DNA from: Haliclona indistincta
Lineage: Eukaryota > Porifera > Demospongiae > Haplosclerida > Chalinidae
NCBI GenBank assembly: GCA_964017065.1
Contig: OZ024788.1
Coordinates: forward strand, 11,966,776-12,030,775
Direction of reading: 5' to 3'
Length of the DNA stretch: 64,000 nucleotides
Shown here: positions 1 through 64,000 of the stretch, one piece after another
Position numbering within the stretch: position 1 is the first letter of the stretch
Layout: the number at the start of each line of letters is the position of its first letter
The notes under the pieces: model-generated
The model's input: the letters and a program-made list of their open reading frames with translations, nothing else
Told to the model about the DNA's origin: nothing
The model's database searches: none
Program-made: the position numbers and the translations under genes

Positions 1-1795
1 AGAGAGCCATGTAGGACCTTTCCACCAGAGGTCATGATTCAGTAGCTCGGAGGGATAGATACCACGCGATGCACAGTCAGCAGGGTTATTGTCACCTTCA
101 ACATGATTCCATCTCTCTGGAGAAATCAGATCTATGATGTAGGAAACGCGATTGCCGACATAAGTCTTGAAACGACGAGGATTTCCCTCCAACCAGCTTA
201 ATACGATGGTGCTGTCGGTCCAACAGAATACATCTGCGGAGCTGATATGCAAGGTATCTTTGACATGATGTACGAGGTCTGTCAGAAGGTGGGCACCGCA
301 CAGCTCACGACGTGGGATGGTGACACGCTTGATAGGTGCCACCCTAGATTTAGAAGTCACAAGGGACACGTGCTTGTGTGTTGTCGGCAGAGTCCGTCAT
401 CCTCAGATAAACGATACCTGCGTATGCTGCCTCCGATGCGTCGCTGAACCCGTGTATCTGAGTTGAGACGATTCGTGCGTCCTTTGGGTAGTAGCATCGA
501 GGAATGTGTTTGGTTGACAACATCTCAAGCTCAGATCTCCAATGCTTCCATACGACATGTATCTCATCAGAGACAGGATCATCCCAGCCTATCTTCATTT
601 CCCAAGTCCATTGCAGTAAAATCTTCATGAGAATGATTGAAGGAAAACACCATCCTAACACATCGAAGGTTTTGGCAACATCAGAGACAAGGCTACGTTT
701 GGTCAAGACATGAAGCTGTGGCATGGATCCAATAGTGAGACGGAAGTGATCGGTGGTGGCGTTCCACTCGACACCCAGTGTTCTGGTGTACGGTGTCGGC
801 CACTGATATCTCTTGAGTGGAGTGGAGATCTTTCAGCTCTGTGGGTATCTGTTCGAGAACTGTTGCTTCACTAGAATTCCACTTTCGTAGCAGAAAACCA
901 GCACAAGAAAACAATGACTGCAGCTCTTTTTGTAGACGAATGGCACTTTCAATGGAGTCTGCTCCTGTTAGTCCATCATCGACGTAAAATGAGTCGTCAA
1001 CAGCTTTAGAAGCTAGGGGATAGCCTGCAGCATGATCAAGAGAGTTCTGTTTGACACACATGTTGGCAAGGAGTGATGACGCAGATACACCAAATGCAAC
1101 TCTGGTCATACGGTAGTCCTTCAGAGGTTCATGGACTTGAATTCGCCAAACAAAACGATGTAAGTCTCGGTCAGAGTCTGGTAGAACGACAGCACGATAC
1201 ATTCGACTGACGTCAGTTGTAAGGGCGACACTGTGCATACGAAATCTGAGCAATACATCTAGCAGAGACGAATGAACGGTTGGACCAACTAATAATTGGT
1301 CGTTGAGTGAGACACCTGTGTCAGACTTGGCTGACGCATCAAAGACGACACGTAGTTTCGTAGTGGTACTTGTTTCTTTGTGGACCGCGTGCATAGGGAG
1401 ATAGAATGTGTTTTCAAGAGAAGAATTCAAAGCTGATTCAGGAACTTCTTCAGCGTGTCCCATTGTGAGGTATTCTTGGATACACTCATTAAACTGATCG
1501 AACTGTTCTCTGGCTCTCAATGATCGTTCTAGAGAGAGAAAGCGCCGAACTGCAGTGGATCTGCTCTCACCAAGAGGTTTAGCATCAAGCTTCTTCGGCA
1601 GTGGAACAACATACCTTCCATCAGGGTCACGCATGTGATTATCCTGAAAATGCTTCACTACATATCGCTCTTCAGCAGACAAGATAGGTGTGTTCGTAAT
1701 TCTTTCTTCTACTTCCCAGAATTTCTGCAGTATGTCATCATTAAGTAGGACAGAAGAGTGGAGTGTGATAGCGTGGTGATTGGTAATAGTTAACG
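1..1795 (-). pseudogene. BEL/Pao retrotransposon pol: reverse transcriptase and RNase H, broken
   Basis: Minus-strand pol region of a BEL/Pao LTR retrotransposon, cut by the left window edge. Seen: reverse transcriptase in an open stretch at about 693-1770, with a TTDVSRMYRAV block and the catalytic FYVDDG motif. The frame then slips near 795 and continues at 350-724 (KRSLVSDVAKTFDVLGW, a BEL RT/RNase H connector). It slips again near 365. From about 330 to 1 the residues match BEL RNase H, with WTDSTIVLSWL and NPADCASRG. Integrase would lie off the left edge. At least two frameshifts mean this copy cannot make a polyprotein. The upstream protease half is at 2738-3580, separated by an insertion at 1798-2735. 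Family assignment rests on motif recognition; the breaks are read directly. Confidence 0.9.
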
Positions 1796-1797
1796 TA

Positions 1798-2735
1798 TGG
1801 TTCCGAGTGCATTATCGGATTTATCCGCACGAGCTTCCGGTCGAGTAGGTAAAAATAGCGCACGAGGGCGGAGCCCGAGTGCGCTATTTTTAGCTACGAG
1901 ACCGGAAGCGAGTGCGGATAAATCCGATAATGCACGAAGGAACCATACTTTAATTGTTTTATTGTGCCTTTCTGTTTAGATCAATGCGCATGCGCGAATC
2001 CCATGTGTTCGTTTCAAGATGGCTGAAGGAAGCCCTGATGCTAAAAGCTCCGTCTATCTCTATCATTACGACGAAAGAAGACGGAATTGGCTCCCAGTTC
2101 TCGAATTGTAGTCGCTTCTGACGCAGATGTGATAAAGGCTGCCGAGGGAGTTGATCCAGAGAACACGTCTAGAGTGAACGCGTGGGGCTTGAGAAAATTT
2201 TGATAAATGGATTATGGAAACCGGTAAGGCAACTTCTTCTGAACGGTGCCAGGAGACTTACTTCACTATAATGATCCTGTGATAGTTAGTAAATGGTTGT
2301 GCAAGTTTATTTTGGAAACTAGGCAAGAGAGCGGGAAGCCCTATCCTCCGAAATCTTTCTGTATGGTCTGTATCGTATGTCAAGTCCTACTTCTACTTCC
2401 AAGCGTTCCTGTTAGTCTGTCAAACTTGTTCTCTGGACAACTGCAGAATTGTGTTGGATTTTTAAGTCAAGCTGTTTGTTTATTATGAATTTGATTAATT
2501 TGTACCCACTAGTATTAGGAGCATGTGATGGTATAAAAACGCTGACAGGAAGTGTGGTCTGATCAAACAAACCACCGCCAGTGCATTATTTCTGATATCG
2601 CACTGGACACTCTCTTCCCATTGCTTTTCAATGGGAAACTGCAGTGCATTATTTTTGATAATGCACTGTGGTTTGCTGGAGAGTGCGCTAGCAGATTTAT
2701 CGCACGGGCGGTGTCTTTGATCTAAACAGGAAGTA
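1798..2735. mobile_element. 938-bp TA-flanked insertion splitting the BEL polyprotein, with cruciform left arm
   Basis: The BEL reading frame is open on both sides and becomes continuous, without frame change, if this segment plus one TA is removed. TA dinucleotides at 1796-1797 and 2736-2737 therefore look like the target duplication. The left 150 bp (about 1799-1946) is a near-perfect inverted repeat whose arms begin GGTTCCGAGTGCATTATCGG and close as its complement. Further GTGCATTAT-type palindromic pieces lie at 2570-2720, and TTTAGATCAA near 1976 is inverted as TTGATCTAAA near 2718. The terminal repeats themselves are weak (TGGTTCC versus TACTTCC). The middle carries a decayed coding fragment listed separately. 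Transposon class is not certain. Confidence 0.7.
2120..2393 (+). pseudogene. Decayed Crypton/ZMYM-type (DUF3504-like) domain fragment
   Basis: Two short open stretches in different frames resemble the Crypton-derived recombinase-like domain known from ZMYM2/3/4, QRICH1 and KCTD1. The first (2120-2205) reads DADVIKAAEGVDPENTSRV and then AWGLRKF before two stops; it resembles the N-terminal helical part of the domain. The second (2246-2393) reads MPGDLLHYNDPV, then SKWLCKFILETRQESGKPYP and PKSF, resembling the LxxWLxxFxLExRxxDGxxYPP signature. A frameshift and stops separate them, so this is a relic. An upstream ATG-led stretch near 2020 (MAEGSPDAKSSVYLYHYDER) could be a leading exon. Assignment is from remembered family motifs and needs a profile search. 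Confidence 0.6.
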
Positions 2736-2737
2736 TA

Positions 2738-3580
2738 CAATAAGTGATGATATCACAGCCAGGTTTCCCAGCAAGGACCCAGCCAAATGACGTCTCAAAG
2801 GCAGTAGGCGAACCAGTCATGCCAACCCGCCGGCCGTGCATCATTACTTCAGCAAAAATATCCACTCCTAACAATAGGTCAATCTTGTCTGGTCGCCCAA
2901 ACTCTGGATCAGCTAGAGTGATACCTTTCAGATGACCCCATCGTGGGTCATACGCTACAGTCTGAGTTGGCAAGTCACACGTCACTTTGGGTACGATGAT
3001 TGCAGAAACAGAGATCATCTCACCACCGGGAGAAGTGGAGGAGATGGTAAACGTGGTTACCTGCTGTGTACGAGATTTGTGTGATAGTCCCGCGACACCA
3101 GAAAAGCTTAGCGTCTCATGAGTACGAGGCAGATTAAGTCCCTGTGCAAGGCGTTCTGAAATGAAAGATACTGAGGAAGCTGAGTCAAGTAGACCTCTAG
3201 CTTGCGCAGAAAGACCACGTGGACTTGTCACCATGACACGGCACGTCATCAAGAGAGAGTTGGGCTTAATGCTCGTGGTGAGATGCGAAGGAGCTTTAAC
3301 ATTAGGAGGGAGAGTGAAATTTGAAGGAGTGGGTTCTTTAGCAGGTAGATGCAGAAACGAGTGATGAAGACCTTGACACATTCTGCATCGATGTACTGAA
3401 GTGCATTGCTTTGATTGGTGACCAGGCCTTAGGCAATTGAAACAAAGATTATTGGATTTCAATATGGATACCTTTTCGTCATGAGACATCGACTTGAAGG
3501 TAGAGCAGGAGTACAAGGGGTGATTGGCTGATTTGCAAGCCGCGCAAGTCTTATCGAGAGTCAGAGCATGAGCAGGGGCA
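2738..3580 (-). pseudogene. BEL/Pao gag zinc knuckles and aspartic protease
   Basis: Minus-strand open region that joins the end of gag to the protease of the BEL element. Seen, in order: CAACKSANHPLYSC, a CCHC knuckle CFNCLRPGHQSKQC, a second cysteine/histidine cluster CRMCQGLHHSFLH, then a protease-like LLDSASSVSFIS (the catalytic Asp is in DSA rather than the commoner DTG/DSG), LLGVDIFAEV and FETSFGWVLAGK, a block typical of BEL polyproteins. The frame runs into the insertion at 1798-2735 immediately after a Cys-Asp-Ile-Ile-Thr stretch, and BEL sequence resumes on the far side. This segment itself is open; the element is inactive because of the breaks elsewhere. Confidence 0.88.
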
Positions 3581-3607
3581 TGTTTTGGTGGATGTAACCT
3601 CTTGAAT

Positions 3608-5182
3608 TCATCCTTTTGTCGGCTTCTTGTTATGATCAGCCACTTGTGCTTCAGACGCTTGGGTACGTAGGTCTAAAAACTCTAGTAGCTCTGAACAGGG
3701 AGGAACATCGGTGTGAGACTGACTCGCCTTTTGCCATTCAAACATGGTTGTCGGGTCAAGCTTGAGCTCTATGAGAGAAGTGATGAACTGTGGAGATGGC
3801 TCGCATCCCATGGATTTGAGCGCTCTCAAGTGTTGTTGTACTTTGTCATATAATTTGCGTATCTCACGACCAGAGCCTTCTTTAAGACACGGAGCTTCTG
3901 CGATCATCTTCACATGAGTCTGATGCACGACACGAGGACGGTTGTAACGTGAGGTTAGACACTGAATAGCTTCATCATAGTTGTCACCCGACTGGGAGAG
4001 TCCCTCAATAACTGCCATCGCTGAGCTATCCTTTAGCGAGCCGATAAGATACAGTACCGCTCACGAGTAAGTGTACTCAAACCCGCGGGCTAACCGCGCG
4101 TAACTCGGGGGTGCCCGCGGGTCCGTGAACGTGTACCCGCTGCCCGCACCACACTAACCCGCGGCCCTCATGCAGCCTTGCATGCACTCGCGACCCGCTG
4201 GATAGCTAGGCAGACTCACGTTGTCGTTGTGTGACTTTCGCGAGCATATACAGTGCTCGCACGTATCCGCACCAGCGCGTGATGCACTCTGTATTCGCAT
4301 CTACCCGCGGTTAATGATGCACGGTTCCGCGGGCAAGACAAAATTACCCCCGGGTTGCCTGCGAGTCTCCCGCGGGTGTTGGTCCACTTACTCGTGAGCG
4401 GTACTGTAAGCCAATTTCTCAGCATTGGACAAAAACGTACGGTTATGGATTGATACCTCATACTGTTCCCAGAAACAGTGCCATTTGAGTATGTTCCCGT
4501 CAAACTTTGGGACGTCTATTTTAGGGAGTTTCACACCCATTGGATCAGAAGCAGCAGTTGACGATGGTTTTGACGACAGTAGGCGCTTAATTTGTAGTGA
4601 TTGTGACTGCATTTCTGTACGCAGTTTCTTTTCAAGCGTTAACAGGGCATCATCATCAGGCAAGTTGAGAGTAAATAAACCTCGAGATACATCACGCAAG
4701 TCGATCTTTGTCTCAGCTAGTTCTTCTTCAAGCTGCTGTACGAGGCAGGAATCTGTTGGATCAGCTTTTGGTAGTCAACCACCAATAGTAGTGGTGTTAT
4801 GCTCTACCTGTTGCATGCGCTTCATAAAAACGTCACGAGGCAATACACTGGGGGCTGGAGGTGTGCTACCAGTATAAGTATTTATGATGCATTGTAGGCG
4901 GATAGATAGAGAGGTAACGCGATCTTCATGCTCATCTAACGCGAGCTGTTCACGGTCTAGGTCGTCGGTAGTCTCTAGAAGATCAACAAGTTCGAGGTGA
5001 AGCTTGCGGAAATCAGCGTCATATGCACTCAGTTGAGCTTTGTTTTGCCTGGCAGATTCTAGGCGGTTGGCAGGTGACACATCTACTCGGGCTTCGAGTT
5101 CATTGAGTCTGTTTTCTAGATTTGTGATCGATCGTTTGGCAGTTCCTCTACGCTTTTTTATTTTGGATACTGCTTCAGACAT
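3608..5182 (-). pseudogene. BEL/Pao gag, split by a TA element and frameshifted
   Basis: Gag portion of the BEL element. It starts with Met at 5182 (MSEAVSKIKKRRGTAKRSI), followed by a coiled-coil-like N-terminus (LENRLNELEARVD). After a frame break near 4775 it continues in another frame (KLPKIDVPKFDGNILKWHCF, a block common in BEL gag) to position 4407. A miniature element occupies 4052-4406. Gag then resumes at 4051 with YLIGSLKDSSAMAVIEGL and runs to 3608. Across the element the peptide is continuous once one TA is counted as duplicated. The 5' leader with a candidate primer-binding site lies at 5335-5352. Confidence 0.88.
4052..4406. mobile_element. 355-bp Tc1/mariner-type miniature element (TA target)
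   Basis: Perfect 22-bp terminal inverted repeats, CAGTACCGCTCACGAGTAAG plus two bases, at 4052-4073 and 4385-4406. They are flanked by TA at 4050-4051 and 4407-4408. Removing the element and one TA restores the BEL gag frame (LAY joined to LIG), so the insertion boundaries are exact. The interior is GC-rich with many CCCGCGGG runs and no convincing coding sequence. TA duplication and the CAGT end fit non-autonomous Tc1/mariner-like elements. Confidence 0.9.
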
Positions 5183-5334
5183 GGCGATTGCTGGCAGGCG
5201 CGACAGTACAGTATACAGTAATCATGAACAAAATGGCGACCGTCACGTGTGAGTCTTGACAATATTTGACTTACGAGTTGAGGTGGATCAGGGAGGAGAT
5301 TGTCACAGCAAAAGGAAACGAGTTGGTAGATGTT

Positions 5335-5352
5335 ATCCGGCTCGGTGGACCA
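5335..5352 (-). other. Candidate primer-binding site of the BEL element
   Basis: On the minus strand TGGTCCACCGAGCCGGAT begins 3 bp after the presumed 5' LTR edge (TG at 5356 on the plus strand) and precedes the gag leader. TGG is the complement of a tRNA 3' CCA end, and the rest resembles a tRNA acceptor and T-arm. The tRNA species cannot be named from the sequence. The partner LTR lies outside the window, so the LTR limit is unproven. Confidence 0.55.
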
Positions 5353-5355
5353 AAA

Positions 5356-6106
5356 TGTTGAGTCTTCTCCCCGATGGAGCAGGATAGAAAATTGCTCTAT
5401 AGTCACCCGAACCATGCACAACAAAATTATTGGACTGTAATGATTATTATAATTGAAGTCATAATTATGGAGTGAATGAGCGACCAACACCAATTAATGC
5501 TGCATTTCACTTCACTGGAGCTGGGAAATAAACTGGTAGCATAAAAATCTGTTTAACAAGCCAAGACTACTGCTAGGCTCAAGAATAAAAATCTGCCTGT
5601 TTAGAAGATAGAGCTTTATGAAAAGACAGAGAGAGTGCCAACTAACAAGCTATTGCATGCACTCTGCAATGAACTACAAGGAGATTGTTAGGGTTTTGTT
5701 TATAATGAACTACCAGCAATGAACTACATTTTCGCTGTTCAGTGTTTTTCATACGTGTGCACGAATTGTATATGTACGCGAAACGCGTCAATAACTATTA
5801 ATGACTCTTTTCTTCGACCACGAAATGGGGAATTGTCCCCCGTTCCACCCCCCTTCTTAAGGGGACGACTGAGGTCATCCATATCAGTCGACCACTGAAG
5901 CGTTCGACGTCTCACATTACCGCCATGTCCAACTGCCATACTCCTTTGCACTCTGATTGCTTGAGAATTATATAGAAAATTTCGTACATTAGGATTATCA
6001 CTTCTTCCTCTTCTTGCTCTCTGTTGTCCGAAAAACGACTCTAGTGAGCAAAAATAGTCCTTCCTTTTGTGACAACAAGTATTTTAACAAACCAATAAAC
6101 TGTAAA
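5356..6106. other. Presumed BEL 5' LTR and flank, no gene seen
   Basis: No coding region is supported here. The part next to 5356 should be the 5' LTR of the BEL element, but its outer end cannot be set without the second LTR. AATGAACTAC recurs at about 5671, 5707 and 5720. A C-rich run near 5836-5856 and a short ATG-led minus-strand stretch at 5739-5951 have no recognisable features. Confidence 0.4.
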
Positions 6107-6603
6107 ATTATGCCACGCGATAGTCATGGCATATTTAGGGTTGCCACGAAAACAAGATGGCGGATACACCAGACTAATCGCGTATTTCTCTTCTCTCGTA
6201 AAATCTCACGGTATTTGAATCACCTGGTGTTCATGCTGATGGGTAAGCGCTTGCAATGAGTCCATTAAGTCCGTCAGGAAAACATGTTGGTACGACAAAA
6301 AACAATATGGCGTCTCGTCAGGAGGCAAAATTACGGCAAGCTCATATCTTCGCTGCACGGGCGTTTCAAGCGATTCTAACTGTCTGAGGCGTCTTAGACG
6401 ATTTTATCGATGCTAAAGAGACCTTTACTAACAGCAGAAACGAAGTCTAAGGTGGTAAACCAGAGTTCACGTGATCACCCGCTTGTTCATCTTCTTTCTT
6501 CTTCTCCAGCAAGCCTAGCGCCGTGGGAAGTGAGCTATTCAAGACAAAACCTACACAGAAACTACACTAGTCGTTCTGAGCAGTGCACCTGATATCTATT
6601 TAA

Positions 6604-7095
6604 CCCTTCACAAGCGGCGGGCGACTATAGTCGCCCGGCAAGTTTGACGTCACCGGAAGTGGGCGTTAAAATTCGAAGATAGTTTATTTCACCTATAGAC
6701 CAAATACAGCTATGTGGGGTGTGATGGCGAGCCATTGGCGGGGCCTGCGGCCCCGCCAAGCAGAGCTATGGCGGGATTACCTAGCACCACTGGGTCTCCA
6801 GGGGCTTCTTGACATAAAAGCAGCCATGCGTGTACTAAGTTTGTCTCACACGTGCTGTTTTGACCAAGGAAGCGGCGTTTTTTGCTCCGGTGAGAGTGAT
6901 TCTAGCACACGACAGTTGGTAGATCGTCAAGTGGGCGTGGTTAACTGCAATTGTCATTGACAACAAGCCCGCACGTTGTGCAAGTTGATTTTGCATATTA
7001 ACAGTGATCACAGCGCTAGTTTGTCTGTCTAATGCTTTCAAAGGTTAGTGAAATTCACAAAATAGAGGCCAGAATTGCTGTCCGCATTTGAAGGG
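6604..7095. mobile_element. 492-bp piggyBac-like miniature element (TTAA target)
   Basis: Termini are CCCTTCACAAGCGG (6604-6617) and, reading inward from the right, CCCTTCAAATGCGG (7082-7095), flanked by TTAA at 6600-6603 and 7096-7099. The family R copy near 47370 has the same flanks joined as one TTAA (...ATCTATTTAAGCC...), giving a paralogous empty site. TTAA duplication with CCC...GGG ends matches the piggyBac superfamily. The interior has no transposase, only a short open stretch near 6712-6960 with no recognised features. Confidence 0.88.
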
Positions 7096-7492
7096 TTAAG
7101 CCTAAAACACTAGCAGAAGCGAGTATTTCCAGGAAAACAGCGATTTTTGGTCCATAACAGACTCATCCGGCATGAACTCCATTACTCGGTTACGCCTACT
7201 CGCGCACGCCCGTGTTTGCAATTATTCTAAAACAAGCGCACTTTAGTACAAATTGCTTGGAACGCGAGTGCTGCTGCCACTAGCAATTTTCACAGCAGAC
7301 ATCGAGCAAATCTTCAATGTTACACTGGATTTGCCTGTTCAGGTTTGTAAGAATGCTAGCTTAAGCTTAGCTAATGTTGCGTGGTACGTGTTGCATCATA
7401 GATTGCACAGTACAGCTGCAGAGCCCGGATCGAGTGCAGCGGGCCACGGTGAGCGCAGTCAGTGGAATAGTTCTCTTTAAACTGTATTAGCA

Positions 7493-8700
7493 AAGAAAAT
7501 AAAAAGATTTCTAACGAAATCAAAAGGATGTAGGGATAAAGAAATCTGCTACTGGTCCACAATGTAAACCAACAAGGAGCAAGCATGGAATGGTAACACG
7601 ATTGACTTGCTAACAGACCATAGATCCCTACATCAGTGGCTGTACATAACATTTTGACTATACTATAATTATCTAAATTCAATTCAATGCATGTCAGGTG
7701 TCAGTCAATAGCAACTAGCAGAACTGCTGTAGTCAGCCACTGATGTAGGGATTTATGGTCTGTTAGCAAGTCAATCGTGTTACCATTCCATGCTTGCTCC
7801 TTGTTGGTTTACATTGTGGACCAGTAGCAGATTTCTTTATCCCTACATCCTTTTGATTTCGTTAGAAATCTTTTTATTTTCTTGTTTGTGTCCTTTTTTC
7901 TTTTACAGTGAGTTTCAAATTTTGGGTGCAGTTCGAATTCGGCAAGATAATGTATCTCTTTTTTGGTTCCATCATTGGTTTGGTTTGCTTTTCTTGATAA
8001 TTGCTCTTTAACTTGTAGCTCCTAAATACTGAAACTAGCTCATGCATTCATGCATGCTGCAGCCTGGATGCACAGCATACGAGCCCCGCCCACTCTGGTT
8101 TAAAATTTTCTCAATGGCTGTGATACTATCTGGCAAGCAGCAGAACGATGATACTACACGAGGTTACTCTGTGAGTTGTTCTTCGAAGACTCCAGACGCC
8201 AATATATGCTCTCCATACGGCCGGCGATACTCTACAAGTGTGTTTGGTCACGTGCGTATTACGTAATCACAATAATGGCGTCAAACACTTAGCTGACAAC
8301 TGTTCGTGATCGTGAGCTCATCAAATGTATATCGTCGTTTCGCTAAAAACTAAGTTCAAAAGGCACATGCCAGGAGAATTTCACGACTGTTCGTGGGTGT
8401 TTTGGTCCCGACACTGCTCGCGTAAAGGCGCTAGGCGAGTTGAAGAAAGAAAGAAAGAAAACAAAGATGACGAAAGTCGATTTTCACCGTTTCCAGGTTC
8501 GTCACTTTAGTAACAATTTCGAGCAATCTCCTTGCTACTGTAAGATGGGGCAACGCCAGAGAGCAGATCTAAGTGTCTTTGGACGTATACAATTCATCAC
8601 CAGGCGAAATATCAGCATTTGAACGCTAATACATTGTATGTAGCCGCCATCTTCTTTTCTCGTTCATCCCTACATAGGGAGTCACTACCGTGCCTCCCTA
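7493..8700 (-). mobile_element. Family S repeat, copy a
   Basis: About 1.2-kb repeat inserted in family R. Its left end is a long hairpin (7493-7882, arms about 150 bp containing ACCATAGATCCCTACATCAG and the inverse). Its right end, read inward on the minus strand, is TAGGGAGGCACGGTAGTGAC, followed by TCCCTATGTAGGGATGA and GATGGCGGCTAC. Family R copy 2 shows the uninterrupted flank (TATTAGCATAAGTGCC), placing both edges. No clear target duplication is visible. Other copies: 19873-21076, 23018-27840, about 32395-33445, and 36545-37743. Confidence 0.8.
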
Positions 8701-8741
8701 ATAAGTGCCAACTAAGTCTTTAATAAATAAAAAAGAAAAGA

Positions 8742-9061
8742 AACAAGTAATAAAAACATTTTAACAAAATGCAAGAGATTTAGGGTTGGTACATGTATCG
8801 AAAAAGTATCATGGGAAACAAGATTGTGAAAAGCAAACAAGATTTGAAATAAAAAGGATTGTAACAATAGCAGTGTAATGCTACCTCCCTAAATTAAATA
8901 CTTTCGATAATTAAGGGAGGTAGCATTACACTGCTATTGTTACAATCCTTTTTATTTTAAATCTTGTTTGCTTTTCACAATCTTGTTTCCCATGATACTT
9001 TTCGATACATGTACCAACCCTAAATCTCTTGCATTTAGTTAAAATGTTTTTATTACTTGTT
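8742..9061. repeat. Terminal hairpin of family R copy 1
   Basis: Inverted repeat with arms of about 150 bp: AACAAGTAATAAAAACATTT at the left and its complement at the right, with GAGATTTAGGGTTGGTACAT in both arms. The loop holds GGGAGGTAGCATTACACTGC-type sequence also present in the arms. The same hairpin ends copy 2 (46645-46935). Such an arm length would give a stable cruciform or RNA hairpin. Confidence 0.9.
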
Positions 9062-10129
9062 TAAATTAATCATGATAAAAGTGATCATTATTGGTAAGAT
9101 AACCAACCTGTCATGTGCAATCCATAGAATGTCTCTTCACTCAATGACATTTTTTCGTTTTTCAGTGAATTCATCCCTCTTTTCTAACCCCCCTATAGGG
9201 GTAACATCTCATAGTTATGACAATATTGTACAGTGCTTTTAATCTAGAGGAGCCACTTTTGTGGTTAACAAGTATGTTTTGTGTTCAGAAAAAGTAGCTA
9301 TAGTTGCTATTGGACTGAAATTTGCTATGAGTGTTCACACATCATTCCGTAGTGTGTGTAGAAAATCTGGACTGATTATGCTAGTTGACAGTAAAGTTGT
9401 TGCTGCTTGTGCACCAGGCAATGGTTGGCAATTATGAAAATATGTGTTAAGGCCAGGAAAATAGTATGGAGCTGAGTTAAGAAAGTTCCCTTTGCAGTCT
9501 GCTTGAATGACTATTCAGTTTTAATCTCAGCAAGTTAGAGAGCTTACCTTCCAAGCATAGTGAATTATGAGGCCTAAATGTACCAGAAATTGGCGATTTT
9601 TGGTGATAAAAGTGTTAAGGCTGAAATCAGGACATCTTTGCCAGTTAAGAAAAACCACTTGATCCCTGGATAGCCAGATACTTGTAGTTTTCACTAGTTT
9701 TTAAACTAGCGTGATACGTCCATCCATGCGCAAACACGGTCAGCGAGAACACCAACTTTAGCTGTGACTTCGATTCTCTGCCATGTTATAATAATATTCA
9801 TCCAATATGAGCGTTTATCGATTACGTGTTTCTGCGTGCGCTGTGCCGCTCACTGTTGAGCGGCAAGAATGGCGCCGATCAAAAGCTGTGTTTTGCGCTT
9901 TGCCCGTTCTTAAGCGTGCTTCTACAGCATAGATATTAGCTAAGCTCGAGGAATAATAACCGCCAAGCCTCATTGTGGCGCTAGACTGTGGCTGCTGTGT
10001 TGTAGGTGTGATTCATCGTGACGTCGTACAAATTACAGTGATGTCACAAACATGGCGCTATTGTATTAGCTTCAATGGGAAAGAGCTGTAGAGCATCGTG
10101 TGTCTGGCATTTTCTCATGCTCATAGTTG

Positions 10130-10248
10130 TGTAGCGTACAACAAAATAGCTCTCTTCTTATTTTACATACATGCACTCTTTATAGTGATACAAGACAAGG
10201 AAGTGAATAGTTAGTCTCTGAGTTAGTGCTACTTTATTGTTCGTCACA
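10130..10248 (-). repeat. 3' LTR of Gypsy element 1
   Basis: 119-bp LTR, TGTAGCG... to ...CGTCACA on the plus strand. It differs from 17124-17241 by two substitutions and one indel. A TTTATAGTG segment is inside. Confidence 0.92.
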
Positions 10249-10288
10249 CTGCTCCCCTCCTTAAAAAATATTGTGTCCACACAATTCA

Positions 10289-12681
10289 TCAATGTTTGAC
10301 AAACGGTCCAAAATCTCTTAGTTTTCGTACTCTAGTAGACCTTCGAACTGGAGCTGGAGGAAGTGCAGGTAAGATATTTGGAACAAACTCTTCACCGGAA
10401 TCCGTATCATCACGTGAGTCCTCTTCAGAGTTTCTATTCGTGTCTTCTGAATCGCTTGGATCAGTATCTTCACATGATTCGAAGTCATCGGATGACGATG
10501 ATGATGCTCCCGATGAAGAGGTATCGTGCTCTGACCCTTCCTCCGAGTGGTGATTGAATGGAAATATAACTGTATCTGGTACTTCTTCTGCTGGAGCTGG
10601 AGCAGCTGGAGTAGATCTTTCTTTGAATGGCTTAAGTCTGTCAAAATGTACGACAAGGCGTCGTCGAGGAGGTTCGATGCTTGTGATTCTGTAATGGGAA
10701 TCACTCAAGACCTTGACAATCTTAAATGGACCTCTCCATGGACGGTGAAATTTATGTGCTTGTCCCCGTGGTACAGCAGGATGATGTAACCAAACAAGAT
10801 CATCCATTTTAAAAGGATTGCCACATGCCCTCTGATCATATAAATCTTTTTGCCGGTGTTGTTGTGCCCGAGTATGCTCACGATTATGATGATATGCTTT
10901 TTCTAACCTCTCTCTCAACCTGAGTGCATACTGATTAGTGTTGGGAGAAGTATCAGTCTCTGGCAATCCAAACATGAGATCCACTGGCAAACGTAACTCT
11001 CGTCCAAACATCAGACTGTAGGGCGAGGCTCCAGTTGTTTCATGTTGACTCGATCGATATGCCATCATTAGCATGGGGAGCTTAACATCCCAGTGAGTCT
11101 CATCTTCCACTGCTGCGAGGCTCAGCATTGTCAACAGAGTCCTGTTGAATCGCTCGATCATGCCATCAGATTGGGGATGATAAGATGTAGTCCTAGTTTT
11201 TTTTATCCCCAAGAGCTCACATATTTGCTTGAGTAAACAAGACTCGAAATTACGGCCCTGATCTGTATGGAGATATTGAGGTGAACCAAAACGACACAAA
11301 AATTGGTTAACAAAAATATGAGCAACAGTTTGAGCCTCCATATTTGGCTTGGGGAAAGCCTCTGTCCATTTGGTAAAATAATCACCAATGACCAATATGT
11401 ATTTATTACCAGCCTGTGTCATAGGTAAAGGTCCCAAGATATCCATAGCTACTCGTTGCAGAGGTACCCCTGCTTGTTCTATTTGCATTTGTGCTCGTGG
11501 TTTCTTGGAAGGACTCTTTCTGGAGATACACAATGGACAACAACGGCACCAATCTTCGACATCTCGTCGCTGACCAGTCCAATAAAATTTCTGTCGGACT
11601 TTTTCCAAAGTCTTGGTCACTCCAAGATGACCCCCAGTGGTTGAGTCATGTAGCTCCTCCAAAACAGCAGGAACAAGAGTTGCCTGAAGGACCAATTGAA
11701 GTCTCTTGCATGCTCCTCCATGTGGAACATCCTCCCACTGACGATAAAGTAAGTCGTCTCTGAGGACAAGTTGTTGTCTTTGCGACCAAAGGGTTTGAAG
11801 ACGATGGCTAACATGTCTTGGAAACTGAGAAGGGAGACTATCAGTTTTCAACCAAGTGATCATCTGTGACAGATCGGGATCAGCCTGCTGTTGTTGCAAT
11901 AGATCTACTGTCGGAAACCAATTACTTGGTACAATCATTGCCACCGTAGGCTGATCTTGAAACAAGGAGTCACCTTCGCCGCATTGAGAGCAAGGTCTTC
12001 GGGATAAAGCATCTGCATTTTCATGTTTTTGCCCAGCACGATGGCTGACAGTAAAATCAAATCTTGAGAGTAGCTCTAACCATCGTGCCACTTGACCCTC
12101 AGGCTCTTTAAATGACTGTAACCACTTGATAGCATGATGATCTGTACGAGCAAGAAAAGAGCGACCAAGAAGATAACATTGAAAATGTTGAGCACCCCAG
12201 ACTAATGCCAGCATTTCTCTTCTGGTTGCGCAGTATCGTCGCTCAGATTTTGTAAGCCGCCGACTTGCATATGCCACAGGTCTCTCTATCCCGTTATCGC
12301 ACTGAGATAGTACTGCACCCAATCCTTCGCCGCTAGCGTCACAATCCAAGATAAATTTTTGATTAAAGTCAGGAAAGGCTAGTACAGGTGATGAGGTAAG
12401 TTTGTCCCTTAAATCTTGAAATGCTGTTTCACATTTTTCTGTCCACAACTATTCTTTATTCTTCTCTGTGAGAGTATATAGAGGTGCAGCAATCATGGCA
12501 AAATTTTTAACAAACCTCCTATAGTACGAGGCAAAACCGAGGAACTGTCGAAGTTCTTTCGTATTGCAAGGTGTCGGCCATGTTGTGACAGTCAGGGTCT
12601 TCTCTGGGTCTGTCTCCACTCCACGATCACAGACGACGTGGCCAAGGTATTTGACACTTGTTCGAAGCAACTTGCATTTAC
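10289..12681 (-). pseudogene. Gypsy 1 pol: end of RT, RNase H, integrase
   Basis: Downstream half of the polyprotein. The RT tail (LLRTSVKYLGHVVCDRGVE) runs from the hAT junction to an in-frame TAG at 12449-12451. RNase H follows (FILDCDASGEGLGAVLSQ), then the connector with an H2C2 zinc-binding region (HDSTTGGHLGVTKTL and CRCCPLC), then the integrase catalytic core (MDILGPLP, HTDQGRNFES, IERFNRT supplying the D, D and E), and an acidic Ser/Asp/Glu-rich C-terminus ending at 10289. No chromodomain is recognised. The 719-residue stretch after the stop is uninterrupted, so the stop may be recent. Confidence 0.92.
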
Positions 12682-14781
12682 TAGTGCTGCAACGGATTCG
12701 GATAAATCCGGATAATTCGCTCATTACAGTACCATCCGGATATTTAAACCACCTGTCCGGTTTACACGTGCAGGCTAATGAGCATGCGCAGTTATTACAA
12801 TTGTCACATGTAGCTGCTAATAGTGTTATTGTAAACATGGCGTCAAGCAAACGCAGTAGGGCATGGAAGACCTTTGTTCTTGAAACAGTGGATGGGAGAC
12901 AGAAAGCTGTTTGCAAAAAATGTGGAACAAAACTTGCTTACTCTGGAGGAACAGGAAATTTACTTATCCATATAGACACAAAACATCCTGAGCCATCGGA
13001 GCAACCACAAACTAGTAATCGAAGACAACTTACAATAGCTACTGGTCGGAAATGTTCAGCCCAAAGGTCAGGAGAGATAACAAAGGCTATAGCAGAGTTC
13101 GTAGCCGCTGATCTTCGCCCTATTGCCATCGTAGATGGTACTGGGTTTAAGAAGCTGATGTGTTTGCTAGAACCCGATTATAAAGTCCCTTCGAGGCCAC
13201 ATATCACTTCAACATGTCGCAAAATGTACAATTATTTGAAGGAACAACTACTTGGAGATCTCAAGTCGCAATATGTGTCCCTTACTACTGATTCCTGGAC
13301 AAGCAGAATGACTGATTCGTACACAACACTGACTATCCACTGGATCAACGAAAGTTGGGAATTACAAAGCAAAGTGCTATTTACCAAGGAAATGTCTGAG
13401 AGACACACAGGTGAAAATATAGCTACGTTTCTTAGAGATGCTTGTGTGGAGTGGGAAATTCCCGAGAAATTTATCGTAGCTATTGTTCATGACAATGCCA
13501 GTAACATGACATGTGCTTCTAGAGAGCTAGGTTGGGAAAGCTTACCTTGTGTTGCTCACACTTTGCAGCTTGCTGTAAACAAAGGATTGGGTATTAGTCA
13601 AATAGGCCGTGCTACCGCTGTGTGTAGGAAGCTAGTAGGGCATTTTAAACACAGTGCAATAGCCATGACAGCTCTGAAACAAAAGCAGGAGCAACTCAAT
13701 TTAGAGAAACACCATCTTATTCAGGATGTGTCCACCAGATGGAACAGTACTTACTTTATGTTAGACAGATTGTTGGAGCAGCGGTGGGGCATCTATGCTG
13801 TACTACACGACGAGAAAGTCTCAGAAGCTAAGTATCGGAGTCTTAATCCTACTGAAACACAGTGGGCATTAGTGGGAGACTTAGTAAAGGTGCTAAAGCC
13901 TCTTCAGATTGCTACTACAGCTTTATGCGAAGCTGAGATAGTTTCTGTTTCACTCGTGTACCCAATAATTCATAGCTTGATTACAAAGCACCTTTTTCGA
14001 TTGGAAGATGATTCAGCAGTAGTTGCAGAATTTAAAATGATTGTTACTCAAGAGCTACAGCAACGATTTAAAATTGATGACATCGCTATAGCTGACAAAG
14101 TTCCAATTTTAGCTGCTGCTTTAGATCCAAGGTATCTTCATCTTCCCTTTTTGTCAGTCAGACAACGTTCTATTGCCACTGGAGTCGTAAAAGAGAAATG
14201 CCAACAGATATTGCAGGAGAAGGAAAGTGTAGAAACGGAAGAGTCAGAAGGCTGTAGTAATGAGGTAAATGAAGACTGTGGACCACCATCAAAGAAGAAA
14301 AAACGAGAGACAGCTCTTTCGTTTCTAATGGGAGAAGATGAATCTGAGAACTGTATACATAGTGGAGAAGAAGAGGTCGACAAGTACCTAACTCAAAAAG
14401 CTCTTCCTAACAATGCTAGTATTAACGTACTTGAGTATTGGAGGCGACACTGTGAATGTTATCCCTTATTAGCTTCTCTTGCCAGACGAATACTATCTGT
14501 TCCTGCAACTTCAGTGCCGGCTGAAAGAGTTTTCTCCACTGCTGGACTGACTATAACTCAGAAGAGGTGTAGCCTAACTACTGATAATGCTGACATGCTC
14601 ATTTTTTTGCAGAAAAACATATCTAAATAATTTTCTATTAATAATCTTTTTTCAGACAGTAAACACTTAACTACATAAATAGTATACTTAGCTATATAAA
14701 CAATGGGCAGACATCCGGATATACCACCTGTTAAGTAACCAGATGTCCAGATAGTGCAACATACATCCCTTTTCAGCACTA
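12682..14781 (+). mobile_element. hAT DNA transposon, 2100 bp, apparently complete
   Basis: Ends TAGTGCTGCAAC... and, reading inward from the right, TAGTGCTGAAAA.... An 8-bp duplication GCATTTAC lies at 12674-12681 and 14782-14789. It sits in the Gypsy RT gene, splitting KLKPSKC from KLLRTSVKYL. Subterminal ATCCGGAT-type motifs occur near both ends (12703-12745 and 14712-14752), as expected for transposase binding. The single gene inside is uninterrupted. Confidence 0.95.
12837..14630 (+). CDS. hAT-family transposase, 597 aa, intact
   Basis: Cut-and-paste transposase of the hAT superfamily. Start chosen at the MASSKRSRAWKTF methionine because upstream in-frame sequence lies in the subterminal repeats and the Gypsy gene. 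Seen: N-terminal BED-type zinc finger (CKKCGTKL then HIDTKH, about residues 27-51); SLTTDSWTS block carrying the first catalytic Asp; AIVHDNASNM with the second Asp; CVAHTLQLAVNKGL; DVSTRWNST; a Lys-rich segment PPSKKKKRE that could be a nuclear signal; and a C-terminal hATC dimerisation region (YPLLASLARRILSVPATSVP then AERVFSTAGL). No stops or frameshifts. Together with exact ends and TSD this copy could still be active, but expression cannot be judged here. It most resembles ZBED-type hATs. Confidence 0.95.
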   Translation: MASSKRSRAWKTFVLETVDGRQKAVCKKCGTKLAYSGGTGNLLIHIDTKHPEPSEQPQTSNRRQLTIATGRKCSAQRSGEITKAIAEFVAADLRPIAIVDGTGFKKLMCLLEPDYKVPSRPHITSTCRKMYNYLKEQLLGDLKSQYVSLTTDSWTSRMTDSYTTLTIHWINESWELQSKVLFTKEMSERHTGENIATFLRDACVEWEIPEKFIVAIVHDNASNMTCASRELGWESLPCVAHTLQLAVNKGLGISQIGRATAVCRKLVGHFKHSAIAMTALKQKQEQLNLEKHHLIQDVSTRWNSTYFMLDRLLEQRWGIYAVLHDEKVSEAKYRSLNPTETQWALVGDLVKVLKPLQIATTALCEAEIVSVSLVYPIIHSLITKHLFRLEDDSAVVAEFKMIVTQELQQRFKIDDIAIADKVPILAAALDPRYLHLPFLSVRQRSIATGVVKEKCQQILQEKESVETEESEGCSNEVNEDCGPPSKKKKRETALSFLMGEDESENCIHSGEEEVDKYLTQKALPNNASINVLEYWRRHCECYPLLASLARRILSVPATSVPAERVFSTAGLTITQKRCSLTTDNADMLIFLQKNISK

Positions 14782-17138
14782 GCATTTACTCGGCTTCAAC
14801 TTCAGACCTGCATCTCGAAGTCGTTGAAAAACCTCTGCAAGTGGCGAAAAATGGTCTTCTACTGTTCTGCTGAAGATGATTATATCATCCAAGTAGACCA
14901 GACATGTTTTCCAGTGTAGATCGGACAAGGCAAGCTCCATCAGTCGCTGGAAAGTACTGGGGGCATTTGCTAAACCAAAAGGCATAACTTTGAACTGAAA
15001 GAGCCCTCTGTAAGTAGAGAAAGCAGTTTTCTCCTTGTCTACCTCTTCCATTTCCACCTGCCAGTAACCACTTGTCAGATCAAGTGTAGAAAACCAACGA
15101 GAACCAGATAGAGCGTCGAGAGTATCGTCAATTCTTGGAATTGGATGAGCATCTTTGATGGTGAGATCGTCGACTTTCCTGAAATCGACACAGAACGTGA
15201 GGAACCATCTTTTTTAGTGATGAGAACTATTGGAGATGACCAAGGACCACAGGCTGGCTCAATGACTCCTTGAGACAGCATGTCATCTAGCATCTTGTCC
15301 ACCTCTTCTCGCTTATGATAAGGAAGTCTTCTCAATGGTTGTCTGACTGGAGCAGAGTTGCCTGTGTTAACTTTGTGCTTCAGTAACTTTGTACGCCCAA
15401 GGTCTCCTGGCCCTGTTGATATGACATCAATGTGATCGCTGAGTAACTTGTGTAGTTGGAATCGTTGTGATGTTGACAATCCATCAACGTCTGCCTCCAT
15501 CTGTTGCAAAGCAGCCTCTTTCTCCATACTTGGTAGATGGATAGTTTCTGTAGACTTCTGCGGAGACAAGGCAAGAACTTCGGTCGACTGTAGTACTTGC
15601 AGATTTCCAAGTTTTTCTCCTTTATGAAAAGTGGCTTGTGAAGGATTTGGATTCAAAATGCACACGACACTCTTCATAGATCTGTCTATAGTGGAAAGAG
15701 AATGAGCAGCTAAAACACCATGATTCTCAAGGAACTTGGGTTCTGGAATCAGCACACCTATCTGCTCAGAGGTAACAGGTCCATCTCCAGATGACAAGCA
15801 TACACGGACTTGTTGTTGATGTTGCGCAGGGACTTGTGTCGGTTCAGCCACGAATACACAACAGTTACAAGAGGACTCTGTTTGTTGAAGAAGAGGGACA
15901 GTCTGTTGTCCTGTGGAGAGACACATAGTCTGCAAGTTAACAACACAGCCATGTTCAGTAAGGAAATCTGCTCCTAATAGGCACCCCTGAGTTAGCTCTC
16001 TGGCTACCAGTACTTGGTGATCAATTTTAAATTCTCCCAAAGTAATAGTAACCCTCGTTTGACCCAATAACCTCAGTTCCTCTCCATTAGCAGCAACCAC
16101 TGGACGGTGAAGAGCCTCTATTGGAGGGCTTCCTGCTCCCTTCCAGACCTCTTCACGAAGGATAGTGACAGCTGAACCAGTGTCCACTAACATGCGGGTC
16201 ACCCTTGATCCAACCAGCCCTTCAACTGCAAGTGTGGATTCTACTGCAGAGTTTCCCAGTCCACGATGCTTTGGTTGACGTGTTGGTGGTTGTATTTGCT
16301 GTTGTTGAGGGCAGTTTCGTCTGACATGTCCACGTTGATGACATGACCAACAAACAGGTCCTTGTTGACCTTGTTGAAATTGACCTCGGTATCGACCTTG
16401 ATATTGTGGACGTCGTCCACGAGTTGGTGTAGCCTGCAAGCGAGCAACTGCTTCAGTTAGTTGCTTAACCTGATGACTTAGCTCCTGAAACTGCCCAGTC
16501 GGAGGAGTTAGAACATTGACCTCGTTTTCTTTCACGGTAGCAGTTCGCATACATGTACGCTTCTGTGCTGTTTGTACGGCTTCCGTTGCTTGAGCTAGCT
16601 CCAGAGCCCCTGCAAAGTCTTTCGGTTTGTCTTTCATGAGGACAAGCTGTGTGGTAGAAGAGTGTATCCCTTGAATAAATTGGTTCCTTGCCAACTCTAG
16701 CCGCTGTTTAGGCTCCCAGTCAGGGTAAGCTCTATCCACCAGCATGCGCAACTGTCCGGCGAATTCAGCCAAACTCTCCTCAGGTTTCTGACGCCGCGAC
16801 TGTAGCTTGAACTGCCATTCGGTTTCAGTTCCCGTTGGACTGAACTGTTGCTGTAGCGCTTTTTTGATGTCTTCATAAGCAGTAGCTGCGCTCACCAGCC
16901 CCAACTGACTAACCACTCGAAATGGCTCGTCCTCTAACAGCGACAGTAGCTCGCTCGACTTTTTTTCTGCGGGAAGACCAGCTTCCAAAATATAGAGCTC
17001 GAATCTCTGTGTCCACAGGTGAAAGTCTGAAGTAGTGCTGAACTTGGCCTGTGGTCGGGCACTGAACGGACGCGGAGCAGGAGGGTCTCCATCCGCCATA
17101 GTGAATCCCACTTCTGACACCAGTGTAGCGTGCAACAA
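14782..17138 (-). pseudogene. Gypsy 1 gag, protease and first half of RT, one frameshift
   Basis: Starts just inside the 5' LTR. Gag occupies roughly the first 300 residues and has a CCHC knuckle CWSCHQRGHVRRNC. The protease active site is MLVDTGSAVTILRE. RT begins around PLRRLPYHKREEVDKMLDDM. A single base is missing near 15205: the open frame then runs to an unrelated tail, while RT continues in the next frame through FKVMPFGLANAPSTFQRLME and the catalytic VYLDDIIIFS to the hAT junction at 14789. The frameshift falls inside a strongly conserved RT motif, so it is a mutation and not a programmed gag-pol shift. Confidence 0.93.
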
Positions 17139-17241
17139 AATAGCTCTCTTCTTATTTTACATACATGCACTCTTTATAGTGATACAAGACAGGAAGTGAA
17201 TAGTTAGTCTCTGAGTTAGTGCTACTTTATTGTCCGTCACA
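17124..17241 (-). repeat. 5' LTR of Gypsy element 1
   Basis: 118-bp LTR, partner of 10130-10248. The internal primer-binding site (minus-strand TGGTGTCAGAAGTGGGA, about 17105-17122) lies directly inside it. Confidence 0.92.
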
Positions 17242-17350
17242 GTTGCAATCAGCATTAATGCAATAGAAAGGGCTATGTAGAAAGTTGTGTGGACTAACTA
17301 CAGACACAACTCTGGGAATAAAAAGTGGCTCCTCTAGATTAAAAGCACTG

Positions 17351-18446
17351 TACATGTTTCTCACTTCAAAACGTCTGTCATTTACGCTGCGATATCGATC
17401 TAGGTCATGCAGGTTTTATTTTCTTTTTCCCTTCACTGGCATTTCGGTAATCAAACAATCGAAAAAACGATCAAACATGCTGCAGAATTTTGCAGTCTCA
17501 CTATATTCATGATCACCTAACATTTTGAATGCACTGCTCACAGAACCTGCAAGTGACGTGCAGTCATAATGTAAAATTTCATACCTGAGCAGCAAGATTC
17601 ACTTTCATCTTTGAATAAGATATCAGATTGACATGTTCATAGGTAAGCCGTCTACCTACATACAAGCCACTGTCTGTCTGGGTTGTCCCATACAGAGTTT
17701 GCAAATGATCCCACAGTATGCGGCAACCATGCATTGTTCTATAAAACGCATAATTACATAGGCAAGAACTCATTATGAAATCCCTTACCCACATGCACCT
17801 AGCACCACCACTAACACGAGATGAGTACCAACAGTTACGAGTGGTCTTGAGTCTCTTGACAAAATGAGGAACATCAGTCAGTGCAACATTTGTTTACAGT
17901 CTTGTACACGATTCCATTCTTAGTATGCTCTGGTTGCCCTAGTTTCTTCAAAAAACTTCTGTTTGGCCTAGCGCCTTCACACACAAACACAATCACCTAA
18001 TTTGTAATTGTTGCTTCATGATATAATTGCTTAATAATTAAGCTAGCTACCTTTAGATTGATCACTTGTAATCGACGTACAGCTTGCTGCATTATCAAGA
18101 ACAGTGTCTGTCCAGTGACACCTAAATTATTGGATGCATGATAATAGTAGTTGATAATTTACTAGCATACCTTGTCCGGGAAAACTACAATAAGGAAATT
18201 CTAGCTTGAAAAAAATGCCCCTGACCATTAGAGTCAGCATGTGAGTAGCGATAATTTATTAGCACTTGGTACTGTATCTTGTGCAGACTGACGCTCTAGC
18301 TTTTTAAGATTGGTATTTATATCCCCTAGATTCACAAAACCATGCAGCCTCTCCCTGTTTGTCAAACACCAAATCCTCCTGAATTTTCATCTCATCTATT
18401 ATCAGTGCTACAAACCTAACAAAAAATCAAAGGTTTTGTAATAAAT
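17351..18446. other. No gene seen
   Basis: AT-rich spacer between the TA element and the P-like relic. Only short chance open frames (for example 17579-17794 minus) without recognisable motifs. Confidence 0.4.
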
Positions 18447-19500
18447 TCAATACTTCTGCCACTCATCCAATTCGTCCACTTTCGACTCAGTCTTCAAAAA
18501 CGAATCAACCTCATGATTAAAACCTGGCTCTGCAGACACCCAATGTGTATAATCTTTCAACGTCAGCTGTGATGGCAATTGAATGCCAGACTCTTGTAGA
18601 ACCTCGTAAGCTTTTGGAGAAACACGGGAAAATTCAGAGACCACCGTATAACGGGTGCCAGCGCATTCCTTGCATTGTCTTGCACTTCATAGCAGCTACC
18701 TGAATGTTATGAATTAAACAAGTAACCTGAGCCTACAATTTAAATTTAGCCTACCTGCTGACCCCACAAAATTCTTCGAAAATCAGACGTTGGCAATGAT
18801 TCCATCTCTGGGCTCCTCTCTTTTAATGACTTGCTCTATCACTTCGACAATGTCAGCTTCAAGCTAAGGCATTTTTTCATACGAAATATCTTCTGGTCTC
18901 TTATGTGTATAGTCTGTCTAGCATCTCGCAGAGATTTGAGTCTTTGAGGAGTGTTCAAGCACCTATTGTCAATAGGAAACTATATTATTAGCATATGTGT
19001 ACCAACGATTGATAGATTAAATCTCATAACGCAAGTTGGCCTTTCTCTTAGGTGTACTAGCTTTGCCTTTACTCTTGTCTGATCGGTAGCACATCAATGT
19101 CAGCGTACTATGGTATGCCTTGCATTCTTTACACCTTGCAATCTCACTTGTTAGTAAATGGCAGGCAGAACAGCGTACAGTACAGACATACTCCTGTCCT
19201 TCGAGCGACACACAAAAACCACTATCAAGATTTGTGACGACATCTTTCTGCCTCGACAAAAATTGACCATTTTCTTACTCTTAGCAAATTTTGGCTCAGG
19301 ATTTCTAATGCAGGTCACCAAGCTGGTTACTGTGTGAAGAAGTTGTGCAGTTACGACAAGATCAAGGAGTGGTGGAACGTCCATGAGAGCAGGTATCTTA
19401 TCTGGTTCGACTGGATGACTATTGACGTGCAGTAGCCATGAAAAGTCAGACTTGACTATCACTGAACGGTATACCACCAAGGCTGCTACACTGGTAACAG
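18447..19500 (-). pseudogene. Decayed P-element-like (THAP9-like) transposase exons
   Basis: Several minus-strand pieces, in more than one frame, read in the order expected for the N-terminal half of P-element-like transposases. They are: a long-spaced cysteine region CTVRCSACHLLTSEIARCKE followed by CKAYHSTL (about 19100-19210); KANLRY and downstream basic helical residues; EVIEQVIKREEPRDGI and MESLPTSDFRRILWGQQ near 18790-18850; a QGMRWHP signature near 18660; and SPKAYEVLQESGIQLPSQ with KDYTHWVSAEPGF (18447-18644). Short AG/GT-bounded gaps suggest original introns. Frame breaks, for example after MRWHP and near 19255, mark it as dead. The catalytic RNase H-like part is not seen. Assignment rests on remembered motifs. 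Confidence 0.6.
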
Positions 19501-19553
19501 GCTATGAAGATAAAAGTTGCAGTTCTGTTTTATGTGGTACAGTCACAATGTAA

Positions 19554-19860
19554 AAAGATGGTAATCCCGACAGTTATAACCACAGTATTCCCACCGTGCA
19601 ACACAGTTACCCTGTGGTTGCACTGGCGTCGCTAACAGAGTTATACCGTGGTTATACAGGCGTGATAACTTCAGGATATGTTTCTATGGTTAGCACAGTG
19701 GTTATACATGGCCAGTGCAACTTGCGTGTAACTACAGGATAACCACGGAATAACAACAGCAGCTGAAAACTGTGCCAGGATAGCAATCAATATAACCAGT
19801 GCAACAACAGTGTAACCATCGCGCAACTACAGTGCAACCAACAAGCAGCCCCGTATTGCA
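19554..19860. repeat. Cluster of degenerate GTTATAC / GTGCAAC / GTAACCAC motifs on both strands
   Basis: In about 300 bp, words such as TATAACCAC, GTGCAAC, GTTACCCTGTGGTTGCACTG, ATACCGTGGTTATAC, AGTGGTTATACATGGCCAGT and CAGTGCAACC recur about every 15-25 bp in alternating orientation. It looks like a decayed array of short inverted units. No coding is seen. Confidence 0.55.
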
Positions 19861-19872
19861 CACCTGTATTAA

Positions 19873-21076
19873 GGAGGCACGGTAGTGTGTCCCAATGTAG
19901 GGATGACCGAGAAAACAAAATGGCGGCTAAATACAATGTATTAGCGTTCAAACGCTGATATTTCGCCTGGTGATAAATTTTATATGTCCAAAGACACTTA
20001 GATCTGCTCTCTGGTGTTGCCCCATCTTACAGTAGCAAGGAGATTGCTCGAAATGGTGACGAACCTGGAAACGGTGAAAATCGAGTTTTGTCATCTTCGT
20101 TTTCTTCTTTTTTCTTCTTCTTCTTCAGCGCGCCTAGCACCTTTACGTGAGCAGTGTCGAGACCAAAAACACCCACGAACAGTCGTGAAATTCTTCTGGC
20201 AGGTGCCTTTTGAACTTAGTTTTTAGCGAAACGATGATGTAAATTGACGAGTTCACGATCACGAACAGTTGTCAGCTAAGTGTTAGACGCCATATTGTGA
20301 TTACGCAATACGCACGTGACCAACCACACGAATTCTAGAAGTAGAGTATCGCGGGCGTCTAGAGTCTTCGAAGAACAACTCACTGAGTAAGCTCGTGTAT
20401 AGTATCACCGTTCTGCTGCTTGCCAGATGGTATCACAGCCATACAGAATTTTGTAAACTAGAGTGGGCGGGGCTCGTATGCTGTGCACTCCTGCAGAATG
20501 CATGAGCTAGCTTCAATATTCAGGAATAATATGAGCTACAAGTTAAAAAGGTCAAATAAAGAAATTATCAACAACAGCAAACCAAACTAATGGTGTCAAC
20601 AAAGAAATACATTATCTTGCTGAATTCAAACTGCATCAAAAATTTGAAACTCAAAAAAGGACACAAACAAGAAAATAAAAAAGATTTCTAACGAAATCAA
20701 AAGGATGTAGGGATGAAGAAATCTGCTACTGGTCAACAGTGTAAACCAACTAGGAACTAGCATGGAATGGTAACATGATTGACTTGCTAGCAGACCATAG
20801 ATCCCTACATCAGTGGCTGTACGTATATAAGATCAATATTTTGTCACAGTCGAGTTGAATTCAATTCAATGCATGTCGGTGTCAGTCAACGGAAACTAGC
20901 TGAACTAGCTATAGTCTGCCACAGCAGCCACTGATGTAGGGATCTATGGTCTGTTAGCAAGTCAATCGTGTTACCGTTCCATGCTAGTTCCTTGTTGGTT
21001 TACATTGTTGACCAGTAGCAGATTTCTTCATCCCTACATCTTTTTGATTTCGTTAGAAACTTTTTTATTTTCTTTT
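19873..21076 (+). mobile_element. Family S repeat, copy b
   Basis: Begins GGAGGCACGGTAGTG at 19873 and ends with the long hairpin at about 20690-21076. The arms contain AACGAAATCAAAAGGATGTA and the complement; between them is CATCAGTGGCTGT...CAGCCACTGATG. It contains the conserved 'CGCCTGGTGAT...CTTAGATCTGC' region and the decayed exon seen better in copy e. No target duplication is evident. Confidence 0.8.
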
Positions 21077-23017
21077 ATAGTAACTTTTTTATATGATGAG
21101 CACCACAGCACTGTAGTATCAACCAGACACTATCGATCACTCTCAATGAGAAGTCATTGTTAGTAGTTAGATATCTTGAAAGTGATGTATGATTATATTG
21201 CTATTGTCTGCCCTTCAGAGCTTGAATGGTTGAACTCACCAACTTCAACAGTCTGTTCACTTTTTGGTGAAATACTGCAAAGGATGACCATCACAATCGT
21301 TGCAACCAACACAGTTTCTTTGTACCATGCAGTCAGTCTGACTGTTTCATTGCCAGAAATGTAATACATTTTTTGGACATATTCTGTTTTCGTACGAAAA
21401 CGAATCACAAATCTACAAATTGTTTATTATGGCTCTTGGAGGAGCTATTAAACTTCATTGGTGCTCTAAAACATCATCTGCTACCACAGGTAGACGGTCA
21501 ATATCGCATACCGGAATAAACGTATTGCAAGCAATGGTGGACGAAGAAACAAGCCATGGAACACACCTTTCAGCTTCCAGACGCCCCATAGCGTTTGAAT
21601 CCACTACTCTACACTACTAGAAGATACAAGGAGTTTGCTAACAACCTACTACTTGATCGCTGAAGCAATACAGCCACAAAAGAACTGTTTCTAGAACTGA
21701 CCGTATTATGATTCTATCTAATTATCCGTAATTTTCATGCTAAAAATGGAATGTTCATGCTAAAAATGGAACGCCCAAAATTCATCTACCGGAAATAAAA
21801 TATGCACCAGGCGAAGCTATTTATAGCCTAGTACAACAATCCCTGTCGAACTATTGAATCTTTGTGCGATCTATTCAGAAAAACGGTTTCGAAATTTTGA
21901 AATCCTCCATTTTGAACAAATTTTGTATTACGCCATTGAGAGAATAGTGCAGAAATAGCATCGCGATTTGGAACGGCGAAACTACGTGCGAGCGCTTTTA
22001 AACAACCATAACAGGTTAGCTAAGGTACTGTTATCTATGAATCACCGTCGAACTAAGGAATCCTGTTGCTCGTTGGCTACTGCCGCGGCGTTTTCTTGGT
22101 CCTCTCAATGCTCGCCATACATTTCCGCGCGTTAATTTACGGGAAAATATATGGTCAATTATTGTCCGTGTCCAATTATTTCTGGCAATGTGTTACTGAC
22201 TGAATCTTTCACTTCAGTGTCTTTTCCTTGAACAGAATCTTTCTCTAGCTCTAACATAAGACATCTTCTAGCTTGGAAAAGATTTCTTTACTTTTTGTCT
22301 CCTCAGTTCATGCAAGTGTTCCCTGAACCATGCTAAGAAGAGTATCTCTTAGCGAGCGCTCACCAACAGTACCAGTGACAGTAAAACATAAATTAATTAA
22401 TGAAGACAATAATTTTAGAGTTTATTTCTAACACCTTTGGAGCTATTCTATATGAAAAATGAATGATACAGCTGGGGTAGTTCTACTTTACATGAATTAT
22501 GTCTCTTGCACTGTGCTCTCATGATTAATAAACTTTTACCACATCCTTTATCAGCAACTTGATCATGCATGCCTGAGTCCCACAAAATTAATCACACAGC
22601 TCTCCTTACATAAAATGTAATATTAATTTTTAATACTTTCCTTTCATGCAGGAATGTTCGAGAAAGTGATTCTTTCATTAAAATATTCACACCAGAAAAC
22701 GAAGAATTTCTAAAGAGTTGCAAAGTATCGTAAGTCACTGTACTATTAATGCTGGGGAGGCATCGCTGTATCACTGTATTAGCAGATGTTTCAGGGGTTG
22801 TGAATGTCTAGTCACTAATGCCAGGTTTTCGTGGCACAATGGAATGTGATCAAATTACACGTCACACTTTGAAATCACGTGTTTAGTCGACGTCACCAGT
22901 CTATCTAGCAACCGTGTAGCATGTCAACAGGCTTTTAGCATGCTAAAACTCTTTCTAGAGCAATAGCAACCTGGTTATAGGCTTGAGCTAATTATTCTTT
23001 TAAATTTCCTATTATTA
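21077..23017. other. No gene seen
   Basis: About 1.9 kb without supported genes. TTCATGCTAAAAATGGAA is tandemly doubled near 21737-21772. Short open frames (21176-21364, 21420-21620, 22592-22774 minus) have no recognisable domains. Confidence 0.4.
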
Positions 23018-23847
23018 GGGAGGCACGGTAGTGCCTCCCTATGTAGGGATGATCAAAAAAACAAAATGGCGGCTACATACAATGTATTAGCATTCAAACG
23101 CTGATATTTCGCCTGGTGATGAACTTTATACATCCAAAGACACTTAGATCTGCTAACTGGCGTTGTCCCATCTTACAGTAGCAAGGAGATTGCTCGAAAT
23201 GGTCACTAAAGTGACGAACCTGGAAACGGTGAAAATCGAGTTTCGTCTTCTTCGTTTTCTTTCTTCTTCTTTCTTCAGCACGCCTAGCGCCTTTACGCGA
23301 GCAGTGTCGAGACCAAAACACCCACGAACAGTCGTGAAATTCTTCTGGCAGGTGCCATTTGAACTTAGTTTTTAGCGAAACGTCGATATAAATTTGACGA
23401 GTTCACGATCACGAACAGTTGTCAGCTAAGTGTTAGACGCCATATTGTGATTACGCAATATGCACGTGACCAACCACACGAATTCTAGAAGTAGAGTATC
23501 GCCGTATGGAGAGCGCATATTGGCGTCTGGAGTCTTCGAAGAACAACTCACCGAGTAAGCTCGTGTAGTATCACCGTTTTGTTGCTCGCCAGATAGTATC
23601 ACAGCCGTACAGAATTTTGTAAACAGAGTGGGCGGGCTCTTATGCTTTACAGAATGCATGAGCTAGTTTCAGTATTTAGGAATAATAAATTTTGAGCTAC
23701 AAGTTAAGGTGGCGGGTACGGTCATTAACGCGTAAAATTATTCATAGTTGTGGTTACCACAACTACGTACAAGCTGTTCGCCTGCGTAAACCGCGCGTAA
23801 TATGAATACAAGGCGCGAAGCTCTGCATGTTCCAGTCGCTCGTTACA

Positions 23848-26768
23848 ATGGCTACTTCAATGCAGCAAGCTGACGACAATTCCGAGCTTTCTGAACAACA
23901 AACCCGTTCTTTTCAGAGCGAACCTCAACCCAGCAAACGTCTGACGTCTCAGGTGAGTGCAACAGAATTACTATTGTGAGAGTAATGTGCGTTTAAAAAA
24001 AATACTGCTTTTATAATAAAAATATATATAATACATGTACATGTACAGGCATTCACTTCGACTGCTGCTGTGCCCGATAGCAAGCGCAAGGCAAAATATC
24101 CGCCAAACTCAGACCGAGCATGCTATTCAAGTGTTTTGAAGAAAGACAGGGCAACAACAGCAATATCAAGGAGATGGAATCCTGTCAAGCCGCCTGAGCA
24201 CGCTCCTACTATCACCGGTAGTCGCATAATGAACATGACGGAACTATCGAAGTCAATAGAACATCTTACTTCACACAGTGCAAAGTGTGGTGGATATTGC
24301 ATGCTTGAAGGAGAAACACATGTAGAATTGGCTACTGTCATTTCAGCTAGGTGTACCAACTGCCACCATGAATTCAAGATTAGCTCCTCAACATACACCA
24401 CTACTTCCACAGGTGCCAAGAAGTGGCATATAAACATAGCAGCTGTTCTTGGGCAAATGTCCACAGGAGGTGGGAATGCTCGTCTTGAAAAGGTGCTCAC
24501 AACAATGGGCGTTCCTGGAATGCGAAGCACCGAGCAGCTGTTCCGAAGCACCGAGCAGTTTCTTGGAGAGAGCATGAAAGAACAGTTGGTCCAATCAATG
24601 GCAGCAGCTGGTCAGAAGGAGAGAGAACTAGCAATTTCCAGCAACAACTACCACCAGGGTGTGCCATATGTCAGTGTGGTTGCCGATGGTGGCTGGTCGA
24701 AGCGTTCACATAAGCATTCTTACAATGCAAAAAGTGGAGTTGCTGTGATATTCGGCTTGAAAACAAAACAGCTGCTCTTCCTTGGAGTACGAAACAAGTA
24801 CTGCTCAGTGTGTGCTGTTGCAGAGCACAAGAAAGTATCACCAAAGCAGCATGTTTGCTACCGAAATTGGGACCGGTCTTCATGTGCGATGGAGAGCGAC
24901 ATCATTGTCGAAGGTTTCAGATTATCTGAAGCAACACACGGCATTCGGTGCCTAAAGATGGTTGCTGATGGAGACAGCTCAGTTATGTACTCAATTCGAG
25001 AAGCTGTACCTTATGGCATTTATGTCAAAAAAATTGAGTGCACCAATCACGCTGTAAAGTGCTACCGGTCCTGACTAGAGCAGCTTGCCAAAGATCATCC
25101 CGAGTACTGTGGTAGAGGTGGCTTGACCAATCGAGCAATACAACGGCTCACTGTTGGGGCTCGCATTGCCATCCGACTTCATAGCAAGAATGGTGATATA
25201 CAGCAGCTTCGGAAAGACCTGAGAAATGGACCAGCCCACGTGTTTGGTGACCATAGCTCATGTAGCTCCTCCTTCTGCAAGTATGTTGACGAAGCAACTG
25301 AGGTACCTGTAGATGATGATCAGTCAGAAGAGGAGTTCATGCAGCAACAAGAAGATCAAGAGCCAACAACTCTGCTTGGTCACCTGAATAGAATTGCAGA
25401 AGCAGAGACAGAAGTTGAGCCAACACCGGAAGATGAACTAGCAGCACTGTCCGGCTACACTAGATCCCTCTCAGAGCTACCTGATGGATTGTACCGCAAA
25501 GTGATGACATGTGGAGATCGACTTGTGATGCTCGCTCCTCAGTTGATCAGCAACCTCACCAGCAACTTAGCAAAGTGCTACATGGGTCTAAGAGCAATCT
25601 GTGATGGGGGAAAGCAATACAACCGCATCCAGTCAGGATCGTTCGAGCATCGTTGCTATGCAGCTGGGTTACAGGCTCAACATGATCCACAGTGGGGTGT
25701 GAAATTCTGGAAGGGATTAACAGGAGAAGAACCAAATCAGGTGTGTTACTGTGTACCGTTGCTAAAGTATAGTACAATCTCAAGTGCTATCTTTAATTTC
25801 TATTTACAGATCGTGCAAGCAGCTGCAGACAAACATTCAAGGCAACAACAAAAAGACAAGGAACGAAAACAAAAACCAACTTACCAAGAGATGAGACGTT
25901 CGGCAAGATATTCCACTGGAGACAAGGCAGCACAGCAGCATTACGGGAGCTTATCACAGCAGCCCGATGTATCACCAAGCGAACTGACCACACTTTGTGC
26001 TGAGTACTACGAAAGAGAAGTGTTGTCAATAGTGATGAAGCTAAACAAATAGAAGCAGCAACAAGAAGCCAATCTGAAAGCAACCTCTGGTACCATCATC
26101 GGCAAATCAGAATAACTGCCTCTAATTTTGGAATGGTGGCTAAACGGCGTGACACTACACCTGTGGCTAATGCAGTCAAATCACTTCTCTACACCAGACC
26201 TTGTGACACAAAGCCAATGCGTTGGGGACGCCTTCATGAAGAAGATGCTAGACTAGCGTACATACAGTACCTTCAGAGTCAGTCAACACAACCGCCAGCT
26301 GAGGTCACCAAGTCGGGACTAGTGATAGACATCAATGAACCTTGTCTGGCTTGCAGTCCCGATGGAAATGTTACAATTGGAGACAGCCATGGGCTTGTAG
26401 AATTCAAGTGTCCGTATTCCGCATCAGAGTTCACACCAGCAGAAGCAGTTCAACAGCTGAAGTCAAAGTTTGCGTGCAAGTTGAACTCTGAAAATGGATC
26501 CTTGCAGCTAAAGAGAAGCCGCAATTACTATTACCAGGTTCAGGGCCAATTAGCGATCACTGGACGTCCCTGGTGTGACTTTGTGATGTGGACACCAAAA
26601 GGAATGACAGTCGAGCGCATTCACTTCAGCGCTGCCTTTTGGGAAAACGCAAAGAAGAAGCTTGTATCTTTCTATCGACGAGCAATTCTACCAGAGTTGA
26701 CACTCCCACGGCACATCAGTGGTCTGTCAGTCAGAGAGCCCGAGAAAGAACCTGAGAGAGAACACTAG
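23848..26768 (+). pseudogene. Kolobok/Mutator-like-domain transposase fused to YqaJ exonuclease, two breaks
   Basis: Reconstructed exons: 23848-23952 (starting MATSMQQADD), 24049-25740, and 25810 onward. The intervening introns are GTGAGT...TACAG and a 69-bp GTGTGT...TTACAG that happens to stay open. The transposase part shows cysteine pairs (CGGYC, CTNCHHEF), VSVVADGGWSKRSHKHSYNA with a likely catalytic Asp, a second cluster CSVCAVAEHKK, MVADGDSSVMYSI with another Asp, and IECTNHAVKCYR. An in-frame TGA (25072-25074) then interrupts; the frame resumes unchanged. Near 26020 a one-base shift leads without a start codon into a YqaJ-type nuclease: YHHRQIRITASNFG, MRWGRLHEEDARLAY, the PD-(D/E)xK core ACSPDGNV and LVEFKCPYS, and YYYQVQGQLAITGR, ending at 26768. 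The fusion is inferred from readable residues on both sides of the shift. Confidence 0.8.
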
Positions 26769-27323
26769 TTCCTACTAGTTCTATTACAAGCACACCAACA
26801 TAATCATTCCATGACGTAATTATTGATCTTGAGCGCGCCAAATGTTCGCGTACAACTTTGTTTTTTACGTCTCATATTCTGAGAAAGCTGCTGTTTGACT
26901 TCACAATCACGCTGCATGTTCATCTCAACATTATCTAAGATCATAAGTATCCGTTTTGCAAAATTCAATACCGCTTTTGATCGCCTAGCTGTTTTATGAT
27001 TTTTATGATCGCACGATTTCCATTACTCAGCGATGCTGATATCTAGCTCAAAACGCATACTTACGATCCTAGAGCTTTGCTAGCCAATAGCACTGGCGAA
27101 GTTTCGTTCGCTTGAAACAGTCCCTGACAAAATGAGACGTAAAAAATTAAGTTGTAATTAACCATTAATAACTAGTTCAATAATCATTAATGAGTAATAA
27201 AAATTATTACAAACTGTAATCTACAAGTACAGGATTTATTTTACAAACTCTGAAAACTGCATAGTTTTACGAATAGAAAGAAACGATCCTTTGAAGATCA
27301 TAAAAATAGGCGTACCCGCCACC
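26769..27323. other. 3' untranslated part of the Kolobok-like element
   Basis: AT-rich non-coding stretch between the YqaJ stop and the right terminal repeat. No gene seen. Confidence 0.6.
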
Positions 27324-27840
27324 TTAAAAAGCTCACAAAGAAATTATCAACAACAACAAACCAAACTTATGGTGTAAACAGACCTTGGTAAATTCGAACT
27401 GCACCAAAATGTGAAACTCAAAAAAGGACACAAACAAGAAAATAAAAAGATTTCTAACGAAATCAAAAGCATGTAGGGATGATTGAATGAAATATGCTAC
27501 TGGTCCACAATGTAGACCAACAAGGAACTAGCATGGAATGGTAACACGATTGACTTGCTAACAGACCATAGATCCCTACATCAGTGGCTGTACATACGAT
27601 CAATATTTTGTCACAGTCTAGTTGAATTCAGTTCAATGCACGTCGGTGTCAGTCAACGGCAACTGACTGAATTAGCTATAGTCTGCCACAGCAGCCACTG
27701 ATGCAGGGATCTATGGTCTGTTAGCAAGTCAATCGTGTTACCATTCCATGCTAGTTCCTTGTTGGTTTACATTGTGGACCAGTAGCAGATTTAATACATC
27801 CCTACATCCTTTTGATTTCATTAGAAATCTTTTTTTTCTT

Positions 27841-28455
27841 GTTCTTTTAAGAATTTCTCAAATTTTTTACTTATTATTTTTACAAAATTGACCGATTATT
27901 CCAGCATTATTCTCAAAAATTTTCGGCCAAATAAAAGTTTTCATTGCTTAAGAGTTTAACCTTTAAATACTAAGTTATCTTGCTGGAATTTGAACCTCGT
28001 AAATGTTGACCAATTCTCTCGCGAATATCTCATGTGTCCTTTGCGCTACTGGTCTCAAATTTGCGTCCTTTTTCGCCATTGAGTAGCTGCAATTGCTCAC
28101 ATCAAGATTCTCCTCTCACTTCGAAAGTGAAGCCAATAAATTGCAGCGACATCGTCAAATTTGGCTCAAAGGTGATACTTTGGGGCTGGCTACTGAAAAT
28201 TACAATACAAATAGCAGTGGTTTGGTGAGTGCAAATGTAGCCCAGATGAAAAATGTGTTTTCCGAGCGTCCTTTAATGTTGTAAGTGATCTGGCTGTCGG
28301 TTCAATTTCTATCGCCGCAATTAATCGTGATCTATCTGAGCTATGTTACTTCTTTGTCAGTTTCAAACTCTTTTGATTCATAACATGTGCTCATCGAAAT
28401 TACACAATTGATATTAATAGAGCATGCTGTAAATACAATGAATAAATACACCACA
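27841..28455. other. Presumed 3' LTR region of BEL element 2, unproven
   Basis: On the minus strand a purine tract AGGGGGAGTG (about 28460-28469) is followed by TGTGGTGTATTT, a plausible start of a 3' LTR extending down from about 28462. No second LTR is found near 32230, so its length and identity are not established. No genes seen. Confidence 0.35.
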
Positions 28456-28491
28456 CTCCCCCTGTTGAGCAATAAATGTTCAACAAATTGT

Positions 28492-29712
28492 TCAGTGTTT
28501 CTGATCCGTCACATATTGTAGGATCCGAGCACGAGCTTGACTGGCAGCGTTGCGAATAAGTCGTTTTCGGGGTGGACTGTCGATATCGGGCTCATCTGAA
28601 TTGGTGTTTTTGGTGGTGTTAGCCGGATTATTGTGAACCTCAAAGGGGTAGATGTGTTGCAGAGGTCTACGTATGGTCTTCTGAATTCCCTTCTTTGACA
28701 GTCCTTGATCCACAGTAGTTTAGCATGAGTGAGGTCTGGTGACGTAATGGTCAGAGTGTTCTCAGTAGTTTTACTCACACGGTGTCGGAGAAGATGAATG
28801 AACTCCAAGACTAAAGGTATAAATCTGAACAGATAGAGTTAAAACTAAATCTTGCCACATCAATGACGTCAGACAAATGGGAAGTGTTCTGGTCTTGGAT
28901 AGCAATCAGTGAGTGGGCAGCGTCTTTGCTCTTCATTTCAGGTTTGCATTCTTCAGGTACTGCAAATGGACTTGACTGTTCTTCTGGTTCTTCACTGGAG
29001 TGGATCCACTCTGGTCTATGTAGCCACAAGGGGATCTCAGCCAATTCGGATGCACTTGCTCCTCTCGATGGAATATCTGCCTCTTGATGGAATATCTGCA
29101 GGGTTGTCTTTGCCTGGACAATGTTTCCAGTGTTGTGGTGCGACGAGGCTCCTGATCGTGTTTACTCTATTCTCCACAAACTGTTTCCACTTATGGTCTA
29201 AACCTTGTATCCAAAATAAAGATACCTTCGAGTCAGTGAAACAGATCGGGTCATCAAGATCAAGCTGTGACTGCAGGGCTGACTTCACATTGTTAGCTAG
29301 TTTCGACAACAGGAGGGCTGACAATAATTCTAACCGGGGTATAGTTAGACCACTGATAGGAGCTACACGTGTCTTTGCAGAGAGGAACTTGACTTGAACT
29401 TGATGCAGTTCACTCGTAATTCTTAGGTATATAACAGCTGCATATGCTCTTGATGATGCATCACAGAACCCAATGAGTCTTGCGGACTTGATGGAGCAAA
29501 TTGGGTATGATAAAAGACACTGAGGGATCTTGATATTTTTGGCGTCTCTCGCCATCATTATATAGAAGGCGATTCCACTGCAACAATAAATTATCTGTTA
29601 GTACCTCATCCCACTTCACTTTAGCTTCACACAGTTCTTGGGCAAACATCTTGAAAAGGACAGTAACAGGAGCGATAATCCCAAGTGGATCAAAGAACTT
29701 TGGCAGCAACAC
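28492..29712 (-). pseudogene. BEL 2 pol remnant: RNase H region and C-terminus, integrase core missing
   Basis: From high to low coordinate on the minus strand: LLPKFFDPLGIIAPVTVLFK (RT/RNase H linker, 29712); RLIGFCDASSRAYAAVIYLR; CFTDSKVSLFWIQGL; NPADIPSRG; WLHRPEWI near 29020; EFIHLLRHRV and TSPDLTHAKLLWIKDC at 28690-28808. This pre-integrase segment then joins almost directly to KKGIQKTIRRPLQHIYPFEV, the extreme C-terminal BEL motif (28492-28690). The zinc-binding and DDE core normally between these are absent, implying an internal deletion. Several frame changes confirm decay. Confidence 0.82.
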
Positions 29713-30028
29713 TTACAACGCTTCTTTTGGTTGGCTCCAAGGTTTCCATAGCAGATGTAACTCCTTTGAGGTTGAACAAGAGTTTGTCACGTCCTGTGTC
29801 TCATTCAACTCCTAGTATTTTGTGTGTTCCTCGTTCCTCATCAGTTTTGACTCCAAGGGAGGCCTTGACGTATGACTGGTCTTCTAGAGTAAGAGTTTTC
29901 GCTCCCCCATCTTCAACAGTCATCTTGGTTTCCGTGCAGTAAGGTGGCATCTCCTTGTTCTCGAGATGGTCTTCATTCTGCTGTATGAGTTGTTGGAGCT
30001 CTTCAGAGTTAGTTACGAATTTACGTAA

Positions 30029-30664
30029 TCATAGACCAGCCACTGCTAACCGCTGTCTCGCCTTCTTGTAAAATTTGTAGGCGGATTGAACATCATGTGA
30101 TCCTGACACAAGGTCGTCAACGTAAATAGATGAAAGGAACTTTTCTACAAATTGAGGATCTGCTTGATGATAGGTCTCCAAGTGATAGTTGAAGGTAGCG
30201 TTCAGGAGGAACGGACTGGAAGATACTCCAAATACAACTCGGGTGAATCTCAAGCTGATCACTTCAACTGGCTCAGCTTGAGGGTCCTTCACCAACAAGA
30301 AACGTAATGAGTCCCTGTACTTCTTGTCCATGGATAGCATCAGGAAAGCCTTCTCTATGTCTCCTATTAGAGCCACTTGACGGAGTCTGAAACAAAGCAC
30401 AATGTCAATGAAGGACTGTCCGAACTTGGGACCTGTATAGAGACAATCATTCAAGAAGGGACCTGTTGACTTTGCTGACGCGTCGTACACTATTCTGAAT
30501 TTAGTAGTGGACTTATCCTGACGGAGAACAGCGTGGTGAGGAACATAAGGAGTGCGGTCAGTGGCTGAAAGTGATGGATCAGGAACAATCTCAATGATGC
30601 CGCTTTTCAACTGGTCTTGAATTATGTTAGCATACTCGCCGAGGAGTTGTGGTGTCTGCTTCAA
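30029..30664 (-). pseudogene. BEL 2 reverse transcriptase fragment
   Basis: 211-residue open piece with BEL RT landmarks: HHAVLRQDKSTTKFRIVYDA, TGPFLNDCLYTGPKF, LIGDIEKAFLMLSM, VVFGVSSSPFLLNATF and the catalytic SSIYVDDLVSGSHD. Continuity with 29712 is broken by a frameshifted stretch (29712-30029) and with the protease at 30758 by another. Confidence 0.9.
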
Positions 30665-30757
30665 TCTCTTAAGGAGACCTAACCGCCGCTTGTAGCATAG
30701 CTCATGATGATTCAGGAGTCGTGGGTGGTGTTCCTTCCACTGTAGACATACCTCGTA

Positions 30758-31905
30758 TCAGTGGCCGTCGAAGGTTATTCTTTGAACAAACTTGTCATAA
30801 ACAGAGCTCTCTTCCTTTGAGATACCAAGCGACTCCAAATCCCAGAATCGTCTTAGGTCACCTTCTAGAGCGGGTTCCTCTGAGTCGCACGTGTCGATCT
30901 TAAGAGTGTGGGCTGAAGTGAGTGTGAGATTCACAGCGACTTCTATCGGCTTTGTTGGGCCAGACAAGATCCATCCTACTTTTGTGCGAATGGCAGTGGG
31001 TCCACATTCTGCAGGTCTGATCACTTCTCCTGTAGCAAATTCCCAGTACACATCTGATCCAATCAGCACGTCTACCTCTATAGCGTCAGTCATCTCGGCT
31101 GAATCTGCAAGCTCCAAGTTACTAAGGTGGTCATAAGATTGACTGGAGTGATCGATGGGCTGCGATGTCAGTGGATTACAGATTGATGGTACCACTGGAG
31201 CAGAAAACTTCATAGTGTCATCGTTTTCAATTTGTACTCCCAACTCGACGATGTCACAGTCCATGTCTCGAGTCTCTGTGGCTGCAAAGGTTTCGATTCG
31301 TAGAAATTCTCTTCTCTTGGTGGTCAAATTGAGCTGGTATCTGAGACGACTTGTTATGTATGTCCTCTGACTACCACTGTCCATGACTGCTCGAGCTGTG
31401 TGATGCTGTTCTGGGGACGAGGGGTTGAAGAGCTGCATTTGTGCTGTCTGAAGTAGGATCGGAGTTTGTGAATCAATGCAAATGTTGCTGGTAGTGGGAG
31501 TTCTCTTCTGCATGATGGTAGGTGGTTCACTAGCAGGCGGTGTGGTTCCTTGAGGCTGATTTTTGCTAGTGGTGTGATGTCCTTCTTGACTGGCTCCTTG
31601 TCGATGGCAGATGTGACGTGATGTCTTCCTCGACACAAGCGGCAGTCCTTACTGACGTGGTTCTTCCGTAAGCAGACATAGCATCTACCAGCCTTGCGCA
31701 GAATGTCCTTGCGTGCACCAACTTCAGTAATGGTTAGATGTATGTCGTTGTCCACAGTAAACACAGAATGGCTCATTGTTGGATGCTGGATTACTAGCAA
31801 ATAGAGTGGCTCCAGTTGGTAATCGGGTCTGAAGTCTACAAGGAGGAAGAAACATACTACCGGCTGAAGCACACTCTCTGGCATCCACTTCTTGCTCCAA
31901 AACAC
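30758..31905 (-). pseudogene. BEL 2 zinc knuckles and protease
   Basis: Begins with a CCHC-like region (CYVCLRKNHVSKDCRLCRGR, about 31600-31690) in one frame, then the protease in another: ARAVMDSGSQRTYITSRLRY with the catalytic DSG, LIGSDVYWEFATGEV, and TAIRTKVGWILSGP, then LRRFWDLESLGISKEESSVY leading toward RT. One frameshift separates knuckles and protease near 31560. Confidence 0.88.
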
Positions 31906-32230
31906 TCATCACATCAATCAGGTTCCATGTACCAGTAGCAGAAACACGAGTGACTATTAGTCTAATTTCTGGAGGGAGCTTGTTCACAAGTAGTGACACG
32001 AGTAGACGCTCAGTTGAAACTCCAAGCGCACGGAGCCCTCTAATGTGAGTTTCGACTTGTTTGCTATAATTGCGATGTTCATGATCGCTGGAGCAGTCAC
32101 GAGGCAACAAGAGAACCATTGAGCAAACATGAATTGCGTAGAATACACTGTCAGCAGCATCGAGAACAACGAGTAGCAGGCGTTTGCCTTTGCTAATAAG
32201 ACTTTTCATGACGAGCATGTCAGTTCTGCC
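31724..32230 (-). pseudogene. BEL 2 gag fragment, 5' truncated
   Basis: Gag C-terminal half: GLRALGVSTERLLVSLLVNK, LPPEIRLIVTR, LIDVMSVLEQEVDARE and a cysteine motif FCVYCGQRHTSNHY. Sequence above 32230 no longer looks like BEL, and no primer-binding site or 5' LTR is found, so the 5' end is lost. Confidence 0.8.
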
Positions 32231-32394
32231 AGCAAATTATAAAAAGCTCTGTCAACAGCTTCATGCACAAACATGCCCCGTAATCACATGAAAACCCATG
32301 CAATTGATTGCTTATGCGGATGCGCCGGAATTTTGGCGTCGCTCACAGACACCTGGCATTAATGACCAGGCATTCCAACCCCCCTGGAATGTCT

Positions 32395-33445
32395 GGCACG
32401 CTAGACTATGGTAGCACCTCCCAATGTAGGGATGTCCAGAAAACAATATGGCAGCTACAATACAATGTATTAGTGTTCAATGCTGATATTTCGCCTGGTG
32501 GTGAATTTTAAGCGTCCAAAGATGCTCTCTGGCATTGCCCCATCTATACAGTAGCAGTGAGATTGCTCGAAATTGTTACTAAAGTAACAAACCTGGAATG
32601 GTGAAAATTGAGTTTCTTCATCTTCATTTTCTTATTCCTTCTTTCTTTCTTCAGTGTGCCTAGCGCTTTTACGCGAGCAGTACCTAGACCAAAACATCCA
32701 CGAACAGTCGTGAAATTCTCCTGGCAGGTGCCTTTTGAACTTTGTTTTTAGTGAAATGGTGTTATAAATTCCTTGATTTCTTGATCGTGATCCATTGTCA
32801 GCTGAATGTCAGACGCCATTTTTGTGATTGCGCATTAGGCATGTGATCAAGCACTAGCTAGAGTATCGCCATATGGATCACTGAGAACACATATTGGAGT
32901 CTGGAGTCTACGAAGAACAGTAAGCTCGTGCAGGATAACCATTCTGAGCTTGCCAGATGATTATAACCGCCATATTCAAGACCAGCATTCACACCAGCAT
33001 TCATGACCTATAGCCAGTAAAGCAGCCGAGTAAAGAAGCAGCTCGAGTTATGGCTGGCTCACCTTGACAGCCTTCTTGGACCTCTCTGAGAACAAAACAC
33101 CCATAATAGACTAACTTGGTGCTTTTAGATTCAATCTAAACTGCAGGACAGCTCTGAGGTTCTGAGGGTGCATAGACATCCTAAGAAAGAGCCTATCTAA
33201 TCTAAGCCTGCAGCAATGGCTATGTATTGCTGTAGGCTTAGATAGGCTTCTTTGCTGTAGGCTTTCGATAGGCTTTTTCACTGTTCATGGTCACGCCCAC
33301 ATGACACACCTTGTGCTCAGCACTTTGCTGATTTCTGTCAGTGCAGTTTCAATAGCTGCAAATCGTGTGTTTGTTATGCCGATCGTGTGATTTCCTCATC
33401 CATACATCCTTTTGATTTCGAAAGAAATCTTTTAAATTTTCTTTC
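32395..33445 (+). mobile_element. Family S repeat, copy d (old, degraded)
   Basis: Carries GGTAGCACCTCCCAATGTAGGGAT, the TTTCGCCTGGTG region and the CTTTTGAACTTTGTTTTTAG region of family S, diverged and shortened. It ends with only the outer hairpin arm (CATACATCCTTTTGATTTCGAAAGAAATC). A short segment near 33280-33355 also recurs at 54165-54245. Confidence 0.7.
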
Positions 33446-35004
33446 ATTGTCTGGATCAAGTGTAGCCAAGTCACAGCCGGATCAAGTGAACTTTAAACAA
33501 GCTAATGTTCCCTGGTCTTGCTGGAGCTGCCATGGTGCAGCATCATATACCACTGAGTAACAGACAGACAGACAAGCCACTGAGTAGGGATACCTTCGTG
33601 AAACTTTTATGTGGCCATCATACCATTTTTTCCTTTCCTTTGCAAGTGTCAATCCTACACATTTTGTATTGTTAGTGCATGAAACTGGAACGCTTTTGTC
33701 TCCTGGTATGATTTAAAACATGTGATGTTCGTCACACTGCAGAGTGGCTTTTCTCAACATGACTGATCCCTCAGAAGAGTGTCCTAGAGGCTTTAGGTTG
33801 TACAATGAACTTATCACCAGAAATAAAGGACATCACACGGAATTACGTTTATGCACAGAACACGATTTACTTGTAATGTAACACGATTAATATAACGGGT
33901 TGCTAATGACAACCGCTCCGTTCCGTGAAGGTCACCTTGGATCATAGTTCACTGTGCGTCTTCTTGCACAGTTTCTACTAGTCCCAGTAGCGTCTGTGGT
34001 ACTGAAAAGGACTCCTATTGGTGCGCCTCGAACGTCTGCTTCCTTCGCTCTGAACTACAAAGCCTTGTCGCCGTTCGCTAGCATGGTACAGGTAGGCAAC
34101 TTCACAGCTCTACAAACGCTTGCAGTAGACGTCTACTGTTCCAACACGGTTGTGTATAGCTATACTAAGAAGCTCAAGCTTATGTATCACCTGTAACAAT
34201 GTTCTTTTCAGAACAGAAGTAAGCAGCGCGAAAATATCAGAGCTCATAGAGAATGGCTGTCACGAGTGACTTCTGGGCTTCCTCCTCGGCCTTCGCTACA
34301 CTAGAATTGCTAGTACTAGTTTCTAGACAGTCTAAGGATAGTCTGAGATACTAGCGCTGCAGTTTAGACAGAATAAACCATGCTCAAACTGTCCTAAACG
34401 CAACTGCTGTACTTCATTTCTTCCCGGGCAAACTTGTTTCTTACCTAACTTCACCTCAAAAGTGGAACCTACTTTTTTCTTTGGATTTCAATTTTGAACA
34501 CACCATTCAAATCTTCAGACCCTGTTCTATTAGACCTGGGGTAGAGAAACTCAAAATCGAGTTTAAATTTTTAGTTACAGTCGCTCAAAAATCGATAAAA
34601 ATCACATTTTGACATCAACTACATGTGTGTAATACATTAGCAATTGGGCGATAGTCGCGACTTTGAAGTGCATTTTGGAACGGACTTTTTTCAACACTAC
34701 TGCAACATTTTTAGCTCAATCGATAGCTAATAGGCTGAAGTTTGCTTTCATGGGTAGAGAAATTGAAAATCTAGTTTGTGGAAGTCAGGACGTCGAGTAG
34801 AAGTTCATCTTCCAATGAACACAATACATTAACTAAAGTGAATATACGGACCTAAGTTTTGATAGTATACGGAAATTGTAACAGGATGTCATTATTAGCT
34901 GGCAATGAAATGGTAGACCATGTGGTAGACCTGTGGTAGAGCATGTGGTAGACCTGTCTCATCATCTGGTGGTTGTCAGTCTTTGCACTTTGTATAATAA
35001 TTAG
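33446..35004. other. No confident gene; possible upstream exons
   Basis: Contains a 40-codon plus-strand stretch at 33758-33880 (starts MTDPSEECPRGFRLYNELIT) and an 80-codon one at 33954-34196 without recognised domains. GTGGTAGACC is repeated at 34916-34955. Either could include upstream exons of the gene at 35005, but splice links were not proven. Confidence 0.3.
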
Positions 35005-36045
35005 GGATTACCCTGGATTGGAAAGAATTAAAGAGAAACTCAACGAAATGGCGATCAGCAGTGAGTACATAAAGGCATTAGCTGATGGTTACAAATCAGC
35101 CACAGAAGTGTGTGTAGTAGAGGTAATGCACAAAATGTACCACTGAAATTAATAAACTTGATTATTATTCATACTTAATAAAGCCATTTGCTGAAGCAGC
35201 ACGGAAAGGAGCAAAGAAAGTATTTAAAAAACTGATTGCTGAGATTCAAGCAGCCAATATGCCTCAACTTGAGGAAAATTTTGAAAAGGTAACATAATGT
35301 TCGATTGATTACTTCCTTTAAAACATGTTTTGTAGGAAAGAAGTTCTGTTACAAGAATTGTTGACGATAAACTTGAAATACAGCAGCTTATTACTGAGCT
35401 AAATAAATTGAAAGGAAGTGCCAAAAGGGAATGTCCAAAGAAAAGCAGTGCAGATGGTAGTATGTGATAAGAATTTGCATTTTTAGTTAGCAGCTTTAGC
35501 ATAACATTGAGTATGTAGTTAGCTTCTAAAACCAGCTTACATGTAAGTGCCATAGTCAGATTAATATTTTTGCATAATTAATCTATAATTTAATTTTAGT
35601 TTGACACACGTACATTTTTATTATAAATGTTATTTTTATCATAATAGTACTAGTATTGTAACAGAGCTTATAGCCGTTTATTGTAAAACCCTTGTTGGCA
35701 GAGTATTATTGAATGACACCGAACTGAAACACAACCTTAATTTAAATACTCAACTGAACATGAGTATCTAAAATTGTCTAAAGACAAAATTAATTATTAA
35801 CAAAACATGCACACAGATTATTACCGTCTGACCCTTTCCATCTTGTACCTGGATTATTTTTAATGTGATAGTGTCATTGAACTGTCATGGAGGCAAACTC
35901 TCCAAAATCTGAGATAGCTCAACTTCTCTTGATTGTCTAATCAATTTTACCTGGTGCTCAGACAGAAGATAAATTTCAGGCATCACTTCTTGGCTCTCCA
36001 ATTGGGCAGACAAAGAATTTGAAGCAAAAATGCATAGGGTGCTGA
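35005..36045 (+). CDS. Unknown protein, last four exons; possible C-terminal lipidation motif
   Basis: Unrecognised gene found by splice reading. Exons: 35005-35122, 35184-35288, 35336-35456, 35966-36045 (stop TGA). Each is bounded by AG/GT and the phases agree through all junctions. Residues run YPGLERIKEKLNEMAISSEY in exon 1, FAEAARKGAKKVFKKLIAEI in exon 2, VDDKLEIQQLITELNKLKGS in exon 3 and GQTKNLKQKCIGC at the end. The middle is Lys/Glu-rich and likely helical or coiled. The last four residues, CIGC after basic residues, could be a CaaX-like or palmitoylation signal (inference). Two introns are short (61 and 47 bp), as in other genes here. Upstream exons were not identified, so the start is unknown. 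Confidence 0.55.
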
Positions 36046-36544
36046 CCGTGCGGTCTGAAGAAGGTAGAAAAGTTTTCTACAGTTTGGTTTCACTGTATTG
36101 AGAAGACTAGACTATAACAAAGAGGTGAGCTAGCCTATTATAACCATGCTAAATAGCTATGATTGTCTTGTTCCTATAGGCGTTAGAGCGAAGATGTAAG
36201 ACCATAGTAAGCGACAGAGGCCACAACTCTTGGCATCGTAAAGTGGCTAAATACACTGTTTATCGGCCAATGTTTACTGTTTACCACAAGATAACATCTC
36301 GTCATCATTTGAGATGCCAGAAATGAAACCGTTAAATCACCTTATAATTCTTCGCCATCTATTTCTTCAGAAAGTGACTTAAAATGATGATTATTTAGAA
36401 TTGATTTTCAACATTTTTGGAGCATTTCTAACAAGATTTATAAATTCATTTTTGATGAAACTCATTAAAGTGTGAGCCGCCACGTGAGCAATATATGACC
36501 ACAACCTTTGTACGTATATACTGTGTACATGCATCTATCTTTTT
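36046..36544. other. 3' flank, no gene seen
   Basis: Downstream of the unknown gene; no supported coding sequence before family S copy e. Confidence 0.4.
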
Positions 36545-37743
36545 AAGAAAATTAAAAAGATTTCTATCGAAATCAAAAGGATGTAGGGTTGTGAAATCTA
36601 CCACTGGTTCACAATGTAAACTAACAAGGAACAAGCATGGAATGGTGACACGATTGACTTGCTAACAGACCATAGATCCCTACATCAGTGGCTGCTGTGG
36701 TTGGCCTATTTGCTGTTGACTGCTGACACATGACGTGCATTCAGCTTGTGTACGTGCAACAACTGATGTAGGGATCTATGGTCTGTTAGCAAGTCAATCG
36801 TGTCACCATTCCATGCTTGTTCCTTGTTAGTTTACATTGTGAACCAGTGATAGATTTCACAACCCTAAATCCTTTTGATTTTGATAGAATTATTTTTAAT
36901 TTTCTTGTTTGTGTCCTTTTTACTTTTTTAGTGAAGTGCAGTTCAATATCATGAACGTACTGAGCCATCTTTGTTTCCACCATTAGTTTAGTTTTCCTGT
37001 TGTTGATGGCTTTTCTTTATTATTAAAAATTTTAAACTTGTAGCTAAAAATAATTGGTATGCTGTACATATCAGCTCGCCTACGCATACATGCATGCATA
37101 CGAGCCCCACCCACACTAGTTTGTAGATCTGTACGGCGGTTATGATTATCTGGCAAGCGCAGAATGGTGATCCTATACGAGCTTACCATTTTTCGAAGAC
37201 TCCAGACAGATATGTGTTCTCCGTAATCGATACGGCGTGGAGATACTCAAGCTAGTGCTTGGTCATGTGCGCTAACCACTGCTTGGTCACATGCGCACTG
37301 CGCAATCACAACAATGGCGTCTAACACTTAGCTGACAATGGATCACGATCGAGAAATCGCGGAATTTATATCGTCGTTTCGCTTAAAACAAAGTTCGAAA
37401 GGCACTTGCCAGGAGAATTTCACGGCTGTTTGTGGGTGTTTCGGTCTCAGTACTGCTCGCATAAAGGCGCTAGGCGTGCTGAAGAAAGATGAAGAAGAAG
37501 AAAACGAAGATGACGAAACTTTATTTTCACCGTTTCCAGGTTCGTCACTTTAGTAACAATTTCGAGCAATCTCCTTGCTACTGTAAGATGGGGCAATGCC
37601 AGATAGCAGATGTAAGTGTCTTTGGACGTATAAAATTCATCACCAAGCGAAATATCAGCGTTTGAACGCTAATACATTGTATGTAGCCACCATCTTGTTT
37701 TTCAGTTCAACCCTACATCGGGAGTCATTACCGTGCCTCCCTA
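36545..37743 (-). mobile_element. Family S repeat, copy e
   Basis: Long hairpin at the left (36545-36905) and, at the right, CGTGCCTCCCTA, reading inward on the minus strand as TAGGGAGGCACGGTAATGAC. It retains the best version of a short exon (37338-37553). Confidence 0.82.
37338..37553 (+). pseudogene. Conserved short open frame inside family S
   Basis: 71 codons starting MDHDREIAEFISSFRLKQSS, with GTCQENFTAVCGCFGLSTAR, an acidic run and a C-terminal FSPFPGSSL. The equivalent stretches in copies a, b and c encode similar residues but are frameshifted. A possible 5' splice site (CCAG|GTTCGT) sits at the end, so it may be the first exon of a lost transposase. No domain is recognised. Confidence 0.45.
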
Positions 37744-39179
37744 ATTATTATCCGTTTGAATTGTGTGTGAACCTGCCCATCTGTACTGTTAGCACAAATC
37801 TTGCTAGTTGAAAGGGTAGCGATGCACGAAGGAAACTTGGAGAAATGAGACATTCACACACTTCTCCACGTGGACAATGATTTTGGTGAAGGTGGCGAAC
37901 TAGACTTATAGCTGAACTACGAAGCTAGCTTGGCATGCTAAATTGGTCTCATCTTGTACACCAATAACCATCGATTGTTGTCAAGAAGCTCTACAAGAGT
38001 TATTTTTAATATTGTCAGAGTTTGTTCGTGAAATACCATTCTTTCAAACAATACACCTTCGCTCAAGCTGATGACAACTGAATTAGGTTTACATCGAATG
38101 GACAAAGCATTTCGGTAGGCAATAGAAAGGAGAAGGCTATGAAGGAAGCGAGAACTAAGGAACATTTCTGGATCAATGCACCCACAGCACCAGCCAAACT
38201 TAAGTACACCTTGTTCAATTAGGTCTCTTGGTTTTTTTGACCGAACAAGACCAGGAAAAAAGAGAAGACTATCGTTAGTTTGAGATACTATGGTCTGAAG
38301 GTTTGTATTTTCTAGTACTGCAGTATCAACTAGTTGGCAGAACTTCAAGGACAGAAGAAAGCTGATAAGCATATCTTTATTGTGGTGAGGAAAGGCACTA
38401 TGAAGAGTGGAAGAAGATATTATACCAGTGTTACTGGCAAGAATGTCACGATGCTCTTTAAACTTGCATGGTGCAAATAGGGTCCCATTAATTTCATTCA
38501 GCAATGCTTCTGTCTTTACTATAACCCAATTGGCATGTAACTGGTGTGTAAAAAGAATGAGACCTTTATCATTGAGTGTAGTCAGGATTTCTACAAGGAC
38601 AGAAAGGTCATTGGGAAGAGAGGGATCATCTTCTTTAGTGATTTCCAAGACTAATTCATTTAATGTACAACCTATAACATCCAGTTTTGTACAAAGAAAT
38701 GCATAGACAACATGGCATTAGTAGCTGATGCTGGGTTGGCTGGAAGTTATGGCTTTTTGGCTGTCGGTGAGACTAGATATCAAATTAAGTGCACCAGCAC
38801 CATCTGTTCTACGGCAGTCCATGACAATACACCCGACATATTGCTGGCGCTTCACTCTCCTAGAGTCAATGATCATACTCAGCAGCAAACTCTTCTCTTC
38901 AGATGATGCCACTTGGTCAGCATGGCTGCCTACAACCACTACATGTGATCTTTGCTCTATACTGCTACAGGCGTTATCAATGAAGTTTAACCAGTAGTGA
39001 AGAGACTGACAGATTGTCTCATCACTTTTACTAAGATCTACTAAACAAACAAACATGGCCGGTGATCTTTGCATCACTTGTTCAAGTACAGCAGCATGGC
39101 TCGAGTAGTATTCTTGCTGCCCAGCAAAATCATATACAACAAAATTGCCTAGTTGCTCACTCTGAATGTTGTATGGTAC

Positions 39180-39424
39180 TGTAGCGTAACGCAGGGTTCA
39201 ACAGGTTCGAGCCAAATACTTAGTATGGATTATGACAGAGAGACCAGAGAAGAAGAGTGACAAAATAGAATGAGCAGTGTCTATATATACCAATATGACA
39301 AAACTACAGTAAACAATATCAGAGACGTGTAGGCATGTGACAATCGACAAGGCTTGTATTATTAACAATGTAGAGTAGTATTGATACAATACAATACAGT
39401 AGAGAGTGAGGTCAACTCTCTACA
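39180..39424 (-). repeat. 3' LTR of Gypsy element 2
   Basis: 245 bp, TGTAGCGTAACGC... to ...CTCTCTACA. Four differences from 43404-43648. Confidence 0.93.
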
Positions 39425-42400
39425 TCCCCCTTTGTTTGGAGAGCTCTCGTTCGTGATCTTGTAACAATGGGACTGCGCTTGAAGATAGGAGGAGTATCAT
39501 GATTAGAAGGTGGCTCAATACAGTCAGCAGGTGGGTCAGCAAATCTCACTGTCTTCTTAGGTGGTGAGGATGAGGGGTTAGTAATGAGTTGGTGACGATT
39601 GCGTCTGATGATACCACCAGAAGATGTCTTAACCACATATGATCGAGGAGCATCTGCCATATCAATGGTAACCCCAGGCTCTCTGTTGTGACCCGTTGGA
39701 TCGTCCACTAAGACTGCTGAGTGGTTCGGTAGCTCAGGTAGCACGTTAGTACCATGTCGTCGATCGTAGTCCTGTTTGACTCGATCCTTTTAAATCTTGT
39801 CTGCTTCACGATACTGGTCAAGGTAGGTCCACTCAGGAATCAAGGCACTCTGGAGTTGTGGAAGGTTCATGCTCAACTTCCTACCCATACACAGCTCAGC
39901 AGGGCTCCTACCACACCACCTCAAAGGAGTAGAATGATAGACCAATAGTGACAGGAACAGATCATCTGACTTTCTCAGAAGATTCTTGATGGTCTGAACG
40001 GCACGTTCCACTTGTCCATTACTCTGAGGAAATCTTGGACTGCTTGTACGGTGCTTGAATCCATACGAAGTGGCGAATGCTTCCATCTCAGAGCAGTCAA
40101 ATTGAGGTCCATTATCGCTCCTCAAACAGGAAGGAATGCCATGTCTGGCAAAGACAGCTTTCAGTGCGTTGATCACATTTGATGCAGTGGTGGATGTAAG
40201 CTTGATCAATTCTGGAAACTTGGAAAAATAATCAACCACCAGCAGATAGGTGACACCTCTCAGTTGGAATAAATCCGCTCCTACTTCTTCCCAAGGATAG
40301 GCTGGTAGCTTTGAGGGAATGAGTGGTTCCTTTCTCTGGACAAGATGCTCTCTGCACTCTTGACACTCCTGGATTTTTCTTTTCAACTGTCCGTCATGCC
40401 TGGCCACCACACTGACGCTTTAGCTCTCGACAGGCACTTTTGCACTCCCAGATGACCAGTATGAATCTTGTCAAGTGTCTCTGCCTGCAGAGAGGAAGGA
40501 ATGACAATACATGAGCCATATAGGAGCAATCCGTCCACTATGGTGAACTTGTGACGAGCACCCCAGTACGAGTTGAACTGCTTAGAACGAACTTGTTTCT
40601 CGGGCCATCCCTGCTTGCAGTAGGTGATAATCTGCTTACAGATCTGATCCTCCTCTTGAGCTGCCTTGTAGGTCTGCAACCGATCTGTAGAGGCTGGGAG
40701 GGAAGTTATTATGGCATCAATGAAACAATTAACATCTCTAGAGGATACAGCTCCATCTGAGTCAGTAGAAGGAGCAAGACTTCGGGACAGAGTATCGGCA
40801 GTATAGATCGACTTTCCTGGTACGTGTTCTACAGAGTACAGAAATCTTGATAGACGTAGACGAAATCGTAGCACCCTAGGTGGTAAGTTGTCCAAATTCT
40901 TGTTTCCGAGAAGGGACACCAAGGGCTTGTGATCTGTCTCCATTGTGAAATGTTTACCAAGTAGATAGTCCGAAAATTTCTCTGCTGCCCAAGTACATGC
41001 CAGTGCCTCCTTTTCGACTTGAGCATAGCGACCCTCTGTTTCGGTAAGAGCTCTAGAGGCGTAAGCCACCGGTTTCCAAGCAGAATCTGATGTTTGGCGC
41101 TGCAGCAATACGGCTCCTAGCCCAAATGATGAGCTATCAGCAGAAACTTTGGTCTCGACCTGAGGACTATAGAGAGCAAGCACTGTGGGTCTAGAGAGCT
41201 CCTCTTTTACTTCTTGAAATGCTCTATCTTGATCTGGACCCCAACTCCATGAGTTCTTAGCACTTAGCAGATCACGTAGTGGCTTAGTCAGCTCTGATAG
41301 TCGATGCGAAAACTTTCCAAGGTGGTTAACCATCCCCAGGAAGCGTCTTAGAGCAGGAACTCCATCAGGAGCTGGCATCAAAGCGATTGCTCTTGTTTTC
41401 TCAGGATCCGGAGACACTCCATCTTGGTTGAGCACATGACCAAGGAACTTTAACTCCGTCTGCTGAAACACACACTTTTCCATGTTGAGGGTAATGCCTG
41501 CCTCTGCCATTCTGTTCAGCACAGCTCCTAGTCTGAGATCATGTTCCTCCTTATCTGCTGCAAAAATGAGAACATCGTCAATCAAGCAAACAACTCCATC
41601 CAATCCCTCCAACAATTTACCCATACGTTTCTGGAACAACTCAGGGGCACTAGACAAACCAAATGGCAACTTATTGAAGTGATAACGCCCAAATGGTGTG
41701 AGAAATGTAGTAAGTGGTCTGAACTCAGGACTCAAAGGAATTTGCCAGAAGCCACTGTTAGCATCGAGCTTAGAGAAGATTTTAGCACCCGAGAGTTGTG
41801 AAAGAATTGACTCCACCGTCGGCAAAGGATGAGGCTGTCTCTTGACGCTCTCGTTGAGTGGTTTCAGATCCACACAGATACGAATTCCTCCTGACTTCTT
41901 CGGTACTGCAACCATACCGGCACACCATTCTGTGGAGTCTTCTACTTTAGAGATAACACCGAGGGTTTCCATTCTGGACAACTCTTGTTTCACTTTGTCC
42001 TGGAGGGGGTAAGGAACTCTTCTTGGAGTAAAAATAGCGTAAGGTTTGGCATCTGGGTCAATATCGATTTTGTATGGCTCACCCAGAGTACCAAGTCCGT
42101 GAAATATTCCAGGATATTCAGAGATGATCTGGTCCCGGTAGCTCTGCTCCACTGAGTCCAAACGAGCTGCTAGCTGTAGCGCTTGAATTGCAGGTAGACC
42201 GAGTAGGTTACTCTTGAGCCCTTTGACGACATAGATGTCTTGTTGTATTGTCCTCTCCTTAACTCCAAGAGTCGACTTGAACTGTCCCAGCACCTTGAGA
42301 CGAGAATGGTCAGGTCCACACAGCACTCTGCTTGCAGTGTTGAGGTGGATCCCTTTGAGTTGCCTGTAGGAGAAATCAGAAATGGCTGTAACCTCTGCAC

Positions 42401-43388
42401 CAGTATCTACTTTAAATGTTACTGCCTGCTTGTCAACATATACTGTCACATTCCAAACTGCAGGTCCAGAAGTCTCAGCAGCAGTCAGTGAATCGAGGAA
42501 ACCAGTATCCACTGGAACATCTTTGCCCTGTCCAGCACCGGGTTCTAAAGAGACATTAGAGATGACGTTCTTGGAACGGCATTGTGCACTGAAGTGTCCT
42601 CGCTTTCCGCACTTGTGGCACTCCGCATCTCTAGCTGGACAGACTCTTCTGCTGTGAGGCTCTTTATCGCATCTCGTACACACGGACGGCGACGACTTCT
42701 GGTCACGGTCGTTCTTCCGAAATTGAGAACGTTGACGATGTCGTTGAACGTGTCTGTCACCACCACGAGGAGTTCCACGCTTGTCCTTCTTCCAGGTTAC
42801 TGAGTCAACCTCCACAGGATTGTCGCGACTGTCACCCGCAGCGAGTTTCTTGTGCGTCTCTTGCACAGCCTCTGTCTGGAGTACATGCTTCTTCGCGTTG
42901 TCCAACGTCAGCCTGGGGTCTAGTTGCATCCTTCTTGACAACTGTGTGTCGCGAATTCCAACCACGAGACGGTCACGGATATCTCTCTCCTTTTGCGTCT
43001 GGTCTGTGTAGCCACACTTTACTGCATGAGCGTAGAGAGCCAGAATGTACTGTTCACCGGTCTCACCAGCTTGTTGCTTCCTGAGGTTGAACTGAGCCCG
43101 CTCAAAAATAACATTCTTCCTTACTCCGAAGTATTCGTCAAACTTGCTGACGACCGAGTCGAACCTCGCTTTCTCTTCCGCTGTGATGCTGGTTGTCTCT
43201 AGTACATCCTGAGCGTCTGGTCCCATTGAGTATAGCAGCATGCTTATCTGGCGTTCTTCGCTCTCCGCGATAAGTCCAGAGGCTAGCCTAAACTGGTCGA
43301 ACCTCTGTTTCCACCTTGGCCACTGTTCTGGATGAAGAAAGCTGAACTGCTCAAGGGGTTGTAGCTGTAGAATTCCTGCCATAATCAC
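39412..43388 (-). pseudogene. Gypsy 2 gag-pol polyprotein, one frameshift and one stop
   Basis: Start at 43388 (MIMAGILQLQPLEQFSFLHP). The first 1001 codons are open: gag with two zinc knuckles (CTRCDKEPHSRRVC and CHKCGKRGHFSAQC), protease FKVDTGAEVTAIS, RT with FGLSSAPELFQKRM and catalytic VCLIDDVLIFA, RNase H KVSADSSSFGLGAVLLQ, and the H2C2 start HTGHLGVQKCLSRA. A one-base loss near 40395 moves integrase to the next frame (39790-40410), with VVDYFSKF, RSDNGPQFDCSE and SNGQVERAVQ giving the D, D, E residues. An in-frame TAA at 39790-39792 precedes the C-terminal tail, which ends at 39412 near the 3' LTR. Gag and pol share one frame, as in several Gypsy lineages. Confidence 0.93.
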
Positions 43389-43403
43389 ACACCGCTGCCA
43401 CCA

Positions 43404-43648
43404 TGTAGTGTAACACAGGGTTCAACAGGTTCGAGCCAAATACTTAGTATGGATTATGACAGAGAGACCAGAGAAGAAGAGTGACAAAATAGAATGAGCA
43501 GTGTCTATATATACCAATATGACAAAACTACAGTAAACAATATCAGAGACGTGTAGGCATGTGACAATCGACAAGGCTCGTATTATTAACAATGTAGAGT
43601 AGTATTGATACAATACAATACAGTAGAGAGTGAGGTCAACTCTCCACA
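43404..43648 (-). repeat. 5' LTR of Gypsy element 2
   Basis: 245 bp, TGTAGTGTAACAC... to ...CTCTCCACA, partner of 39180-39424. Confidence 0.93.
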
Positions 43649-43687
43649 GGTACGATTCCGGCTGTAAAACGTTCACAGTCATCAATA

Positions 43688-44647
43688 AGGTAAAGTGGCC
43701 TATTTCCGGTCACTGCCCGTTTGGATCGTTCAGGTTTGCACGTACAGAGCGCCAAGACGAACGAGCCACGAGCTCTTGCACTGCAGTCACTGATACTACT
43801 GGGTATACTCTTTCAGCAGGAGGAAGTTGGCGTTGAAGATTCGATGCTTCTTGGCAGCAAGAATTAATAAAAACTAGTAACCATTAATAGCGAAAATCGG
43901 GGTTAAATTGGGTAATTCCGGTCACTTTGAAAAACGACTTTTTATGCTAACGACGAGAGTTTGGCGGCTGTTTTAGCTAGAAATAGATGTGTTCAGCATT
44001 CTATTATTCGCAGTAAGCAGTACTTTTGTATAATGATTGCATTTAGCAGATGTTTATGGCACGAATTCTTGGTACAGCTATAGTTGGTCTAAATGCTAAG
44101 TGCTGTAGAGATTTCAGAAATTGTGTGCCGCGCTACGATCAGCTTTGGTCATCTCCTGCCGCTTTCAAAGCTGTCTGCGTGATTTTATTTGTTTTCGTGG
44201 CAGAGAAATATGTAAGAGCTGTTTTGCAATGTCACCGCCCACGTAGAGCTTGAAATGAGCTCCACCTACCATGATACAGGCACCTGCCAGCTCGAAATCG
44301 CTGAAGATAGCAGGATACTACTACGTCTGCATTTTCATTAATGTTCAGTCTTTAGTTTAAGCTTAGTTTGCTAACGAGTTACATCTTTTTTTAAGAATTA
44401 AAATTCATAAGGCAAAGTTTCTCTTTTTTACTTCAGCTTCGTCAGGCATACAAAGGTTCAGAGTGGCGCCGATTATACCAACAGGAAGTAGTCAGTTAGC
44501 CTCAGTCTGGCTGTGGTGGTAGTGAGATGTTGCCGCTACAAAGGCAGCATATTGGCTGCTGGAGTGAAAGCCCCTTCTTTCCAGGGCGATGGGTTTTCAG
44601 CAAAGTGACCAGAAATAGGCGGTGACCGAAATTAGGCCACTTTACCT
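43688..44647. mobile_element. 960-bp TA-flanked element in the ROCO gene
   Basis: Terminal inverted repeats start AGGTAAAGTGGCCTA at both ends and match over about 30 bp with a few differences. TA lies at 43686-43687 and 44648-44649. The host sequence reads through in frame once the element and one TA are removed (VPY joined to IDDC). A 67-codon stretch at 44050-44253 has no recognised features. Tc1/mariner-type non-autonomous element. Confidence 0.85.
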
Positions 44648-45702
44648 TATAGGGTACAGGTTCAACGGAATGATCTGCTTTAGCTAGACGAATAATGAGC
44701 TTGACTGTTGTAGTCTTTCCTGCCTCGCTGTCACCTACTAGAATCAATTTGGCGAACTTGTGTACAGGGAAGTTTATCATGCACTCTTCAAATGGTTGAA
44801 ATAGCTTGATGATGTCAAAGTACTCACTAGCATACAATAATGCAGTTCGGCCATACTTGTTCTCTGCTATTAAATTCACTTGCCCAGTTGACAGCAGGTA
44901 TTGTACGATATGAGCATGCTTATTTCGACAAGCAATGTGAAGCGGCGTCCAATCGTCATTGTCCTTAATTGAAGGATTGCAGTGTACCTCACCGATGAGG
45001 TACTTAGTGATGTTAAGATACCCTTTACTACAAGCAAAATGAAGTGGTGTCCAACCATTCGTGCTCTTAGCAATGGGTTACACTTTAGATCATCAATGAA
45101 GTATTTGGCAATGTTAACATGACTTTTACTACAGGAAAAATGAAGTGGTGTCCTTCCTGCTTTATCAACAGATGATGGGTTGCAGTTTGCCACTTCAACA
45201 AGGTACTGGGTAATTTTGAGATGACCATTAGTAGAAGAAAGGTGCAGTGGTGTTCTACCGTAAATATTCTGTTCCATAACCGCGTTGGGTTTTAGTATCG
45301 AAATCAGATATTTGACAACCTCGAAGTGGCCATTGTAGGCGGAATAGTGCAAAGGATTGTTTCCGTACCCATCTATACTATTAGCAGCGCAGTACCACAC
45401 AGACACCAGCATGACAACGATATTTTCCCAGCCCCAAAAAGTAGCTAGGTGAAGGAGAGTAACCATTGGACGCACTACAGTTCTGAACCTGAATAATGTT
45501 GTGACGCTAGCTGGTTGTCGTAATTTGGGTAAGAGATGTTCTGCCACAGGCTTGTTTCCACTCCTAAACGCCTCCACACAGTCTTCTTGTAAGCGTCTTT
45601 CAGCCATTATGTAGATGTTTATTATTCATAGCAGTAATTCACACTGAGGTGTAGAAGGAAAATATAAGTTGAAAATAAAAATAGTGATAGTCTATTCAGA
45701 GT

Positions 45703-46185
45703 TCAGATCATAGGTACACGGCTCTCGCTGATTGCAACATCCATGTGAACATCAGAAGTTGGATGATGGTAGGAGGAGCGTGAACCCCGCAGACACATGA
45801 CGGCAGATCTTACCAGAGAGAACCCAATAGAGCAACGGAGCCAAGAAATAGTTTTGCTGTAGGTTTGGTGACGCTTTTCTGCCAGTAGGGAGGCAAGTCT
45901 CTTATACATGATGGTGGCGGCAGGAGCCATGCCACCTGTTGCGGAGAAAACAAGTGGTGTAAAAGAGCCCATTTCAATCTCGCGAACACGTTGTTCGTAT
46001 GCACGTCTTTTGAGGCCTTCATGCTGTCTGTATGTTGAAGTGAGGGATGACCTGCAATTGCTTGGTGCGAGGGGGTTAAAAACCCTTACATCAAAAAATG
46101 CACTCTGTACAATTTTCCCCGTATTCAGTACGCGCCGGATTATCAGCACTGACAACAATAACCGCAATGCGAGCAACATAGACAT
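45703..46185 (-). pseudogene. C-terminal fragment of an unnamed retroelement-type protein
   Basis: 160-codon open stretch with QSAFFDVRVFNPLAPSNCRS, RRAYEQRVREIEMGSFTPLV, FSATGGMAPAATIMYKRLAS and WLRCSIGFSLVRSAVMCLRG. I recall similar C-termini in invertebrate reverse-transcriptase-bearing repeats, where the FDVRVF...E segment may be a PD-(D/E)xK-like fold. No RT is present beside it, so it is a fragment. Its N-terminal 30 codons look unrelated and may be chance. Not placed in a named family. Confidence 0.45.
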
Positions 46186-46339
46186 GCTTCCGTCAGGGTT
46201 TAGAGTTCATTGCGCCAATGCGCCGGTATAATCATCATGCTATATGTAAGCTGAATCACATTCCCTGATCATGTCACTGATAAGTTAGTGCACCAGCATG
46301 CAGGCAACATGTTTTGAACATCATCATACTTTAGTAGTA

Positions 46340-46580
46340 TAAAAATTAAACATGTGATGTCATACTAACGATATGGAGTAACAAATAAATTATGAAGTAT
46401 CAGTTCCTTTGGCTACACTTCCAAGAAATGCAACACCTCCTTAATCTGCAAAATGATATGAGATCATATTTATAGCTGTATACTCACGTACATGAATTTT
46501 AGTAAACAATAATGATTATTCTTAATACATATGCACTACATGCTATTGCAGTATACAAACACCCGAAGGGACTAATTGTA
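46340..46580. repeat. Direct repeat, copy 1
   Basis: About 240 bp with GTATCAGTTCCTTTGGCTAC and CTCACGTACATGAATTTTAG, closely matching 48880-49085 in the same orientation. The pair flanks family R copy 2 and a CAGTGGCGTAAC-type element. Confidence 0.8.
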
Positions 46581-46644
46581 TTTTGCCACACCTGTCTGAC
46601 CGGGCACCACACTGACACATGCAGTTGGGGCAAAACCAGCAATA

Positions 46645-47895
46645 CAAGTAATAAAAACATTTTAATCAAAATGGAAGAGATTTAGGGTTGGTACATTTAT
46701 CGAAAAAGTATGGAAACAAGATTTGAAATGAAAAGGATTGTAACAATAGCAATGTAATGCTACCTCCCTATTAAATTAACCACAACTATCGAAAGCAGTT
46801 AATTTAGGGAGGTAGCATTACATTGCTATTGTTACAATCCTTTTCATTTCAAATCTTGTTTCCATACTTTTTCGATAAATGTACCAACCCTAAATCTCTT
46901 CCATTTTGATTAAAATGTTTTTATTACTTGTTTCTTTTCTTTTTTATTACTGACTTAGTTGGCACTTATGCTAATACAGTGTATACATAGTTTCAAAAGT
47001 AATAATTGTAATAATAGTTCCGGCAGCATGCAGACTGCACTCGATTCACTCTGCACTGCATGCAACATGTACCATGCAACATTAGCTAAGCTTAAGATAG
47101 CATTCTTACAAGCCTGAACAGACAAATCCAGTGTAACAGTGAAGATATGCTCGTTGTCTGCTGTGAACACTGCTAGTGGCAGCAGCACTCGCGTTCCAAG
47201 CAATTGTACTAAGGTGCGCTTGTATTAGAATAATTATATACACGGGCGTGCGCGAGTAGGCGTAACCTAGTAACGGAGTTCAAACAGAATGATGGAATGG
47301 AGTCTGTTATGGCCCAAAAATCGCTGTTTTTCTGGAAATACTCGCTTCTCTCAGTGTTTTAGGCTTAAATAGATGTCAGGTGCACTGACTGTCATAGGTA
47401 GCGTTACTTCTGTGTACGTTTAGTGGCGTTTGGTTCGCTCACTACAGTGCTAGACTCGCTGAAGAATAAGAAAGAAAGAAAGAAAGAAAGAAGGAAAGAA
47501 GAAGATGAACAAACGGGTGACCACGTGAACTCTGGTTTACCACCTTAGACCTGGTTTCTTTTGTTTCTAAAGGTCTCTTTGTAATCGCATAAATCGTACA
47601 ATGAGCTTAAGAACATTAGATTAGCTTGAAACACCCGTACGGCGAAGATATGGCAGTGCCGTACTAGTGCCTCTAGGCGAGACGCCATCTTGTCATGTCC
47701 ATAGCAACTGGCCTTATAGTCTTCATTAGTAGACTCATTGCAAGCGCTTACCTCTTAGGATAGCCCCTAGGTAGTTAAAATACCCCTGATGTCGCCAACA
47801 GCCAAGATATACGTGAATTATTGCGCTTAGCCTACGCGTAGCCGCCATCTTATTTTCCGCCCAACCCTACATATGCCACGACTACCGCGTGGCAT
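46645..47895 (-). mobile_element. Family R repeat, copy 2 (without the inserts of copy 1)
   Basis: Long hairpin at 46645-46935 (same arms as 8742-9061), then the body, ending on the right with a short palindrome that reads, from the minus strand, ATGCCACGCGGTAGTCGTGG. It supplies empty sites for the TTAA element at 6604 and the family S copy at 7493. An (AAAG)n tract lies near 47468-47500. Confidence 0.8.
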
Positions 47896-48443
47896 AATTT
47901 ATTATTATTAACTTGTGCAGTATTTTTTCTGCAGCAGCTGTTAAGTGCTGTACTGTAATAATTTATAAATTTTTTGTATTGTTAGTACAGTATTATTTGC
48001 GGGGTTAAATTTCACATGTTTCGCAGCCTCATCCCCAGGCTCATCCTCAGGCTCTCCAGGAAGTGTGGCTCCGGGCACTACCCACACTGTGAGCCATGAG
48101 GCTAGCTTAAACCGTGAAAATAAAACGCGCAAATCTTACCAAAATGTATGAGCCTTTTCGCGAAGTTAAACTCATGAAAAAGCTGTAGTACTCGATTTGC
48201 GAAAATTTAGACACACGAAAATTACCAGTGCTATACCAGTGCTATACGATTGTTTCAGGACATCTAATAAAAAGATGGCATCACTAGATTTTTCAATAAT
48301 TTCTGCCATTCTAGAATGATATTGTGATAACACCATTTCCAGATGACATAAATGCCAATTTGTTGTAGAAATTCTCACAATAGTTGCATACCGTAAACAT
48401 TGTGGTAGCTTAATTAATGTATTTTTTCTAAAGATTATAGGCG
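47896..48443. other. No gene seen
   Basis: Spacer with GCGAAA/TTTCGC-containing words near 48120-48210 and no supported coding region. Confidence 0.4.
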
Positions 48444-48755
48444 CAGTAGCGTAACTACCGTGAGGCAGAGGAGGCGCTTGCCTCCTCGCTTTTGCCCAAC
48501 CAACCAAAATTTTTATGAACGTATAATTATATCTTGCCTAGTACAGCTGTTTTGCCTAACACAGATGTCTCTATCTTGCTCTCCACTCCATCCAGGATAC
48601 GTACCAGTTACCACGAACGCACGCGCCATGCAATGGCGCTGCTACGAGGCAATAAAATGACGTAATTCAATGAATATTAATTATAGTTATTTGCAAAAAA
48701 TCGGGCGCGCTTACGCGCGCGCCTCCTCGGTTACAAATTTCTAGTTACGCCCCTG
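48444..48755 (-). mobile_element. Miniature element with CAGTGGCGTAACTA-type ends, copy 1
   Basis: Ends CAGTAGCGTAACTACCGTGA and, inward from the right, CAGGGGCGTAACTAGAAA. A related copy in the opposite orientation lies at 54987-55285. AGGCG flanks both sides, but a full 8-bp duplication is not clear. The end sequence resembles hAT-type miniature elements. Confidence 0.7.
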
Positions 48756-48879
48756 AGGCGCCTCCTATTTTTCATCACCTTGTCGCTGAAATGCGTACTA
48801 AACCTCAAAATATTGGGAAGATTTTTTATTTCTTTGTAATAGTCAGCCAACAGCCTGATGCAAAAAGTGATGTCGTACT

Positions 48880-49085
48880 AACGATGTGCAGTAACAAATA
48901 AAATGAAGTATCAATTCCTTTGGCTACACTTCCAAGAAATGCAACACATCTGCAAAATGATATGAGATCATATTTATAGCTGTGTACTCACGTACATGAA
49001 TTTTAGTAGACAATAATTATTATTCTTAATACATATGCACTACATGCTATTGCAGTATCATACAAACACACTAAGGGCCTAATTG
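48880..49085. repeat. Direct repeat, copy 2
   Basis: Matches 46340-46580 in the same orientation with scattered differences and small indels. Confidence 0.8.
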
Positions 49086-49448
49086 AGTTTACGTATTTTT
49101 ATGTGGCATCATCATAGAACAGAGCTGAATTAAGACACGTTCTCGTTCATAACACCTGGTCGTTGCCACAACTTCTTTTATTCGGAGTTTTGGAATTCCT
49201 GTCACAAATTACTGGGCAAGCAAATTAAATTACGTTAGTATACAAATTCATAAAACCAGTACCTGTACACTTAAGGTGGTGTACAGGTACTGGTTAGCAA
49301 ACACAACACAAGAAAATGTAGAGCTGAAGGAAGATGATTTATTCTGCATGGCTACTGCTAAGCCATTATAACAGGAAATTTAGAATAACTCGCTATAATC
49401 ATAATAATCTCAAAGATACTCATATGACTATATACCTTCAAATAGTAG
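49086..49448. other. 3' flank of the death-domain gene, no gene seen
   Basis: Contains a short hairpin (ACCAGTACCTGTACAC...GTGTACAGGTACTGGT, about 49256-49294). No coding sequence supported. Confidence 0.4.
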
Positions 49449-49524
49449 TTATATTGTCTTTTCAATGAGCTCAGCTAGTCCATCCAGTCCATCAGTCAGA
49501 TTGAGACACTCTATCAAGTGTTGA

Positions 49525-49695
49525 TGTTCCGCACATTCTAGGAATTTGCGCATTCTATAGAATGCGCTGCTCATTCTAGGAATTCCTAGAATGGGCGCCA
49601 TTCTATAGAATGGCGCCCATTCTATAGAATGTGCTGCGCATTCTATAGAATGGGCAGTCTGCAGAATGCGCAAGTCACTTGCTCATTCTGTAGAT
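49525..49695. repeat. Left terminal repeat: array of short palindromes
   Basis: Repeated units CATTCTATAGAATG, TGCGCATTCTATAGAATGCG, GGCGCCATTCTATAGAATGG and TTCTAGGAATTCCTAGAA. Inverse copy at 52485-52664. Confidence 0.9.
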
Positions 49696-49887
49696 ACGCA
49701 TAAGCATACCACAGCAGCCACTAGCCTATCTACATGGCATCAAGTGAGGTCTTCGTACTCCAGGACAAGTTGTGTCGTGTTCTACATTTAACTATGCACC
49801 CACAGTGTCGTTTATTAAGATCGAGTGATGTACAAAGCCATTCGTTTAAAATTATATATTATGCAATGAAGTAATAGTATCACACAA

Positions 49888-50531
49888 TCATTTGAAGAAA
49901 AGTTGAATCTCTTCTTTGCTTAATCCAGGATTCTTCTTTGTCATAGCATGTATCACCGACTGCATGAGAATGAACCATAATTAGACAGTAATGTGTGAGA
50001 TAATAATACCTCTCTAAATAAAATGTCGTTGCTTAGTCGAAAAGCCGTTTCTTCGTTTTTCACTAACTTCCACGCGATATCTTGTTGTAACTTGTATACT
50101 AGGTCACCTAACTATCAGACAAGAGAAAATCTTGAAATTACGCATTCAAACTCTGTATACCTCTTCACTAGTGAAGTGATCAAGAGATGCACCATGGGCA
50201 TCCAACTGCAGGATTTTCAATTCATTGGCATCACTCCCTGTTATGTGCCGTTTCAGAATCAAATTTCTGTCTTCATTTACTATGTCCCCTCTAATTATCT
50301 TGTTGAGGTATTCCTATACCAAAATATAGTTTTATACATAACGATTTGTATTAACAGCAACCTAATTCTCATCGATAGCAGCGCTTACTTCATCATACGT
50401 GGGCCACACAATTTCATTTACAGCCCTGTCATAAAATATTATTTACAAGACAATGTTTGTTACGCATACTTACATTTTCCCAGTTTGGATTTAGCAGCTT
50501 TTTCCTCCTCCAAATCACTTTGTGCTTTGAT
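49888..50531 (-). CDS. Unrecognised multi-exon coding segment inside the Ginger-like element
   Basis: Candidate exons, high to low: 50474-50531 (KAQSDLEEEKAAKSKLGK), 50389-50425 (AVNEIVWPTYDE), 50161-50313 (51 codons, EYLNKIIRGDIVNEDRNLIL ... LQLDAHGASLDHFTSEE), 50010-50107 (DLVYKLQQDIAWKLVKNEET ... SNDILFRE) and 49888-49959 (SVIHAMTKKNPGLSKEEIQL then FFK and stop). All have AG before and GT after, but phases do not agree at two junctions, so either some boundaries are off or the gene has decayed. The product is unknown to me. It does not look like integrase, and could be a captured host gene end or an accessory element protein. Confidence 0.45.
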
Positions 50532-50562
50532 CTAAATGTAATATGTGGACAGTAATTGATGC

Positions 50563-50563
50563 A

Positions 50564-50612
<49 letters not shown>
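50563..50612. repeat. (GT)n microsatellite
   Basis: About 24 uninterrupted GT units. A shorter (CA)n tract is at 50886-50913. Confidence 0.98.
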
Positions 50613-50615
<3 letters not shown>

Positions 50616-50885
50616 ACATCTTACTGATCACAATAGGCATGTAGGGAATAAATATTGCCCTACGAATATACACAATCGTATAGCTCGAGGTACACAATCG
50701 TATAGCTTGGCGACCTACAAATTTTAATAATAATAATAATGAAGCACCACGGTACAGATGCCTCGGTGTGTACCACACATATCACCAGAAGCATATCATA
50801 CACATTGCAATACAGCACAAAACAGAACAGTACAGTATCAGCGCTCAGTTTTAACCGAAGCAGATTTCTAGGTGCGGACAGAATG

Positions 50886-50917
<32 letters not shown>

Positions 50918-50992
50918 GGATACACAAATGAACTACTGTATGCCTCGTGGCTCCGCCCACCGAGGCATAATCACTGTACAATTCAAACTCAC

Positions 50993-51450
50993 TTCCATGG
51001 CTGTTTTCTTCTCGCCAATGTGCCCTTTTTCCTGGCAATGTATCTGTGTAAGTATGTCGTAGAAGTCCTCGACAAACGCTACCCTTCTCCACTGAGATGT
51101 AAATGTAGGATCATTCTCATTCTGTATAATAGAATTACGTCAGTTAAGTAATTGAGTTTGCTATCTAGATATGTATGCAATCAGAGACTTACAGGTTTCT
51201 TTGCTGGTAAACAGAGGACATCATACAACCCAAGCGCACTGTAAGATACTAGTTTGAATCCACGTCGCTTGACCCAATGCTTAAACCTAGCGTCGTGCGC
51301 TTCTGAACCTTTCAACACAGCCACTATTCTCTCTCCTTTCTTTGCCGTGACCGTCTTGCTCTTCTTACATTCTCCTTCAAACCATATCGTCTATGGCAAA
51401 ACTCTGTGAACTCGGCCCGGGAGTCCATGATCTTGGCCATGCCTTGACAC
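50993..51450 (-). pseudogene. KRBA2/Ginger-like transposase N-terminal exons
   Basis: Exon 51193-51450 follows a TTTCCAG acceptor: MAKIMDSRAEFTEFCHRRYG, then after a one-base slip CKKSKTVTAKKGERIVAVLK, ARFKHWVKRRGFKLVSYSAL and LCLPAKKP before GTAAGT. Exon 50993-51121 reads TSQWRRVAFVEDFYDILTQI and HCQEKGHIGEKKTAME before GTGAGT; phases match. The FxxWVxxKGF block followed by VEDFYDIxxxxH...GHxGxxKT is the region before the integrase core in KRBA2-like and Ginger-type proteins. The catalytic core that should follow is not found, so the transposase is truncated or rearranged. Confidence 0.6.
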
Positions 51451-52484
51451 CTGGAAAGACGGAGACAAAGTCCGTACACTGCTCCGCTACACAATGCAGG
51501 CGTGGCTATGGAGGCGGGGCTGAACCACTGCACGTGTACCAGAGACATAGGGCACTGAACCTGCCTCGCTCTAGCAGTGGACATGGGTGTTTCGTGACCA
51601 GTAGGGGACAGCATAGAAGAGAAGTGATTTTCGCCTCCCAAACCCGATACCTAGTAGTTGTGAGACCACGTCCACAAACAGACCTCGCGATCCAGACCAG
51701 ATACAGTACTGAAGTCGAACCTTGGTTACCAATACTTGTAAGCCATGTAGTAATCTTTCTTTGTTTTCATGGTGTGTAGTCAGTCACTTGTTCTCAGCAA
51801 TATACCTACATGCTCTATTTCAGCTTTTGTCCACCTCTTGTTCATTAATAGTAGGAGCTCAGTAGACTGGTCACCGGAGTTGATTTGCAGTATTGTTTAC
51901 CAATTGCAAATCCTTTAGTGTTCATTGAAATTTTAAACTGCTTGTCAATTTTGACGTTGAAGTGAAATTTAACCATTGTCATTGTTTCTCTTGGTAAACT
52001 ATCTATAGGTCTGGGGCAGCTCTGTCAATTTCTAGAAAGAGCAGCTCTGTCAATAATTGTCAGTTCCACCCAGAGTAGACAGTGTCACTATCAATTGAAA
52101 TTTCCTACATGTATTAAAAAAAACCTTTTTTTATTAATTACTATACAAAATATACTACTACACTACTACTAGTCTATACTAGTACAAACGAAAACTGCTG
52201 CATCACTGCTGGTAGTTGGGGTTGGTAGCTGCACTAGCGGATGAATCATTGGAGTAAGCAATGGCGTGCAACTGAGCTATAGGCTCCAGGGCAAGCCATT
52301 GCGCGCCTGATGGATGAGTAAGTTGAGTAGGCGGCAGCGTGTGCAAGCTAGGCTCCAGGGTAAGTTGCGCGCCTGATCAGATGGATGCGTTGAGTAGGCA
52401 ATGGTGTGCAAGCTAGGCTCTCGACATGCAGGGCTGCGGCGCCTCAGTAATCAACATTGACTCAAAGCGTACAAGTGTCTAGAA
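51451..52484. other. Right interior of the Ginger-like element, no gene seen
   Basis: About 1 kb without supported coding. A near-duplicate pair around 52290-52420 (CTAGGCTCCAGGGTAAGTTG, GCGCGCCTGAT, GGATG) indicates local tandem duplication. Confidence 0.45.
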
Positions 52485-52664
52485 TGAGCAAGTGACTTGC
52501 GCATTCTGTAGACTGCCCATACTATAGAATGCGCAGCACATTCTATAGAATGGGCGCCATTCTATAGAATGGGCGCCATTCTATAGAATGGCGCCCATTC
52601 TAGGAATTCCTAGAATGAGCAGCGCATTCTATAGAATGCGCAAATTCCTAGAATGTGCGGAACA
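52485..52664. repeat. Right terminal repeat: array of short palindromes
   Basis: Inverted counterpart of 49525-49695, with one additional GGGCGCCATTCTATAGAAT unit, showing that unit number varies between the two ends. Confidence 0.9.
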
Positions 52665-53036
52665 TTGATATGTGCGAGGAGCTGCTGTACTTGCCAGCCA
52701 TTGTTGAAGGATGGCTCGAGTGACACTCTTAGCACCATCTTGGATATGATCCTTCTTCATCAGATCAACTGCTGTTCCACTCTTATCTTTTAAGAGGCAC
52801 ATTCCAAACGTCATGTAATCTTTAGCAGAAATCTCTTTAATGATGTTCAGTGGTTTACCATCTGCTCCCCTCATTGTGCTCAATTCCAGTAAATTAGGAG
52901 TAACACCTAAAATGTTAATTAAACGAGTAACTATTGGCATGGCTTTTGTAAAGGCATATGGTTAAGGGTGTTCACACTCCTAAACATACGCAAAAAATGG
53001 AGAATTATGGTGGCTGTTTACCATTTCACAATTTAA

Positions 53037-54312
53037 GAAGAGATTTCACAAAACCCTCGGCGTGTCATGGACATTGTGATGTCACATGTTGATTATTAGC
53101 CGGAGTTGAGTCATAATTACTAAATTATTTGTACTAGTTATGCATGATATGACTCATCGCTCGATAACATTAATTACTATGCGTGACATCACAAAAATCC
53201 ATTAAACTAGTAAGATGGCGGTCAGAAAACAGCTCTCGTGTCGTATTTCTACAGACTCTGCGCAAGTGCTAAAGTATAAAGATCAATGTATTGGCAGTGC
53301 AGTCTCCTACTATTGGACCTTAACTCCCATGGAATCAGATTTCCATTGCTAAAGATCTTGGCTACTCAAAAAAGCCAATTTTGCTCCTTGTTGCCGAACT
53401 ATTGCTAGTTAAAGCCAGACGCTCTGCCCACAAGTAAGCGCTCTAGGTGACTGTTGTGGTGCAGCATTAAGAAATCTTAACTACCATGCAGTATTAGTCA
53501 AAATCTCTGCCTAGAGTTGTCTTTCTGTAGGTCATGATACTTTGCCATAATTATTGTGTCACATCTGTGTCACGTGACACGAAGCCATAAGACTCGGTGT
53601 GTTCAGTGAGGATAGAGGATCATAATGATACCTGCAACATGCCAGTAGGATAGTTTGTTACTGAGATATGAAGCAAAATGTGTAATACTCTTTTTACTCT
53701 CTTCGTAGATTCCATCTAAACTACAGGAACCGTTGATCCCTAGATAACTAAGCTGTCTAGCTACATGTCAAGTCTAGTCGTGCTACAGTAACAGAATGCC
53801 CACAACGAGATTTCGACTTTTTTAGTCGACGAAGCTGCTCGTTGAACAAGTCTAGCCATCGCTTTTGCAAACGACAAAGTGCAGTCTTTGCTCTGACTGG
53901 ATATGCAATGCTTTGTCCATCCAAACCAACACACGCGATGCTACAAGTGTTTCTTTCAGGCTACTTGCTGGTGGTAGGCGTGGTATCACTTAACCTTAAT
54001 ATTCACCTTAATAACTTTCGAGAAACGTTCGTGAGGGACGAGACTGAACATTCGTGAGGGACGAGAGAACATTCGTGAGGGAGGACAGAATGTTTGTGAG
54101 GGAGGAGAGAACGTTCATGAGGGCATGAGTCGCAAGAGGCGACCTTTAGGGCCACCGTAATATACAGTGTTCACGGTCACACCCGCGTGACACACCTTGT
54201 GGTCGGCACTTTGCTGTCTTCTGGTTTGCAGTGCAATTTCAATGGCAAGCAACCATAACTAAGGAGCTAACTCATGTGCATGACACGCCGAGGGTTTTGT
54301 GAAATCTGTTCA
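53037..54312. mobile_element. 1.28-kb TTAA-flanked element
   Basis: Terminal inverted repeats contain a perfect 29-bp block (53041-53069 and 54280-54308) starting AGATTTCACAAAACCCTCGG, flanked by TTAA at 53033-53036 and 54313-54316. The interior has no transposase; it includes a minisatellite (54018-54130) and a segment (54165-54245) shared with 33280-33355. Either Kolobok- or piggyBac-type by target choice; the superfamily is not fixed. Confidence 0.75.
54018..54130. repeat. Minisatellite, about 5 units of GTTCGTGAGGGACGAGA
   Basis: Degenerate tandem units of about 20-26 bp (GAACATTCGTGAGGGACGAG, GAATGTTTGTGAGGGAGGAG, GAACGTTCATGAGGGCATGA). Confidence 0.85.
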
Positions 54313-54986
54313 TTAAAAATTAATTGATATTCACATGGTCAACATTGAAGTATTTAATTTTTAACTCGGTGCTTGACGACCATCTAGATTGTGATCATGA
54401 GTGTAATAAACAGGCTAAAAAACTATAATAATTTATTATTACACACTGTATAAGTGGAAACCAGTGGCAGATCTAGTACAAATTTTTATGGAGGGCAATG
54501 TTAATTACGGGGCGTAACCAATGGTTAATTAATACGTAGAGGGCCTAGTCAATTATCGGAGCTGGATCATGGAGTAGAAGTACGGTACCAAGTACAGTGG
54601 AACCCCTCTTAGAGGACACCCCTCATCCCTCTAGTACTCTACAGTACGTATCGGTTATAGCGTGACCGCGAGTAACGATTTATCTGTTATAGCGATGGAA
54701 TCACGAATAATCAAAAGCAAAACGTTACCTTACCATACAAATTGTATCGGATATATAGCGATCTCGGCTATAGCGATAAACCTGGTATAACGATAGGAAG
54801 ACGCGACGCAAAACACACTATTCTGTATACTGTTGATTTCGTGTTTGTTCGAACAGCGTGGAATTTTCCGTGATCGCGTTGTTGGCTCAGTGTGCTGGTT
54901 ATTCGAATTCTGACATCACTGAAGCTTTCTCTAGAAGCTGGCCAACTATTTCGTGGTGTTATCTATAAAATGAAAAGGAAATCATG

Positions 54987-55285
54987 CAGGGACGTAACTA
55001 GAAAATTAGAAGGGAGGAGGCGCGCGCTTGTGCGCACGCGATTTTGGGAAATAACTAATTAATATTCATTAGATTTCTTAATTTTACTGCCTCGTAGCAG
55101 CGCGCCATAGCATGGTGAATATAGCGCGTTCGCGTACGTAGCCTGGATGGAGTGAAGAGCAAGATAGAGACAGCTGTGTCAGGCAAAACAGCTGTGCTAG
55201 GCAAGGTATACACGTTAATAAAAGTTTGGTTGGGAAAAAGCGAGGAGGCAAGTGCCTCCTCTGCCTCACGGTAGTTACGCCACTG
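54987..55285 (+). mobile_element. CAGTGGCGTAACTA-type miniature element, copy 2
   Basis: Ends CAGGGACGTAACTAGAAAAT and ...CGGTAGTTACGCCACTG. Same family as 48444-48755, with shared interior GCCTCGTAGCAGCGC and GTGCTAGGCAAG. GAAAT occurs on both flanks but no perfect duplication. Confidence 0.75.
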
Positions 55286-55356
55286 GAAATGTTGCTCTCT
55301 ACTTGACGACAGAAAATTCCACGCTGTTCGAACAAACGTGAAATCAACAGTACAGT

Positions 55357-55572
55357 AGATTTCAGTTCCGTTGGGAAATGCCGTGCTTAATTCCGTGCAG
55401 TGCGTGGCACTTAGTATCGCTCTGTGAGCCACGGAAAATGTTCAGATAGATTTTAGAGAACCGATGTAGCTCATCTGAACAAGTTCCGTGCTTCACAGAA
55501 CTACACAAAGTGCCACCCACTGCACGGAATTAAGCACGGCATTTCTCAACGGAACTGAAATCTACTGTAAAA
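55357..55572. repeat. Fold-back repeat
   Basis: CAGTAGATTTCAGTTCCGTT...GAATTAAGCACGG arms inverted about 70 bp apart (55357-55405 and 55522-55572). Another inverted pair, GAAAATTCCACGCTGTTCGA (55310) versus its complement near 54862, spans the element at 54987. Confidence 0.75.
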
Positions 55573-56108
55573 GCGAATCGCTTTTAGCGATAGCCGACCA
55601 CGCCCACATTGGAGTGTCTATGAGAACATGTGCTGAACGGCCTGAGCTACGACGGATCGCGATCGATCGATCGCAGCATCGCACCAGCACTTCACCTAGC
55701 CCTATCTATACATGTTAGTTGTCAGTGCAGCAATTGCTATGCTGGTCAATGGTGTACTTTGTGTTTCTCACTCGTCTGCAAAGATGTATGGACGTAGAGA
55801 AGCGGAGCTGAAGGTGATACCTGTATTTACCATGCTCGATGAGAACCTTCAGCGTTTGATAGAACTTTCCATGGCTGCTACAGTAGCAGAGCAAGCTGCA
55901 TGGCTGCCGTACGCGCGTATTATTACTTCCAGATGATGTCATTATTAATAGTCTATGAATATTAATCAGTATCGAGCATAGCGATAGCGGGATTGGCTTT
56001 GTTCACTCAATCCCAGGTCCGGATGTATTACGTCACACTTGTTGCTATGGTATTCACGTGCTAAACAAAACTAAATCCTAAACCCAAGACCTTAAAAAAC
56101 TTCGCCTA

Positions 56109-56292
56109 ACAACCCGTGGCTAACAGCGCAAACCATGGACCTAACTGCGCTAACCCGTGGCTAACAACGCAAACCATGGACCTAACAGCGCTAACCCGTG
56201 GCTAACAGCGCAAACCATGGACCTAACAGCGCTAACCCGTGGCTAACAGCGCAAACCATGGACCTAACAGCGCTACTGACCCGTGCAAAACA
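56109..56292. repeat. 41-bp tandem array, about 4.5 units
   Basis: Unit AACCCGTGGCTAACAGCGCA followed by AACCATGGACCTAACAGCGC and T, nearly identical between copies. The unit itself contains a half-repeat (CTAACAGCGC). Confidence 0.95.
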
Positions 56293-56331
56293 TGGATAAG
56301 AGCGCTAGTCTCTGACTAACAGTTTTTATTA

Positions 56332-56428
56332 GTGAAAAAAAAAGAACCAAAAGTAGTACTTACTGAGGGATTGAACCCAGCACACAACACTGCCATGCAC
56401 ACCACCTACCCACTGAGCCACCGAGACC
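56332..56428 (-). ncRNA. tRNA-like Pol III unit (SINE head or tRNA relic)
   Basis: Minus strand: GGTCTCGGTGGCTCAGTGGG has a good A box (TGGCTCAGTGGG); GGTTCAATCCC (56366-56376) is a good B box 38 bp further on; a run of T (56332-56341) could terminate transcription. Acceptor and T stems do not pair fully, so it is not a functional tRNA gene. Best read as a tRNA-derived SINE head or decayed tRNA. Confidence 0.5.
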
Positions 56429-56572
56429 TGACGCTTGCTTTGACTTGGAACGAGCCTTTATAGTAATATTCTTTTATAGTACACGTGCGCGGGCATGTCA
56501 CGTGCTTCCTGCCCGTGACGCAATACATCCGGACCTGGGATTGAGTGAACAAAGACAATCCCATAGCGATAT

Positions 56573-57022
56573 ACATAGCTCCGGCGCGAACTCTCACCTC
56601 GTTCCAGATTTCAATGTTATGCCCACTTCAGCTCATGTTTATTCCAATCGGTTGGCAAAAGCTGTTTCTGGCTGCAATAACTACGGCAAGCAACGTTTTA
56701 GCGACAATCTGACTGCTGCTATCGTCGTTTCTGATATCCAGGAATCCTTAAGACACTTTTCAACTGACTGACGTCGATTTTCGAAAAAGCTCCGTTTTGC
56801 AACTCGGCGGCAAAGCAACGCGCTTTTGAAAAAATCGACTTTTGAAAGTTTTCTAGATAGTAGAAACGATGATAGCAGCAGTCAGATTGACGCTACAACC
56901 TTGTTTGCTGCAGTTATTGCAGCTTGAAACAGCTTTTGCCCACCAATTGGAATAAACATGAGCTGAAGTGGGCGTAACATTGAAATCTGAACGAAGTACG
57001 AGTTCGCGCCGGAGCTATGTAT
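56573..57022. mobile_element. Long fold-back element
   Basis: Arms of about 160 bp: CATAGCTCCGGCGCGAACTC... at the left and the complement at the right, flanked by TATA on both sides. Centre about 100 bp with GAAAAAGCTCC/ CTTTTGAAAAAATCG words. No coding. Confidence 0.8.
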
Positions 57023-57202
57023 ACTGCTTATAACGATAGAATCACCGAAAATCAAAGACCCACGCTATAACCGATACATACTGTATAATTGACACTCACT
57101 GAATCCCAAATGCAATCCACACAATGTATAATAAACCCCTGACCAGAGGACACCTTCTCATTTTTTTGGGTCCCAAGTCCGCCTTAGAGAGGTTCCACTA
57201 TA

Positions 57203-57468
57203 CTTGGTTTCGCGACAGAGGCGTGATGGAATGTTCGCGCTGAATATAATGAGAAAAACGCACTATGACGAGGTGACCGCCTACTGTTGGACAGGGTCCA
57301 CGGATGAATTTCGCGAAAGTAAGAGAAGCTGACTGTAGATCAGTATATTGCCGCAAAATTTATCCGTGGACCCTGTCCAACAATAGGCGGTCACCTCGTC
57401 ATAGCGCGTTTTTCTCATTATATCAGCGTGAATATTCCATCACGCCTCTGTTGCGAAACCAAGTATAT
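57203..57468. mobile_element. Fold-back element abutting the pogo-like element
   Basis: Arms of about 105 bp starting CTTGGTTTCGCGACAGAGGC at the left, with a slightly diverged complement at the right, loop about 60 bp, TATA on both sides. A smaller fold-back (GGTTTGAAGAGA...TCTCTTCAAACC) follows at 57497-57590. Confidence 0.82.
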
Positions 57469-57655
57469 CTACTAACATCAGGCAGTTATATTACTACAGT
57501 GGTTTGAAGAGACCAGCCGTGTTTGATTGGTCAACGTATTACATGTACTTCTGCTTTGACTGTACGTGGTGTTGCAAGATCTCTTCAAACCGTTGTACAA
57601 TACACTACTTATAGCCACTGACTCACCACTACACTCAAAATAAGTTAGCTACAAT

Positions 57656-58198
57656 CAGGAGCCCATAACGAGAAGGAGCGTCCAACACTAATACATTTCC
57701 TCGGTACCAACCTATGACCAAAATCCTCAAGTAGAAAGTCCATATTTGGCAGACCAGGTCCAGCCCCTTGTAACAAGGCCACGCCACTGTCAAAACAATT
57801 GTTCGTTCTGTACGTACGTACATTATACGTGTAATTGTACGTCGCGTAAATGCCCAGTACCTTTTTGGCCTTTGGGGCGTTGTTGGATTGTCATGGTCAG
57901 CCGTGTGTGCCCGCTTCTGGCCCGAAAGAGGTGTAGTAGGTGTTGTTTCGACATCTACAACGCTGACAGCTGGTTCCATACTTCATGCACCGCGTACCGC
58001 TGAACTAGCACTCGATGGTACTCGTACTCGTGGTTGTGTACGTATGTTACTACGAAAACGAAGTAGCTATAGTTATGAATATCATTAATGTTAACCCAAC
58101 AGTTTACACAGCGGTCCCCATATATGGACTTCCTACTTAAGGATTTTGGTCATAGGTTGGTCCTGCACGTTGGACGCTCCTTCTCGTTATGGGCTCCT
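57656..58198. mobile_element. 543-bp hAT-type miniature element
   Basis: Inverted ends of about 30 bp perfect (AGGAGCCCATAACGAGAAGG...) extending, with a gap, through ACCAACCTATGACCAAAATC. 8-bp duplication GCTACAAT at 57648-57655 and 58199-58206. No transposase inside. Confidence 0.85.
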
Positions 58199-58610
58199 GC
58201 TACAATGTACATGACATGAGCAGCTGTTGACCAAGGAATGCAATATAAACTGTTTGAATAGTGTGCACATTATGGCCAAAGGGTCAATTACCTAGCTATA
58301 CAGTATAAACAAGCAATCATGGGAGGGCATTGCCATCCCTTGCCCTCCTTTAGATCCACCACTAGGACACTGCATACATCTCTCCACAGATGTGACAGTA
58401 CATAATTATTTGACATTAAAGTATGGTGCAAGTTACCTTGACTCTCAGTTGTATGATGACAGGTAGCTCTGCCAGATGGCTCTATTGGTAAATGAAAAAC
58501 AAAAATACAAATAAACGAATAGGCCTTTATCTAATTATTGTACCCATGAGACAATACAGTAGGCCACTGCACTTTGTATAAATTTTACACATAGCAAGCT
58601 GTATTTATAA
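58199..58610. other. No gene seen (3' flank of death-domain gene)
   Basis: No supported coding. On the minus strand this is the region after the stop codon at 58611. Confidence 0.5.
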
Positions 58611-59390
58611 TTATGACTTCTTACCGGCGGCAGCTGGGGGCTTGCTGCTACTAGTAGCAGAGTGTGGTGGATTGTTGGATGCTTTCTCTTTCATCCATTT
58701 TCTTATGGCAGAAACGGTTTCTTGCTCACCGATTGTCTCGAGAGCAATAATGATAGTATCCCATGTATACGATAGTTTCTGCTCCTTCTTCCATTGATCG
58801 AACACTTTACTGTAGAGTCGCTGGTGATCTCTGTACTGTTGCTCGAATGCCTCTAGTGTTGATGTATCGATATCCAACTGAATGCCTACTTCATACCACT
58901 TGGTTGGTGTCTTTGTAGCAACGTGAACCATCAGGTCAGCCATTGTAGGAGGCTGAGAAGAAACCACAGCAGAGTCTCCTGTATAACAACAACAATAATA
59001 TTATTATATGCACGGACAAAAATAATGAATACCTATAGGAACAGCCGAGCGTGATGGGCGGTTGACTGATGCTTGTGCAGACACAGAGCTGGTGTTATCT
59101 GTTGTATACGATTCAGTCACCATCTCCATCACTTTTTCTTCTAGATCTATTAGATCACAATCTCTGAATACTTGACACAATCGATTGTATGTGGTCCCTC
59201 TTCCTCCAAATTTCTGTTTCCATTTTCTCAGCATCGCCATCTTTCTAGCTGATACAGAATGTGTTGATTCTAGTATAGCAATCTCATCAGCTTCTGTTAG
59301 TCCCAGGAAAGGAGAGACTTCTCGCCAGTCAGTAATCAACATGGCAATCTTCGCCAAATGCACGTCTGAGCAGGGCCTGTCAGCTGTCAT
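58611..59390 (-). CDS. Two-exon gene, 241 aa, two death-fold domains
   Basis: Exon 1 59033-59390 (start MTADRPCSDVHLAKIAMLIT), intron 58979-59032 (54 bp, GTATTC...TATACAG), exon 2 58611-58978; total 726 bp, phase consistent. First death-like domain about residues 8-90: ITDWREVSPFLGLTEADEIA and LRKWKQKFGG with GTTYNRLCQVFRDCDLIDLE. Second about residues 130-220: MADLMVHVATKTPTKWYEVG, IQLDIDTSTLEAFEQQYRDH, VFDQWKKEQKLSYTWDTIII and AIRKWMKEK. The tail is Ser/Pro/Lys-rich. No signal peptide or membrane segment. The start is chosen at MTAD; an in-frame Met further upstream adds a sequence without domain character. Probably a cytosolic adaptor in cell-death or immune signalling (inference). No breaks seen. 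Confidence 0.8.
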
Positions 59391-60168
59391 GATTTTCGCC
59401 CGCCCAATGCGATATATGCAAAACCACGAGCCCCACCCACCGCACAAGAAAGAGATAGTGTGTGTTTTAGTAGCATACTGCATAGCATATCATTGGGTGA
59501 ATTACGCTCCGTACAGTACTAGCTAGCCACAGCCATGTATGATGCATGTGATCAAAAATAGTAATTAATGTGAAAGTCTGGAGAGTACATCAGAGCAAGC
59601 ATCAAAACAACAGAGGTAGCATAAAATAGCAAAAGCTAGCTATAGTACAAGTACGTTACCGAAATTAAATTAAGTTTGAAAGGTCATTTCTTGTTAGCTA
59701 GTTGTATGGTAGAATTCTATCTGTGTAGTGCTTTACATGAGGCAGGTAATTCTGTGAAAATTAATTTTCATGGGTATAAATAAAAATTAACTCAGTCACC
59801 ATGCAAGATTGAAAAGCACTGATGTTTCATGCTCAATATCTGAGGTAGTTAAAAGCATCTCTGTGCTACCTAGAATCAACCAGTCCTAGCTATACTAGTA
59901 TAATACTACATGTATGTCAACAAGTATAGTCATGGGCAGCTTGGTAGTCGAAATTTTTTACTATCTAAGCGACGCATAATAATTATTTATTTGCACGAAT
60001 GTCATCAAAAATAACACTCAATTTTGAAACAAAAAGTAAAATGAGAATGTACAATGCAATGTATAAGCATCACCATGATTGCTTAATTTAGCTCAAGTCA
60101 ATGACATCATTAGTTACTATAAGTGGAATGGCAAGGTGATGTTGCTATTTATAGAAACGAGGGTGTGG
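59391..60168. promoter_or_regulatory. Intergenic region; STAT polyadenylation signal
   Basis: Upstream of the death-domain gene and downstream of STAT (both minus). On the minus strand AATAAA lies at about 59984-59991 (GCAAATAAATAATT), about 180 bp after the STAT stop, and is a plausible poly(A) signal. No further gene seen. Confidence 0.45.
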
Positions 60169-60812
60169 TTACTGATGAGGTAATCCAGTAGGATCAAAGG
60201 CAGCAGAGAACTCTTCTCCAGTGCCATAAGGTCCGAGATTGATAGCACCAAGATCAGGCAAGATGGCGTCATTTAGTGCTGCTCCATTATAAGGCTGAGA
60301 GAGAGAGAGAAAGGAGGGAGAGAAAGGAGGGAGGGAGGGAGAAAGGACGGAGGGAGAGAGAAAGGAGGGAGGGAGAGAGAGAGAAAGGAGGAAGGGAGAG
60401 AGAAAGGAGGGAGGGAGAGAGAGAGAGAAAGGGAGAGAGAAAGGAGGAAGGAAGAGAGGGAGGGAGGAAGGAAGAGAGAAAGGAGGGAGGGAGAAAGAGA
60501 ATAGTAGGTTACTTACGACAGTAAATCTCACTGTACACAAGGACATGCTGTGAAAGCAAGCTTTGACGAGTGTTTTTAGACAGCTACAGCACTTTCATAC
60601 AAGTAATACAGGTGCATAAACATAGACAATAATTTTTTGAGATACATGTAGCTTCATGATTGCAAATTTCGTAAGTGCTGTTCGATCAACAAATTTATCG
60701 ATATTTGTCAGTAAGGCAATTCGAAATAAACAGGAACTTTTAACAAGTAGTAACACATGTAACACTACTGTTGACTCACAGGGACACTGACAGGAGCTGG
60801 TGTCTGAGGAGA

Positions 60813-60853
<41 letters not shown>

Positions 60854-60924
60854 AGGGAGGGAGGGAGGGAGGGAGGGAGGGAGGGAGGGAGGGAGGGAGG
60901 GAGGGAGGGAGGGAGGGAGGGAGG

Positions 60925-60981
<57 letters not shown>

Positions 60982-62923
60982 AGGGAGAGGGAGAGGGAGG
61001 AGGAGGAGGAGAGAGATGATAGCTGAATAATCATACAACATTATTATACGCACCCCAGCGAATGAGTACAATGAGGGGGCAGGGCTTGCTGGTGTGCTCA
61101 ATCCCATCCGACCCCTGTGAGAAAACAAGAGAAATACAACTTCAGTGAGAGACACATTCTTGCTGTACTCACATTAGTCTAGCCGCTAGCCCTCTTTTCG
61201 CTAATAATTAATGGGCGGGGTCACGGCAAGGCGAAAAGAGGGTCTAGCAAAACTCGCAAGTCAATGAGTTTCAACTGACCAATCAGATTTTTCGTGTATA
61301 TAGTAGCCCCAAAATGTTAAGGAGAAGGCGTGTACACGTGGTTTTCATTGCCATGTCGGTGTGTCAACAGTTAGCCACTGCTATTGAAAGGAAAGTTTGC
61401 ATGTCTTGGACACGGTCAGGGTGATCGCAGCTGAGAGACGACGTCGACGAGATGACAGGAGATTCTCTTGGCGAGCTGAATGAAAGAGGCTGAAGTGGCA
61501 AATACGGTCGAAACAAAGACCGTTGGGGAGCTTGAACAGAGTCAGGCTGCGGATGCCAGGGAGCAGGCGACGATGAAAATAGCTCTCTTCTTGCACCATT
61601 TTCATCCCTACACCTTGTCCTCTTTGCTAGTGGGGATATTCCAGTAGAGACTGCTGATGGCGATCGAAGACGCACGGAGGTTGTTGGAGTTACCATACCC
61701 GGCTGAGAATGACTGTGAACAAGGCTCTGAGAACCACGGTGACTCAACTTTGTTAACAGCTGTCTTTTAAGCTCGTCAAACTGCTGTTTTAGGCTGTTGA
61801 GACGAAGAAGTGTGCTTCTACAGTGGTGACACACGCTGTTGGTACAGAGATCTTCCTCCAACAGACTATTAACAACGTCTCCTAAATGTGTGCGCTGTCC
61901 AAGGCGGTCGTCTGACAAACGGTATGCTCTGCTAGGATCAACTAATTCTTCTTTGCATATTCCACACGCCATTACACTTTGACAGCAGCAGACTCAGCGC
62001 GTGCAGGCTGTACTGTGGCTAGTGCAAAACCCGCGAGCCTCACCCGCCACTTGAGGTAAGTGGTCGTGAACACTCCTTCTCAACATCAAAGAAACTCGAT
62101 TTCGTGCGAGTTTTGCTAGACCCTCTTTTCGCCTTGCCGTGACCCCGCCCATTAATTATTAGCGAAAAGAGGGCTAGCGGCTAGACTATACTCACATGTG
62201 ACTGCCGGGCATCATGATGTGAAGAGAAGCATCAACATAGCCGTCACCTCTCACCTCAGTAGCTGCAGATACAGGCACATGATGGTTACTAATAAACCAA
62301 CTACATGAGCTGTCAAATGTACGTTTGATAGCTACTGTGGGATTTCATGACAATGTGACTAAACTCACGTGGAGGAGAATAGTAGTTACCAAACACCTCA
62401 TCCTTTAACTTGTTAGGGAACAAGAATACCAGCTCAGTTAGATCATGTAGTCTGAGGGAGAGAGAGAGAGAGTGTGTGTGTGTGTGTGAGAGAGAGAGTA
62501 AGGAAGAGAGTGTGTGTAGAGTGAGAGAGTGTGTGTGAGAGACAGAGCGAGAAAGAGAGTGAGAGTGAGAAAGAGAGTGAGAGAGTGTGAGTGTGTGAGA
62601 GAGAGAGTGTGTGTGAGTGAGTGTGCGTGAGAGAGAATGAGTAAAAGTGGGCAGTGCTACCTACCTGTCAGCAAAGCTGCGAACAGAAAGATCGTGTTTT
62701 CCCCATGGAACTAGACGAAGAATCTGCTTATCTCCTAGTTCGTTTTCTGTTTGAGAGAGAAAATGAGTTTCAATTGCTTGTGATGTAGTGTTGGTCACCT
62801 GCTACCCATGTGACTGACACGCCCCCAGCCTCTGAGTCACTGAAGCGTATGAGGAACGTCCCCGGTTGAACCTGTAGCAACACATTCTGAGCTTCCGTCT
62901 TATCCATGAACCCATGGATCAGC

Positions 62924-62985
<62 letters not shown>

Positions 62986-63017
62986 GGGAGGGAGGGAGGG
63001 AGAGAGAGGGGGGGAGG

Positions 63018-63055
<38 letters not shown>

Positions 63056-63857
63056 CATATAATGCTACAGTTACACACATTAACTCACTCTTCCACCCAT
63101 TCCCGTTTTAACGTGGTCTTGATCAGATCAAGGTGTTTGTAGAACCACTCCCAGAATGTGAAGGTATGAGTACGCAGCTGGTCTCTACACATCTGCTGGC
63201 GAGTGACTGACATCTGCTTGATATCCTCCTCCATCCCTGAGACACACAATGATACATGTACACCATCACACTAACCACACCCACCTACACCCAGTAGTTT
63301 CCGACCCAGGTAGTCAAGGTTCTGATGAGTGAGACCACGCCCAGTGTGAGCCAGGAAATAGTAGCCGAGAGCATCAGCTACTTTAGGCCATGGTACGACC
63401 TCTGGGACTACAAACTGCTCTCGATTCTGCACAAGAGAGAGAGAACAGGATCGCCTCACACAGAGAAATAATGCTGTACCGCTTCAGCAAAGGCATTATC
63501 CCAGAAGATGGTTTCTTCAGCTGCGGTTGCTGAGTGACATGGACGATGACTACCGCTGGGAGAGATTGGCACTGCATGGACAGCAAGTAAGTCATAAACA
63601 AGAATACACCAGCTGCATGCCTACTGTACCTGAACAGGAACATTCATTCCTCCTCCTGCTATGCTGAAGTTCGACCGAAACAGCAAAGTAAACTTTTCTT
63701 CAGTGACAGTCTCAGCCGCCCTCCTCTCTGAGCTCCTCTTAATCTTCTTGAGTTGCATGAAATTGAAGTTGCACTGAAGAGTACCAGTTTGAGTATTGTA
63801 CTCCATAGTCTTCTGATTGTTGAGAATTTCACCATAGTTGATAACTGGTTGGTGACT
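60169..63857 (-). CDS. STAT: STAT transcription factor, 3' half (11 exons)
   Basis: Signal transducer and activator of transcription. Exons, 5' to 3': about 63630-63857, 63480-63571, 63285-63426, 63089-63236, 62799-62923, 62665-62746, 62369-62451, 62196-62262, 61054-61114, 60780-60803 (24-bp microexon) and 60169-60294. Splice sites are AG/GT and phases agree except inside exon 2 of this list. Seen: DNA-binding domain ([53 protein letters not shown]); linker ([34 protein letters not shown]); SH2 ([20 protein letters not shown] with the phosphotyrosine-binding Arg); GDGYV, the likely phosphotyrosine site; then a short Ser/Pro-rich activation tail ending GLPHQ. One base is missing in exon 63480-63571. 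The N-terminal and coiled-coil exons lie past the right edge. Confidence 0.9.
60296..60497. repeat. Purine-rich (GA/GGGA)n tract in a STAT intron
   Basis: About 200 bp of GAGA, GGGA and AAGG units; on the gene strand it is CT-rich and abuts the 3' splice site of the last exon. Confidence 0.97.
60815..61016. repeat. (GA)n-(GGGA)n-(GA)n-(GGGAGA)n microsatellite in a STAT intron
   Basis: Near-pure array of four blocks, with about 20 GGGA units in the centre. It lies about 12 bp from the acceptor of the 24-bp microexon. The mirror-symmetric purine run could form triplex DNA. Confidence 0.98.
61175..62188. mobile_element. 1014-bp Mutator-like element (9-bp TSD) in a STAT intron
   Basis: Perfect 84-bp terminal inverted repeats (61175-61258 and 62105-62188) starting TAGTCTAGCCGCTAGCCCTC, flanked by a 9-bp duplication TACTCACAT (61166-61174 and 62189-62197). 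Long ends plus a 9-bp TSD are the marks of Mutator-like elements. The ends also contain an internal hairpin (CCCTCTTTTCGC...GCGAAAAGAGGG). The TSD includes the STAT splice donor. Confidence 0.9.
61364..61972 (-). CDS. 202-codon zinc-finger-like open frame inside the Mutator-like element
   Basis: Starts [20 protein letters not shown] and has paired cysteines CGIC and, after about 45 residues, CTNSVCHHC. This gives a ZAD-like or other treble-clef pattern at residues 3-51, followed by a short heptad-like helix ([20 protein letters not shown]) and a Ser/Pro-rich tail to the stop. No transposase catalytic domain is present. It is uninterrupted and fully contained between the terminal repeats, so it may be a truncated first exon or an element-carried DNA-binding protein. 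Function unknown. Confidence 0.5.
   Translation of the reverse strand: MACGICKEELVDPSRAYRLSDDRLGQRTHLGDVVNSLLEEDLCTNSVCHHCRSTLLRLNSLKQQFDELKRQLLTKLSHRGSQSLVHSHSQPGMVTPTTSVRLRSPSAVSTGISPLAKRTRCRDENGARRELFSSSPAPWHPQPDSVQAPQRSLFRPYLPLQPLSFSSPRESPVISSTSSLSCDHPDRVQDMQTFLSIAVANC
62455..62640. repeat. (GA)n/(GT)n mixed microsatellite in a STAT intron
   Basis: Interspersed GAGA and GTGT runs; the GAGGGAGAGAGAG part touches the acceptor of exon 62369-62451. Confidence 0.95.
62925..63053. repeat. (GA)n/(GGGA)n microsatellite in a STAT intron
   Basis: About 130 bp of GA with GGGA interruptions, ending directly at the acceptor of the SH2 exon (62799-62923), so that on the gene strand the polypyrimidine tract is a pure CT repeat. 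Confidence 0.98.
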
Positions 63858-64000
63858 CTTGAGTTCATGAGAAGAAAGAGAAAATGAAGGCATAGCATTG
63901 CTTTACAGTATAATCACTGTACTGTATGGTAGCCTGGGTCTACTATTAGTCCATGAGCTTGAGGCCAAAATTTTGGCTTTTGGTATCATCTGGAGGGACT
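63858..64000 (-). other. STAT intron running off the right edge
   Basis: In-frame stops upstream of the DNA-binding exon and a CT-rich run (TTTTCTCTTTCTTCTCATGA) before AAG|AG suggest an intron; the exact acceptor is uncertain by 2 bp. Confidence 0.5.

Follow-up and report, generated by a model that had tools for sequence, protein, structure and literature searches.

The described DNA transposons closest to the element reported here belong to the Ginger group. Ginger2/Tdd elements are described with a 4-bp (or 5-bp) target-site duplication (TSD), an AT-rich RTATAY target, a TGTNR terminus, terminal inverted repeats (TIRs) of about 50–180 bp and an integrase-type DDE core preceded by an H2C2 zinc finger, and Ginger1 elements with a CCGG or CCGT/ACGG target, TIRs of 40–270 bp, YPYY and GPY/F motifs and, at the C-terminus, a protease of the Ulp1 or OTU kind (Bao et al. 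2010; PMC2836005). In the portions of the literature consulted, we found no description of the end-recognition sites of integrase-type DNA transposases for this group. In Hermes, a hAT element, a quasi-palindromic pair of subterminal repeats at strict spacing from the tip is bound in a cooperative manner by two BED zinc-finger domains of the transposase (PMC10368747). Galileo and foldback elements carry internally repetitive TIRs of variable unit number, which can hold extra transposase-binding sites (PMC3573991, PMC4079207).

Here we describe an element of the sponge Haliclona indistincta (assembly GCA_964017065.1) whose ends consist of phased palindromes. It lies in a 64,000-nt window (contig OZ024788.1, positions 11,966,776 to 12,030,775), the whole stretch that was analysed; coordinates below are those of the window unless stated otherwise.

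The Element and Its Host Exon

The element, its target site and its remaining coding sequence are as follows.

49525..52664, minus strand (that of the residual transposase exons): internally deleted family-1 copy, 3140 bp, delimited by tips and TSD and by alignment to the longer copy L009
49521..49524, unstranded: left TSD, TTGA, adjoining the left tip
52665..52668, unstranded: right TSD, TTGA, adjoining the right tip
52669..52961, minus strand: right-hand part of the host exon, which continues past the insertion to about 49450–49524 (joined frame, 122 aa)
51324..51650, minus strand: open frame with the residual N-terminal transposase exon (MAKIMDSRAEFTEFCHRRYG...), with a frame shift after the exon

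The tips read TGTTCC...GGAACA. When the flanks are joined with a single TTGA, a minus-strand frame of 122 aa spans the junction, and 115 aa of it match the Pfam Death model (E = 0.0013, 19.2 bits; Pfam cut-off, 22.6); the interrupted host frame gives no Pfam Death match. An earlier note on this DNA had taken the ends and the duplication to be exact on the ground that a death-domain exon closes in frame around them. Both the boundaries and the closing frame hold, the domain match itself being weak and under the cut-off.

L009 is an 8.3-kb element, of which the window copy retains positions 8303–7177 and 1822–1, in the opposite orientation, with about 5.35 kb lost. The two must be closely related, since the three main aligned blocks contain only 8, 7 and 10 mismatches in 1149, 1032 and 837 columns, respectively. 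The integrase exon (L009 element positions 2368–2814) falls in the deleted part, so the window copy could move only with the enzyme of a longer copy. A known RNA element was considered as well and set aside, an Rfam scan of 49300–52900 having returned no match.

Palindrome Arrays in the Ends

Each end carries sites of two kinds, here called type 1 and type 2. End positions and dyad centres are counted from the tip.

49525..49689, plus strand: left TIR, 165 bp; its first 108 nt are perfectly complementary to the right end, and the match extends to 165 by BLAST
49534..49544, plus strand: left lone type-2 half-site CATTCTAGGAA, end positions 10–20, 11/11 identical to positions 48–58 of the left end
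49551..49564, unstranded: left type-1 dyad CATTCTATAGAATG, centre 33.5, end positions 27–40
49572..49593, unstranded: left type-2 dyad CATTCTAGGAATTCCTAGAATG, centre 58.5, end positions 48–69
49599..49612, unstranded: left type-1 dyad, centre 81.5, end positions 75–88, within a 38-bp perfect palindrome (49587–49624)
49618..49631, unstranded: left type-1 dyad, centre 100.5 (palindrome count)
49639..49652, unstranded: left type-1 dyad, centre 121.5 (palindrome count)
52481..52664, minus strand: right TIR, 184 bp, with one extra 19-bp unit (BLAST, 165 query bases against 184)
52645..52655, minus strand: right lone type-2 half-site, end positions 10–20 (site comparison)
52625..52638, unstranded: right type-1 dyad, centre 33.5 (palindrome count and site comparison, as for the next four)
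52596..52617, unstranded: right type-2 dyad, centre 58.5
52577..52590, unstranded: right type-1 dyad, centre 81.5
52558..52571, unstranded: right type-1 dyad, centre 100.5
52539..52552, unstranded: right type-1 dyad, centre 119.5
52518..52531, unstranded: right innermost type-1 unit, one substitution (12/14), centre 140.5 (site comparison)

From the tip inward, the order is thus a lone type-2 half-site, a type-1, a type-2 and a type-1 dyad, and then type-1 units whose number varies between copies. Palindromes in the ends are far above chance: the outermost 172 bp of the left end contain five perfect palindromes that are 14 bp or longer, against a mean of 0.024 and a maximum of 2 in 5000 dinucleotide shuffles, and the two ends hold 10 of the 23 such palindromes in the 64-kb window. 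The description of the ends in the earlier note, as built of short palindromes in numbers that differ between the two, is therefore borne out, the right end having the additional unit and, in its innermost palindrome, the substitution; such palindromes also recur in the sister family described below.

Family 1 across the Genome

Searches of the genome (144 Mb, 46 contigs) score best candidates, and all counts are accordingly lower bounds. The left end has at least 104 matches. We read 45 ends of this family (family 1), from 19 elements with both ends and seven single ends; a further element, L022, lacks part of the first units at its left end, which is not among the 45, and brings the number of pairs to 20. 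A perfect 4-bp TSD flanks 16 of these 20 (15 of the 19, and L022 with TTTC/TTTC), and in the other four (L012, L013, L017 and L020) the two copies of the duplication are one base apart. None of the copies shows different boundaries. Among the 15 perfect pairs, a purine precedes the TSD in all 15 and a pyrimidine follows it in 13; the duplication itself has T in 13, A in 13, T in 11 and A in 9 at its successive positions, giving a target consensus of approximately GTR-TATA-YAC. Outside the 20 pairs stands L046, a 61-bp element with family-1 tips, one CATTCTATAGAATG and TAAA on either side.

The type-1 dyad sequence itself occurs at 154 sites genome-wide, against one for a control pattern. Of the 147 sites that were located, 146 are tied to family ends or arrays: 141 lie within 200 bp of a terminal motif, and five more belong to arrays of the family, of which three are in L024, next to masked sequence, and two in L030, where the array is off the listed tip. 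Thus the array was found apart from transposon ends once among the 147, as the solitary site L047.

Grouped by eye, the 45 ends fall into subfamilies A (the window element), B (represented by L030) and C (L017), whose representatives all have centres at 33.5, 58.5, 81.5, 100.5 and 121.5 bp from the tip. All 45 ends retain the centre at 33.5, with no fewer than 6 of its 7 pairs, and 42/45 retain that at 58.5, with no fewer than 8 of 11; the centre at 81.5 is present in 40/45. Retention falls to 35/45 at 100.5 and 31/45 at 121.5, and the inner units are therefore the most variable. Units are fewer in L010_a, L013_a, L023_a and L026_b, and a run of extra 21-bp copies is present in L022_b, the one end of the 45 with such tandem copies. 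A conservation survey of 35 of the 45 ends (23 distinct) found the family-1 dyad core TTCTATAGAA to be conserved, and found a one-sided break in the type-2 dyad of subfamily C, retained in 15 of the 23 distinct ends. A likeness of TTCNNNNGAA to STAT-type sites was considered and then dropped.

Coding Content and Classification

The longest copies (L009, L010, L011, L029 and L030; 6.2–8.3 kb) contain an integrase-core-like exon, in which the D of SDNG and the E of VEQ are separated by 38 residues. This exon matches Pfam rve (E = 4e-7, 30.7 bits; cut-off, 32.6), and among PDB entries it is similar to retroviral integrases (best E = 2e-6). Upstream exons, as we joined them, match Integrase_H2C2 (E = 0.0043, 17.6 bits against a cut-off of 25.5), and C-terminal parts match Peptidase_C48 (Ulp1-like) with E = 0.024 in L039, an element of the sister family, and 0.039 in L012, both under the cut-off. 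A cysteine-rich C-terminal exon resembles what we take to be a CXC motif; this CXC-like region has no Pfam match. LIN54, with its TTYRAA site, was considered as an analogy, on which we do not rely.

With Ginger2/Tdd, as described in PMC2836005, family 1 shares the 4-bp TSD, perfect in 16/20 pairs, a TATA-like target that agrees with RTATAY and the length of the TIRs (165 and 184 bp in the window); from the sub-threshold matches, it may also share the integrase-type core and the H2C2 finger. It differs in its tip, TGTTC rather than TGTNR (the TGTTA or TGTTG of the sister family fits), in the Ulp1-like C-terminal part, which that source describes for Ginger1, and in the palindrome arrays, the word "palindrome" being absent from the text of PMC2836005. 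The integrase-core-like exon, 4-bp TSD and TATA-like target support, in substance, the assignment of this family as Ginger2-like, as judged from its sequence; because the tip departs from TGTNR, we name it Ginger2-like only. The Ginger-like label of the earlier note finds its support in the integrase-like exon, the duplication and the target. Ginger1 is similar in its 4-bp TSD and TIR length, and may be so in its integrase-type core and C-terminal Ulp1 domain (both sub-threshold here), but was rejected on the target, which in Ginger1 is CCGG or CCGT/ACGG and not TATA-like (PMC2836005). IS3EU/GingerRoot elements also have an integrase-related transposase, but are described with a 6-bp TSD and mostly TA..TA termini (PMC10045372); in family 1 a 6-bp match occurs only in L023, inside a TA repeat.

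Beyond the Ginger group, Hermes shares with the present ends the quasi-palindromic repeats near the tip at strict spacing, but has a hAT enzyme, an 8-bp target, a short TIR, few repeats and one end that is richer than the other (PMC10368747). Galileo and foldback repeats are, where described, tandem direct repeats in elements of the P and Mutator superfamilies with longer TSDs (PMC3573991, PMC4079207), whereas the units in the window are inverted repeats (dyads). To the earlier note, no described transposon had ends of this kind. A literature search in open-licence PMC papers found none whose ends are phased palindrome arrays, but partial precedents do exist in the quasi-palindromic repeats of Hermes and the tandem binding-site repeats of Galileo.

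A Sister Family with Nearly the Same Spacing

A relative of the integrase, approximately 61–62% identical to that of family 1, led to L039 and L040, two elements of about 4.85 kb each with tips TGTTAGGCGC and TATA on both sides. They belong to a second family (family 2), consisting of F2a and the non-autonomous F2b, the ends of which are about 82% identical to those of F2a. Family-2 tips are TGTTA or TGTTG. Among 12 family-2 pairs, the 4-bp TSD is perfect in six, one base off in five and further off in one (L050). Two copies, L052 and L055, share ten bases on each flank and may be one duplicated insertion. In the stretches surrounding four other integrase relatives (L037, L038, L041 and L042; 47–60% identity), no convincing TIR pair was found; L037 has one weak TGT..ACA candidate (17/24). 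These relatives therefore weigh on neither side.

The first 90 end bases of family 2 align to family 1 gap-free, with 55/90 positions identical to the end of the window element in F2b and 48/90 in F2a. The order of the sites and their near-identical distances are common to both families; their letters differ. The type-1 dyad is CAATCCATGGATTG in F2b and CAATCCACGGATTG, with an unpaired centre, in F2a, and the type-2 dyad of the F2b end L052_a is CAAAGTATGGATCCGTGCTTTG. Of 29 family-2 ends, 27 keep the centre at 33.5 and 27 that at 58.5, and the third centre lies at 81.5 in 14 ends and 1 bp further in, at 82.5, in 13 others. When all possible centres are compared in family 2, dyads of 7 pairs do best at 33.5 and those of 11 pairs at 58.5, the 58.5 dyad being imperfect (8 or 9 of 11 pairs).

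Matched Changes within the Dyads

A dyad pair was scored as compensated if both sides have changed and are complementary in each family. Between the end of the window element (subfamily A) and F2b, 10 of 25 dyad pairs have changed, and 8 of these 10 are compensated; at each of 144 control centres there is at most one compensated pair. Eight compensated pairs were reached in none of 20,000 trials of random substitution; with the changed positions left in place, 19 of 20,000 trials reached that number. In the same comparison with F2a, 9 of 14 changed pairs are compensated. The independent events behind the compensated pairs are few, and it was on family 1 that the dyads were defined.

The changes are also shared among sites. 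Within each representative, the type-1 dyads at 33.5 and 81.5 carry the same letters, and the lone half-site at positions 10–20 tracks the type-2 dyad, with 11/11 matches in the window, 9–10/11 in F2b and 8/11 in F2a.

A covariation alignment comprised 12 of the 74 ends (45 of family 1 and 29 of family 2), of which 11 distinct rows were scored; family-2 b-ends with a 1-bp shift lay outside it and are included in the register counts above. The covariation score was 0.454, against 0.188 in shuffles (none of 500 reached it) and a maximum of 0.133 with the dyads slid, and both the fraction of paired cells (95.6%) and the number of both-side-changed cells (47 in the 11 rows) exceeded all 500 shuffles and every slid version. 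Two further measures did not rise above the shuffles: pairs with both sides changed (10 against 8.7; 64/500) and pair types (14 against 16.7; 500/500). Because the rows fall into two families, this analysis is close to a single comparison.

Discussion

We propose that the window element is a deleted Ginger2-like copy whose palindrome arrays are, with better than even probability, docking sites for dimers of the family's own transposase. A symmetric protein would read each dyad, and the fixed distances from the tip would reflect the packing of several dimers next to the cut, the dimers assembling on both ends before cutting takes place. Recombination or slippage would add or remove the innermost units, which would be optional. 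We take the transposase itself as the likely reader, since its divergence parallels that of the ends, and recognition may lie in its N-terminal domain or its CXC-like region. In comparisons of subfamilies A and B of family 1 with F2a, identity is 62% and 62% in the integrase, 57% and 45% in the N-terminal part, and 49% and 45% in the CXC-like part; the greater divergence of the latter two parts offers weak support for such a role. Hermes, with its quasi-palindromic pair bound by two zinc-finger domains at strict spacing, offers a precedent. Several points count against dimer sites: dyads are less perfect in family 2 than in family 1, the type-2 dyad is broken on one side in subfamily C, gene conversion of half-sites could mimic concerted change, the Pfam matches of the coding parts fall under the curated cut-offs, and a single strand of each end folds better than shuffles.

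That last property bears on a hairpin or cruciform role for the ends, whether at the DNA level or in a transcript, which we consider very improbable. As single-stranded DNA, the left end of the window element folds at −64.9 kcal/mol (z = −15.0), the fold of an end of the F2b copy L052 is likewise more stable than those of shuffles (z = −5.4), and the compensated pairs are compatible with base-pairing as well. Yet the 14-bp unit makes only a weak hairpin (−1.3 kcal/mol), the F2b unit folds no better than shuffles (z = −0.66), the shape of the lowest-energy fold is not common to the two families, and the Rfam scan gave no match. Moreover, a structure held by pairing alone would let each hairpin drift separately, without reason to adopt the same new letters; that dyads of one type change letters together points to recognition of sequence, and favours a protein reader. 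The earlier suggestion of several small cruciforms in each end has become less likely on the same evidence, the lowest-energy fold of the whole end of the window element being one long hairpin.

If a protein is the reader, it could instead belong to the host, such as a regulator that turns the transposase gene on or off, with the transposase reading the extreme tip only. The presence of an array at both ends, one of which lies upstream of the transposase exons, would suit this arrangement, and a conserved core in family 1 is expected of any protein site; against it, the positions count from the tip and are kept at both ends, and a change of letters between two families in one genome is easier to understand if the reader diverges with the element. 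We regard a host reader as unlikely, and judge similarly improbable that the dyads have no selected function, being tandem half-sites copied and homogenised by slippage and by gene conversion between the two arms, which keeps their symmetry. Such processes would account for the variable unit number in the ends named above and for the likeness of same-type units within a family. However, slippage is expected to shift registers, and those at 33.5, 58.5 and 81.5 persist in both families despite differences at 35 of 90 end positions.

Taken further, the proposal that transposase dimers read the dyads leads to a modular end code in this lineage of integrase-type DNA transposons, which we offer tentatively, at somewhat less than an even chance. 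One half-site standing alone and dyads of two kinds, each placed at a fixed distance from the cut (a virtual centre at 20.5, then 33.5, 58.5 and 81.5), would be read by transposase dimers by means of a domain outside the catalytic core. The spacing would be inherited and the letters rewritten in every half-site at once, so that each family re-keys its ends and would escape cross-mobilisation by related elements.

The two families in one genome constitute a natural experiment: spacing is conserved, letters are not, and changes are matched within each site. This pattern predicts exact binding sites and a domain that can be tested, and it suggests how related transposons may become unable to mobilise each other. 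If the proposal is true, it would link the ends of these elements to the assembly of retroviral integrases, in which protein multimers likewise form on DNA ends.

Family-2 copies and adjoining repeats

The F2b elements, which belong to the sister family (family 2), are non-autonomous and 0.8–0.95 kb in length. Many of the best-scored copies lie on contig C1 (at stretches L052–L057 and other places), and two of them, L052 and L055, have flanks in common. Long imperfect palindromes adjoin family-2 elements in two other stretches (L039, 7696–7851; L040, 1301–1423, 7573–7861, and 8614–8756); these are apparently unrelated repeats.

Retroelement-like reading frames

A 299-amino-acid frame lies within the family-1 (Ginger2-like) element of L032 (931–1827); from its letters, read by eye, we take it to resemble the terminal part of a LINE reverse transcriptase. 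In the window, a 719-amino-acid frame contains a retroelement-type integrase match (approximately 11090–11389, minus strand; 32% identity).

Alterations of family-1 ends

At L022 4130–4400 the right-end unit is multiplied into a run with a 21-bp period. At L030 6772–8257 the listed tip and the family array are separated by approximately 1.3 kb, and the tip end stops within a type-2 dyad, as if a second element had inserted at that point. A 61-bp element (L046, 203–263) with the tips TGTTCC...GGAACA, a single CATTCTATAGAATG, and TAAA flanking each side, is perhaps the smallest deletion derivative of family 1.
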